DNA of 64,000 nt, from assembly GCA_019054805.1 (NCBI GenBank), contig JAHQIY010000008.1:4697501-4761500 (forward strand). Reading direction: 5' to 3'. Positions 1 through 64,000 of this stretch are shown piece after piece. The notes under the pieces were generated by a model that was not told where the DNA came from, ran no database searches, and saw only the letters and a program-made list of their open reading frames with translations. The position numbers and the translations under genes are program-made. The stretch comes from Brachionus manjavacas (taxonomy: Eukaryota; Rotifera; Eurotatoria; Ploima; Brachionidae). Each line of letters begins with the position of its first letter. The stretch's first letter is position 1.

Positions 1-299
1 TTTCCTCTACTATCTGAAGAAAACAAAATTGAGTCTCCAAGTCAGTTTAATTTTTCGAAAAAATCAGTTCAAACTTATGCACTAAATTTGTATTTTTATT
101 TCATGCAATTCGGCAAAAATAAGATGACATATGAAAAAAATGATTTCAGATTCGAGTTCTACGCACAAAATTACATTAGATTTCAAATTTTTGGAAAAGC
201 TAAAAATTTTAAATCCAAAACTAGTGTTTATGACTTGGGGCACCTTAGTTTGTCTTATACTGTTCTATTATTTTATCCTTTTTAATGCTCTTCGCTACG

Positions 300-2000
300 C
301 TAAGTGATAAAGTAATCTCAACGGATGTTGATCTTCTATCAGCAATACTGATGAGGACATTGTACTTTTTTTCAAATGAGATTGTTGTGTGTTTAAGAGG
401 CATTGATTATCATTCAATAAATTTTTAAAGTTAATAAATCTCATTAAAAAAAATTGAAAACAATGTTAAACATTGGACTTTTGGTACAGAATAATATTTT
501 TTGAGCATCATGGACTTTTATCTAAATTAAACAAAATCAGACTAACTCTCTATCTAATAAACTGGATCAATTACTTTTTATCAGGTCGAAAATTTAAAGT
601 AAAATATCAAGAGGTCTTCTCACAAAATTATCACATCAAATCGGGTGATCCACGAGGATACATCTTATTACAAAAACTCTTCTCAATCTACTTCTTTGAC
701 CTTAGTGAAAAGTTGAAAGAAAATCACGTTATTTATGCTGACGAACATTGTTTTTATGTGGAAACAAATATTGAAAGACTAAAACCAATCATACAGGACG
801 AAATAAATAAAATGTACATGTTCTGCGAGGAATTGTGCTTTAAACTTAACTCAAGAAGAACCACCTACACAATTTTCACACCTTCTGAAAAAAGATTATC
901 AAACGAGCGACTGTACTAAAAAGATATAACTCTAAATAACCACAGAATAGCTCTTGATTCACATCCAAAACTTCTTGGTTGACCCAAAATTAAGATTAAT
1001 GATACACATTGAATACATTAGTGACAAAGTCACTAACCGACAAAATGCTATAAAAGCCTTGAAAGGATAGCTCTGGTAATCAAACTCACAATTATAATTG
1101 AACTATTATAAAAAGCATGCATACAATCCATTTTCATGTTGTATACAATTAGATAAAAACATAACACCAAAACTTTTCTTATAGATCTTATTTTGTTTAT
1201 TTCTACTTTTATATTTTTAGTCTTTAAAAACAAAAACTTTTTATTTTAAAAATCTAGTAACCGGAAGGCAAAAGAGCTAAGCTCAAGCCTTTTAAAATCA
1301 TTAAATAAACTATTGAAACTTCTGAAACATTTTCAAATACAGTCATATTCCAATTATTACATCCAAGAACGCACTTGAAAAAATATCTTCGATGTAATTC
1401 ATTTGAAATTGTTTGATTTATATAAATTGTTTTATTTAATTATGTTCTAAATAGAAAGTAAGTGTTAGTACCCATAAAGGTACTAACAAATTAGTAATAA
1501 GAGAAAATATGTTTTAAATAGAAAAGCTTTTATGTTTAAATTTTCATTTGCGATTGTTGTAGCTTAATAAAAATACAAACTGACTAAATATACCTAAATG
1601 AAAATATTGCCGTGTGCAACACTGGGAACGGCCTTTAGTTGTTTAAAACAAATTCTCACGAACTAACAAAGTGTTAGTCTTGTGACGAAATTTCACTTGA
1701 CTGTCTACAAATTCTGCAAAACAAAACTCTTAGCCTTTGCCTTAACTCTGACTACATGGACCATACTGCACTTATTTACTCACTAGCAAAAATCGAAATG
1801 ATCAAGCCACTGCTTATAGATTTGACTCACAGATTCAGCGACAAAATCACTCTCAATGCAGAAAACAACCAAATAATAAACGAAAGAATTGACCAAAATC
1901 AAATCAACAGAAACTACAAATTAAAGCAGCACAAAAAAACGAAGAACAACTTGCTTGGATTCTCATACTTCTACTGAATCTTAATAGAATACCTATCTTT
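300..2000 (+). mobile_element. Decayed LINE (reverse transcriptase remnant)
   Basis: Positions 473-919 read as the middle of a non-LTR reverse transcriptase: a LINWI..FLSGR..KV stretch, a damaged GVPQG box (reads GDPRG), a damaged catalytic YADD box (reads YADE), and an FCEELC..LN segment that follows the active site in many LINEs. Positions 1756-1977 carry an I..L..L..RF..KI pattern like the C-terminal end of such proteins, so I place both in one plus-strand element. The stretch between them is frameshifted and the ends are not defined. The copy cannot be active because both the catalytic box and the frame are lost. Clade was not assigned. Confidence 0.6.
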
Positions 2001-2987
2001 ACCTCTTTTAATTTTGAGCTATAAGAAAGCTCTGGCTTTCGTATTTTTCCTAAACCTTTTAGAATTGTCTGTTCTACAAAAATCGATCTCTTTGGCTCCT
2101 TTTGCGATTTCATTCAATCCATATCTATCAAAATATATGTGCCAGTTCGATCCATTCCATCATTACAATTAACCATTATCGGACACGTTTTGCTAGAGTA
2201 CGATTTATCCACTATCTTCCTAAAGTCCAAAAACTACTTTAACGTTAAAATGACTTTAAAATTAATAAAACGTTTTAAAAATACCTTCAACTTTTTCAAA
2301 AAAAAAATGGATATTTAATAATCTAATTTTTAAGCAAAAAAAGAGCTTAAATTTTTAATTTTTTTACTCTTTAATAGGCAAAATCGAAACATGTTAAAAA
2401 AATGTCTAAATTGCACTTTGATACCCAGTACCTTTGAATGGTAAGCAAGTTCAATTGTATTCCTAATGAGAGCTTATTTTTAATACTTCACAATTAAAAA
2501 TGAAAAAATAAACTTTTATTTAGAAAATTTATTAACAATGTGAAAATTTTAATCTAGTATTTGTTTGAAATATGAGTATAGGTATGAGTAATTCGAGTAT
2601 TTGTAAAAATACTAGTAAAAACTAGAGTTTTTAAACTTTTAAAATACACTTTGTATTAAATAAGAGTACGACATCCTTTTTTATACTCGTCCTTTTTTTA
2701 ATTATTTTCAAATTTATTCACATTAAATCATCACCAATGTCAAATTAACAATAATTCAAATTTTTTTAATTATATTTTTTATTTAATACTTAATTGAATT
2801 GATCAATTATTACTCACAAGAGATGAAAAAAAATCAGCAAAAAAAAAAGAAGAAATTAGTTGTTTTTTTGTTGCCTGTAGAACAAAAATAATCAAAATTT
2901 AAAAGAAAATTTTAACAAAAATTACAAGATTTATATTTTTAAAATAATAAACTATTTTGTTTTGAAACAAAAAATATTTTTTTTTAT
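2001..2987. other. Intergenic, no gene seen
   Basis: A+T-rich sequence between the LINE remnant and the 3' end of Acinus. I see homopolymer runs and short tandem-like phrases (several GAGTA words around 2574-2640) but no coding exon. The Acinus poly(A) signal (AATAAA on the minus strand) overlaps its stop codon near 2983-2990. Confidence 0.6.
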
Positions 2988-5757
2988 TTATTTTCTTTGT
3001 CTTTTGCCATTTTTGTCCGGTGATCGTGATCTTGACGATGACGAAGATCTGGACGAACTGGACGATCTTGAGGACGAACTCGATCTAGACGAACTTGAGC
3101 CTGAGCTTGACGATCGACTGGACGATCCAGACGAGGATCTTGTTCTCGATCGTCCGCCTCTCCGTCTAGATCTCGATCGTCTTGGAGCTGCCCGGGCATA
3201 ATCACTGGCCCGATATCTGTCTGCGTAATAGTCACGACCCCTGTATCGGTCGCTTTCGTATCGAGGCGGTGTTCGTCTCCTATACGGCTCATATCGATCA
3301 TAGCGATATCTGCCCACATCTGTTCTACGCTGATCGTTTCTATCCCTTTCTCTAGCGCGATCTCTCTCTCTGCTTTTCTCTCTGCTTTTCTCCCTGCTTT
3401 TCTCCCTGCTTTTCTCTTTACTCTTTTCTCTACTCTTCTCTTTCAATCTCTCTTTACTTTTCTCTCGGTCATTGTCTTTGTCTTTGTCTTTGTTAGTTCG
3501 CTCAACAGTCTCTTTTTTCTCTTCGACTCGCTTGTTCTCCGGTTCTGCGTTCTCTTTGACACTGCGCTCTTTGGCCCTCTCCTCTTCTTTAGCTTTGCGC
3601 TCTTTTTCCTCTTTCTCCAAACGCTCCAGCCTTTCCTTTTCCCTTTGAACTTTTTCAGCCTCTTCTCTTTGACGCCGCTCTTCGGCTCGTTTCTCTCGCT
3701 CCATTTGTCTTCTATCGTTTTCGCGCTGTCTTTCGACATACTGATCCTCGTTCAACGGCAACCAGTAGATGAACGGCGTAGTCGTTGTCTTTCGGAATAG
3801 ATCGTCAAATGTTTTAACGGGCTCTTTTTCTTCTTTGTTCTCTTTTTTCTCTTCGCTATTTTCCACTTGTCGTCGATCACGTGATCTCGACCGCTGTCTA
3901 AGCTTGGGCAAGTCCCATTCTCTTATTTTTTCACTTTTGTTTTTCGGCTCTTTTTCCCTTTCTTTTTCTCTCTCCTTTTCTCGTTCTTTTCCTTTTTCCT
4001 TCTCCCTTTCTTTCTCTCTTTCTTTTTCTCTAGTCTTGGCCTCTTTGTTCTCTTTGTTCTCCGAGTCTTTGTGTTTGTTTGGCAGAGTGGGTGCACCGTT
4101 CATGTTTGCCATCAGTTCATCCAGAGTGGCGTACTGGCACACTAGGTTTTTTGGGTTAGACGACGGCCATTTGATGTTGTGCAGATTTTTTTTGGCCGAT
4201 TTGGCGTCTTCCTTGGTCTCATATTCAACATAACAGTGGGATTTGACAGAGTTAATCCAAAAGTGTTGTTCATTTATCTTTCCGTATTTGCCCAGCAGCT
4301 CTTTTAGCTGATTTAAAGTGAAAGGCCGAGTCAAATTGGACACATGAAGAACATTAGTGACTTTTTCATCCATTTGAGTCGAATCACTTTTTGCTTCTTG
4401 GCTCTTGGTCTCGTCTCTACTAGGCGACAACTCTTGAACACTTTCTTCAAAGTCCAGCTCATTTTCAGGCTCCTATTAGAAAAAATTCCTATTAAAAAAT
4501 CTGTTTTTTTCTTCAATTTTTTTTTAATTACAATAATTACTGTGCGCGTAATCAGCGGCGTTTGTTCTTTGTTCAAATTTTCAATTGGCGATTTGTCCAA
4601 ATTGTCCAAAGGATTTGATTGCAGATAACTCTTGAGCGTGTCACTTGATATAGTGAGAGATTTTTTAGCTGAAAGAAACGAGCTTGCTTCATTAGACAGC
4701 CATTTTCGCTTCCGATGAGAACCATTTGTCTTTTCATCCTCTTTTTTTTCCTCAATCGACTTTTCTTCTTCTACTTTAGCCTCATGTTCCTCTGTCGACT
4801 CATCAGCTATTAAAACCTCTTTAACTTCTTCTGGTTTATCAACCACCTCATTTTCAGCCTCATTCTTACTTTCCTCCGCCATAGAAACCTCTTTAACTTC
4901 TTCTGGTTTATCAACCACTTCATTTTCAGCCTCATTCTTACTTTCCTCTGCCATAGAAACCTCTTTAACTTCTTCTGGTTTATCAACCACCTCATTTTCA
5001 GCCTCATTCTTACTTTCCTCCGCCATAGAAACCTCTTTAACTTCTTCTGGTTTATCAACCACTTCATTTTCAGCCTCATTCTTACTTTCCTCCGCCATAG
5101 AAACCTCTTTAACTTCTTCTGGTTTATCAACCACTTCATTTTCAGCCTCATTCTTGCTTTCCTCCGCCATAGAAACCTCTTTTGTTTGCTCTGGATGGTT
5201 ATCTTTATTCTCTTTTCTGTTTTCTTGACTCTCATGGTCTTTGAGGTCTTCATTTATTTTCTCCGGGCTGGATAGCTCTTGTTCTTTTGTTAAGTTGTCA
5301 TCGCTGGACTGATTAACAGCTGTGTTTGACTCGATGGAGTCTCGAGTTTGGCTCGAGCTATCGGCTGGTATGTGGGGCTCCTCGACTGGCTCAGCTTCTT
5401 TGACGTGTTCGTCTTTTGGTTCGCTGAAAGAGCCGTTTCTTAGACCGGCCCGTTTCCTCGGTGATTTTTGAGGTGATTTTTGGCTTGTCTTCACCGACTC
5501 TTCTTCGGTCTCTTGGTCTGTTTTGGGCTCTTCGTTTTGCTCAGTCAAATGCTATACAAATTAGAAGATAACTTTTTATTAAAAAAGAAAGCAAAATTTT
5601 TATTAAAAAATACAATTTTTAATTTTTCGAATAGCTCTTGCTTGTTGCCAGAAGTTGAAATCCCTCTCTTTTTCAATTCGGATTTCAACTCGGTTACTTT
5701 TAAGTCGGCTATGTCGACCATTTTAGAATTTATCTTCACTTTGAGTGCATCCGACAT
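2988..5757 (-). CDS. ACIN1: Acinus (ASAP/exon-junction splicing factor)
   Basis: Three coding exons on the minus strand: 5757-5614, 5551-4541 and 4472-2988, all phase 0, giving about 879 aa. Residues ~13-47 form a SAP DNA-binding domain. Residues ~423-502 form the Acinus-type RRM (V.NVLHVSNL..PFTL.QLKELL). Residues ~606-625 match the RSB motif (DDLFRKT....IYWLPL), which in known Acinus proteins binds RNPS1 and SAP18 to form the ASAP complex on spliced mRNA. Long charged K/E/R tracts and an RS-rich tail ending KRQRK follow. Exon 2 encodes five tandem 24-aa acidic repeats. The order SAP-RRM-RSB-RS and overall build match animal Acinus, so identity is firm. The start ATG at 5757 leads straight into the SAP domain. 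Confidence 0.93.
4806..5190 (-). repeat. 72-bp coding minisatellite in Acinus exon 2
   Basis: Five head-to-tail copies of a 72-bp unit encode EVSMAEESKNEAENEVVDKP plus EEVK. Copies differ at only a few third positions (for example CCG/CTG-type changes near 4877, 4949 and 5021). Because 72 is a multiple of 3, unit gain or loss keeps the frame. The unit adds acidic, probably disordered sequence between the SAP domain and the RRM. Confidence 0.92.
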
Positions 5758-6731
5758 TGTAGTTTTTTGTGTGACAAAATGCGACTCTCGCTTAACTCAT
5801 AAATCTAAATAAATTGAGAATTTTTGTACAAGTGAATGTGCGCGATTTTATTTGGGATTTTATTATTTCATGCAAAATCTTAAAAATTTGAAATCTCTTG
5901 GCCTGAAAGCGAGTATACCTAATTAATTTATGCTAAGGATAATTTCAAATTTGTTCTCTTGATCAGAATTAAGCTGACATTTAGCCTTGGATTCAACAAT
6001 TTACAAAATGAAGTTAATAATTACCGTTTTGTTCGAGAAAGTTCAATTGATGCAAAAAATACAATTTTTTTATGCATGTGTATGTTTCATTAGTTTCCGC
6101 CACAAATTTTACTATTAATATTTACATATGTTAATAAATATATTAATTGTTTATTTAATTCACTAAGGGAAAATTGTTTCAATGAAAAAGAAAATCTATT
6201 TAAAAATTTTTCGGAAAATGTAAACTAAGAAGTGTTTTTGTTAATTTAAATTTTTCAATAACAAAAAAATTCAAATCAATTATATTATTTTACGATAGGT
6301 AGCCTTTTGGTAACGATTGAATTAAAGAGAAAGGTTTTTTTTTTACAAAGTAATGAATGTTCAATTCATTTAAAAAATTTCCCAAAGAATAATTTTTATG
6401 TTGAAAAAACGATGAAAAAATATTAATTTAAATTCTCTCAAATCTGTATATATTGCCAATATAAAATTAAATTTCTTTTTTTTCATTTTCATGATTTTAC
6501 CTACTTTGAATATTTTTTTATTTTTTTACTTGTATAAAATTTTCCACTAAATATATAAAAATAAAACTTAATTAAAGAAATATAATCATTTAAATTTTTA
6601 AATCGGTAATATTCAGAATCAAGCCTTAAATTAGCCAAATTAGCTCGAGGCGTTAATTTTATTCTAAAAAAAAGTATTATAAAAAAAGTAGAAGTTAAAC
6701 GAAGAAGAGTTTTTTTAGACAACAATATTTA
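5758..6731. other. Intergenic, presumed Acinus promoter side; nothing coding seen
   Basis: A+T-rich sequence upstream of Acinus on the minus strand. No conserved exon or RNA gene is visible. The part next to 5758 presumably holds the Acinus 5' UTR and promoter, but I recognise no specific element. Confidence 0.5.
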
Positions 6732-7440
6732 TTAAGAAAATTTAATTATCAAACTGAAAATATAGAAAAAAATTATTAGAACTGAATTAAATTTTAGATT
6801 AGTTAAGTATTGATAAACATCTTGATCATAATAATCATCTAAAATTTGATTTATGAGTTCTTTCAAAATAATGTAACAAGGCTTCCTTTTATTTGCCTGT
6901 CCACAACTTAGTTGAATGAATAAATTTTCTATCTTCGATTGCTCCAGCTTTAAACTATCAATTAAGCTCAATAAATGAGGATGTGTTCTGATTAAAGATT
7001 GGAGTGCATTCATAGATTAATTGGAAATCTCGGTTATTGATGCATCAAACTCTTTCCTTTTCCTCTTGCTCATATGTAATTGTCTTGAAAATATCTATAA
7101 AATTTATTTAATTTAGCCGATGCCTGCTTTTTGAGATTGAAAATGCATCAATTACATTATCGGGTGGCAAAAAAGCAAGGCATGCAACTAATTTACAGTA
7201 TAAAATTACTTGGTTGTCCACATTGGACAAAACGCAATAGGCAATTCAGATAATTTAGCTTTCAAGACTTCAAATACTTTTGTGTATGATTTTTGTAATT
7301 TATCTGACAAAAGTGCGAATACCAAAGGCAAATTTTTCATGTTTTTATTAATATGAATTGAAAAAAGTTGTTTGAAAATGTTTGGAGCATCGTCGAAAGT
7401 CCCTTCACATAGCTTTGAGTGTTTAACAATTGTAGATTTT
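6732..7440 (-). pseudogene. Decayed MULE transposase
   Basis: On the minus strand, ~7426-7230 reads CEGTFDDAPNIFKQLF, then LPLVFALLSD, which is the start of the MULE DDE transposase domain with its first catalytic Asp. Positions 7013-6732 encode a C-terminal segment (HPHLLSLIDSLKLEQS) that is nearly the same as the C-terminus of the MULE copy at 16.6-17.9 kb. The sequence between is frameshifted, including a remnant like CLAFLPPDNVIDAF near 7130-7180. No terminal repeats were found. This is an old relative of the 16.4-18.0 kb element. Confidence 0.7.
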
Positions 7441-8300
7441 TTTGAGTAGTGAATATCAAAATACGATTTTGATTTTCATAATTACCTAACAATAGAAACT
7501 GTTCTTGGTCGTATCTCTTTATAATAGTAAAATCAATGTGTAAAGCAAATGACAGATTGATCTTTGTACAAATCGGCTCTATTTCTTTTACACAGTTGTC
7601 AAGTAGAAGATTTAGATGGTAAATTTTCTACAACTTTTTCAACTACATTCTTTTGACATTCCATTTAGATTTTTCCTGGTCTTGTGTCTGGCTGAGAGGC
7701 AGCTATTTATTTGATATTAGCTTTGATAGCTCTATTTTGGGTTTTTACTGAGTTTATATGGAAACGCGCCTTCCCTTGAACTATTGGTTTAAAAAGGCCG
7801 TCTGTATAAACTGTTACTGGGAAGTTTGGGAATTGACAGAATTCGTTTTAACTCGTTTTGTATTCAAAAGAATCGTCATCAATTAGGATCGCGATCCATC
7901 ATTTTTAGGACGCGATGAATTAATTAAATTGAGCGACAAGCTTATGTTATTAATTGAGTTCACTAAATCATCCATAATAAAATAAAATAAAAAAACACAT
8001 ACAAAAACTTTGACTGTTTTAAACTCAGAAGAGCCAAATTTCCCATAAATTCATAATTTTCAATTTCAAAATTTATTAAAATTTAACTGAACAATCGTGC
8101 TTCTAGAGTATAGATGACTTTCTAGAAAAAAATAACCTTTAAAATAAATTTATGTTAATTGTTTAATGAGTTGTTGCTTCTAAGCTAATAGAGCCGTCAA
8201 TTTTGCATTGATTTTTTATTTTAAAAAATTCAATTATATCTTTTTCGCTATGATTAAGATTAATATTAGGACTAGATGTTTTGATTGAAAATTAATTAGA
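7441..8300. other. No gene seen; possible N-terminal MULE debris
   Basis: Sequence continues upstream (on the minus strand) of the MULE DDE remnant and may hold its N-terminal part in broken form. No open frame can be followed, and no terminal inverted repeat is visible. Confidence 0.35.
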
Positions 8301-8309
8301 AATGAATAT

Positions 8310-8321
8310 GCCTTTCTTTCT

Positions 8322-8352
<31 letters not shown>

Positions 8353-8400
8353 TTGAATTGAATTAACCTCCTTTAAGGAGAAATAAAAGAAAATAAAGAT
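8310..8400 (-). mobile_element. LINE 3' end with hairpin and TAAA tail
   Basis: On the minus strand the sequence reads CTCCTTAAAGGAGG, then TTAATTCAATTCAAT and a run of TAAA units (8318-8352 on plus). The same hairpin-plus-tail ends the LINE at 20.6 kb and occurs near 39.2 kb, so this is a severely 5'-truncated insertion of that family. Confidence 0.6.
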
Positions 8401-8501
8401 AAAATTTTTTTTTTTTTTTGTGTTTTTGTGTTTTTTTAAAAAATGAATAATTATTTTATCTTTATCAATCACTAGTTTTTGATGATTAGAAATTAGAGTA
8501 T

Positions 8502-8542
8502 GAATTTGTTCAGATCCTTTTCAAAAGGATCTGAACAAATTC
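8502..8542. repeat. Perfect 20+1+20 inverted repeat
   Basis: GAATTTGTTCAGATCCTTTT is followed by one C and then its exact reverse complement. The flanks (about 8465-8585) also pair loosely (ATCAC.AGTT on both sides), which suggests the middle of a foldback or MITE-type element. As RNA it would make a 20-bp stem with essentially no loop. Confidence 0.9.
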
Positions 8543-8585
8543 AAAAGTTTTGATCGAAATCTAATAAAATGAACTGGTGATTCAT

Positions 8586-9140
8586 TTCGTTTTGTAAAAT
8601 TTTTAGACAAATCATAACATATCAAGGGATAGTCAAACAGATTTGACACATCTGTTTTATTTTTTTATTTTAAATTTGGTTTCAAGTTGGTAAACTTTTA
8701 CCAAGTTCTGGGAAAAATAACACATCTGGTACCCAGTGTTCTTAATTTATTTTTTTAAAGACAATATCATAAATAAATATTGTTATTTGTAAAGAATTAA
8801 GGGATCAAACGAGCCGATTATAAAAATTTTCCGATGATTGGTTCAAAAAATTTATCCAAAAAAATGTAAAAATTTGAAAATTTAAGTCACCTTTAAAAGA
8901 ACTACAAAAATTGATTTCAAACTAATTATTTTTGATAGAAATAATGATCAAAATCTGATTTAGACCTAAAAATGTAAGAATATAGACACATAAAGCAAAT
9001 ATAAGAATTCTAAGTTTTTAATTAATTTTTTGTGTACCCAAGTAACGTTTTTTGCAAGAACTTTTCAATAAGTTACCGATTTTGCCTTATCGATAAAACC
9101 GTTTATTTATCGATAAAAACTATCGTTCACTTTTTGCTAT
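8586..9140. other. Intergenic, nothing coding seen
   Basis: A+T-rich. Around 8684-8705 there is a small inverted repeat (TTGGTAAA..TTTACCAA), and around 9083-9127 the word TATCGATAAAA occurs twice. No gene or RNA is recognised. Confidence 0.4.
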
Positions 9141-9149
9141 TGAAGCATC

Positions 9150-9770
9150 ATATTAAATAGAGAACAGGCTTGTGAAGAAAGGAGCAAGGCGTGATAAGAG
9201 GAACCATATAAACCAGTTTGCAAGCGAAGCAGAAGAAGCCAGCTCCAAAGGGGACCTACATAAACTACACAGGATCACTAATTCGATATGTAGCTCTTCA
9301 CAGAAAAGAACAAGACAAAAAGGGTCGTATCCTAACAGCTGAAAAAGAGCAAAAGCAAAGATGGGCATTTAGCATTTTAGAGAAGTTCTAAATAGACCAG
9401 AACCTATAGAGTCTCTAAAACCTGAAGCAGCTAGCACTGACCTCGATATTAACACCGGAGTGCCAGGCCTAAAAGAAATAGAAGCTGGGATAAAGGCTCT
9501 GAAAAACAGAAAAGCCCCGGGTATAGCGATGGCTCGGGCATGTACTTAGAATGAAATAAACACGGATACAAAAAAGAGCCCTTCAATGGACACCTCATGG
9601 GCGACGTAAGGTAGGACGACCAGCAGTAACATGGAGGTCGGCAATCACGAAAGAGCTCATCGAAATGGGAATGAAATGGGGAGAAGCAAGGGTAAAGTCA
9701 AAAGATCGACTTAATGGAAATCAAAAGTAATGACCCTATGCTCCACAAAGAGTGAAAAACGAAGAAAAAA
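9150..9770 (+). mobile_element. Internally deleted LINE copy
   Basis: The 5' part reads VKKGARRDKRNHINQFASEA, then EVLNRPEPIESL and IEAGIKALKNRKAPG, which is the linker before the reverse transcriptase palm in one large group of LINEs. It then jumps, near 9525-9535, straight to WLGHVLRM..TRIQKRALQW and GRRKVGRPAVTWR..ITKEL, the C-terminal segment found after the palm and thumb in the same group. Endonuclease and catalytic domain are missing. Base composition is far richer in G+C than the surroundings, so the copy is fairly recent. The tail near 9760-9772 is A-rich. Confidence 0.75.
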
Positions 9771-10076
9771 AATTTTTGCTTTTAGTTATGTCAAGCCTGA
9801 CAAAAATCGATCTCAAAATGTTTAATGTGTGATTTATTATTGAAGATGTGGATAAAAAATGAATGAAAATATTAATTTTTTATTATTAATTATAAAAAAA
9901 AATTATTAGTATAAATTAATTGCCTTTCATTACCTAAATTATTTTAACATCCTAATTCTTTTATTTTTTCTGACTAATTGAATATCAGTTAAAAAAATTT
10001 AAAAATTTTAAAAATTTTATCCAGAATTAGACTTTATTTTTATAAAATTATAATTGTTAGACCAGTGATCATTTAA
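9771..10076. other. Intergenic; 3' flank of the small secreted peptide gene
   Basis: A+T-rich sequence. A poly(A) signal for the minus-strand peptide gene (AATAAA, plus-strand TTTATT at about 10033-10038) lies ~40 bp past its stop codon. Confidence 0.5.
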
Positions 10077-10340
10077 TTACCACCGTATCGAAATTCCTCC
10101 ACCAACAGACCAGTCATGTGGTCCTCTGTAATGACCATTTGCATAAGGAGACCATTCTATTTTTTTAGCATGTCTCTGAACGTTATCACTATTAATCGGA
10201 AATGGTATCGGTGTTTGCAGCCATTGAACTTTTTCGTTCGCTACTTCAGGTTGCTGGGGACCAGGAAATCTATGATTTATTATCATAGATGACCCGAATA
10301 AACTACATATTAACATGACTAGTGACAGTCTTAAAATCAT
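10077..10340 (-). CDS. Small secreted cationic peptide, possible antimicrobial peptide
   Basis: A single exon encodes 87 aa. Residues 1 to about 19 (MILRLSLVMLICSLFGSS) form a clear signal peptide. The mature part has no cysteine, is Pro-rich near its start (GPQQPEV, TPIPFPIN) and ends WSPYANGHYRGPHDWSVGGG followed by ISIRW and the stop. That tail (short Pro/Gly/Asn stretch, then an alternating strand ending in an aromatic) resembles the C-terminus of diptericin/attacin-type antimicrobial peptides. The likeness is weak and could be chance; a neuropeptide or structural secreted protein is also possible. An AATAAA signal sits 40 bp downstream and A-rich sequence precedes the ATG, supporting a real transcript. 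Confidence 0.65.
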   Translation of the reverse strand: MILRLSLVMLICSLFGSSMIINHRFPGPQQPEVANEKVQWLQTPIPFPINSDNVQRHAKKIEWSPYANGHYRGPHDWSVGGGISIRW

Positions 10341-11434
10341 TTTTACTGCTTATAAAACTTAATTTTTTTCTTGAATATCGCTGAATATTTAAAGTGGAAA
10401 TCTCATGCTTAAAAATATGACCAAAAAAAGTGATTAATAAAAAGCATCTAAAAGCTTAAATTTCATCTGAATATTTTTACATACATTCGATCTTTTACAA
10501 ACAAAAAATAAATTAAATTTAAAAATAGTAAAGAATTATATTAAATTTATTTATTTAAATTGAAAATTTATATGAAATTATTTTATGCTAAAAAGATACA
10601 AAGTTAAATATTTAAGATATTATTAAAAACTAATACAATTTTGATTTGCCACAAGGATTTTTGATAAATTTTTGCTTAATTTTTTAATGATCTAACAATT
10701 CAAGTTCATTTTTAACTTATTTTATTATTAATTCATTTATAAATTGACTTAATTCGTTTATGTTATTTAAGGAAAATTTTATCTAAGATCCGAAACAGAC
10801 AATTAAGTTTAATCAAAATGAGGATAAAAACAAATTTATGGAAATAAAAAGTAATTTTAGATCAGTTTTTTAAACTAATTATTTTATTATAATATCACTT
10901 ATATCACTTAATTTTACGGTAAAAAGTATTTTGCTTATTTTTTTTATGTTTAAGTTTGTTTTTTTTATTATATTAAGGCTTAAAACTAATTTGAGAATTT
11001 ACTAGAATTTAACAAAATAGTTCAAAAATTCTTTTTTTTAATTTACAATTTTAACCTTTGGTAAGTTAAGGTAATTTTTTGACATTTTACATTAATTTTC
11101 GTTAAGTTAAATTTTTTTTAAATAGAGTATTTTTACGCTTTGATTAATTTTATTTGTGTCAAAATTAATCAAGAAATTCAGAATATATGATTGAAAATAT
11201 CAAAATTGTATATGAATCTTAAATTTTTCAAATAAATAAACAAAATATAGAATTTTAGTTTTAATTTTATTTTTTTAAATACTGAACAAATCAACTTAAT
11301 TTTGTTATTTAAACTTAACAAGTTCAGACTATAACTAAAACTTAAAAATTAGAATAAAACCTATGAAAAAAACATAAATGCTTGGTTATCAATAATTGAT
11401 TGAACATTAAAACAATAAACAAGATTATAGAATG
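10341..11434. other. Intergenic, nothing coding seen
   Basis: About 1.1 kb of A+T-rich sequence between the small peptide gene and the 3' end of PDIA5. No exon, RNA gene or repeat family is recognised. Confidence 0.5.
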
Positions 11435-13635
11435 CTATAGTTCTGACTTGGTCTGGACTGGATTTCTCAAAAATTCAACAAAATCCTCTTTATTACGTCC
11501 TCCATTGTAGTCAAATTTAAATTGACCATTTTCAAAAAACTTGAGTGTAGGGAATCCACGCAACTCAAATCTCTTATTTAACTGACTGTTGACAGTGGCA
11601 TCTACCGCAGCTAAATACGAACCTGGCACAAAACTAGTCACATCATTTGCAGCTAGGGCATAAGCTGGCTTCATGTTCTTACAGTGTCCACACCATGGTG
11701 CATAGAACATCACCAGAACTTTTCGCTTAGAATTTATAAAGTCGTCAAAGTTTGAATCATCTAACAAGTGAACGTGCTTGTTCCCCGGAAAGTCCACCCA
11801 ATCATCTCTGGGGTCACTTTTAGCCGATTTCGGATCTTGTGGATTTTTCATGAACTTGATAAAATCTTTTGCCTCACGACCCCCTTCATACGGCTTGGGG
11901 TTTTTTCCATAATTCAAGTAAATAATTGTAGGGAATCCTTTAACATCAAATTGTTCACATACCGACTGATGTTTGGTGCAGTCGACTGCAACAAATGCCA
12001 CTTTAAGTTCATCTTTAAAATGTTCAGCTGCTTGGGTAATCTCTGGTTTGGCTTTCTTGCAATGACCGCACCATGGAGCATAAAAAAAAGCCAAAGTATG
12101 CTTTTTGGTTTTGATAAATGAAGTAAATGATTCAGCGTCGGCATGAAAAATGTGCGATTTTTCATCTTTCCATTCTGGTTCTTCTTCTTTTTTTGGCGGT
12201 TCAGTTGGACTAAAAAAATTTATTATATTTACTTTATTTCTAAAATAAAATGTGGAATACTTTCGCATGAATTCAAGAATCTTTTCCTCAGATCTTTCAC
12301 TATAGTCCCATGCATACTTGCCATCTTGGAAAAATTTAATTGTAGGGTAGCCTTTTACTTTAAAACGCTGTGCCAACTTGGTCTCCTTGGTCGCATCTAC
12401 GAATGCAATTATGTTCTCAGAATTTTCTTCCTTTAACTGTTTGGCAACATTGTTAAATACTGGTTTCATGTTTTTACAATGGCCGCACCATGGAGCATAA
12501 AATTTTACCAAAACATTGTTGTGCGAATCAATGAACTCGTCAAAAGTATCATCAGTCAGAAATGTAACATGCACGTCTTCTTCGTCAGCCCAGCTTTTTT
12601 CCGCTTCTTTTGGTTTTGGAGGCTGAGGATCATTCATCCATTCAACAATCGAATCCTTGTTATTTTCGCCTCCATATTGAAATTGAAGTTGACCAGATTT
12701 AAAATAGAGCAAAGTGGGAAAACCAGTTATATTAAAGGTTTTTCGAAGACCATAGTTTTCCATCAAGTCAACGTCTATGCCGACTAAAACTTGCTTTTTT
12801 TTTAGCTCAGTTGCTGCAGCCGAAAAGTCAGGCTTTAGTTTTTTACAAAATCCACACCATGGTGCATAAAACATGCCGAGTATTCCAATTTTGTCTGATT
12901 TGGCATATTTTTTTAACAATTTATAAAAAGACTTTTTATTAAATAAATTAGAATTAAAAGTTTAATTTATTGAGAATTTTTACTGCTTCATCCTTGATGT
13001 GAACAACATCTTTAGAGTCTTCTTCCTGAAAAATTAGTTTAGCTCTTTTTTTTAACTTGAATGCTTGTAAAATACCTCATCCCATGGCAAGTCACCTTTT
13101 GGGTCTTTTAAAAAGCTAATTATAGATTTTTTAACAAGTTGACGATCATAATCTTTGTGAAACTTTCCTTCGCTAAATAAATAAAAAAAAGTTTTGGGTT
13201 AAATTTTTGAAAATTTAAAATACCTAAAATGCTTGATCTCGAAAGGTTCCGGATTTATTTTTAATTTTTTACAAACTTTCTTCAATATACTTTCAAAAAT
13301 TTAATTATTTGAATTTTTTTTACATTAAAAGTTTACTCGCAATTGATATATGCGATGGTTGCCAAGTTTCTAACTTCAACACTTACTTCTTTAAAAAGCT
13401 TAATTTTATCCTTTACAACACCATCTTCCCACAAATTTCATTTAGTTTTTAAATCAAGATTGAAAAAAGATTAAATACCGTTTTTGGAGAATAAAATAAG
13501 CAAGTTAGGGCGAGTTTTCAGCAAATTTTTAAACTCTTTTTCGTCTTTGCACGTTTCTAAATTAGTGCCCGCAGCTTGGATTTGGCAAATTCCAAGACAA
13601 ATTAGAACAATTGTAAAAATATTTTCAAGTTTCAT
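11435..13635 (-). CDS. PDIA5: Protein disulfide isomerase A5-like, four active thioredoxin domains
   Basis: Seven coding exons (13635-13479, 13424-13337, 13289-13224, 13172-13076, 13025-12984, 12931-12261, 12209-11435) join in frame to 631 aa. Residues 1 to ~21 are a signal peptide. An inactive b-like domain follows (VCKKLKINPEPF..FLKDPKG), typical of PDIA5. Four thioredoxin domains then carry CGFC (176-179) and CGHC at 299-302, 421-424 and 547-550. Linkers read NPQPPKP, NPTEPPK and NPQDPK as in the family. The protein ends KSEL, a KDEL-type ER retention signal. It should form and rearrange disulfides in the ER lumen. Vertebrate PDIA5 is about 519 aa with three active domains, so one domain is extra here. 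Introns are 42-66 bp. Confidence 0.93.
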
Positions 13636-14580
13636 TTTATGAAAATTTTAAAATGAAGAAAAAAAGAACAGATAGAAAAAAATTTTCAATTTATGCTGAC
13701 GAAAGCAAATTTTAAGTTAAATTCGTTTAATTATGTTGAGGTAAAAAAATTTCTTATTGAACTAGATTTTTTTCTCTCAATTTTTGTATACAAATAGGTG
13801 GTATTTTTAAACGGGTCATTATTATTTTGTTCACTAAAAATTTATTCACAAATATATATTGAATTAAAAAAATAATGACTTTCTTTAAGAATTAATTTAA
13901 AGAAAAATGCAGCAACTTATGACTTTAATTATGCTTTTTTTAAACAGTTAATCAAGATAATCATGATAAATAAAGCCTCAAAAATCTAGAATGAGCAAAT
14001 TTTATTGACCAGATTCAAAATAGTGATAAATAAAATAATTTTTTAAAAATTGACATGGTGTCCGTCAGGACATTCGTTTTTCCAAGAGTGTTCTTGGAAA
14101 ATTTAAAAATTCCTGTGATATTTTGATATCCGTAACTACTACTTTCCGATAATGCTTAATTTTTACAGAAATTTTTGGAGTCTACAAAGTTGGTTGTCGA
14201 TTATTGTTGATTGGTACAACTTCCTCAGAAAACTGGTCTAATTTTGAAAAAATTTATAGTGCCCCAAATTATAAAGGTAACTCGGACAGGAACAACAAAA
14301 AAGTTAATTTCTCGATCAAAAAGCGACCAATGGCCTAATATTTTTAATTAATAGCTTAATATCTCATCTACAAAAGTTGGGAGAAATTTGACAATATCTA
14401 ATATCCTTTTTCTCACAGAGACTCTTGAATTAGAGGATAAAAATACCTCCGACTTACTTTTATCATCTAGGGCACTATAAGTTAAATAGAAATTCTTCAA
14501 AAATGTAAAATTTTTGTTTTTAATTTTTTTAAATTGCTGGAATATTTTTGGCAAAACTTAACTCAGACTTTACTTTTTAT
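13636..14580. other. Intergenic, presumed PDIA5 promoter side
   Basis: A+T-rich sequence upstream of PDIA5. A short inverted repeat (ATTAATAATAT arms around 14590-14630) closes the interval just before LINE sequence starts. No exon is recognised. Confidence 0.4.
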
Positions 14581-16425
14581 AAAATCACCATTAATAATAT
14601 GTTTTTTTTTTTAATATATTATTAATGGTGACATTTTTAATTTTTCTGAAAACATTTTTCTATATGAGAGAGATATCTTATAAGAAAGATAAGTCTAAGT
14701 TTTGGAAATTCATAAATAAACAGAAAAAACGAGAACTAATGATAGTGGTATCTCATTATCCATTGATTCTGTTTTTGAAAATTTTAAAAATATTTTTAGT
14801 GAAACTATCTCCTTTGACAGTGAGCAGAGATTAATTAAATCCAAAGTTTACGAGACTTTAAATGGGTTTAAGCCAGGGGACTTTATTCCTGAGTTTGACT
14901 TAGATACATTGGAGAAGGTAATAAGTGAGAGTAAAAACTCAACTGTTAAAGGGTATGACCAAATGTCCTACTCACTGTTAAAAAACTCTACTTCGTTAGA
15001 ATTTAAAATAGTTGTCCTTGAATTCTTCAACCAAATTTTAAGATTTCACTCTGTTCCTGATGACCTAAATATTGCCAAAATCACCCCAATCCTAAAGGAC
15101 CAAACAAAGTATCACAATGACTTAGGTAACATTAGACCTATCTCAGTGCCCAATTGTTTAGCTCAAATTTTTGAAAAATTGATACTTCATTCATCTCCGG
15201 GTCTGCGTAAAACAAGTATTAATCAATTCGGTTTTAAGAGAAAAACTTCTTGCAATCATGCAATATTTGTCTTAAAAGAAGCAATTCTAAAGTATAAAAA
15301 AAACAACTCAGGATGTAAGCTTGCATCCTTGGATGCAGAAAAAGCCTTCGATAAAGTTTGGAGGGATGGGCTATTTTACAAGCTTATACCAAGGATGGAC
15401 ATAAATTTTTGAATTGTATTAAAAAAATACTACGACAAATCTATAGGGGTAGTTTGAATGAATGAAATAAGAAAGTCAAATTTATTTAAAATAAATTGTG
15501 GGGTAAAGCAAGGTGGAGTTATATTCCGTTTTTATTTAATGTTTTTATTGATTATCTAATAGAAGAATGTCTATCAAAAAATATCGGCGTATTATACAAT
15601 AATATGAATACAAGTATTATTGTTTATGCTGATGATATACTTTTAACTACTTAGCCCAGTAGACTCTAGTCTTCAGGAGCTTTTAGATATTTGTTCAAAA
15701 TATGGAAACAAATTGAAAATAAAATTTAACCCTAAAAAGTCATCAATAATTGAGTTTGGTCCGCAATTATTTAAAAATACTTTTTATCTTGGAAAAAATA
15801 TCTTGGACAAAGTAAATAAAATTAAATATCTAGGAGTAGAAATACCAAATAACTTTGACTATCATAATATTGCAGTAAATAAATTTATTAAAGTACAACA
15901 CGACTTGTTTTCTCTCTCATATTTGGGGTTAAAAAAAAGGGAAATTTCTCCATTTTTAATATATAATAGATAATATATAATGGAGATAAATAAATCAACT
16001 TTAAGAACAAAACCTCTTAATAAAACAAGGTTAGTAATTACACACTGGAATTGTCTTCATTTACCTAGTAGGGTTCATCTCTTAGCCAATTTTTTAGCTC
16101 AAAAATGTCCCGACATTGTTTTGCTCAATGAACTAAAGATAGATTTAAGTGAGGCAAATATTTATCTTGATTTTCAAATCTATCAATTCATAACAAAACC
16201 ACGCAACAAGTATGGATGAGGAGTAGCTATTTTAATTAAAGAAGGAATTGAATTTATACAAGATTTCTCTTATGAGGAATTCAATTCCGAACTCCTTTGT
16301 ATAAAAATGAACTTAGGAAAGAATAATGAATTGTTTATATTTAGTCCTTATAATCCACCCAATGTACTTCTTAACTTTGAGCTTTTTAAAACAGTTAATA
16401 AAAAATGTAGAAACTACATTTTAGG

Positions 16426-18023
16426 GGAAGATCCTCAATTCGACAAACATATTTCGACATATAATATTTTGACAATTTTATTTCGACATAAATTAATTAG
16501 ACAAATTAAGTTTCGACAAAGTTATATTTAGACAAGAGTTGTTTTGACAAAAAAAGAGACAAAAAAAATCAATTAATCAATTAATATAAAATAAAAAGTT
16601 AATATTCTATCAATAAAGATAAATTATTTAAATACTCTACAACTTTTTCTTTGTTAAAATTATTTAAAATTGTAGTAATTTGTTCTTCCAATTTCATGTA
16701 CACCGCTTTTCTTTTATTTACTTGACCAGTACTCAGTTTGATATATACATTCTCAGTATTAGATTGCTCTAGTTTAAGACTATCTATTAAAGACAACAAA
16801 TGAGGATTTAATTTAATTGTCGGCTGTAAAGCGTTATGCCAACCTTCTAGGTTATTGTTTGTCCTTGGAAGACCTTCTTTAGTTCTTTCATAACAGTTCC
16901 AGAGTTCTAGACTGAATCGTGGAGTTTTTCGACTTGGAACTTTAGTTAACGTTTTTTAGGACCAATATAATTGTCTTCAAAAAAGGTATATACCTTTTTA
17001 AGTTCATTTGGAATTAAACTTTGAAGTTCAAAAAAAGCATCGATAACATAATCAACGGGTACAAAGGGTAGACAAGCCAACATTTTGAGTATTTGCGTAT
17101 TAAATTATCTTTTAACGACAAATCCGAATATTTGGCCGCTAAACCACTTGATTGTATGTGTCTCCAGATGGACTTTTTTATGTTAAAAAACTTTGTGTAG
17201 GTCACTTCTTGTTTGTTAGTAAATAATGCATAAATTAACGGTAAATTTTTTCCCTGTTTAATAACATTAACAGTGAATAATTGCTCGAATATCAACGGAA
17301 CAGCATCAAATGTAACATCACATAGCCAATTTCTGTGTTCACTCAAAATTTGTAGATTTTTTTCAGTGGAAAATATTAGCATTCGTTCTTTGTTATTGTA
17401 ATTTTCGTCGTACAAAAGAAACATTTCGTCTTTCGATAATCTTGTAAAATCTTCATGAAGTATGAAATTTAAATCTTGAGGCATATCATATTGTTCATAC
17501 GGGTCTATTCTTGCTCTAGAACATAATTGTCTTGCAGCATTGTAAGTTTGTAAAAGTGCGACGACTTCTTCCTCTAAATTTTTTTGGCACTCGAAAATTA
17601 TTTTGCACGGTTTTGTATCAGGTTGACTTGCTGCCATTTGTTTCTTTTCGGACTTCACTTCTTTGACTTTAGTTTTAATAGAACTTACATGTTCATGTTC
17701 CTTTATTTTTGTAACTGGTTTATTCATACCAATTGTTGACACAGAACCATTACAATTTGGGTATTCAGAACTATTACACCTCCATGTTATTTTACCAGTT
17801 GAAGCTTTACATGACAATTTGTATTCAAAATAATTATCGTCAATCAAAATGTAACTCTCTGAGCCGTCTTTTTTTTTCGAGTTGACGGAATTAAATTCAA
17901 GCTTTCAAATTGCGAGAGTAATTCATCCATTTATAAAATAAAATAAAATGTGCGAGTTTTGTCAAAATAATTGTTGTCAAATATTACTTGTCGAAATATG
18001 TTTGTCAAAATGAGGCATATTCC
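16426..18023. mobile_element. MULE transposon with FLYWCH-type transposase and 15-bp-spaced motif arrays
   Basis: The two ends are inverted repeats of about 65 bp beginning with GG; both share CGACA/TGACA words and the phrase ACAAACATATTTCGACA. The word GACA recurs at 16442, 16456, 16471, 16486, 16500, 16516, 16531, 16546 and 16558, and its complement TGTC at 17960, 17975, 17989 and 18003. The element sits inside the endonuclease of the inner LINE, splitting NYILG from GDLNART. Flanking octamers ATTTTAGG and ATTTTATA match at 6 of 8 positions and may be a decayed target duplication. Confidence 0.85.
16599..17932 (-). pseudogene. MULE transposase, FLYWCH zinc finger type, frameshifted
   Basis: Reading starts near 17932 with MDELLSQFESLN, is frameshifted near 17870, then continues DGSESYILIDDNYFEYKLSC and WRC..SEYPNC.G..ST..KEHEH, a FLYWCH-type zinc finger. 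The MULE catalytic domain follows (WLCDVTFDAVPLIFEQLF, LPLIYALFTNKQEVTYTKFF), with the first catalytic Asp kept. A second frameshift near 17080 leads to LPFVPVDYVIDAFFELQ, PRFSLELWNCYE, GLPRTNNNLEGWHNALQ and the C-terminus IDSLKLEQS to 16599. The layout matches FLYWCH-MULE transposases of invertebrates. At least two frameshifts and several stops make it non-functional. Confidence 0.85.
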
Positions 18024-20659
18024 ATTTTATATTCCATGTCGGTGATCTTAACGCCAGAACAAAGCAAATAGGCTGTGTAGGGGAAAATGAAAATGGCAAA
18101 ATGTTGGAAAGTATAATCAATCAGTTAGACTTTTCAGTAATGTTCTTTTTTTAGTTTCATCTTCATTAATTGACAAAATTACCGACTTTTGTTTCCTAAA
18201 TAGTCAAGACATGATTAGTGACCATTTCCCAATCGAAGCATCGATTTCTATGGGCTATCAATAAGAAAATAAATCAGCAGCTAAAAAGTTTAATTATAAG
18301 AAAGCAAACTGCCAATTATTTAGCGAGATTTTAAATTCTCAAATTGTGAATATCGCTGAAAGTTCCCTCACAATAGATCAACTAAATGATAAAATTACAG
18401 AAAATTGGTTTGATTTTATTGAGAAAATGGGAAGAAACTCACTGACAAGTATACCTTTTTGGAAAAATATAAATAAATTTAGAACAAAAAAAGGAACAAA
18501 TTTGATTCCTAATTTGATTTTAAATGGAAAGGAATTCAAAACTAATGGAGAAAAGGGAAAATGCTTCGGAGAACTTTTATCTTCAATATTTTGTCCTAAC
18601 TCTGATTTAATTGATACTGAGAAAGATTTCGAAATAATAAATTCTAACTCTGATTTCCTTAAAAACAATAATCAGTGTAATCTTAATGATCCAATTTCCA
18701 TAAATGAATTAATTATGGTTTTAAAAAGATTGAAAAATGAAGCGGCACCAAATTCATAATTTAATGTCATAAAACTTACCTGAAATTCATTAATAGAAAT
18801 AATAGAACTTTTTAATTATCTCTTTGAGAAGGGAGAGTCCCTAAAGCATGGAAAACATCGAACATTAGTTTGATTCAAAAAAGAGCCTCTTCTTTACAAG
18901 ATCCTTTAAATTATAGACCAATTAGTATAACAAGTTGTTTAGGAAAGCTCCTGGAACGCATAGTATTTTCAAGATTATACAATTATTTTTGAACAAAATT
19001 CACTCCTTAACCAGGAGCAATCTGGATTTAGGAAACACCGGCGAACAACATACAATCTTTTCTTTTTAATTCAAAAAATTGTGGAATCATTTAATAGAAA
19101 AAAAAGAGTTTGCAGTCTTTTTTTTGATATTTCTAAAGCCTTTGATAAGGTTTGGCATGAAGGTCTACTTTTTAAATTGATTAAAATGAATCCACCTCAT
19201 TAATTGACTAACTGGATTAGATCCTTTTTAGATAGGAGGACATTTAAGGTAAATGTGAATGATGATCTGAGTGAAGAATATTAAATAACTGCAGGTGTTC
19301 CTCAAGGCTCAGTAATTAGTCCTCTTTTATTTAGTTTATATGTTAATGACATACCCAAAAGAAACAAAACAAATAACGAATACTCTCTGCTTTTCGCAGA
19401 TGATCTAGTTGCATTCTTCATTTATAACAAAAATGGGAACTCAGAAAATAAGATAAATAAATACATCAACGAACTAGAACAATGGCTTATAATATGAAAA
19501 ATGAAGAAATCAGTGGAAAGTCGTGTTCATTAATCATTTCAAAGTACAAAAAAGAGAGTGACAATCTTAACTTTAAAATTTATGGAAACGGAATAGTGAG
19601 CCAAAAAGAAATCAAGTTTCTTGGCTTTAAATTTGATTCTAAATTAAATTTTAATATATTAGTAGACGAAATTAAAGAACGCTGCAACAAAAGGCAAAAT
19701 ATTATTTAGATATTGTCAAACAAAAAATGGGGTCTAAATCAAAACACACTAGGAAATTTATATAAATCTTTAGTCGGATCGATTTTAGAATATTCTTTTC
19801 CTTGCTTGAATTCATTTTCAGAAAATAATATAAAAAAACTACAAGCAATTCAGAATACAGCAGTAAGATCTATCCTTAAGTTAAAATATGATACTCCCTC
19901 CAACATCGTGCAACATGAAGCTTTTAATAAACTAAAATTACTAACAGTCTCGAATCGTCTTTTTGAGTTGAGTGCGAGATATGTTGGGACAGGACTGAGT
20001 CATTCTATTCCATTGGTTGAAAGACTGGTGAAGGAATACAAAGAAGGTTTTGAATCAAGATATATTGAATACCCAACTCCATTGTGTAATTGCTACGTTA
20101 CTATTTCTTCTTTTTTTTCCTGAAACTTGAACTATTTAAACATGTGCCACATATAACAATCTTTTCCAATTTATGTCTTTTCAACTTTCATTTTTTTAGC
20201 TTATTTACTCTATTTTGATTCTTTTTTTTTACCTAATTTTATTGACTTTAATTTTATTTTTATTTTATTTTTAACTTATTCTGAAGGAGCTTTAGCTCGG
20301 TACAGAAAACAAATAAATAAATAAATAAATAAAATAATAACTTTGATCAGCTGTACGTTTTTTCCAAACTTTCGTTTATAAGTACAATCAAATTTAACAG
20401 AATGTTTTTTGTTATCTATCAAGATTTGTGTCTAAACAAACCAACTATGCCTAAAAAATATTAACGACAACAAGGACTTTACGCTACTTATTAATTTAAC
20501 TAAGTCATTTGGTAGTTCCAGTGGAACAAATATTGGTGATTAGTTTTTTTTACCTTTCTTATATATTTAACTTTTTTTTTTCTTTTTTTTATTTATTCTC
20601 TTTCTCCTTCAATGGAGATTGATTTAACAATGAATAAATAAAATAAATACTTTTTTTTG

Positions 20660-21240
20660 ATAAATATCTGTAAAATAAAAATTAAGCTAGAAAATGATAA
20701 ATATTTGTAAAAAATTTTATTAGAAATAAAAATAGTACCAAGATTTTTTCAATGGAATATAATCCTTTATAAAAATTCAATGGAATTTAAAATTACAATC
20801 GGTAGATACGAGAAAAATATCTGATGCCAAATTATTGCAGTTTACGTTGATTGATTGAAAATATGAAAATCTTTCAATATTAAGCTAAGAATTAGCAAAG
20901 TATCTTTACATATTCTTCAAGAAGAACCGGATACCTGATAGTTGGTTGTGGTGCCACTATCTTTACATAGTTTATTCTTCAAGAAGATAAATTATCTGAA
21001 TTTTTTTTTATTTCTCAATAATAATGATTATCTGTTCTAAGACTTAGCTTTATAAAAATAAAATATCTTTCCGTAGTCATTCTCTAATTTTTTAGGTAGT
21101 TTGAGCTCATTTAAAACTTTGCAATGTATTATAATTAATTTTTATAATTAAAAGGACTATCATATTTAGTTTTAGAAAAGATGGGAATTCTAAATTTTTT
21201 GAATAAACAGTATTCTTTTAATATTAGCTTCTAGGAAAAA
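20660..21240. other. Intergenic, nothing coding seen
   Basis: A+T-rich. A phrase (ATCTTTACATA..TTCTTCAAGAAG) occurs twice, at about 20900 and 20958, in direct orientation about 60 bp apart. No gene is recognised. Confidence 0.4.
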
Positions 21241-21300
21241 GTTTATTATTTGTTTATTTGGACCGAGCTAAAGCTCATAAAAATAAAAAATTTGAATGAA
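21241..21300 (-). mobile_element. LINE 3' end (same family as the inner LINE)
   Basis: On the minus strand this reads GAGCTTTAGCTCGG followed by an AAATAAAC-type tail, matching the 3' end of the inner LINE at 20287-20341. The body upstream on the minus strand (21300-21560) is not recognisably coding, so this is a 5'-truncated, decayed insertion. Confidence 0.55.
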
Positions 21301-21560
21301 AAATTTGTGTCTTGATAGAGAGAAGAGGATTGGAAACAGGCTAAATGCACTTGTCCTTGTTTTCTTAAAGAGTTTATTTGCAACCATTTAGTTGAAATGG
21401 CTATTAGATTAAAAAAAGTCAATTCTACATTAATAGCTAAATCAGTACCCATCTGACAGAAAAAGAAAGAGAGACAAATCTTCATTAGCAAAAAAAGCAT
21501 TTATTGGAGAATAATTTCTTAATCATTTTAATACTACTCAATGATAATTTTCATGTACCC

Positions 21561-22450
21561 AGTTTTCATTTCTTATACAATAATATTGACTATAAATAAA
21601 TACCCAAAAAATATTTATTTTCTCACCCAAATAATTAAAATAAATACCCTTTTATTAAAAGTCCTAATCATTTAAATGTAAATTTGGGGTATTTTATAAA
21701 AAATAAATGTATTGCAAATGAATATAATTTCATAAATATTCTCTTACAAAATTTTTATTTAATTAAAGAGAATAAAACATATGGTCAATTTAATAAAAAT
21801 AAAAAAAATAAATCCAAAATCTCAATTTTTTAATTTTTTTGATATAATAAAATAAAAAACATAAATTTTTTAATTTCTTCAGTAATTAAATTGTAAGCAA
21901 AGACCAACTTTTATTTGAACTTATTTAAGTCCAAGTCCGGACTAGGGCTTGACTTGAGATTTGTCAACTTACTTCTAAAAGAATTTTTTGGACCAAATGC
22001 TAGATCAAAATTTTATGAAAAATAATTTATATAATCTAAATATGGGTATATTCTAATTCTAATTTTCAAAGAGAGAAATCTAGTCATTTTGTACGATTAC
22101 ATGAATAAATAAAAAGTTTATATTAGATGTCTGCTTTGGAAAATTAGAAAAATATTATACAGATTTTTTTCTAAAATCAAATCCAAAGAAATTAAATTTG
22201 AAAATTAAATCATTGAAAATTTAAGAGTTAAGCAAAAAAATTTCTAATACTAATTTTAAATTGAAAATTATTTGATTAAAAAAAAATTTTGAAATCAATA
22301 ATTCAAGCGAAAAACGGTTCATTTCAAGATAGGATACAAAGATTAGTTTTCATAATTTAATTTTAAAATTTTTAATTAAATTTTGTTCAAAATGTCACTG
22401 CATACTGTTTTAAAAAGAAAACCACAGGAAGTCGCTGCATCATTGAAAAC
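21561..22450. other. Intergenic upstream of the trypsin-like gene
   Basis: A+T-rich sequence with no exon recognised. The last part carries the putative TATA box of the trypsin-like gene. Confidence 0.45.
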
Positions 22451-22457
22451 TATATAA
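22451..22457 (+). promoter_or_regulatory. Putative TATA box of the trypsin-like gene
   Basis: TATATAA lies 45 bp before the ATG at 22496. A normal TATA-to-start distance would put transcription initiation at about 22480-22487, leaving a very short 5' UTR. A+T-rich DNA makes chance matches common, so this is only a candidate. Confidence 0.35.
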
Positions 22458-22471
22458 CTAAAGAAAAAAGC

Positions 22472-22494
22472 TTTGCCAAACAATATTTGGCAAA
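22472..22494. promoter_or_regulatory. Perfect inverted repeat directly before the trypsin-like start codon
   Basis: TTTGCCAAA, a 5-base loop (CAATA), then TTTGGCAAA. The repeat ends one base before the ATG at 22496. It may be a protein-binding palindrome or an mRNA hairpin at the start codon; nothing in the sequence decides. Confidence 0.5.
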
Positions 22495-22495
22495 A

Positions 22496-23685
22496 ATGAC
22501 AAAAATAAACCCATTCACTAAGCCTGTCGAAAGGAGAGACAAAGTAACCCTAGCTTTGAAAATAATAAGCTTAGTTTTTCAAATTCTGGTGTTGGTTTTA
22601 ATTGCAGTTGGTCTTTTAATATATTTTGTTGGATTTCATAACAAACCACCTGAAGTCGAAGAGTCCGAACCATGTCCTAATAAATTCAGTGGTTCAGTGT
22701 GTGATGAATGCGGAATTATTCATAATGAACCCAATGTAAAAATTGCTGGTGGAATGGAGGTATCAAACAATTCATGGCCAGCTTCAGTTCATTTTATTTT
22801 CGACTATGCTAACTACTTTAGAATAAATGGATCTTGGATTTACTTAACCAGAAGACTGGGTTGTGGTGCCACTTTGATAAATAGACGAACTATAATTACC
22901 GCAGCTCATTGTATTATAGAAAAAATAGATTTCGTCCATAATGGTGCTCCATATTCAATCGATGTTACCTTGAATTCCTATAGAAGTTCGTGGTCAGAAA
23001 TGTACAGGGTTTACTTGGATTCTCATGATGTGAGTGCTCTGAACTCATGGTTTTTACGAAGCGAAGCTAGACAGGTCGGAGTTGTAGAATTTACTCGAGT
23101 TAGTATTCTTTTAAAAGGTAATATTTTAAACTTTTTTTAAAAAAGCATGAAGATTATGACCCGGATACCCATTTGAACAACTTGGCCGTGATGAAACTGG
23201 CATTTGAAGTTGAATTGGATCACAATACCCAAATAGCATGCTTACCAGATCCAGATTTAGAAACTTATCCGCAAAATCTGAACATAGATGGTTGGATAGT
23301 TGGATGGGGAGAAACTTTTTCAGGTGGATCTCCTGTAACTTTTAACCGCAATGCCAGAATAACAATCTACGATGACTTAACATGTGTTTCAGCTGGTAAT
23401 TCCAATTATTTAGATTCGAAAAAGCAACTCTGTGGTGGAAGTGCATCCAGTGATGCGTGTCAAGGCGACTCGGGAAATGCACTGTATGTTAAAGAAACAG
23501 TTGATGGGATGGAAAAATTTATTATTGCCGGAGTAGTGAGTTACGGCGCAAGTTGTGCAACTGGCCCTCCGAGGTAATTTTTTTATATTAGTTTGACACA
23601 TGCATTGATAGAAATAATTTTATAAAGTGTATTTACCAGAGTAAGTGCGTACAGCGATTGGCTTCTTCATCATGTCAGCTATTAA
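22496..23685 (+). CDS. Membrane-anchored trypsin-like protein, probable catalytic Asp lost
   Basis: Exons 22496-23117, 23153-23573 and 23628-23685 join to 366 aa. A short cytoplasmic part (RRDK) and one transmembrane helix at ~18-46 (ALKIISLVFQILVLVLIAVG) make a type II membrane protein. The S1 domain starts at IAGG (83). His138 (TAAHC), Ser314 (GDSGN) and the S1-pocket Asp308 that gives trypsin specificity are present. The position of the catalytic Asp, normally in ND-I-A-L, reads NNLAV, so Asn217 replaces Asp. GDSGNA also replaces GDSGGP. It ends VFTRVSAYSDW. Intron 1 is only 35 bp; using the nearer AG at 23145 would cause a stop. An active protease is doubtful; an inactive homolog is more likely. 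I start at the ATG rather than an upstream in-frame TTG. Confidence 0.85.
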
Positions 23686-23740
23686 AATAAAATAAAATTT
23701 TTTTTTAATTAAACTTTTTAATTTATTAAAAAAAAATAAA

Positions 23741-23938
23741 TTGAATAAATATTATTTTTTTGACTTTTTGATTAAATATTTGAATGCCTGTCTCGAGAAA
23801 AAAGTTCATTCTGCTTTAAAAAAATACAAAGATAAAAAAAAAATTAATAGTGTTGAAATCGAAGCTGTTCTCAAAGTAAATTCTAAAATTTATAAAAAAA
23901 ATTTTAAATTTGATTATTTTTTCACATTATTTAATTAA
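23741..23938 (+). other. Short lysine-rich open frame, doubtful gene
   Basis: A frame with no ATG start (the first usable codon is TTG) reads KYLNACLEKKVHSALKKYK, then INSVEIEAVLKVNSKIYK. It is helical-looking with a faint histone-fold flavour, but I recognise no family and see no supporting exon before it. It directly follows the 3' end of the trypsin-like gene. Treat as unproven. Confidence 0.15.
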
Positions 23939-23939
23939 A

Positions 23940-24710
23940 TTATATTTTTAATTTCAATAAATAATTCATTTTGAATTTTGTTTAATTAAAAATTTGAAAA
24001 CTCTTAAAATCTAAATCTGAATTTAAAACAAACCATCCAAATTTACATTTGTAAAAACTAAAAACTTAATAATTGAAATTTTTTCATATTTTTTTCATTT
24101 AAATTTTAAATGTAACGGAAAAATTTTTTAAAATTTTAAATTATCATCACATTTAACTGAAGAAATAATTTTTGATAAAAAGCTTTTTCTCAATTTCGCA
24201 TTAAAATCTATTGAATATTTTTAAAGTTACATTTTATGGTAACTTTAAAAATATTTTAAAGATTAGTTTCACTTACTTCATGAATCAACAAATATTCTAA
24301 ATAAAAATTTATTTTATATTAAATATAATAAATTAAATTAAATTTACAAGATTAAATTTTAATAAGGAATCGGCTTTTAAGAGAAAATTGGACAAAAAAT
24401 ATTTATTAAATATTATTCTTCTTACATATCTCTCATTCTACTAAAATACTCGATTCAGACTGTTGGTAGTTAAATTTTATCTCGTGATATAATATTTTGA
24501 AAGGAGAAATATTTTTTAATTTTAGAATAATCCGAATTTCTTAATTTCTTGTATTCGTTTGAGGCCAATATTAACTTCTTCAGCTATTTTTTTTTGCTAT
24601 TTCTAATTTTTTTTGTTTTTTAACTAATTTTTCTTCTTATAAGCAAAATTATTTTTTATCAGAAAAATTATACATTTATATCTATTCTAATTATTTTTTT
24701 TCCAGAAAAT
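23940..24710. other. Intergenic, with one perfect hairpin
   Basis: A+T-rich. At 24214-24230 and 24239-24255 two 17-bp arms (AATATTTTTAAAGTTAC and its exact complement) flank an 8-base loop. No gene is recognised. Confidence 0.5.
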
Positions 24711-24718
24711 TTAATCAT

Positions 24719-25157
24719 TCATTTGAATCTTATCTAAAAGAGATAACAAGAGTTAGGAGAATTGAATACATCAAAAATGAGTGGCTTAAAAGTAGCTGTA
24801 ATTGTAAATTCTGGCTACAAAACTTCCTTTGTAAAAATATCATAGCGGTATCTAGTAGGCTAAATCTCTGCCAAGTACCTCTACAAGCAAAATTTTTACC
24901 AATAAGTCAAAAACGTAAAAGAGGTCAACCATCGAAAACTAGACCTGCATTATAATGTCAGCCAAGTGAAAATAGTGAAGATTTTGCTGTGAATAAAGAT
25001 GCAAACCCAAAGCAAGAAACTTTTGGACCTATTTCTGGTAATGAAAATGCAATGAATATAATTCCATCTAACCAAACTTCTCAAACTTTTAAAGTAATGG
25101 CTAATCAAAGTGAAATTTGTCAACCAGCAAAAAAAAAGAGGAAGACGAAAAAAGAAT
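24719..25157 (+). pseudogene. MULE transposase C-terminus with SWIM zinc finger
   Basis: Reads IEYIKNEWLKSSCNCKFWLQ then NFLCKNIIAVSSRLNLC, a SWIM finger of the C-x-C...C-x-H type whose last His is replaced by Asn. It continues KRKRGQPSKTRPAL, a stop, then a low-complexity tail to KKKRKTKKE and a stop. KRKRGRP-type tails after a SWIM finger are standard in MULE transposases. The N-terminal and catalytic parts are absent. It is a different lineage from the FLYWCH copy at 16.6 kb and closer in layout to the element at 47.2 kb. Confidence 0.7.
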
Positions 25158-25160
25158 AAA

Positions 25161-25773
25161 ATTTTTTTTTGTAAATTTATGATTCACGTTTCTGTTCATT
25201 TTTGTATTCTAAATAAATATATATAAATAAAGAAAATAATTTATCTGAAACAAAAAAATTAGCTGCAATAAAAATTTAGAGAGTTTTTTTTTATTTGCTA
25301 GTAAGAAAAAAATTAGATAAAAAAAATTGACTAATTAAGAGAATTTGAGAAAGCTTTATAAAGTTTATATATAAAATTTTTTATATTTTATCATTCCTTC
25401 GAATATTTTCAATCGGACTTTTGACTCCTTCCATTTGGTTCTAATTTATCCAAATTGTTCAATTTTTTAGTAGAATTAGACCGAATTCTCCCCCTTTAAG
25501 CCATAATTTCACCCTTTTTCCCAAAAAAAATACCATTGACTCGTTAAATTTTTTGTTATTTTAAAATTTATTTTTATTTTTAAAATTGATAAAAATTAAA
25601 GTTTCATCATCTTTTAATGAAAATTCTTCATACAAGTTCGAAAAAGCATGAAAAAACTAAGATGTTTCAAATTTATTTTTCGATAAAAATGAATGGAAGT
25701 TACTTTTGCAATTTTATTAGATTGAAATTAAATAGATTAAATCAAATATAGGATATTTGGGTCTCCCCGGTAG
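25161..25773. other. Intergenic, nothing coding seen
   Basis: A+T-rich DNA between the SWIM fragment and the TGTTATCAA element. No exon, RNA or terminal repeat is recognised. Confidence 0.45.
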
Positions 25774-26360
25774 TGTTATCAACTGATAACATAAGGTGTT
25801 ATCAAATATTGAGCAACCGATTATGTTATCAAGGTGATAACAACTTTTGTTATCAAAAGATTTTGTTATCAGTAATTTAATATTATTTAATATTAAAAAA
25901 AAAGTGTTATCAATAGACTTATTATGTTATCAATAAAATAACTATGTTATCAAATAATTTTAAATTTATTAAAAAAGTTTCCGAGTCCAGGTCAGTATTA
26001 AATTAATCTTAAAACAAAAAATACATTTTATTTTATTTATGCTTTTTTGCCATGTAAATTTGTATTCCCCTTTCACCATTCATAAACTATAAAAACATAA
26101 ACCAAAACATAAAAATTCATTAGATTCGTTTATATCACTTTTATTAGTCGACATTTTATTCTCAATTTTAATGCTTATTTTTTTAAACTTTTAATATTTT
26201 AAATTTGCTTAGTAAATAACTATTTTTATTCAATTGTAACTTAACATTATGTCATCAAAACATATTTTGTTATCACAAATAAAAATCACAATAATTTTTT
26301 TTGTTATCAAGTGTACAAATTTGTTATCAAATACAGAATTATGTTTATTAGTTGATAACA
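25774..26360. mobile_element. Non-autonomous transposon built on a TGTTATCAA motif array
   Basis: The ends are imperfect inverted repeats (TGTTATCAACTGATAACA on the left; on the right, read inward, TGTTATCAACTAATAAACA). GTTATC occurs at 25775, 25798, 25825, 25849, 25865, 25906, 25926 and 25946, and again at 26269, 26303 and 26323, with a variant at 26251. The inverse GATAAC occurs at 25785, 25836 and 26354. The 300-bp centre has no motif copies and no ORF. Most copies point the same way at both ends, unlike the mirrored arrays of the MULEs. No clear target duplication was found, so outer limits are approximate and superfamily is open. Confidence 0.7.
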
Positions 26361-26736
26361 TATAATGATTTTTAAAAAACACTCGAAATCAAATCTAAAA
26401 TTTGTCACCGGGTTTACACATAGAATGATTGCCCCATGGTACAATATACTTAAAAAAACTTTTATGCAAATTTGATCAAACCCTATTGTTGCATCATCCG
26501 TCAACTTTTTTTGCACCAAAAAATCAATTATTTGATCTTAATCGATTCATTAAGAACTGTTTTCCTAAAAAATTTTTAAAGGATATCTTATTTTAAATTA
26601 TAAATGAAAAAATACTTGAAAATAATAAGAATTAATTTTATTTTTTTTTTAAGAAATGATCAATTTTTAATCAATCATTGAGATTTTAGAGTTAAAAATA
26701 AATAAATCTTTGGTTTGACTAGATAGGTAAAAATAA
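26361..26736. other. 3' flank of COPS8, nothing else seen
   Basis: A+T-rich sequence between the TGTTATCAA element and the COPS8 stop codon on the minus strand. It should hold the COPS8 3' UTR. Confidence 0.5.
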
Positions 26737-27355
26737 TCATGTTTCAATCGAAGAGACAATTTTGGTTAATTTGGTCAATTGTACTTGATTATTAATGGGC
26801 TGGATTTCACTTGAAGGTAGCTTTTTAGGTTTTACATAAATCTTGCTTTCGTCCACTGTCCATTCGCTCTGTAAAGATATTTTAACAATTTTCTCTTCGC
26901 CTACTTGGAGCAAATTGGCCAAGTCCTTAATTCTAATTGACGAGTATGCCATTTGGACTAAATTAAATATTTTTTCCCGCATTCTCTCAGTAAAATAACT
27001 GAAAAGATTTCTGAGCTCATCGTTTGAAAAATTTGTAAACTGATTTGCTAGCTGGAAGGCAAGCGAATAGTTTCGGAGGATGAAATTCTGAACTATGGGC
27101 CATAATTTGGACAATTCAGCACTAGGATCTTTTAAAGCCGAAGGAATTCTTTTCCATAAAAATTTTGCCTTCATGCTACACCAACATTTAGAGTCAAGTC
27201 TAAATTTTAATTAAAAATTCTCACGTATCATCGTCCAGGATGTAAAAAATCAAAAGTTTTATGTAGACTTCGTGACTAGTGTCATCTTGGCTGTTTAACT
27301 CAATTTGTTCGAGTTGGTCAATTTGATCTTTTAGAGAAATTTGATCGAAATTCAT
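26737..27355 (-). CDS. COPS8: COP9 signalosome subunit 8
   Basis: Exons 27355-27225 and 27175-26737 join to 189 aa; human CSN8 is 209. The segment ILDDDT-MKAKFLWKRIPSAL spanning the 49-bp intron matches the family hallmark NNARYLWKRIP. A PCI-like helical domain follows (FTERMREKIFNLVQMAYSSI, LANLLQVGEEKIV), then the family-typical end NNQVQLTKLTKIV..IE. The protein is a scaffold subunit of the COP9 signalosome, which removes NEDD8 from cullin-RING ubiquitin ligases. The start codon is preceded by a T-tract and AG (TTTTTTTTTGCATTAAG), and FAIM ends only 167 bp upstream on the same strand. Identity is firm. Confidence 0.92.
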
Positions 27356-27463
27356 CTTAATGCAAAAAAAAATGATGATAAAACTTAACAAAAGACACTG
27401 GGGTCCTTGATATCAAACAAGGATATACAAAGAGAAGTAAAAAGAAAATAAAAAAGAAAATAA

Positions 27464-27469
27464 TTTATT
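27464..27469 (-). terminator. Candidate FAIM poly(A) signal
   Basis: AATAAA on the minus strand, about 55 bp past the FAIM stop codon and about 110 bp before the COPS8 start codon. Confidence 0.45.
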
Positions 27470-27521
27470 TAATAAAAAATATTCTAATAAAATGGACGGA
27501 AAATTTGGAGGTAATCCTATT

Positions 27522-30187
27522 CTACTGTATTGCAGCAGGTATTTCTTTATCATGTACAATTAATGCGTGCACAAGACCCGAGCGTCTGTGCCCGCTGCTG
27601 ACAGTGATGAGTTTACATTCTGTTCCATTAATGTCAAACTTTGTTTCAGTGCCATTTTCAATAAACTCGGGCTAGTATTTAAAATTTTTACAAAATTATT
27701 TTATCTTTGCTAGTCTTAAGCCTACCTCGATGTCTAGTCGCTCACCATTAAGCCATAAATCCATGGTATTTTTTTCCAAAGTCAAGCGGTAGTCTTTGTT
27801 ATCTACAATAAATGTCCACGATTGGAGTATTTTTGATTGATTTTCACAAAATTTTTGATAACTTTTTCCATTTACTTCAAGTGAATACTCATAGGTAAAG
27901 CCAGAAGCTGAATCAATTGAAATCGAAAATTTATTTTTTCCTATTGTAAAATTCTCTTGACCTACCAGCTTAAACATCCAATTTTGTCGCATTATCTCCT
28001 TTTATAATAAAATTTTTTATCTTTTCTTTAATGTAACATAAATTTGGAAATTTAAAATCAGATTAAAAACAATATGGGGTTATACTCATTAAAAATTTTT
28101 TAAAAAAAGGTGAGGGCTTCTTTTTTCAGAGAACAAAATTTAACAAAAATATTTTGAATCTTAAACTCGAAAAATATAATCATTACCGAAATAAAAAAAT
28201 ACATTATTATCATATTTTTATCAATATTTAATTTTTTATTTTCAATTTTAAATTTCAATTTTTCTTCTTTCATGAGGGTTCAAACGAACGTGCCTTGGGT
28301 TCTACATCATAATTTCATATTGATTTCAATTTTCTCAAAATATTTAATTTTATCATTTATTAAGAATAAAATTTAGGGGTAGACCCACTGTCTTTTTTGT
28401 AACAACAACAACAACAAAATATTCTAAAAATATTTAAAATAAAAAATCAGCATTTACCCAAAAAATTTTTATTTAAAATTAGATTAAAAATGACGTTTAG
28501 GAGCTTTCTAATTGATTAAAATAATATCCTTTTAAACACTTTTCTCCAAATTCGCTTGGTATTGAAATTAAACATTTTTAAAAATTATTGAAATCTGCGC
28601 AATTTTAAACTGATTTTTTATCTAATAAAATCATATATTTTTTTTTTTTAAATCTTTGTGAAAGGTGACAAAATTCAATTCTATTTAAAAAAAGATTTTT
28701 TTTGCCCTAAAGAAAAGATTTTACAGAAATTTTAAAAAATATTAGAAATTTATTTAAAATTTCCAAGAGCCTCTTGGTAAAAAGTTATATCACTTGAAAA
28801 ATTGTTTGTTTTTCAAACATTAATCCTTAAATAATTTTGAATTTTTTTTTTTTAATTTTTCAAAATTATTAAAAAAAAAAAAAACATTTTAAAATTGTTT
28901 TTTTTATAAATGAAAAATATTGCTTATTTTCTTTGATACAACGAACCTCTTTATAACGAAATCCCGATTTAACGAACTAAGAAAAAAAAACGAGTAATAC
29001 TTTTCTTAAGAAAAAAACCTTTTTATAACGAATTTAAAAAAAATGACATCGGTTAATTAACACCTTGAAAATAAAAAATAGTAAATAAAAACTTGACAAT
29101 TACTAGTTATTGTTTATCTAAAAATTCTAATTGATAAAAATGAATGAAAAGCAAGTTTTCAAAAAAGAGAAAATGCATATCCCTTGAAGTCAAGATAGAA
29201 ATTATGAACAAATGAACTGAAACAATTTTTTGGAACAAAAAAGATGATAATTCTAATGTAATTAATTTATTATTTTATATTGAAAATTTTATAATTGAAA
29301 GTAGCTTTACCAAACAACCATCTATTACCGATTTTTTTCAAAAAAATTGACTTTTTGTTTTTTCTCACATTTTTATTTTAGATTTTTAATCAATAAAATT
29401 TGGTTTAAAATTTTTTTGTACCTATCATTTTATATGGGAATTTCGATATAACGAATACCGAATTTTCCACCCAAGTAGTTCGTTATACCGAGGATTGACT
29501 GTATATAGAATAGAATTGATATTCTATAGTTCTTTTTAAAACTTTAAAAAATTGCATTCTGAAGAAATTAACATAATAATTAAGAAGATTGATAAAAAGC
29601 TTTTTACCTCTTAATTGAAAAAGAATTTTCTTGGTTCAGGATTAAAAGTCAGAAAAGTGGTGCTGAAAATATTTTTGTTCTAGAAAAATTCAGAGATAAA
29701 ATCAAATAAAAATATAAAAAAAAAAACAACTAACTTTGAATCACTACTTGAACTGGAACAGCCTAAAAATATCAAATCAAATGCTTCTTTTGGATCTTAC
29801 TATTTAAAAATGTCATTTAAAAGTAAAAAAAACAAAATTTACTCAAAAAAGCCAATAAAATTGAATTCTCTTTTATACAAATTTTCCAAATTATAAATTT
29901 TACTTGTAAACACAAATCTAAATTTTGCATCTAGAAAAATTTTTGATTTTTTTAAATTAGGAAAGCCTTTCAACTGATTTAATCAAAAATTTAAAAAATG
30001 TCATTTTTTTAACAATTTTAGAATGTGCCATTTAATTGTTTAGCAGATTTCCTAGTTTACTAAAATGACTTACTTTATTGTTAACTCGTATAACCCTCCT
30101 CCCACTTGTGGTGCCATGTTCAAACTCTATTCTATATTTCCCATCTGGCAGTGCAACATCCCATTTGGCGACAAGATCGTCGGACAT
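27522..30187 (-). CDS. FAIM: Fas apoptotic inhibitory molecule
   Basis: Exons 30187-30074 (38 codons), 27998-27726 (91 codons) and 27671-27522 give 178 aa; human FAIM is 179. Exon 1 reads LVAKWDVALPDGKYRIEFEH then GTTSGRRV, exon 2 WMFKLVGQENFTIG and SASGFTYEYSLEVNGKSYQK, and exon 3 SSGHRRSGLVHALIVHDKEI followed by P, all diagnostic. FAIM proteins are soluble beta-sandwich proteins reported to protect cells from death and protein aggregation. All introns are phase 0. Intron 1 is 2075 bp, unusually long here, and contains a pogo-type transposon remnant at 28939-29501. Confidence 0.94.
28939..29501 (+). mobile_element. pogo/Tigger-type transposon remnant in FAIM intron 1
   Basis: Left end CAACGAACCTCTTTATAACG, right end (inverted) CAGTCAATCCTCGGTATAAC, each flanked by TA, the pogo/mariner target. 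TATAACGAA and AACGAA words recur near both ends. Inside, 29148-29210 reads SKKRKCISLEVKIEIMNK, like the start of the CENP-B/pogo DNA-binding helix-turn-helix, and ~29300-29350 reads FTKQPSITDFFQK and stop, the usual pogo transposase C-terminus. The catalytic middle is deleted. It is on the opposite strand to FAIM. Confidence 0.75.
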
Positions 30188-30636
30188 TCTAAAAATTTTA
30201 TTTTTAGCCATTAATTAGAAATAAGTTAAAATGGGTTTTAAACCATTTTGAATCAAGAAAATTCTGATTAATATTCAAACACTTTATTAAAAAATGTAAA
30301 AAAAAAGAAAACCAGTTTGTGCGTATTTACACCGCCATTTAAATAGGAATAGTTTAGTCCGACGAATTATGTTCAAATTTGGCCTCTAAAATACTCAAGA
30401 ATTTCTAATTTATATTTAAATTAAACTTAAAGTCACATAACATGTGATAAAAAACTTGGTCAATATTTTTTCATTTTCAAAAATATTTACAATTTATTAT
30501 TTAAACAAAATTGACTCGAAAAATGAGATATTAAGCGAGCCCTTAAAAAAAATTTGCCCGTGCAAAACAAAATAATGAACGATAGCCTTGAACCGGTTTT
30601 TTGACCGAACAGTTGTAATCCAGATCAAATCTAGAC

Positions 30637-32826
30637 TTAATCTGGAGGATGTCCTGGACAGCTTTGACTTCTTTCCAGCCATTGATCGATACAACTTAAA
30701 TTTATTTGAGATAAATTTTAGACTAAGCAATTAATTTTGAAAATACTGTTTGTGATAAATGCATAGGCAGGGCAAACGTGCTATGGTCTGGCCCTTTTCT
30801 AGCTCTTCGAAGCAAATAACACATTCACCTTTATCATCGGTCAAAACGTCTTCTTCAATTTTTATAAAATTTAATTTTTTTAATTAATTAAAATTTTAAT
30901 TTATTAGGTTTAAATTACCATTATAAGTCAGACGAGGCTTGGTCAAACACATCATGATATGGGCCTCGACATCATCGGCTGGAATCATTTTATTGCAAAC
31001 AAAACATTTTAAGTCTTAAAAAAGAATTTTTTTTCAAAAGTAAAATAATTAGATTTTTTTTCATTGACACTTGTTTAAAACACTTGACTAAATCTGCCAA
31101 ATTTTGAAATGAATTTTTTAATTTTAATTCAAAATTGTCGCGACCTGTTTTTTAATTAAAACCAAAAAATATAAAGCTTTTTGGTCTATTTTGAATTATA
31201 AGTGGCATTTTTGAAACATTTAAATAAATTTTATTAATTTTTTTTTTAACTTTAAACCTAAACTTTAAAATATGGTGAAATCCAAAAAAGTAATTAAAAA
31301 ATTTTGCTTTTGCACGAGAATTAAAAAAAATATTTTGAGGCCTTTTGAATTTAAAAAGGTAGATTGTAAATATAAATTTTGACACATTCAATTAAATGAA
31401 CTAAATTTATTTTTTTTAGAATTATAAGCTTTAAAATTTCCGATCAACATTTTGAACTTTAAATTGATTTATTTTCTGAGGCAAAATTTTTTTTGCAGTA
31501 GATTATTCTTATTCTCAGCAAAACAAAATTAAATTTGTAATAATTATTTTGCTATATAAATAAATTGGCTATTATCATCAAATTGAAAATTAAGTTTATT
31601 TTCTAATAGATTTATTTTTATTTCTTATTTAAAATTTTGATGAATTATTAGTGCCAAATGAATAAAATTTATAATAAAAAATTAACAATTTTCCTCGATA
31701 AAATAAAGATTTAAGTAAAGATTTTTTATGTGATTTGACATTTTCTAATTTCAAAAGGACTATTAAATTAAAGTTTCTAGCACGATAAAATTTTTTTATT
31801 CAAAAGTGTAATTTTTGTATATAAAAAATATGTGTGTCTAAATATTCTAAAATTATAAGATCTTGATTCGTAACCGCGATAGAACAAAAAAATATTTTTA
31901 AATTCTTAAAATCAACAATGATTAATACATCGATATTCTTTCAGCCACATGATTAAATTTTGAAATCAAAATTTTTTTAAAAAGTTAAATAAACTTAAAT
32001 TAGGGTTTTCAGAATTTTCATAAAAATTTCAAACACACATAAGCAACAAACCATTTTAGGAAAACATTTTTATATTTTAAATCTAAAATTAATTAAAATA
32101 TAGCACAATTTCTACAGGAAACGAAAAAAATAGCAAAACTATAATTTAAATTTAAATTTTTTGCTAAAAAAGCTATTCTAGTGTAGTTATGTTAGTGAGG
32201 AAAAATTAAAAAAATTAAATAAATCAAAAAGTATACAAATTGATCTTTTAGACATAAATTTTTTGTTAGAACCCAAAAATAAAATTCATCTTTGGTAATT
32301 ATTTTCCTCAAAATTAAAAGAGTGGCTGTATAATTAGAAAAAAATAAATTGTTAATTCAATAATATACTGAAATTGATGCTTTCGAAAATATGAAATTTT
32401 TTAATTCTTGAACAAATTTGGCTTGAAATGGGGTGATTTAAAAAAAACTAAATTTAGACTATTTTTACCTCTCATGCCCAGAATAAAGGGAAGAGTGTTG
32501 GCCAAAGAGCTCAAGTCATGGTTCCAGGTGGATTCATCTTCGTCAGAACTCAAGTCCGAATTTTGATTTCGATTTGATGTGGGTGACTGTGAAGATTGGG
32601 CTTGCAAAATCCTCAACAAAATATCTTGGTTCGAAGAGTAGCCGCGTCGGGATATTTCGTTACGCAAGCGACTTCGCGGCGACATATTGGCTACTGATTG
32701 ATTCGAAGTTGACTGGGATACATTTCTGTTTCTGTGACGATGACGATTGGCGCTGTTCGTTGCCGAGCTAGCGGCGTCTGATGCTGGAGAGTTGTTTATT
32801 GAAGCAGTTGATGATCGCTGGCCCAT
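30637..32826 (-). CDS. ZNRF-type membrane-associated E3 ubiquitin ligase
   Basis: Exons 32826-32469, 31014-30919, 30852-30747 and 30694-30637 join to 205 aa. The N-terminus MGQRSS is a strong N-myristoylation signal, as in ZNRF1/2. A Ser/Asn/Arg-rich disordered region fills exon 1. Exon 2 encodes the ZNRF zinc finger KCFVC..MIPADDVEAHIMM followed by CLTKPRLTYN. Exons 3-4 encode the RING: GECVICFEEL, TIARLPCLCIYHKHC and CPGHPPD at the very end, matching the vertebrate ending CPEHP-D. Family members attach ubiquitin on endosomal or plasma membranes. I cannot say whether it is orthologous to ZNRF1, ZNRF2 or both. Intron 1 is ~1.45 kb with no recognised insert. Confidence 0.92.
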
Positions 32827-34282
32827 TTTGGTTGCTATTCACACAAAGTTCATATCTAACAACGAAAAAAAATGAAAAATTTAAAGTAAAATTAAAAAAA
32901 AATTTATTTGCAATTTCGTTTATAATAATTTCAAAATAAGCTTCGAAATGATGTATAAATTATTATGATTTTAAATTTTGTTGTTGGTTGTGTGGTAAAT
33001 GCGCCTATGTATGCCTTTTAGTGCTTTTCTGTCTTAGTCATCGAAGAAAATTTTGGATGCAGTCGGTCTCCTTAAGTGATTTTCTGAAGCACACTCATTT
33101 GCATTTCATCAAGAAACATAACTAGTTTTAAATAACTTTGAACAGTGCAAAAATTAAAAAAATAATTTTATTAAAAAATAAACTAATTGCGAAAAAAACT
33201 TGAATTTTTTATAATAATTTTCACTAGATTGTTTTATCTAACCACGATCAATAATTCCTCATGTCAAATTTTTTCTTTTTCTTAACAGGATCTAAAAGAT
33301 TGATACCAGACCGAGATTGAGTTTAAAAGTACACTTTTTTACTAGCCAGCAAAAAAAATTTAATTTTTAAATTTAAGAAAAAAAATTTCTATTTAAAAAT
33401 TTGATTTAACTTTTTGCTTCCTTTCTTGTAGCGTTGGTCAGACCCGGAGTAGTCTTATTTTGCAAAGACTGGTAGAGACCCTATACTGCTGAGCACCTAA
33501 TCAAAATCAACTAATTCATTTTTTCAATTTTTCAAGTTCTTGCTGGGACATTAAAAATTTTTGCTCATAAAATGTTCCTTTTCGACTTAAAATAGATGAC
33601 ATTTGGCATATTTGATAGAAATTCATTTTTTTGCTCCATATGCTCTTGAATTTTAAATTTTGTTCATTAATATAAAAGCTTTAGTTCTGTTAAATTGACG
33701 ATTTCCTGGAAGCTAATTGTATTGGAAAAATTAGTCCTGCGTTTTAGAGTCAGAAAAGATTATGTTTAAATTATTTTAGAAAGCTAAAATAATTTGATTT
33801 TTTGATAAATAAATTATTAATTCTGTATATTAGAAAAGCTTGGATTTAAAAACTCGTAAAGTTCAAAAATTCTTCATTTTTTTCAATTTGCTCTGATAAC
33901 GAGTTGTCATTAATCTTAAAAAAAGTATTTTCCTTTACCTAAATTTCTTATTTCTCAAAGCGTGACACGTTGATACCGACCATGCGAAAAATAATTATAA
34001 TTTCTGGAAAATTTAGTATAAAATTTTATTCAAGTTTTTGCCTACACAAAATTCTTATCTATTCCAAGACAAATTGATTAAAAAGATATAAATTATTGTT
34101 CTCTTACCATACTTTAAAATCAATATATATTTGACTAATTGTAGATAAAACTATTAAGATATAAATAATCACTTTATTAAGAAAAACATGTCTTGCATCG
34201 TGACTTTAAATCATACCTTAATTGATGGTTTTGTGAAGTATTAAAAAATTTAATAACTTATTATCTAAAAGTTTAAAATAAA
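32827..34282. other. Intergenic, presumed ZNRF promoter side
   Basis: Sequence from 32990 to 33130 and around 33420-33500 is less A+T-rich than average and may include 5' UTR or regulatory DNA for the ZNRF gene. I recognise no specific element, exon or RNA. Confidence 0.35.
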
Positions 34283-34474
34283 TTCTGTAAATCCAGCATG
34301 GCGCAACATTCAAAGTTGCATCAACTGTAAAAGTCTGCTTATGGTGTGCAGAATCTCTGCAAAATGCACCACGCTCGATTATATTGAAATTTAATTTCTG
34401 CATAACTCTGCAAATTTAGCAGGCTTTGATATTTGATGCAACTTTGAAAGTTGCAGTATATTGCATTTACAGAA
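34283..34474. mobile_element. 192-bp MITE with long imperfect inverted repeats
   Basis: The left end starts TTCTGTAAAT, contains TTCAAAGTTGCATCAA, then CTGC and TGCAGAA words. The right end, inverted, starts TTCTGTAAAT, contains TTTCAAAGTTGCATCAA, then CTGC and TGCAGA words. The arms cover about 80 bp each, so the whole element folds back. No ORF and no clear target duplication. Confidence 0.7.
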
Positions 34475-35077
34475 CTAAGTTTTAACCTTTAGAAAAAAAG
34501 TTATTCAATTTTTTTTACATTTTTTCTGTTCTTTTTTTCATTTTGTACTGAATTTCACAAAACCTTAATTGATTTTATAAATGTTAAAAATAATAAAAGT
34601 TGAGAATTAGTGAAAAAATTTAAATCAAAATATACATCTGATATAAAACTTGATTAAATTTGAAATCAAGAACTAAGAAAATGTCTGACCATCAATTATT
34701 TAGTTCATGCATTACAACTCGATACCCACACTGACTAAATCTTCGACAGCATGACTTTGAAAACTTATGAAAAGATAGTTATTTAACAATAGACAAATTT
34801 TCTGAAAAAATTAATCTTTTCAATATTTAACTACACTGAAAATAAATATTCAAGATTATTAAAGCTAATAAAAATTTATTCTTAATCATTTGCCATTACA
34901 ATATTTTTTTTCTTTTTATATTCTAAATTTGTTTAATTTGTTGACTAATAATTTTTTTTAATTTTTTATTTTTGAAGTAGTTTGTATCGAACACATTAAA
35001 TAATGATGATGATTTCAATTGGGCCGAAAAATAGAATTTAAACTCAATCTAAATTTAAAAAATCAAGTAATTATTTT
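34475..35077. other. Intergenic, nothing coding seen
   Basis: A+T-rich DNA between the MITE and the hAT element. Confidence 0.5.
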
Positions 35078-35085
35078 AAAAATTG

Positions 35086-35959
35086 TAGGGCTGGTAGATC
35101 GGTTAAAAAAAACGGTTCTAAACCGGTTAAAATATTAATCGGTTTTAAATCAAAGCCGATTAATGTAGCCGGTTAAAATATTGAAACCGGTTTCAGACCC
35201 GATTACAATTTATAACCAAATTTAGTTACCGGTTAAAAATCCTAAGCAGTTATGAAACCGTTTCTAACCGGTTAAAAAGGAACATTAATTTCTTGAGTTA
35301 AATGTTTATATTTTTTTTTAATTAAATTTTTAAAAATTATGCAAAAAAATTCATCCTTTTTTCAATAGACTTTTTAGCAAAATTCTGATTCAAATCAAAT
35401 AAAAAGGTTTGAGAAGAATAAGATTGTCTGTCTCGAGTAATCTTTTTATGATCATTTAAATTGAAAAACAAGATATGAAAGTGAAGAATTGAAGATTTGA
35501 ATTTTATAAAATTAGTAGCAAAATTCTACTTGAGCATAAGTCCTTCAAGTGTTCCATCTGAACAAACTTCTTCGGCTGGTGGACTTTTTGTTACAAAAGA
35601 TAGATCTTCTTTAGACCCGAAAAGTGTAAAAAAATTGATTTGCCTAAATTCATGGAAACGAAAAAATTGATTGATTTTGTTTAATAACTTCGTTTAATAT
35701 TTCATGTTTAAGCTTAAAGATTTATCAATAAAGTTTTTATCTAAAATTTTTTTGAATTTTTTTATTCATCAATCCGCTTAAGACAAACTTTAACCGGTAA
35801 TGTAGCCGGTTAGAATTTATAAACCGGTTCCGTAACCGATTAAAATTTTTAACTGGTTAATGGAACTGGTTACACATCCTAACCTGTTCTAAAACCAACT
35901 AAAAATTTTTAACCGGTTACGGGACCGGTTTAAGATGTCTAACCGAGCTACCAGCCCTA
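35086..35959. mobile_element. hAT transposon remnant with perfect 8-bp target duplication
   Basis: Both ends carry TAGGGCTGGTAG (mirrored). AAAAATTG flanks it at 35078-35085 and 35960-35967, an exact 8-bp duplication as hAT elements make. Subterminal regions on both sides are filled with variants of the palindrome AACCGGTT (for example at about 35121, 35211, 35270, 35791, 35820 and 35911). The interior keeps the last codons of a transposase and the rest is deleted. Confidence 0.92.
35527..35670 (+). pseudogene. hAT transposase C-terminal dimerisation segment
   Basis: Reads YLSISPSSVPSEQTSSAGGL, then FVTKDRSSLDPKSVKKLICL and a stop soon after. S-VPSE..FS-AG--VT..R-L-P--V--L--LN is the conserved hAT C-terminal dimerisation region. 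No upstream catalytic sequence is left, so this is a fragment inside a non-autonomous element. Confidence 0.85.
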
Positions 35960-35967
35960 AAAAATTG

Positions 35968-36479
35968 ATTAGTGAATTTTTTTAGAATATTTTCTTTTAT
36001 CAAATTTAGTGAAAGTAATGTTTCAAATGTCTTTTATCATTATTTCAAAAATTAAATTATAATTATTTGAATACTTATGTGTTCATATGAAAGGTAAATT
36101 TAACGTGAATAAAAGACTTTTATTTTAAAGTTTAAAATTTATTTATGTATTAACATTTTTCAGTTATGTAATTTTCGGCAACTTGAAATTCATGATCATG
36201 ATCACATGATCAAAACTTAATTGATTAAAATATTAACAATTATGATGAAATTAGATTTTTTTTAATTTTTTTTTATTAATCATAAAATATTTATTATTTT
36301 AATTTAACAAAAAAGTTTTTTTTTTCAAATATATCTTCGATTGATTCTTCTAAAATCGTTGAAAAATTAAAATTGTTGTAATAACATTGCGAAAATAATT
36401 TTAAGAGAATATTTCAAGAATTTTCATATTTGAAATTAAACTCTTTAGTGAAATAAGAAAAAAACTAAAAATGAAATGA
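35968..36479. other. Intergenic, nothing coding seen
   Basis: A+T-rich; a short palindromic run of ATGATCATGATC occurs near 36192-36206. No gene recognised. Confidence 0.5.
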
Positions 36480-37900
36480 AAGCTAAAATGTGCTAAGCAC
36501 ATGGAACGAGGGTTTAGCCTCATCATAATAGCTTGTTTAAATCAAGTTTATCAATTTTGTCTTTAAAAACATAAATTTTATTTGAATTAATAACAACTCT
36601 ATCGAGTCGATTCCAAACATTGACCACTCTGTTACTGAATGCTCAAAGGTCTTTAACAGTTGTCTTTCTGACGTAAAATCATAACGACTAGGGGTTGAGC
36701 CAAACGTTTTATCTAGATTTTTCTTGAAGACTAAGGGTATATGCCAGTTGATCTTGGCGTGTCCTTTGATAATTTTAAACATCTATATCAGATCTCCTCT
36801 TAATCTTCTGCTCTTTTGACTGGTTAAATTCAATGCAGCTAATCTTTCTGAATAGCTTAAATCTTTTGACTCTGGAACCAATTTAGTAGCTCTTCTTTGG
36901 ACGGATTCTTGGTGTCATTTTTTAAGTACGGATCCACACTTGAACTCAACACTCGAGATATTTGTTAAGATCATTCTCTTAGGCTAAACAAGATTCCTCG
37001 CTGTCTACATTTGACATCAACTTTGTGTTTTCAGCAATTACCTGACACAGATTTTGATTTTAAAATGTTTGGTAAGTTGTAAATGTAAAGAATGAACAGA
37101 ATCGGACCAAAAACTGAACTCTTAGGGACTCCAGTCTGAAAACTAACCCATTCAGACACTGTTTCACCCATTATTACTCTCTCTCTTTTGTTCATCAAAA
37201 AACTTAAACCCATTCAATAAATTACTCATCAAAACCATAACATCAAAGTTTGTGATTTTAGCGTGCGGAACTTTATCGAATGCTTTAACAAAATCCATAT
37301 AGATTGCGTTCAAAGTCTGCAATAAATTTGTAACACATAACTAATTTTTTACGAATCCATATTGTTTTTTTTTGATTAGATTATTCACCACTAAGAAAAA
37401 GACCTAAACTCCTTTAAAAAGCTTTTCCATTATTTTAAATGGAATTGAGCTAAGTGATGCAGGTCTTTATTTAGAAGCTGGCATCCTGGAACCCTTCAAC
37501 AAAAGAGTGACGTTTGCCTCCCGCAATTTGCTTGAAACTTAAAAGTTCTTGTAAATCTCAATTAAAAAAATGATAGAAGCAGGACGATAGCTTTCACAGT
37601 TTCTTTTAACACCCATGAATGAATACCATTTGTTCAGTTGTGATAATTCTTTGAAGAAATTTTTTCCTGAAAAAGTAGTCCTTGGATCAAATCCTTGAAC
37701 CCAGGCTCTGATTCGAATCGTTCATTTAATATACCAAATATTTTGGATGGATATTTTTTTAGGTTACCATAAATTCTTGATTTGATTTTTAACTTAAATT
37801 TCGAGTTGATGTACAGGTAGAACAAATTTGGATTCTTCTCACATTCTTTTAAATCATTTTTTCAAGATTTTCGGTCGTTTTTTTAAATTGTTTATAGTTC
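36480..37900 (-). mobile_element. Decayed LINE, reverse transcriptase and C-terminus
   Basis: Minus-strand segments in order: SRIYGNLKKYPSKIFGILNE (37634-37825), ANVTLLLKGS..PASK-RPAS (near 37460-37520), DFVKAFDKVPHAKI (near 37260-37300), PKSSVFGPILFILYIYNLPN (37031-37130), then the C-terminus GHAKINWHIPLVFKKNLDKT and STPSRYDFTSERQL (36537-36782), ending MMRLNPRS near 36500-36530. The catalytic ADD region is deleted and frames are broken. It is a different family from the 15.9-20.3 kb LINE. Confidence 0.75.
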
Positions 37901-40400
37901 TCCGATTAGAGTATCTCTTTTGGAAACAACGTACTTAAAACGATAATTATTTTTTTTACAAAAAAAGTTTCATAGTCGACGAAGTAATCCACAGTATTAT
38001 TTAAGATAGGCGGAGCAAAACTTTGCTTATCTTAATATTCGAGTAACGAGGTGTAAACTTTTTTTAAATTTATTATAGAAATTATTATTCTTCTAATAAG
38101 TCGAGTTAACTCTCATTTACAGTCTTTATTAAATATTTGTTAAGACTTTGGGTCAAAATCGTTTATCTACAAGACATATTGTTTTTCATAGTTTACCAAT
38201 GGACTAGGTAAAGAGAAAAAACTACTTGAATAATTCATTTGGTAAAAAATAATTTTTTTAATTAAAAGATTGAACTGTTTTTATTTCTGTTTATTTGATT
38301 TCTTTTCCTCTTCCTGTCTAGTCTGAAGCATTGGTGGCCAGGACAATTTTTGGATTCTTTCCAATGGCATGGGTTGAATCAAAAAATCAGTTAACTTTAT
38401 AAGGTGGGATAAAGCAACAAAAGTAAGTAACAGCTATGAAATTGTTTGTCTTTGAGATTTGTGGAAGTTAGACATAATGGAGAGCCTAAAACAGGTAGAA
38501 GTTGTCCAGGAACACCAGTGAGTAGACTGGAACACATCCAAAAGTTTTATCGTTTCAAAAAGTTCAAGAAAAAAGTTCTTAATTCAAATTTTTCGATGAA
38601 TGAAAAAAATTTGCTCCTGTAAAATATGTAACAATATGTAACAAAAGTTGTTACACCAAGTAGCCTTGAAAATAAATTCTGAAAGTTTTCTTTTAATTAA
38701 TCATCGACTTTTAAAATCAATCGAATTTAAGACAATTTATTTGTCTTTGTAAAAAAAGAAGTTTTATTTGCAATATTTTAAAATTTTTGTAAGTGTTAAT
38801 TTTAAATTTCGAATTTTTTTATTTCAAAACCAACTTAACATTCATTCAGTTTTGTTGGAAAATCAATAATTGGTTAATTGGAATTTTTTTTTGTTTTTTT
38901 TTGAGCAAGTCCTGTAACATTTTTTGTTACATTATGTGCTAAATTTTTATTTTATCACTTCATTCCATTCAAAATATATACGAATTTAAGATGTTGAACT
39001 GAACTTTATGAACGAAACTTCACAATGCTCCAGTGGCCCGTTTTTCGACCACACTACAATTGTCAAATCAAGATTATTATTTGCAATTGTTCAAATTTGA
39101 TAGGTAAAGAAGGAAAGTTTATCTTGTTAATAAACCTAACAATTAATTAATAAAAATAAGATTGATTTCTGCTTCTTATAAAAAAAAAATTATTTTTATT
39201 TTTTTACTTCTCCTTAAAGGTTAATTCATTTCAATAGATAAATATAGTCTATTGACGTACTTCGTTTAATTATAGTCCTGTAATCAATTTTTTAAACGCA
39301 ATCACATAATTTGTTTAATACGCTCGTTCCTCGCAAATTAGAATTTTATTTACGTATTAGAATGAATTTTAAACACAACTCGTGATATATTTTCAAAAAT
39401 AAGTCATATGATGATTCGATGACACGATGTCCTCGGGATAGGTATTTAAATACTGGCTTGTGTTCCAGTTCGATTTTTTTTTTTTTAATTGTTTATTTAT
39501 TACCCAGTCAACTTTATTTTAAAGGATCTTTAAAGAAATTTTATAGAAATTTGTAGAGTTTTTTTAGAGGTTATCGTACATTTTTCTCTAGAATATCTTT
39601 AAAAATTTCTTTTTAATTTCTCTAAAATATCTCTTAGGTTTCTTTTATTTATCTCTAAAAAGTCTTCAAATTTTATTCAATTAAGATTTTTTTCAATTTT
39701 TCAATTTTTTTAATCAGTAAGCGGTATACATTTATTAATTAAAGTCAATAAACATGATTTTGTGCCTCAGAAAATTTTCAAGGATCAAGATAGTAAAGAT
39801 CAAAATCATGATCACTAAAGCTGCCATAAAGCTAGATATCCAGTAAAAAATAACATTATTCTATTGTTTATAATATAAAAATGTATAATAGGCAATTCAA
39901 ATAAAGTAATAAAATCTTTTGATTATCACTAGCCAAATCCTAAAAAAATTAAAAACAGATGATATATGGTTTGTTTGTTCAAAAATGGTTTGTTCAAACG
40001 ATTCAAGTTAAAAAAATTTTTTGAAATAAAATTTTTACCAGCACCAGTAAAATTCACTTTTTAATAAAAAAATTTAATTCTAAAATAATGTAAAATCTTA
40101 AACAGGACAAGAAAACCGAAAATTTTAACTTATAACTCAAGGCAAACGAATAAAACGAAAAATAGAATCAAATTAATGAACAAATTCTTAGTGGCCTTAA
40201 ACAAGAAATTATCATTTTTTTCTAAATTAATTTTTCATTTTTTTTATCTTTTAATTTAAAATTGAATATTTTTTTTTTAATAGAAGAATTTTTTAATTAT
40301 TTTTTTGGTGCAAACTGAAGTTCCCAATAACCGGAAAAAAATTATCTTAGTCTAAAAATAAAAGCTCCATTAACTTTTAGATCCATTATTGTTTTGGCGT
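37901..40400. other. Intergenic with repeat debris
   Basis: No gene seen. It holds a pair of TGTAACA-N5-TGTTACA palindromes (38637-38655 and 38913-38931) that may be the ends of a small element, and a LINE 3' end (CTCCTTAAAGG plus A-rich tail) at about 39211-39245 on the plus strand. Confidence 0.45.
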
Positions 40401-40417
40401 CCAAGTATTTGATTACC

Positions 40418-41017
40418 CTAGTAGTAGTAGTAGTAGTAGTATTGAAAGCTGTGACACAGGCGAACCTGTGTGAACGTAGTTTATAAGGCTACATTATATC
40501 AGCTAAATCCTTATCTGCTATACCAATTTCTAAACCTGATATACCGATCTCCTAAGACTTCCCGATGCCATGTGTGCCTCAAGTTCCGACTTGAAACCGT
40601 TTACTGTATCCGCATTTACTACATAGGATGGAAGTAAATTCCAGGTGGTTGCAGTCCTGTTAGGCAAGAATTTCCCTCTTATATTGCAATTCCCACAGAT
40701 CTTCTTAGCAATTAGGTGTGTATGTGATCTACCTACATTCCCCCTACCTATAGTCATCCCCAGGTCCACCTCCTCTAACCCCTTGGATACTTTATATAAT
40801 TGTATTAAGTCACCCCTTTTTCTCCTTAATTCCAGGTCAGTGTACCCCAACCTCTTTAACCTTTCCCCATATTCCAGTCCTTTTAGCTCCACCACCATTC
40901 CTGTAGCTCTCCTCTGAACTCCCTCTATCTTCCTTATCTCCCTTTTATTCAACGTGTTCCACACCGATGATGCAAACTCTAAATGTGGCCTAACAAAAGT
41001 AGGATATAAACTCTAAA
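40418..41017 (-). mobile_element. Young, 5'-truncated LINE insertion with (TAC)n tail
   Basis: On the minus strand an uninterrupted frame from ~41014 to 40530 encodes SLYPTFVRPHLEFASSVWNT, IEGVQRRATGMV, EYGERLKRLGYTDLELRRKR and RGKFLPNRTATTWNLLPSYV, the C-terminal region of a CR1/L2-like LINE polyprotein. It is followed by a 3' UTR with a strong hairpin (CACAGGTTCGCCTGTG at about 40458-40473) and a tail of TAC units at 40421-40442. The open frame and G+C content far above the neighbourhood indicate a recent insertion. It ends about 130 bp from the stop codon of the hydrolase gene. Confidence 0.88.
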
Positions 41018-41144
41018 AAGATTTATGTTAAAATATCTAAACGTCTTTAAATTAATTTTATTATTTTTTTCTATAGATCCAAAAATCGAAATTAAAAAAA
41101 GTTAACTCTTTATTTTAAAAGCTAATTTTATTACAGTCCTAAAA

Positions 41145-42634
41145 TTATAGATTAAGTTCAATATATTTTACAACATTATCTAATAAAGCAAATGGTAATT
41201 TAAGACCAAAGACAGGGTCCAGCATGGTCGCAATTCCGTGAAATCCTTCTTCATTAAAATCTAAATTTACAGGCACACCTGCTAAGCGAAGTCTTTCAAC
41301 AAATATCAACTGTTCGTCTTTTAAACCATCCATTTCAAAAACAAGCATGTAAGTTGGCGGCATGTTCCGCAAAATTTCAATATCTGCCAAGCCAGGTGAA
41401 AGCTCAATATCAGCTAGTTTTTCAATCTTGCTCACAAAATTTTTATTTCTAAGCAATGGATCGTTGATTAAATAACTTCGATTGGGAAAAAGTATATTAT
41501 TGTAATCTCTATAATATGATCTTGCCTGTTTGTATTCTTTTGGAAGCAAGTTTATGTCCAAGTATGATTGATACTTGTCTCTGAGTCTTTGGTCTCTGAT
41601 CAATAGGGTTTGTTTGTTTTGAAGCAAAAACTCTTGCATTTCTATTGTTACTTTTGAAAAACCCAAATACCATAAAATTATTTTGGCTGAATTCAATGTG
41701 GGGAACAATGCTTTGTGGCGCAAATGAGAAGGAAACCTTAGATTTAACATTTGAATCCATGGATAAATAAGCACTTGTAGTCGAGGTTTAATTTGTCTTC
41801 GAATATAAAGTTGTTGACTAAGAACTAGAGCCAGATTACCACCGGAAGAATCTCCAGCAATTATCATTCTTTTTGTGTCTAATTTTAACACTTGAGAGTT
41901 ATCGATTGCATATTCAAGAACGGCAAAGGAGTCCTCTAGCGGAATAGGAAACGCGAATTCAGGCGACAAACGATAGCTTTAAATTTCTTATTTTTTTTCT
42001 TATAAATTTTTTTTCTAATTTACTTGACTGATATTATAATTATATTAGATCGCCTGGCAATTTCAAAGAGATAAGTGTCAAATCCATCTTTAAAAAATTT
42101 AAAAAACAATTTAAATTTAATATGTTTTAATAAAATTTCTTAAAATAAATTAAATTTTAAAAACCTATGTGTCCAAGAGAATATCCGCCACCATGGGTAA
42201 ATACCATAAAAGCCATTGAACTTTTTATCTTAATTGGAGAATAAACTCTCACCGAAACTCTATTGAAAACAGTGTCATAGATCTAGGTTTTCATTTTTAA
42301 ATTAGAAAAAATAATATCAATTATTAACTTGCCGTATATTCAGAATCAATTAAAATAGTCTTTTTGGTTATGACTTCGATGGCCCGCCGCACAATATAAT
42401 ACTCATGTTCAAAGCCAAGAAAATCAAAATAATAAGCCTTTAAAAAATTAACATTTAAAAATTTAAAATTTTATTCCACTTTATTACAAAATTTCCTATA
42501 ATTTTATTAGCCAGAAATATTGCTTTGAATAGAAACGGGCTCTCGAAGGTCTCGGGCACGTAAACTGCTGAAAGCTCGTTACCAATATAAATAGATGTTA
42601 AGGCAACAAGTGCGACAAACAATTTGCCAAGCAT
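41145..42634 (-). CDS. Arylacetamide deacetylase-like membrane hydrolase (HSL family)
   Basis: Exons 42634-42488, 42437-42333, 42282-42165, 42087-42024 and 41976-41145 join to 421 aa. An N-terminal hydrophobic anchor (LFVALVALTSIYIG) is followed by an alpha/beta hydrolase fold. HGGG (114-117) forms the oxyanion hole; Ser188 (GDSSGGN), Asp361 (MDGLKDE) and His391 (GFHG) make the triad. SVNYRLSPEFAFP and LIYPW are family hallmarks. AADAC/NCEH1-type enzymes are ER-anchored esterases of lipid esters and xenobiotics; the substrate here is unknown. Intron 2 appears to start with GC (GCAAGT). TTTTTCAG just before ATAATG suggests a spliced 5' leader. TATATAAA lies at 42683-42690 on the minus strand. 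Confidence 0.9.
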
Positions 42635-44514
42635 TATCTGAAAAATCAAAATTTTTAATGAATTAGTCTAATTATCTATGTGTTTATATACGAACTAAAT
42701 GGTTTTAACATTTTGAATATAAATTGGCAAAAAGTTAGGCACAAAGATTTGATATTTAGTGAACTAATTGCCATTTAAGACAGTTAAATTTCATTTTCAA
42801 GCACGAAAATCAAAGCTAATCTAGGTTTGATTTTCGAATGATCTTTGCCATTGTGAGCGACGTTTAGATCTATTTGCTTTAATCTAATGTTGACACAGTA
42901 TTAAATGATTCAAAAATGGTCTGAGCACAAATTTTAAAAATTAAATTAAAAGACGCATTTTAAAAAATTTTGGTCGAAATTCTATTAGTCTGCTTAAGCC
43001 TAAATAAATATCAATCGACTTATTTATAAAGAAAAAAATTCTTTAACTAAATTTATTTTAGATAAGTAGATTAGACCCAATTGCTAGAAACAAATTAAAA
43101 TAAAATTCAAACAGGATATTTCTGAAAATTGGATGAATTTTTATTAAAGCAAACTAAAAGATTAAGTGGTGAGAGCCATAACAGTGGACAGAAGTAAATG
43201 GAGAGTTCAATAATAAAATATATTGATTTTTTTTGTTAAAAATTAAATTTTGTTGAACAGTAGAAATTCAAATAGAAGAGATTTTTTGAAAAAGTGAAGT
43301 TTTTACCATTGGTGCAGGAACAATTGGTATTTTGAAATTTTATAACTATGACTTGCCAACTATTCAAGCTTTTTAATTTAAATTCATCAGAAATTTAAAA
43401 AAAATTATTATTAAATTTTTCAAATAAATAGTAATTGAAAAAGTAAATTTTTTTCCATAAAATTCAAAAAACACTTTCAAATTACTAACTAATATAAAAC
43501 TTGGCCACTTTTGCTATAACAATAGAAAAAAAAAGAACTTTATTTTAATTTAATTTATCTATAAATCTCGATGATGTTTTTGTGTCAACGGGATTTATAG
43601 ATCCTTACCAAGTAAATTTAAATGTAAAAAGTTATAAATTTACAGTATTTGATAATAATTTAGAAACATAATAAATCGATTCAGATGTGATTCTAACGTA
43701 AAACTGAAGAATAGTGTTAAGAAAAAAAAATTCTTATTAAAAAAAATTAAGGAGACACCTATTCTTTATAATTTAACAAATTTTTTTTTTATTTTTATTA
43801 GAAAAGTATTAAAAAAAAATTTGAAGTTATAGTAGCAGTAGTATTTATTTCATTATTTCAGATTAATCGCGATTGTAAAATTTTTAAAAAACACTGTAAA
43901 TCATAGTAAAACTTGGTTGACCTATTCCCTGGAAAAAACTATCAAATTCAAATTCATTTTTAAATTTAATTGATTAATATGAAAAATAAAACGTTTTATT
44001 TTTTATCCTATCCTTAGTTAGTGCTTAATTTGTCTTCATTTTATTTTTTATTTTTTTGAATTAAAGAAAAATTAATAAAATTGATTTAAAAAAAATATTT
44101 TTATTCTTGTATGTATCTCCACATACTTATTATCATCATAAGATGCATATATGTATTTTTCAACAAAATAATTTTGAAAGAATACATAAAATATGTATTC
44201 TCGGATACAAAAAAAAATATTGTATTTTTTGATTCACCAAATAAATATTTTGTACCCGAGGATACATCAAAATTTGTTCTCGGATACATGCCAAAATGAG
44301 GGACCATTTATTTCTTAAAAAATTGAAGTTCAAAAAATTTTGAAATAAAAATTAATAATAAATAATTTTTTTAATCTAATAATTATTTAAATTTTTTATT
44401 TTTCTAATTAGTATTTTCAAATTTGAATTAGAATTCATTTTCTGCAATTTATTTGTATTTTAGATTCAGATTTGCTGAATTTATCTAGAAAAAAAAATTT
44501 AAGTGATGAAAACT
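42635..44514. other. Intergenic with small inverted repeats
   Basis: No exon recognised. An 11-bp inverted repeat (CGAAAATCAAA and its complement) spans 42804-42836. A 14-bp hairpin with one mismatch lies at 43557-43602. At 44108-44298 words of the type TGTATCC/CTCGGATACA recur, perhaps a decayed motif-array element. No protein family match. Confidence 0.45.
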
Positions 44515-44522
44515 TATAAAAG
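44515..44522 (+). promoter_or_regulatory. Putative TATA box of the methyltransferase-like gene
   Basis: TATAAAAG, about 100 bp before the ATG at 44624. It is a full consensus match in A+T-rich DNA, so moderately supported. Confidence 0.35.
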
Positions 44523-44623
44523 CTTTTAAATCACGACAATCATTTTTTTGAAAGTCTATTTTTGAAATGTGATTTAAATTAAAAAATTAAATAAAAAGAT
44601 AGTATTTTTTCATTTCTTAAAAA

Positions 44624-45403
44624 ATGAGCTGCATTAGAAAATTAAAAAATATTCCATTCAAAGCAATGTTAATTCTATGCTTTCTTATTGTGCTTTCTTT
44701 ATTTTTTAATAAGCAAAATCCAAATTCGTGTGATCTAGATAGCAAAGAGCTAGTTAAAAATTTATCAAAACATTTGACACAAATGGCCAAAAAATTCGGT
44801 CAATTATCATGCAGTTTGGAAAAAAAGGTTTCCTTAAATGGTGGTTGGTGTTCAGAACTTAGTGGAAAAAACAGCTCGGAGCATGTAACTGATATAGAAA
44901 TAGCAAAAGAGTTAAGTTTTTATCTACGAAACAAAATAGTTGCTAGTTTTGGCGATGGACCTGGTCTTTATAAAGAAATATTTATGTATTTCAAAGAAGT
45001 TCAGAGCTATGACGCATTCGATGGAGCGCCATTTTGCGAAGAAACTTCTAACAATGATGTAAAGTTTTTGGATCTAACCGTGCCTGTTTATCACCTGAAC
45101 CCGTTCGATTGGATTATCAGTTTAGAAGTAGCTGAGCACATTCCCAAAGAGTATGAAGATACTTATATAGATAATTTAGTGAGGCATGCTCGAGAAGGAA
45201 TAATAATCAGTTGGGCTTCACCGGGGCAAGGAGGACTTTCACATCTAAATGAAAAATACTTTGAAGAAATAAAGTCAAAATTTTTCAAAAAAGGTTTTCA
45301 ACATATGCCCGAAGATTCCCTAAGAGTTAGAGAAAAGTCCTTTTTGCCATGGATTCAAAATAATCTCAACATATTCAAGAGATTTTCTAAATTTAACTTT
45401 TGA
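44624..45403 (+). CDS. Type II membrane, SAM-methyltransferase-like protein
   Basis: A single exon encodes 259 aa. Residues ~13-28 (AMLILCFLIVLSLFF) form an N-terminal signal anchor, so the rest should face the ER or Golgi lumen. The domain shows a nucleotide-binding-like loop VASFGDGPGLYKE, YDAFDGAPFCEET, then FDWIISLEVAEHIPKEYEDT and IDNLVRHAREGIIISWA.PGQGG..HLN, the pattern of a class I methyltransferase. I recall similar uncharacterised proteins with SLEV.EH.P..YE in many marine invertebrates. Substrate unknown. No intron, unlike most neighbours, which could reflect a retroposed origin or simple intron loss. RBMX2 starts 144 bp downstream on the same strand. Confidence 0.8.
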   Translation: MSCIRKLKNIPFKAMLILCFLIVLSLFFNKQNPNSCDLDSKELVKNLSKHLTQMAKKFGQLSCSLEKKVSLNGGWCSELSGKNSSEHVTDIEIAKELSFYLRNKIVASFGDGPGLYKEIFMYFKEVQSYDAFDGAPFCEETSNNDVKFLDLTVPVYHLNPFDWIISLEVAEHIPKEYEDTYIDNLVRHAREGIIISWASPGQGGLSHLNEKYFEEIKSKFFKKGFQHMPEDSLRVREKSFLPWIQNNLNIFKRFSKFNF

Positions 45404-45546
45404 TCTATTTTATTAATTTAATAAAAGACTAAAAACCAATTACAAAAGTTAACTTAAATTTGTTTATATATTTTTAAATTAATTATTTTAAATATTAATT
45501 TTTTCTCTTAAAAAAAAAATTTAAATTTGTATTTTTTTTGCCAAAA

Positions 45547-46388
45547 ATGAATCCATTGACGTAAAATTTTTATTTTTTGGCTTGTCCAGTTGGTTTTATT
45601 TTATTTGTTTAGTCAAACAAAGAATTTACAAAAGTTAATTGAAAATGAACTTAAATTGGGTGCTGTTGGGACAACAAAATCTTGGCACAATCAATATAGA
45701 GACAGTGCTTGGGTGTTTTTCGGAGGAATGCCATACGAACTTACCGAGGGCGACATTGTCTGTGTTTTTTCTCAGTAATTTTTTCTAATAATTAAATGTC
45801 TAAATAGATAAAGACTAAAAAAATAAATTCTCAGATATGGAGAAGTGGTTAACATAAACTTGATCCGTGATCGTAAGACAGGAAAATCGAAAGGTTTTGG
45901 CTTTGTGTGCTATGAAAATCAAAAAAGTACTGACCTAGCGGTTGATAATTTTAATGGAACAAAAGTTTGTATCTTTTAAGAATTTAAAAAAAAACTGTTT
46001 ATTTACTTAAGCATTGAAGATATTGGGTCGTATTATTAAAGTAGACCATGCAGGAAACTACAAACCTCCTAAGGAATATGAAGATGCTGATGAAATTACA
46101 AAGTTTCTCAGAGAGTCAGGTTGTCAAGGTGAGCTTCATCAAATTGAAGAGCAAAACGATAAAAAAATGCCGAAAGAAATAAAATCCGAAAGAGATGATA
46201 GACGAAAACATGATGATAGAGAGCGAAAAAAATCAAGATCTAGGTCTAGAGAAAAAGAGAAACGCAAAGAAAGAGACTTGGGCAGGGATAGAAGTAGAGA
46301 ACGTCATAAAAAAAGAAGTCGCAGTAGAGGAAGAGACAGAAGTCGAGATAGACATAGAAGGGACCATCACAAAAAAGACAAATATTGA
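45547..46388 (+). CDS. RBMX2: RNA-binding motif protein X-linked 2 (RES/spliceosome factor)
   Basis: Exons 45547-45560, 45613-45774, 45835-45964 and 46020-46388 join to 224 aa. MNPLT then Q..LI.ENELKLG and KSWHNQYRDSAWVFFGGMPY begin the RRM; RNP1 reads KGFGFVCYE (exon 3), and exon 4 gives ILGRIIKVDHAGNYKPPKEY, all hallmark RBMX2. A shortened tail is rich in R-S/R-D/K (SRSREKEKRKERD). RBMX2 is the animal counterpart of yeast Ist3/Snu17, part of the RES complex in activated spliceosomes. Human RBMX2 is 322 aa, so the tail here is shorter. Exon 1 contributes only 14 coding bases. AATAAA follows the stop at about 46397. Confidence 0.93.
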
Positions 46389-46647
46389 TTTTTGTAAATA
46401 AAGAACTGTTTTTGTTTAATACAATTTATTAGATATTTTTTATTAAATTTTAAAACTCATAACCTTTGAAATTTTCAGATTTTTTTTCAGAATTTATGCC
46501 ACACTTAAACTGTTTGCTAAATTTTCCGACAGAAAATTTACGATCTATTTCTTTTGATTGATCTTGCTTAAAAAATTAAAATCTTTACTCTTTCTGATAA
46601 TCAAATTAAATTATTTAATTTAAATTTCAAATCATATCTTTATAATA

Positions 46648-46852
46648 CCGTAAACTCGTGTTCACGACTCTAAGAGTAAAAGTCAAAAACTCCGCTTTTA
46701 ATACTATATGACCAAAGATTGAGTTTTTGGGAAAAAATTTAAAAAAAATAAAAAATCCCATCCTTTGCCATATAGAGTAAAAGACAATTTCAATTAGAGT
46801 AAAAGCGGAGTTTTTGGCTTTTACTCTTAGAGTCGTGAACACGAGTTTACGG
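46648..46852. mobile_element. 205-bp MITE with 53-bp near-perfect inverted repeats
   Basis: Both ends begin CCGTAAACTCGTG and remain identical for 53 bp except one T/C difference. TA flanks each side (46646-46647 and 46853-46854), as for Tc1/mariner-type insertions. Within the arms AGAGTAAAAG recurs and also appears twice in the centre. No ORF. It sits 260 bp past the RBMX2 stop codon. The near identity of the arms marks a young insertion. Confidence 0.92.
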
Positions 46853-46970
46853 TAGTTGGGATAATTAAATTATAAAAATTTGAAAATTTTTAAGTTTCTA
46901 AAGTCTTGTACTAAATAATACTAAAAAATCAAATTTATTTTTTTATTCAAAATGGGTTAGGATTAAAATG

Positions 46971-48223
46971 GGAATATTATTTCAGCACAATCAATTTCTG
47001 ATTAGCACAATGAAACAAACTTTCAACACAATTCGATTTCTTCTAAGCACAAAAAATTATATTCAAAAAAAAAAACATCAAACACAAAAAAATTTTGCTT
47101 AAAAAATAATTCTTAAAAGAAATTTTTTTTCAACACAAAAACATTTAAATAAAAGAAATTTTAATGATATTTATTTAATAATTATTAAGTAAATTTCGAA
47201 GCTTAAAGAAAAGATATTACAAAAATTAGGATCTAGAAAACCATTTTTCCGCATTTTTTGCTCTACCTCTTTTACGTTTATTGACAAATTGGTCCTTTTT
47301 TTTAAACAGTTCTTTTAATGCCAATAAATGTGCACAATATCCTAATTTAGTGAAAAAGTTGCAAGAACATTTCTTACTTCAAAGGTTAACTTTAAAACAG
47401 TTCTTGAATAAATTTTTTAAAAATTTTCCCAACAAGCCATTTTTTTACCCAGTTAAATATTACACTTTGAAAGCTTAGGCACCACGGCAAAAATTTTTGA
47501 ATCAATTGAATAGTACTTAATTATTTCCATACTTTTAATTAAAAAAGCATAAACGCTCAATTTTCTCCTGTAAGAAAAATCACGCTTTATTGATGCATTG
47601 AAAGATTCGATAGAATGTCTTATTTGCTTTTTTTTACAATTAGGCACCACATGAAAATAGCACATCAATATGTTTTTGTTTTTTTTTTTTAAATAATTTA
47701 GGCGAAGCCTTGGCTGGTTGGAATGGAGACTTAGTCCTTCCTTTCAGCCACATGATAGATTTTTGATACCACATAATGTAAAAAAAAATAATACAATTTT
47801 TTTTGAAAAAAGTTAAATTAGTATGTTAACTGAAGGAAAAACTTCTTTAGCAGCATTATATGATGCCAGCCAAGCGTCTTGAACAATATATTCTGGCTCA
47901 AAATTATATCCAAGCTGGAACTAGGGCTTAAGGATTTGTGACTGGAATCAGTGCATGAGTTGGCGAAACTGATTTCCCTCCATTAAGAGAATATATTCAT
48001 TCAACTTTTTTTTAAAATTTTTAAGCTAATTAAAAAGCATTTTTGTGTTTAATGTTTTTTATCAAAATGATTTTCTGTGTTGAATACATTTATTTCATTT
48101 TTAATTTTTGTGCTAAAAGTATTTTTCTCAAATTTTAATTTTTGTGTTGAGAAGAAATCATTTTGTGCTGAGCGTTTTGAAATTGTGTTGAATGGTCATT
48201 TTTTGTGTTGAAAAGGTAGATCC
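46971..48223. mobile_element. MULE transposon with perfect 10-bp duplication and phased motif arrays
   Basis: GATTAAAATG occurs exactly at 46961-46970 and 48224-48233, a 10-bp target duplication typical of MULEs. The ends start GGA and are long inverted repeats. CA[AG]CACAA-type words sit at 46983, 47003, 47024 and 47045 on the left and, mirrored, at 48203, 48183, 48163 and 48142 on the right, so the spacing is 20-21 bp at both ends. More copies lie inward at wider spacing (near 47080, 47131, 48108, 48075 and 48044). The interior holds a partial transposase on the minus strand. Confidence 0.93.
47220..47920 (-). pseudogene. Partial MULE transposase with SWIM finger
   Basis: Minus-strand order: FEPEYIVQDAWLASYNAAKE (~47900-47830), CYFHVVPNCKKKQIRHSIES followed by FNASIKRDFSYRRKL (47668-47550), then KCSCNFFTKLGYCAHLLALK, a complete SWIM C-x-C..C-x-H, and VNKRKRGRAKNAEKWF to about 47225. 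These are the second half of a MULE transposase: late catalytic region, C-terminal helices and SWIM zinc finger. The FLYWCH/N-terminal half and first catalytic Asp are absent, so the copy is internally deleted and frameshifted. Confidence 0.75.
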
Positions 48224-48233
48224 GATTAAAATG

Positions 48234-49070
48234 TCATAAAAAAGTGAATCAAAAAATTTGAAACATAAGAATAAAAAATGCTAAACAAAATTGCAAAGGA
48301 TTAACCTATAAATAAGCTTTGTGAAACATTTGATCTTTTTTTATTTTTATTTTTATACTCTGCTACCAACAATTTAATTTATTTCCAAAAATGATGAAAA
48401 AAAATTTTTTTGTGTTAAAAATATTTGTTAAAATGAAAAGTTAGTTAAGCTAGAGTCTAGGGTGTCATTAAATAGCATGGTTGTATGCGCAGCTAAGGCT
48501 CGTACAAAATAAATGGAACAAAAAACGAATTTTTATTGTTTAGCTGAGTAAATTAATTTTCCAGATTATTTATTCTTAAAATAATTTTATGTGTCACTTT
48601 TTGGTATAAAGTTTCCAAAAAATATGTGTTTTTAAAATGTTTAAAAATTAATATTTTTTTCTATTTAATAATAAAAATAAAATTTATGGGTTTGTTTCAT
48701 TTTATTCGTTTTATGTATTAATAAATAAATTTAAGTTTATGTGTCATTCACAGAATATATATTTTTTAATCTTGATACATTGTAAAGTGATCAAAAATAC
48801 ACCATAAACTTTATTGATTATCTAACTAATGAAGGCAAAATTTAAATTTTTGTCTTTTTAATTAATTAGTAAAATTGTTTATCATTTGACTAAGCATGCT
48901 ATTTTTTGCTGTTCAAACATTTTGGTTGACCAATTTAATTGCCAAAAGAGAATTAATTTCAAATGATACCATAATTGTTGATTTAAAAATAATGCATTGA
49001 ATTCCGATCCAATTTTCCACTAATTTTTTTAAATCTGAATAATCCTGACATGCCATTCCATACAAAAATT
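48234..49070. other. Intergenic, nothing coding seen
   Basis: A+T-rich DNA between two MULE-related sequences. No gene recognised. Confidence 0.5.
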
Positions 49071-49074
49071 GTTG

Positions 49075-49690
49075 AGAATATTATTTCAGCACATTAAAAT
49101 TCTGATTTATACGTAGAAAAAACATTTAACACACTGCTTTTTCTTCTCAGCTCAAAAATTAACATTTAATACCAAAAAATTGCTCCAAAATACAAAATTA
49201 TTTAGCGCGAAATTGTTTTAATTAGTCTGAAAATAAATTTTTTGTAAATAAATATTTTCTTTAAAGAAAAGTTAAGTTAATTTTGTTTGAATTGAGATCC
49301 TAATTTAAAAAAAATTTGATCATTTCTTTCAGTTGAGCTCAACCTTATAAGAATAACTAAATGTTTTTGTAAGTAACTTGAGCGTATTATTTACCCAAAA
49401 ATAAAAAAAATCTATCTAATATCTTTTTTCCAAACAAGAATTAAGTTATCAATTGAACATTGAAATTTTTTTGCGAAGCAGTTTTGATTAATGCATAACG
49501 ATGATTCCATGTCATCAGCAATAATATCTATTTTAGTCATTTAGTATTTATATCCATGAATACAATTCGTATCAAGCCAATTGAACTTTGGATTCGGGTA
49601 TTCATAGGATAAGCAATTTTTTCGCTGCATTTAATTGTCTTGTAAAAAAATAATCATCTGTTTCAACTCTACATCTTTTCTTTTCTTTGG
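49075..49690. mobile_element. Decayed second copy of the 46971-48223 MULE family
   Basis: From 49077 the sequence follows the left end of the MULE at 46971: GAATATTATTTCAGCACA, then TTCTGATT, AACACA, TTTCTTCTCAGCTCAAAAA, aligned at the same distances. Motif words are mutated. The rest decays beyond recognition and the right end is not found, so the limit at 49690 is arbitrary. Confidence 0.55.
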
Positions 49691-50117
49691 GGCATCTTGA
49701 AGTTTAGGATCAAAATAATCAGATCGAAAATTTTTTTTTTATAATTTTTGAATGGTATTTGATTAAATCTCTCTGCAAAATGCTAACTAATGCAATGAAC
49801 ATGATAAATATTATTAAATTAAGGTTCTGCAAAAACTGTGCAATTTTGCAGGACAATGCATGCCAAAAAAAAATTTAATTCAACTGCTGTTAGTGCGCAA
49901 ACAATAAATGGCTTCAAAGCAGTCATTGACAATGAAGTTTTTGGAATGGTGAAAAGCAAAGTCTGCCAAAGCCTTAGTTTATAAGGCTAAACGCTTTCAA
50001 GCGTTGGTGTAGATAGAAATATCTATACTGCAGATACTACTACTACTGCTACCATTCAAAAATTATAAAAAAATACTTTTTGATCTGATTTTTTTGATCC
50101 TAGACTTCAAGATGCCC
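49690..50117. repeat. Inverted repeat, 68-bp arms around 292 bp with a LINE tail inside
   Basis: Arms at 49690-49757 and 50050-50117 pair along GGGCATCTTGAAGTTTAGGA, ATAATCAGATCGAAAA and ATAATTTTTGAATGGTA with a few differences. The right inner edge (49960-50050) looks like a plus-strand LINE 3' end: a hairpin AACGCTTTCAAGCGTT and a tail of TAC units, similar to the young LINE at 40.4 kb. Confidence 0.65.
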
Positions 50118-53100
50118 ATTTTTGGTCGCGTAATTAGGAGGGATATTGAAGAAAACATAAAAATGTGAATCTAAAAAATAACAATATAAACTAAAAATTT
50201 TAATTTTGAATCTTTAAAAAAGTGAATTAAAAAATTAAGTTAAATATTATTTAAAAAATAAAAAAAATAAACATATAAACCAAAAATGAGACGAAAACTC
50301 GAATGGATTTTAATGACCAAAATTAATTCTAAGGTCGAGCTTGAATATTTTTTTTATTTTTTTATCTTACTTCGAATGTTTTAATTTTATTTTTTTTACT
50401 TCATGACTTGATTTTTTTTTAATTTGTTCAAAAAAGTTAATGTCAATTCATATAGTGTAAAAAAGTAAATTAAAACATCTGAAGCATTGAGGAATTCATT
50501 GAAGAAGAAAAGTTGCGCCCCGTGGGAAATATTTTTGGAAAAAAATACAGTAAACAACTAACAAGAAAAGTACTATTAAAAGAGAAAATTAGGAATTAGG
50601 AGAAGAAAGTATACTTTTTTCTTTCGAATGATAAACTTTTTATATGATATACATTTATCTGTAGTTGATTTAGTAAAAACATTTCTAAGAACGAAAACAT
50701 ATTTTTTATTTTAAAATCTTTGAAAAAATGCTCAAAAATTTGAATTTTGAATTTGAATTCAAATTTTTCGAAGTATTTTTTTAAATCTAAGTCTCCTATT
50801 TAAAATTTGGGTAATTTTTTGATTGATTTAAATGATCAAAAGATATTTAATAAAATTATCATTTTTGTAATTTTTCAATTTTGTACAAAATGCTTCAGTT
50901 TTTACAAGACTTTAAAAACATTGTGAAAACCTTTAAAAAAAATACTCAATTTGTCAAACATTATCAAAAAGATTATTGCTTTGAAATTAAAATTTTAAAA
51001 CATAAAAATTAAAAATAAATTTTTTTAATTAGTTTCATTTAACCTATTTTTAGAAGATTAATTATTTAAATGCCATATGGACTTTTAAACATTAGAAAGT
51101 AAGGACGAAGCTCCATTCCAACCTTTTTGGGTGTTTCTCAAACAACATTTTTAAAAAATAATTTCAGTATGTTAGAGAACTTGAGCAATAAATTTTTACT
51201 CCACTTGGGGAACCTTTATTTTATGAAAAAAATTAATAAAAAAATAATTTAATTCCTCTGTGCGCATTATTTACAAAAAAAGGAAACATGTGTTAATCTT
51301 TTAATTAGGGAAAAAGTAGAACTATACGTGTTCAAACAAAACTAGAAACTCGCCAATTTAAATTGTGTCTGATGAATTATTTATAATATAATCCGAGTAT
51401 AAAATTACAACTGAGCTTAATGTTTTTTTTATTTTCTAAAAATAATTACAGTTTCTCAGATATTGATTTTGCACTTTTATTTGTTTACAATAAAATAAAT
51501 TATAATTATTCAAAGTTTCAATTTTTTTATTTAAATTTAAAAAAAATATGTTATCTTGGCTTGAATTTACTTAAGTAAAGAAGAAAAGAAATGAAACTTT
51601 TTTATTTTCATTAATAATTTTTGAGAATTTATAATATTTTTTTGATTTAAAAATATGGAATCAGTTTCTATTTATTTCATTTTGACTGTTCCGGTTAAAT
51701 TAGATACAAAATTAGATTGTATTAAAACCTTGTTCATAATTTTCTTTTTAGAACTACCATGGTCAGTGATTAAATTGTAAATATTTTGGTAATGCCTAGT
51801 TAAAAAATAGCATTAAATTTATATTTAATCAGTTATTATTATTATTTTTGTGGGAATATTTATTCATTTTTTTTATGATTTTTTTAAAAATTTAAATGTT
51901 AATGTTTTTTTTATATTTAACATATTGGACCATCAAACATTTAAAAAAAAATTAATGCATTATAATATCATATTGTTATTTATCTATTTTAAATTGATTT
52001 AGAAATCATTGTTTATTCAACTATAGTAAATAAAATAATCAATAGCTGTAATTGGAACTAATTCAAAGAATTATTGTTATTAAAGGGCACATTATAAATA
52101 CGTAAATTAATTTTAGTATAGGTTAAACGGTTGTTTTTATAATACTTTTCTTTATTCCTTTGTATAAGTTAAAACATTTAGTGATGAAATTTTTTTCTTT
52201 AATAAAAGCAAGTTTAGAAATGAAAATTTGGTTAGAAATCTTAAATTAAATTTAATTAATTTTAGATATAGCAGATATTTTAAGTATTAAATTAAGTGAT
52301 ATTGAAAAGAGACTATTTGAATGTGATATTTTATCTGTTATAAAAAAATAAACATTTTAGTGCATTTTCAAAACTAAATTCAGCTTTTTTTGGATATTCT
52401 TTGATTGCTCTATCAGAGTTTAGGAAAATTTCCAACATTTTAATTAGTCTTCTTTGTAACCTTTAATTAACTAAATGTTTTATAAATTGTTATTTTTTTC
52501 ATTTAATTTTATCTATTTACATTCAATAACCCAATTAATAATAATTTTCGTAATAAATTTTTTTTTGTAAATGTATTGTATTGTAAATGTATTTTTTGCA
52601 CCCTCCTCCAACACCCCGGTACAGTCATTTGAGTTCGCCATACCTCTTAACAAATCCTGAATACGCCACTGTACTTAAAAGACGGATCCGGATTTTAAGA
52701 ATTTATGCTAAAGAAAGGATTCGAATCTAAAAAAAATTCTTATAAATAATTTATTAATACAAATTTTAAAAAAATAAAAAATAAATTGACTAACTTATTT
52801 TAAAGGATGTATAAAATTTGATTAAATTCATTTCAAGTTTTTTTTTTAATTTATATTAATTTTTTCTCAAATATAGATATAAGGATATGGGACAATTTGG
52901 ATAGAAACCCTAAATAAAAGTTGTGTATTTTTTTGTTGATCTCGATGAGGTGATTCAGAATATATAATTATTTTATTTGTGACAACTAGTTCAAGAAATA
53001 TGGCGCCTAGAAGTTTCAAAGAGAAATGACACCAAAATTCTCATTCAAGGATTTTAAAAATACTATTTTTGATTTTAAAATTTAAAAAAAAATTGTTTTC

Positions 53101-56100
53101 AGTATTAAGAAAGTTAAAAAATGTTTACCTAAATTTTCGAGTATGGTCACTTTAAGACCTTGGAGACCTCATTAATGCATTGTCAAATGCGATAAAAATT
53201 TCAAAAATCAGATCCTTTAAAAAATCCTTTCTATCATAAAAAATTGTTTATGAAAAATAAAAATCTTTTTTCTTGATTGTTGTTTTCAATAAGAGAAAAA
53301 AATTCAGTATCAGGCAGTCAATATTTTTGTAGTAGAGAAAGAAACTTCGTCAAGGACTATAGAAAAAAGTGTTTAATTATCTTAACGTTTTTCTTAAACT
53401 CAAAAACTAAATTTTTTTAAAATGTTCAAAGTTTATTTTAATATTTTTCATTTTTTGAATTTCTGTTCATATTGACCCATATCCTTTTTAAAAAGCGGCT
53501 CTATTATTTAAAAAAATAAAATTTGAAATAAGCTTAGTCTAAATTAAACTAAAATTATCCTTAGAAATTATTTTTAAATTTAATCCGTATTTTAGAACAA
53601 AGTAAAATCCGTAAAAATAATCCGTCTTTTGGGTTAAACAAAGTTAGTCTACGAAGAACATTGGTCGTTTTGACTTAGAAAAACCAATGTATGTAGCTTT
53701 TCTAGAACTTAAACATTGTCGAAATGACATTTGTTTGACTTGGTCTTTGTTTTGCTGGCTTAGATAAATTTGTAATTTCGTATTCTTTTTTAAATAAAAA
53801 ACTTACCCTCTTATTTATTTTTTATTCATTTACTTCAGTTTACAATAAAGATAGTTAAAATTGAAGTTAATGATCAAATTTTTATGATAGAGGTCAAAAT
53901 TTATTAAAAAAAGCTTTTAAAAGATTATAAATTGATTATAAAAGTTAATGTAAAGACATCTTGTCATATTAAGCAAACAATGTTTTGTACAATTCTGCAT
54001 TAAATTTTTTTGCAGATAAACAAAATTAATCATTTATCTGATGATACCTGTAAATACTTAAAACTATTTTTTAATGATAATTTTTTTTATTATGATCATT
54101 AAATATTTGTTGGGTTAATACTTAAAAAAAGAATCAAATGAATGAAAATAAAACTTTTAAGAGATAATTGAAAATAAATAAATATCAAAATAGCAATAAA
54201 AGTAATTAAGATCTAAATAATCGATGGCTCGGCAAAGAAAGGAGATAAAGTAAGCTAGGAGTTAACTTCTTAAAATTAAATTTTTTATTTGAAAGAATTT
54301 CTTTTAAATTTAGCCTTAATTTGCACTGTTTTTTCATTCATCCATCATTGGGGAGAAAGTTAAAAGAAAATCAAATTTGGAATTTAGAACGCAACCTTAG
54401 CTTCAAAATCACGATTATTTTCGAAGATTTTAACATCAAGATCAATTTTTTTTTTAAATTTTTTAAAATAATATAAAAGATGACTTTTCAGCAGAAATCT
54501 AAATTTTTAATTTATAAAGAATTGTTTCAATTTGTAAAGATAATTATAAACTAACAAAAATTTTTGAAAGTATCCCAATTCGCAAACCATAGTATTAAGC
54601 ATTTAAATTTTAAATATTTTTTAAGTTTTAACTAAGAAAATAATAATCAAGCTAAGAACTGCAGAGAAGTTTGTTAGCTTTATTTTTGAAAAAATTAAGA
54701 AGGGTTGAGTCTTACGAAAGTAATTAGTCTTGAAATTAAAGTGGATTAGTACGGGTTTTGATTTGGGATGCTATACCTTCTTTTGGAAAATAAAAGTGCC
54801 CCAATAATCTAATAAAAAGAGAGACTATTTGTTTTTTTCACTTTAGATACATCATTTATTAAAATGCTTTTTTATTTAGGGCTAATCTTTATTATCTTTA
54901 CTATTTCCGTTATCGAAAAACGAGTCTAAAAATGATCTAAAAACAACCTTTATTGTATTTTTTTAATTCCAAAAACTTTGTATTCTTTTGTTAAAAATAG
55001 CTTAAAATCATTTAAAAAAAATTTTCGAACAAAACATTCTAGAAAATGGACATCATTCAAGAAAATTTTTTGCTGCCTATTTGCAGAGGCTGAATTTAAG
55101 TGGCACATTAAATGTATCAACAGATGAATTTTACAGAAACAATTTTAGGCTTATTTTTTTCCGAAAATTCTGCTTTTCGTATTTTGTACTTGGACTAGTC
55201 AACAGCAAATTTTGAATTTTTTTATTTTTGTTTTGGAGTATAGCTAGAAAAGTAAAATTAATGACCAATTTAAAATATGCTCAAAATATTTAAAATGCGT
55301 AATTTCATTATCTGCAAGATCACACGCGGTTATTCCCTTTTTTCAAATTTAAAAGTATGATTTTTGAAGTTTTAAATATTCTGAAATCTGCAGTGAAATT
55401 AATTACGCATTTAAAAAATTTTGGGTAAATTTAAAATTTTGAAATTTGATCATGAATTTTACTTTGCTGTAAAGCTTATTTTAAGCGATGACCAAGGTCT
55501 AAACTTTTATAATTTTTTTCACTTAGTTTTTATAAATTAAATTGATCATTGAATTATGATACTAATTTTAAAGCTCTAAAGAACAAAAATTCTAAAATTC
55601 TACTTCTGTTTGCTTGCTAGTAAATTAATAAATTTCTGTCAAATTTCTATCAATATGAATAATCAAATTTTTAAAATTTTTTAAAAATTTTATAGATACA
55701 TTTTATTTATTATGTGTTAAAAAGATTGATTTGCATAAAACATGTGTCACAAAAAAGTTTCCTCTTTTTTTCCAAATAAGAATAAAAATGATCCTTCAAT
55801 TATTGAAAATGACAAAGAAATTTTCCCTGAGGCTGAATAAAAATTAACTAATTTAATTATTATTTATATTTTTTTTATTGATGAAAAGAATTAAAAATTT
55901 TTAAGCTAGAGAAACCATTTTTTACTTGTAAATAAAAATATCTTAAGAAGCGAAATTAGACGACGTTAAAATTTTTTAAATTTTTTTGACACTTGATGAT
56001 ATAAGGATAATTAGGGGTCTCAAACAACTGTAACCTATGAATTATTATTTTAATGGCCACAAAATCAACTTAATAATTCAATTAATAAACAAACTTTTTT

Positions 56101-56570
56101 TTTAATTGTTGTGTTTATCATGACTATTTGAAAAAAAATTTCTACAAAATTGTAAATTTGTGTCCTTAAAAAGTCCTTTAAAGATAACTGATTTTCTTCT
56201 GTTTAATAAATTGTCTAAGATTCATTAGTACTTTCTTGCTCGAAAATAATTTTTAAGTTTCGATTTAAGGGAAAAAAATAAATTTTTGTGACTTAATTTC
56301 AAAAGAAAATTTTTTTTATTTAAATAAAAATACCATTGATTTAGATAGAATTTTAAGGAGTTTATTGAGTTTATATAAAAACTAATTTTTAATAGACTTT
56401 AAATAAGTAAACCCATTTACTGAGTTAAAATCTATGAATAAAGAGCTAAATGGGTTAAAGCCAAAAAAATTATAAGTTCAAATTCCCATTATTTTTTAAC
56501 GTTAACTTTATTATTAAACTGTTTTTTAAAACCCTAACCGGTCCTAGTCAAAGGTTGAGCTAAAACCTTA
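50118..56570. other. 6.4-kb A+T-rich interval with no gene
   Basis: No coding exon, tRNA or rRNA is recognised. One richer patch at 52596-52672 reads, on the minus strand, CAGTGGCGTATTCAGGATTT and on to a run of GGGG, a phrase that resembles the ends of DNA transposons in many animals; no partner end was found. The rest is unique-looking A+T-rich DNA. Confidence 0.5.
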
Positions 56571-56699
56571 GGCTAAAATGGGTGAAAAAATTTTGAAATT
56601 TTTAAACTCAAATGAATTTAAAATATTAAATATGTTTAAAAAATTTAACTTTATTAGAAAACTTAATAAGTCTTACAAGAAAGACTTTTATGATAGCTC

Positions 56700-56910
56700 T
56701 TTTTTTCTTATCTCCTTTAAACATATTCACCAACGCTCACTTAATCACTTTCTCTGGCAGCTTGTTCCGCTCATTTTTTATTCTATTTGGAAAAAAAATG
56801 ATCTTTCTGACAGCTGTTCTTCGTAGTTTGTGCTGATAGCTTCCTCTGGTGTCTTCGGATCTGTTGTGAATGTCCTGAAATTGACCAGAGTTCTTATCCA
56901 AATCACTTGA
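56700..56910 (-). mobile_element. LINE C-terminal fragment
   Basis: On the minus strand it reads DIHNRSEDTRGSYQHKLRRT then AVRKIIFFPNRIKNERNKLP and EKVIK with a stop, which matches the C-terminal RG....L......R..FF.NR....WN.LP..V pattern of CR1/Rex-type LINEs. Trp of the WN pair is lost. It is a short decayed fragment. Confidence 0.65.
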
Positions 56911-57729
56911 TATATTAAATTTTTTTTATTTATTTAATTTTTTTTTAAATAAACTAAAAAAAATTAAGTGTCACTATAAAATATTGTACATTAACAATTT
57001 ATTAATTATTTGAACAAATAAAAAAATTCTCAATTCTAGTTTTTTTGATTATTTTTTCTAAATTTAAAATAATTTAGATTCATCGTCTAAATCGCGATTT
57101 TTTTTCACTCGAGGTAAAATTATAATTTCTTCTAGTTAAAGCGATGACATTTTTTTCTATTTTTTTTTATTTTTTTGGACTATCTAGTGTTAAATTATGG
57201 GAATTTGAGAATTTTTTAAAAAACATAAAAATTGTATGTCTAACTTAAAACAAAATTGTCGAGTTTACTAGGGCTTATTTGACCAAACTTATATTTCTCA
57301 ATTAGAGACTGTTTGAAAACAAAATTTTGTAGGAACCGAGCATGAACACATGCTAAACACAATTTATATATTTAACCTAAATTTCTATTTGTTTTCTATG
57401 TCTTGTATGGGATCCTTAAGAACATAGAGATAAATTAATTTACTCTAATAATCTGTGGACTAGTGACTGTGCGCATTTTTTAGCTTAACTACAAATAAGG
57501 TTTTTATTGCAATCATAAATTCATACCTTATATTATGTAAAATGCAAATGATAGTCTTAGCTTATAATCAACACAACAACATACTAAAATAAAATAAAAT
57601 TATAATAAAACTTGCAATATTTATAATTTTTGTTAGAAAATAGCTTTGAAAATTTATTTTTTTTAATATTTGCTTTTATGGTTAAAGTTTTTAAGTAAAC
57701 CCCACAAAAATATTCGATTGACCATCAAT
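56911..57729. other. Intergenic, presumed ITFG1 promoter side
   Basis: A+T-rich sequence upstream of ITFG1 with no recognised exon or element. Confidence 0.45.
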
Positions 57730-60700
57730 ATGAATAAGTCCAATTTGGGTCTAAATTTGGCCATCATCTTTAGTCTCATAAACTATTGCATTTCGATCAG
57801 AGACACATTTTCGCCTATAGGCAGTGATTTGTTCAATAACATACAGTGTGTTCCACATGCATACGGCGATTTCAATGCCGACAAGCGTGTCGACATCATT
57901 TGCGTGACCAAATCCGGAGACCAAATCGAAATTTGGCTCGCACAGGAAAAAGAGCCGCTATTCTACCGCTTTCAGGTTCTCAAGTAAGCTAAAACAAGAC
58001 AGCACAAATTTTTTTTTTAAATTTTCTGCAAAGAGTTGGCTCAACAATTGTCAACATAGTTCCTGGAGACTTTACCGGTGACTCAGCCATGGATTTATTA
58101 GTCACCTATAAAATGGGTGACGAGTTTGGAATGATTTTTTATCAAGGACAAAGGAGTGCAAAATTTCACAATGAAGCTGGAGTTGGGAAAAAAATAAACT
58201 TAAATTTACTTGATCAACCTTTTGTTGCCGAGTAATTTGAAATTAAAAATTATTTGAATTTAATTTAGATTTTTTTAAGCTTTGATGGCGATGGAAAACT
58301 TGACGTCTTGGTAAACACCAATGATCAAAATATCAGCTTTTATTTTTTTGAGTAGGATTTTTTTTGGTGACAATAAAAATTTTTAAACTTCTTTTTGAAA
58401 GTTCGAATGGAAATTTGCTAAAAATGGACTTTATTTACTTAGACAATGTAAAATTAAAAAAAGGCTTTGCTCATACAATTACTGATGTAAATGGTGATTT
58501 CAAGTCGGATTTAGTGCTAACTGGCCAAGATGATGATCAAAAGACTCGTTTTTATGTGTTTGAATTTAATGCGCTGACAAATAAATATGAAAAAAGCGAT
58601 TCCTACTCAGTGCCCAACCAGTCGTTTATTTATGGTCAGTCTTTATTTGCTGATTTTGATAGTGACGGTGAAATTGAGCATCTACTTCCATGTTGCAATG
58701 ACAAAAAATGTTCCAAATCTTACATATTTATTCGCAAATTCAATAAAGTAAAATTTAACTTATACTTAAAAAATAAAAAAAATAATCTATTAAATATGAT
58801 ATAGTATTACATGTGTTTAAATAGGGGAAAATATTAAAACAATTTATTTGTAATGAAAATAGAATTTTTATCTTTAATTAGAAAAAAATAGAAGCAGATA
58901 TAATTTTATTAGAGATAACTAGAAAAAATGCAACACTGGCCTGATTTTCCTTAGAATTTACGTAATTTTTCGTTAAATTAAAAAAAATCATGATCACATT
59001 TTCAAAATTTAATCTAATTAGATTTAATCTTTTAGATTAAATTTTACAAAAACTTTTTTTTTAATTTAGCAAAAAATAATTTAAATTTCATTCGTGTGGA
59101 CTCTTTAAAAAACAGAATAAAGCTAAAAGTTAATTTTTTTAGTTATCTTATAAAGTTTTTAAAGTTTTTTTTAACAAAAATTTATTAAAAACATAGAAAA
59201 TCCATGTGTAAAATAATAATTGAAAAAAACTGTGCTCAAGAAATTTAAATGAATTTAAAAAAATAGAAAATTAAATTTTTAATGTAAATAAAACATATAA
59301 CAAGTGAATCAATATATACATAATTTAATTTTTTTAAACTGTATCCAAATATAAAAACTTTTTTGTTAAAATTTGAAAAAAAAAGTCAAAATTTTGTTTA
59401 AATGAAAAGTTTTCAAGTTCGACCTCTGAATTAACTTTGGTCAATAAAATCCATTCGTGTTTTTTTCTCATATTTGGTTTTTATTTTTTTGTATTATTTT
59501 TTTAAGCAATTGTGTTTAAATTTATTTTTAATTCACTTTTTAAAATATTTAAAAATTAAAAATTTTAGTTTATGGTGTTGTTTTTTAGATTCACATTCAT
59601 TTGTTTTCTTTGTAATCATATGTAATCTGTAATCATATCCATCTCTTGAATAAAATACTGTTACTACTGTTCCATTCAATTTTAAATATTTTTTTAAATA
59701 AAACAAAATGCAGAAAAATATTAATTAAAATAATTTTTAATTCTAATCTAACCATGCATTATCCATTATCTATGCATAAATGTAGGGTTTTTAAATTTGG
59801 GAAGACTTTGAAAGAATAGAACAATTAAGTTCCTCATTAATTACTGAAAAAAAAGTTTCTGCATTTAACTTTATTTTGTAATAAAAATATTTAAAAATTG
59901 TTTGAATCTAATAACTGATTATCATAATTATCAAATTACAAACCTAAAATAGTTCCAGATAAGCATCCAGAAAATAATTAGTATTTTTATTAATAATTAG
60001 TAATTATTTTTGCAAGTATTTTCCTTTTTTTTTCGATTACTGGAAGTTAATTTAAAACAGAGTAAAACCCGGCCTATCGGTAAACAAACTTATTAAGGAC
60101 TCGCAATTCGAATAGTCTTTACTTGAGTAATAAATATTAAAAAATAAGTTAAAATAAATATTATTCAGCAATAATTTTAGAGTAAAACCAGAAAGAAATG
60201 ACTTTTAATTTATTCTTTATTTATCTATTTTTTAAATCTAAAGAGTAAAAACCAAACAAATTTAAAATTAAAAAGAAAAATGAAAATGGAAATGAAAAAT
60301 ATATCAAAATAAACGATAAAAGAAACAAAATAAAAATTAAAAAATACCAAAGATTTCAGAGCATTATTTTGTCTCAAAAATATTTAGTCAAATTTGAAAA
60401 GAGATAATACATTTTTTGTAATAAATGAAAGAGAAACTTGAGTTGAATCTTTTACAGCATCTTTAAAGTATGGTATTTAGATATACTGAAAATATTTTTT
60501 AAGAAATCATGTCAATTATGTTTTTTTTATTTTTCAAAGCTATTTATTTTCAAAAATAGCTAATATTATTTTATAAGATTTATTCTTATAATTTGAGTCA
60601 TTTAAAAGAAAATTGTATTTATTTAAAAGAAATTAGAAAAAATAAATTTTCAGTGATTTGAAGTAAAAGTTAAAAACTGGAATTAATAATCCAATCTGAA

Positions 60701-63700
60701 CATTTAATAAAAATTTTACAAGGAATTATATTTTAGTTCGTAGATCGATCTTTAATAAAAATATAATTTTTGAATTTAAATTAATATTTTTTTTTTAGTG
60801 GAATCAAGTTCCCATAGATTTTGGTGATTATCGATTTATTCCCCAAAGCGAATTCAAAGCAAGCTGGGGCAACAGTATAAGTATAAAATCCGGAGATTAT
60901 AATTTAAATGGCTATTTGGATCTCATGATTGTACTCGAAAATGTGGATAAAAAGTAAGTTTTCTAGAGCATTAATAAAAGGTACAAGTGTATTATAAATT
61001 TGATTTTTAAACGATTTGTGGGAAAATATTTAAATGACTTGGTCTTTTTCGTAATCGAAAATTCAACTTTTTGATATATTATTTTTCTATTTTAGAGCTA
61101 GAATGGGTCTACTCATATTAAAAATCAAATTTAACTTTTTTACTTATTTAATTTTTTTAACTCAAAGCGAGCTTTTTCTAATTCAAACAATTTCTTTAAT
61201 CAACATTTGAAAATTTTATTTTTTATTGAAACTTTTTTCAAAATTTTATTTAATGTGTATTTAATATATTTTCGAAAGTTTTAAATCTAAAAAGTTAAAA
61301 ATTAATCAGGTGATTTTTGAAATAATTATTCAAAAAAAATAATTCATATTTTGAACATTTAAAATCTTTCCAAATCGCGAAAGGACAATTCCAACAAAAT
61401 CTATTAAATAAACAATTAAAAATTTTACAAATTTAAATTTTCCTGGAAATTATTTTCATTTCTGTCGAAAAAGTCGAATTTAAGCCCAAGTGATTTCTAA
61501 TGCAAAATATTTTTCTTGTTTAGTAAACGTCACTATGGGTATGTCAAAAAAAAAATAAAAATTATTTGAAATTTGAAAATTATTCATGTAGATACGATAA
61601 TTTATTTTAGTAATTTATTTGAAAGGTGATGGAAAAATCAATGGTAAAATTTTATGAATTTCTTTTTATTTAATCAAATCGCATTAAAATTACTAAAATA
61701 AAAGAAAATTTATTTTAGAAATTTATTTTTGAAAAGTACTTGATCAAATATTCTTGTTCAAAGTTTGAGACTATTATTCCTTTGAGTTCAATATGATTTT
61801 ACAAATTTTCAGCTTTGGTAAAGACAGCAATTTTTTAAAAATAATTCTCAAAAAGTCTTACTAAATAAGTTTTAAATAAATAAACACATTAATAGACTTA
61901 AAGTACTGAAATTTTCTTTACAAATATTTTTTACAAGTTTATGACAAAATTTTTTTTCTAAAAAATATGTTGTTTAAGTTGTGACAACATAAGAAAATTT
62001 TCGTAATTGTGACAATTTTCTCATAAGAAAATGAGTGTGTGTTGGTCAAACTCAAGTGCGTGGTTACACAATGTTCCCTTCAGTTTTTATTTTTATAAAC
62101 AAGGAATTAAAAAAATTATTCAAAAAAGTCCCATAGTAACTAATTATTTTCATTACATTTATGTCAAATAAAAATGGTCTAAAAAATAAATAATTTAGGC
62201 AATGTGAATTTTCATACAAAAATTTCAAAACAAAATTTAAATTCTTAATAAAAATATGGCTTTTGAAGTACAGATTATTCTGTAATTTTTAAAAGGTGAA
62301 ACAAACAATGTTTCATTTAACAGTCCAATTTAAGAAAAAATTTAAATGGTTGTTTCCCAATAAATTTATTTTTTAAATCAAATTGAATGTTAACATAGAA
62401 ATGAAGAATTAAACTTTTACAATTGTAACGATGACAGAATTTTAATATTTAAATAAGAAAAATTTACAAAATGCAAAAAAATATTCTGTTTTGAATAGAT
62501 CATCTAGACAAGAAAAATAAATTCCAAAATATTGATATTTTTTTTATCATTAAAATTTTCCTGTTAATAAAAAGTAATATTTTTTTGTTGAATTTAGTGA
62601 AACATATTTTGTTTCATGTTGTTTCATCATCAAATTTTGAAAAGCTCAATTTTGTCAATTTAAATTAATGAAAAAGAATTTTATTTTTGTAATTTGGAAA
62701 GGTTTGTATGAAATTTCACAATGCCAATAATTTATAAAAAAAAATTCAATTCTATCTAGTTTCTTTTATTTTTCATTCAAAAATTGGCGAATCTTTAATC
62801 AATCAAATTTATGATCCTTTAGTGCCAAAAAAAATTAAAAAAATTAAAAATTTGTTTTGTCCTTAGAAGTGAAACCAAAGAAAAATTTGCTGTTTTAATG
62901 AAGAACATACCAAACAATGGTCTCAATGCATCTTCCACATTCAATCGCACATTCGAAATGGACCAGCATATTTCGAGTCTTTATTCGTACAATAATGTAG
63001 TCCAAGCGTCTTTTTTTGACTTGTACGATGATGGGTATTTGGACATCTTGCTTGTAGTCGAGGAACAAGAAAGTGGTGGAGTTAACTATCGTATAGTAGC
63101 GCTTAAAAACGACTACTACGATGATGTTTACTTTATTAAGGTGATGGTGATTCCAGGTCTTTGTAGTCAAGCAAAATGTCCTTTTCAAAGCATTCCCTAT
63201 GGACTCAATTATCCAGGAGCCTTGGTAAAAATTGAATCAATATCAAACGAGTATCAGAAAGTGGTCATGTACGCAACTCAGCTATCTCAAAGTAGCTATA
63301 TGTCACTTCAATTGCCATACATCATATTCGGTCTAGGACCCACACCCAACTTTGTGGAACACTTAACAGTCGGAATTTTGGCAGATAATGGAAAAATCCA
63401 CGGTTTTACTAAAGAATGGCATCAAATCATTCCAAATTCACAGCTTGTCATCAATCCATATCCTCGATACAATACCTATAAGTATGATCTGTTTAAATTT
63501 TAGTTTCTAACAAAAAGATTAATTAAATTAACTAGCTGGAAAATGCAGTTGTTCATCACTCCATCAAAAAATATACTCATGACTGGTATTGCTTTGGGAA
63601 GTACCATGATATTCTTAATTATCATGATCGGTTTACTTCAGTTTAGAGAAAGAGTAATTTTTTTGCCTTTGGAATTTTTTTAATTAATTTAAAATAAAAA

Positions 63701-63762
63701 AGAAATTGGATGAAAAAGAACGCAAGATTGAGTCGCAGCGTTTCCATTTCGACGGTTTGTAA
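57730..63762 (+). CDS. ITFG1: Integrin-alpha FG-GAP repeat protein 1 (T-cell immunomodulatory protein homolog)
   Basis: Exons 57730-57983, 58034-58231, 58280-58351, 58402-58747, 60799-60953, 62867-63481, 63536-63653 and 63703-63762 join in frame to 605 aa; human ITFG1 is 612. A signal peptide (LGLNLAIIFSLINYCIS) leads into a beta-propeller with seven FG-GAP/calcium-like loops: GDFNADKRVD, GDFTGDSAMD, FDGDGKLD, DVNGDFKSD, ADFDSDGEIE, GDYNLNGYLD, FDLYDDGYLD. The C-terminal lumenal part has LPYIIFGLGPTPNFVEHL and IIPNSQLVINPYP, then one membrane helix (GIALGSTMIFLIIMIGLL) and the conserved tail QRFHFDGL. Type I membrane protein; its role in other animals is incompletely known. Introns 4 and 5 are ~2 kb, the others about 50 bp. 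AATAAA overlaps the stop region. Confidence 0.95.
58748..60798. other. ITFG1 intron 4 (2.05 kb)
   Basis: Bounded by GTAAAA and TTTTTTAG. Mostly A+T-rich. At about 59620-59675 a phrase with TGAATAAAATACTGTTACTA looks like a LINE 3' tail. No other feature is recognised. Confidence 0.7.
60954..62866. other. ITFG1 intron 5 (1.9 kb)
   Basis: Bounded by GTAAGT and TCCTTAG. A+T-rich with no recognised gene or repeat family. Confidence 0.75.
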
Positions 63763-64000
63763 ATAAAATGTTTTTGTGAATCCTATTTCCAAACGGTGGT
63801 TGTTTTTGATTACATTATTTTGAGAACAGTAAGGTATTGGTATTAAATTAAGAATTGCAAGTGACGCCAGTGCAAACAATACTTTTTATTTTTACTTAAA
63901 GATTTGATTTTTCCGAAAATATATTTTAATAATATTTATTATGTGGTGGTTGCTTATTTTTTTATGAATTTCTTTTTATTTTTTTTGAAATAAATATTCT

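Follow-up and report, generated by a model that had tools for sequence, protein, structure and literature searches.

Short-word arrays at about 21-bp spacing in the ends of Brachionus manjavacas MULEs: a pitch that appears to follow the transposase clade

The ends of a defective MULE copy in the rotifer Brachionus manjavacas carry four short words at steps of 20–21 bp, mirrored between the two arms, and nearly the same spacing recurs in other families of its transposase clade (clade A) with different words, while a second clade (clade B) has a different pitch of about 13–15 bp. From the comparison of families in this one genome, pitch looks like a trait of the transposase clade that is conserved better than the words themselves. 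We think it probable, though well short of certain, that clade-A ends would act as arrays on which several transposase subunits occupy words spaced about two helical turns apart.

The copy lies in a 64,000-nucleotide stretch of contig JAHQIY010000008.1 (hereafter the window), where it spans 46970..48223 on the plus strand (1254 bp), and its family, called F1 here, occurs in at least 66 distinct places in the 114-Mb genome (40 from a first search, 17 further left ends and 9 further right ends). The nematode SL1 leader was looked for, allowing up to 1 mismatch, and was not found. The boundaries of the copy were set by comparing 43 left and 42 right F1 arms (GGGAATATT... and ...GTAGACCC); the family starts with GGGAATATTATTT and ends in ...AAAAGGTAGACCC; the window copy itself begins with GGGAATATT and ends in ...GTAGATCC, where the F1 consensus has ...GTAGACCC. 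With these boundaries the target-site duplication is the 9-bp GATTAAAAT, at 46961..46969 and again at 48224..48232 (+). A reading made earlier from the sequence only had given a perfect 10-bp duplication, and this length is rejected, as what had been counted as a tenth base on the left is the G with which the element opens. In the 38 F1 copies with both ends, the 9-bp duplication is exact in 20, agrees at 8 of 9 positions in 5, and is poorer in 13, two of which are exact at 10 bp. The length of 9 bp falls in the 8–11 bp expected of MULEs, GGG opens 38 of the 43 left arms and 36 of the 42 right arms, and the arms form terminal inverted repeats that are imperfect (the longest piece is 56 nt at 75%) with the words mirrored. 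Together with the remnants of a MULE domain and a SWIM-like finger described below, these duplications and termini bear out the identification as a MULE that the sequence-only reading had made.

On the minus strand the window copy holds broken pieces of a transposase in more than one frame. These comprise a remnant homologous to the final part of the MULE domain (EPEYIVQDAWLASYNAAKEVFPSVN, approximately 47811..47902), a 71-aa piece (HSIESFNASIKRDFSYRRK..., 47453..47668), and a SWIM-like C-terminal finger remnant (KKCSCNFFTKLGYCAHLLALKELF, approximately 47304..47379) whose frame differs from that of the other two. Taken alone the 71-aa piece has no Pfam match; a genome search with it gives 50 hits (E ≤ 0.1), among them itself and other MULE families. 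Pieces of a longer F1 copy (L087, C12:1818800-1821800) match the MULE domain PF10551 at 2.3e-5 (the counterpart of 47811..47902; 25.2 bits, cut-off 27.6) and 0.029, and its piece homologous to 47304..47379 matches SWIM at E = 0.0036, all of these under the curated cut-offs; the related transposases of L058 and L077 exceed the Pfam cut-off. By eye, IDGTY and QDA stretches, candidate parts of the catalytic DDE triad, are visible in L087 in broken frames. No intact transposase was found among the F1 copies read, the most complete being L087 (2.2 kb, broken frames) and L086, in which the left end and the transposase pieces lie more than 3 kb apart. L086 (C3:5775900-5780500) is itself split by a Tc1/mariner-like transposase remnant, recognised by eye. 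The window copy is a dead MULE whose ends can still be read.

Reading inward from the left on the plus strand, the outer words of the window copy are CAGCACAA (46983..46990), TAGCACAA (47003..47010), CAACACAA (47024..47031) and AAGCACAA (47045..47052); reading inward from the right on the minus strand, they are CAACACAA (48203..48210), CAACACAA (48183..48190), CAGCACAA (48163..48170) and CAACACAA (48142..48149). All eight words listed by the sequence-only reading are present, and six of them (46983, 47024, 48142, 48163, 48183 and 48203) match CA[AG]CACAA exactly, with the second and fourth left words deviating. The steps mirror each other, at 20, 21 and 21 bp on the left and 20, 20 and 21 bp on the right, where the F1 consensus has the second word one base further in and a first step of 21 bp. 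The window contains 11 copies of CA[AG]CACAA where 3.2 are expected, 7 of them inside the element. When the two 100-bp arms were dinucleotide-shuffled 20,000 times, neither arm ever came to hold four CACAA words at successive 20–21 bp steps, and one shuffle reached three such words; both real arms hold four. The proposed outer spacing and its mirroring stand. A blind lag test (composition-weighted autocorrelation against dinucleotide shuffles, lags 9–35) puts lags 20 and 21 on top for the window arms alone at P = 0.095, which is suggestive only, and gives lag 21 for the F1 consensus at P = 0.05 as computed, or P = 0.024 for a consensus drawn by eye that differs in 2 bases.

The outer spacing is nearly invariant among the 43 left and 42 right F1 arms. 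The commonest left steps are 20 (42/43), 21 (40/43) and 21 (42/43), and the commonest right steps are 21 (33/42, with 20 in a further 6), 20 (41/42) and 21 (39/42), so that CACAA starts in the consensus at 17, 37, 58, 79 and 113 on the left and at 17, 38, 58, 79 and 113 on the right. The step after the fourth word runs from 28 to 44 bp on the left and from 25 to 36 bp on the right, so that it spreads over roughly one turn of the helix or more. Phase conservation among family members thus holds for the first three steps and fails at the fourth (25 to 44 bp overall). The fourth spacer contains long A-runs, which slip easily, and for this reason the contrast between fixed outer steps and a variable fourth step does not by itself prove selection. 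Within F1, conservation is no higher in the words than in the spacers (0.956 vs. 0.952 on the left, 0.966 vs. 0.962 on the right), as expected of copies that decay after insertion, and within-family conservation therefore shows nothing either way.

Further in, the window copy has ACACAA at 47082..47087 (+), 35 bp on from the fourth left word and variable between copies, and again 51 bp beyond that at 47133..47138 (+); the inner right words (48043..48113, minus strand) start near 48113, 48080 and 48048 reading inward, at steps of 34, 33 and 32 bp. The sequence-only reading had seen such steps of 31–35 and about 51 bp as a continuation of the helical phasing, and we reject this for the inner words on account of the drift of the fourth step among F1 arms. 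What survives of its ordered, mirrored array is the outer four words, supported by other families in which nearly the same spacing goes with other words, and not the inner ones, whose spacing drifts. The idea that the whole array, inner words included, is a single helically phased filament track accommodates the outer four words, yet is already contradicted further in by the fourth step and by the window's own inner steps of 32–35 and 51 bp, and we give it almost no credence.

The genome holds at least 150 MULE-domain matches, and a transposase tree of 32 rows (30 MULE loci, F1 and L088; midpoint rooting) places F1 in clade A (12 rows, support 95/90) alongside L088, L058, L048/L052, L049/L050, L077, L051, L060, L066 and L063. 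Clade B (15 rows, support 100/99) contains L064/L074/L075, L062, L067, L061, L069/L072, L068, L053/L054, L070/L071, L073 and L076, and five rows (L055-L057, L059, L065) lie outside both clades. L089 and L090 are absent from the tree and were put with clade A as two of the nearest matches to the transposase piece of F1 (50% and 47%).

Within clade A the words change from family to family. They are CACAA-like with other spacers in L088 and L089, CATAC in L090, AAGTCAA in L048 and L058, TTAAACA in L051, ATAG-type in L060 and TAAAGA-type in L077. The spacing is nearly the same throughout: words start at 16, 36, 57, 78 and 16, 37, 57, 78 in the two F1 arms, at 16, 37, 58, 78 in L088, at 16, 37, 57, 78 in L089, at 16, 37, 58, 79 in both arms of L090 (CATAC-type, followed in both by a step of 17), at 16, 38, 59, 80 and 16, 37, 58, 79 in L051, at 16, 38, 58 and 17, 37, 59 in L060, at 17, 38, 59, 79, 100, 120, 140 in L077, at 12, 33, 54, 75 in the right arm of L048, and at 13, 34, 55, then a step of 38, in L058. 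These patterns were picked after the arms had been seen, so the blind lag test is the fairer evidence. For L077, L088, L089 and L090 the ends were set by eye with the words already in view. L089 contains an inverted duplication that includes flank and counts as one arm, not two (a 298-bp perfect inverted repeat at 1091-1388 and 2212-2509, reaching about 119 bp past the terminus into the flank, where one arm plus flank seems to have been copied in inverted orientation).

In the lag test, used in place of a k-mer scan that required words with G/C and so missed the AT-rich 21-bp families L051 and L060, the top lag is 20 or 21 in eight of nine clade-A families. Combined over the families, z reaches 13.7 at lag 21 and does not exceed 2.6 at any other lag; at lag 21 it remains 9.0 without the near-tandem L048 and L058, and is 12.1 when restricted to the five families whose ends a duplication defines (F1, L048, L051, L058 and L060). 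Individually, F1 is borderline as given above, L051 peaks at 21 but is not significant (P = 0.42), L077 gives P = 0.92 over 95 bp and lag 20 with P = 0.004 over 150 bp, and the six remaining families have P < 0.01. L071 and L074 were left out of the test as near copies of L070 and L064, and so was L052 (lag peaks 31 and 16). Ends were not resolved in L049/L050, L055-L057, L059, L062, L066 and L069/L072. In exploratory reads with undefined ends L063 (clade A) has steps of 20 and 20, and noisy scans of flank windows give no significant lag peak in L066 (clade A) and a peak at 31 in L065 (neither clade).

L052 had been considered as a counterexample, with a transposase 97.6% identical to that of L048 (167 aa) and other ends, and was withdrawn on finding that an L048-type fragment sits inside its outer element. 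This outer element (L052 606-2511) is bounded by TTAGAGAA, is flanked by a 9-bp duplication that is perfect (AAAGATCTA), and holds a 1.2-kb L048-type MULE fragment that includes one terminus and is 98% identical over 1159 bp; we read this as one MULE that may have captured or received part of another.

Clade B behaves differently. The lag test covered five of its families with defined ends, whose peaks span 13–17: L053 (15, P = 0.015), L068 (15, P = 0.007), L064 (14), L067 (13, P = 0.11, no clear array) and L070 (17, then 15, P = 0.10); for the clade overall the peaks are at 13–15 and 28. L053, L064, L068 and L070 have their second word 15 bp past the first in each of the two arms. A noisy flank-window scan gives L061 lag peaks of 32 and 15 (P = 0.017), and exploratory reads of L073 and L076, ends undefined, show steps mostly of 14–16 bp. 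Permuting the clade labels over the ten families with duplication-defined ends gives 1 in 252, a figure that overstates independence because the two clades may differ by a single event. In families of both clades with defined ends, the first word lies 12–18 bp from the terminus and the outermost bases differ between the two ends.

Spacers among the F1, L088, L089 and L090 arms are 44–64% identical, against 30% for random letters, so the shared clade-A spacing may be partly inherited, and the clade-A families may all go back to a single array that would count as one event, not nine. The even spacing could be a fossil of an ancestral 21-bp tandem duplication whose units have drifted, with the geometry free of selection: L048 keeps near-perfect 21-bp tandem copies and L064/L074 keep 14-bp ones, some spacers look alike, such as GATTTCTTCT ahead of the fourth word in both F1 arms, and identity between spacers is above chance. 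Against it, several different words sit at nearly the same spacing, and independent duplications should give many pitches, where eight of nine clade-A families fall at 20–21 bp and the five clade-B families at 13–17 bp; a single ancestral duplication may have taken place all the same. We regard a tandem fossil as unlikely, if the most serious of the competing explanations.

The change of word between families of one genome, with a pitch that follows the transposase clade, also bears on whether the words are instead sites for a host transcription factor or architectural protein, or a promoter array. Maize Mu ends carry promoters too (PMC3310237), and the binding of transposase to the words is something we infer; a host factor seems improbable to us all the same, given also that the array is mirrored at both ends even in F1 copies of about 410–630 bp, which are too small for a transposase gene. 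Fainter still is the prospect that DNA shape matters and the words are incidental, with A-tracts every 21 bp bending the ends or placing a nucleosome. Many words do run into A-tracts (CACAAAAAAA), but none of 5 or more is present in the first and third left F1 spacers or in the outer 60 bp of the L058 arms, and what recurs is the words.

The reading that we prefer, transposase multimers on spaced words, would work as follows. Each end is compound, an asymmetric terminus of about 13 bp followed by a family-specific word about every two helical turns, with the words as putative sites for the family's own transposase. Several adjacent subunits would occupy each arm by the time the arms pair and are cut. 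The pitch would be dictated by protein–protein spacing and the word by the domain that reads the DNA, which would account for words that differ between families at a constant spacing. A broader proposal, which we hold tentatively and at somewhat less than even confidence, is that the clade-A ruler (about 21 bp, with words mostly near 16, 37, 58 and 79 bp in) has been inherited with the transposase and has outlasted the words, that clade B, part of which carries a FLYWCH finger, uses 13–15 bp, and that multimers load the ends at two turns per clade-A subunit and about 1.4 turns per clade-B subunit, new families changing the word only.

Neighbouring sites in the 21-bp clade would fall on the same face of B-DNA, which fits the suggestion of the sequence-only reading that all sites face one side; the 13–15 bp clade does not share this geometry. 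As a general requirement of MULEs same-face binding does not hold, in view of clade B and of published MULEs at about 14–16 bp (PMC3169594, PMC5225508). A link between pitch and finger type is only a lead: a FLYWCH finger is present in L053 and L071 of clade B, and was not found in L069 or the partial L064 of the same clade, nor in the clade-A transposases L058 and L077 (540 and 568 aa), nor in the F1 pieces, which lack the N-terminus. The published FLYWCH elements Tm1 (mostly 14 bp) and Muta1/Muta5 (15–16 bp) would fit such a link (PMC3169594, PMC5225508).

Short-word arrays in MULE ends are a known kind of structure. Tm1, a Mutator/Foldback element of root-knot nematodes, resembles F1 in its 9-bp duplications, asymmetric short outer motifs, inner short-repeat arrays, MULE transposase and many derivatives without an intact transposase (PMC3169594). 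Its repeat units, variable in number, measure 8–17 bp in one species and 12–21 bp in another, mostly 14, and its transposase has a FLYWCH finger (PMC3169594); F1 has steps of 20–21 bp in place of the roughly 14-bp Motif C repeats, with diverged spacers and a fixed register. The nearer match to Tm1 is the 14-bp family L064/L074/L075. Muta1, an active MULE of Aedes aegypti termed a type 2 Foldback element, and its relative Muta5 share with F1 the 8–9 bp duplications and a terminal motif followed by subterminal repeats, at a pitch of about 15–16 bp rather than 20–21 (12-bp repeats with 3–4 bp spacers in Muta1, 15-bp repeats in Muta5; PMC5225508). FLYWCH is predicted in 13 of 14 Aedes aegypti MULE families and a SWIM finger in one (PMC5225508), and the F1 pieces, without their N-terminus, show a SWIM-like end and no FLYWCH. 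Among the literature matches listed, nothing on helical phasing in MULE or foldback ends was on point, and for 21-bp repeats in MULE ends the only match was the Tm1 paper, in which 21 bp tops the range of repeat lengths (PMC3169594).

Foldback elements of Drosophila (FB) have repeats of 10, 20 and 31 bp. A literature search for these repeat lengths found nothing. F1 has repeated words in both arms, but its arms are short and imperfect with diverged spacers, unlike the long arms of Foldback elements. FB/NOF and Phantom share with F1 a MULE-type transposase and internally repetitive ends (PMC3169594, PMC3688188), and the Galileo paper describes a role of their repeats as binding sites as untested (PMC3688188). 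Galileo belongs to a different transposase superfamily, P, and its THAP domain binds to sites that recur along its long ends; like the reading proposed for F1, this places multiple sites for a transposase domain in repetitive ends, and higher-order multimers have been proposed there (PMC3688188). To call the F1 arrays an undescribed mechanism, as the sequence-only reading did, was too strong, repeated end sites and higher-order transposase multimers having already been proposed for Galileo (PMC3688188). What looks new is the cross-family comparison, in which the ruler is kept while the words change.

The nearest structure that we met is that of the bacterial MULE relative ISCth4 (IS256 family), whose N-terminal domain binds subterminal base pairs 14–25, whose two ends differ mostly within the first 14 bp, the terminus serving the catalytic domain, and which makes 8-bp duplications (PMC7780238). 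Its ends are bipartite as those of F1 appear to be, and its 14–25 site and outer differences lie where F1 has its first word and asymmetric terminus; its ends are 31 bp long with one subterminal motif, no array is mentioned in the portion of the report available, and it acts as an asymmetric dimer, not a multimer per arm (PMC7780238). The first word in F1 may therefore be the counterpart of this subterminal site, with the further words adding affinity and specificity, as argued for Galileo (PMC3688188). In maize, MURA binds a site within the Mu ends (PMC3310237).

Other arrays were seen nearby. At 16424 to about 18020 the window has GGGGAAGATCCTCAATTCGACAA followed by GACA(A/T) words at steps of about 14–16 bp on the left, and TTYGACAA at 17959, 17974, 17988 and 18002 (minus strand) on the right, which is probably a second MULE-like element resembling clade-B L073; TTYGACAA is not enriched over the whole window (14 vs. 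13.4 expected). At 25759-25960 and 26302-26360, GGGTCTCCCCGGTAG is followed by TGTTATCAA words (25774, 25797, 25824, 25848, 25905, 25925 and 25945), the first at 16 from GGG as elsewhere, with steps of 23, 27 and 24, later 20 and 20; the first three steps do not fit either the 21-bp or the 13–15 bp ruler. AACCGGTTA-type words recur at 35131-35900 with a lag of 30 bp. Within L089, a further inverted-repeat element at 2899-3655 has GGC termini, carries TCTAAATTAATAA-type words about 20 bp apart and may be flanked by a 9-bp duplication, TTTTTTTTG.

How end-site arrays are recognised and paired by MULE transposases is little understood. A ruler that is kept while the word changes would separate spacing, a matter of protein–protein contact, from reading, a matter of protein–DNA contact. 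If so, shifts of 5 bp should be harmful in the 21-bp clade and shifts of 10–11 bp tolerated, which would not be the case in the 13–15 bp clade, and pitch may offer a simple trait by which short non-coding MULE copies can be sorted to their transposase clade.
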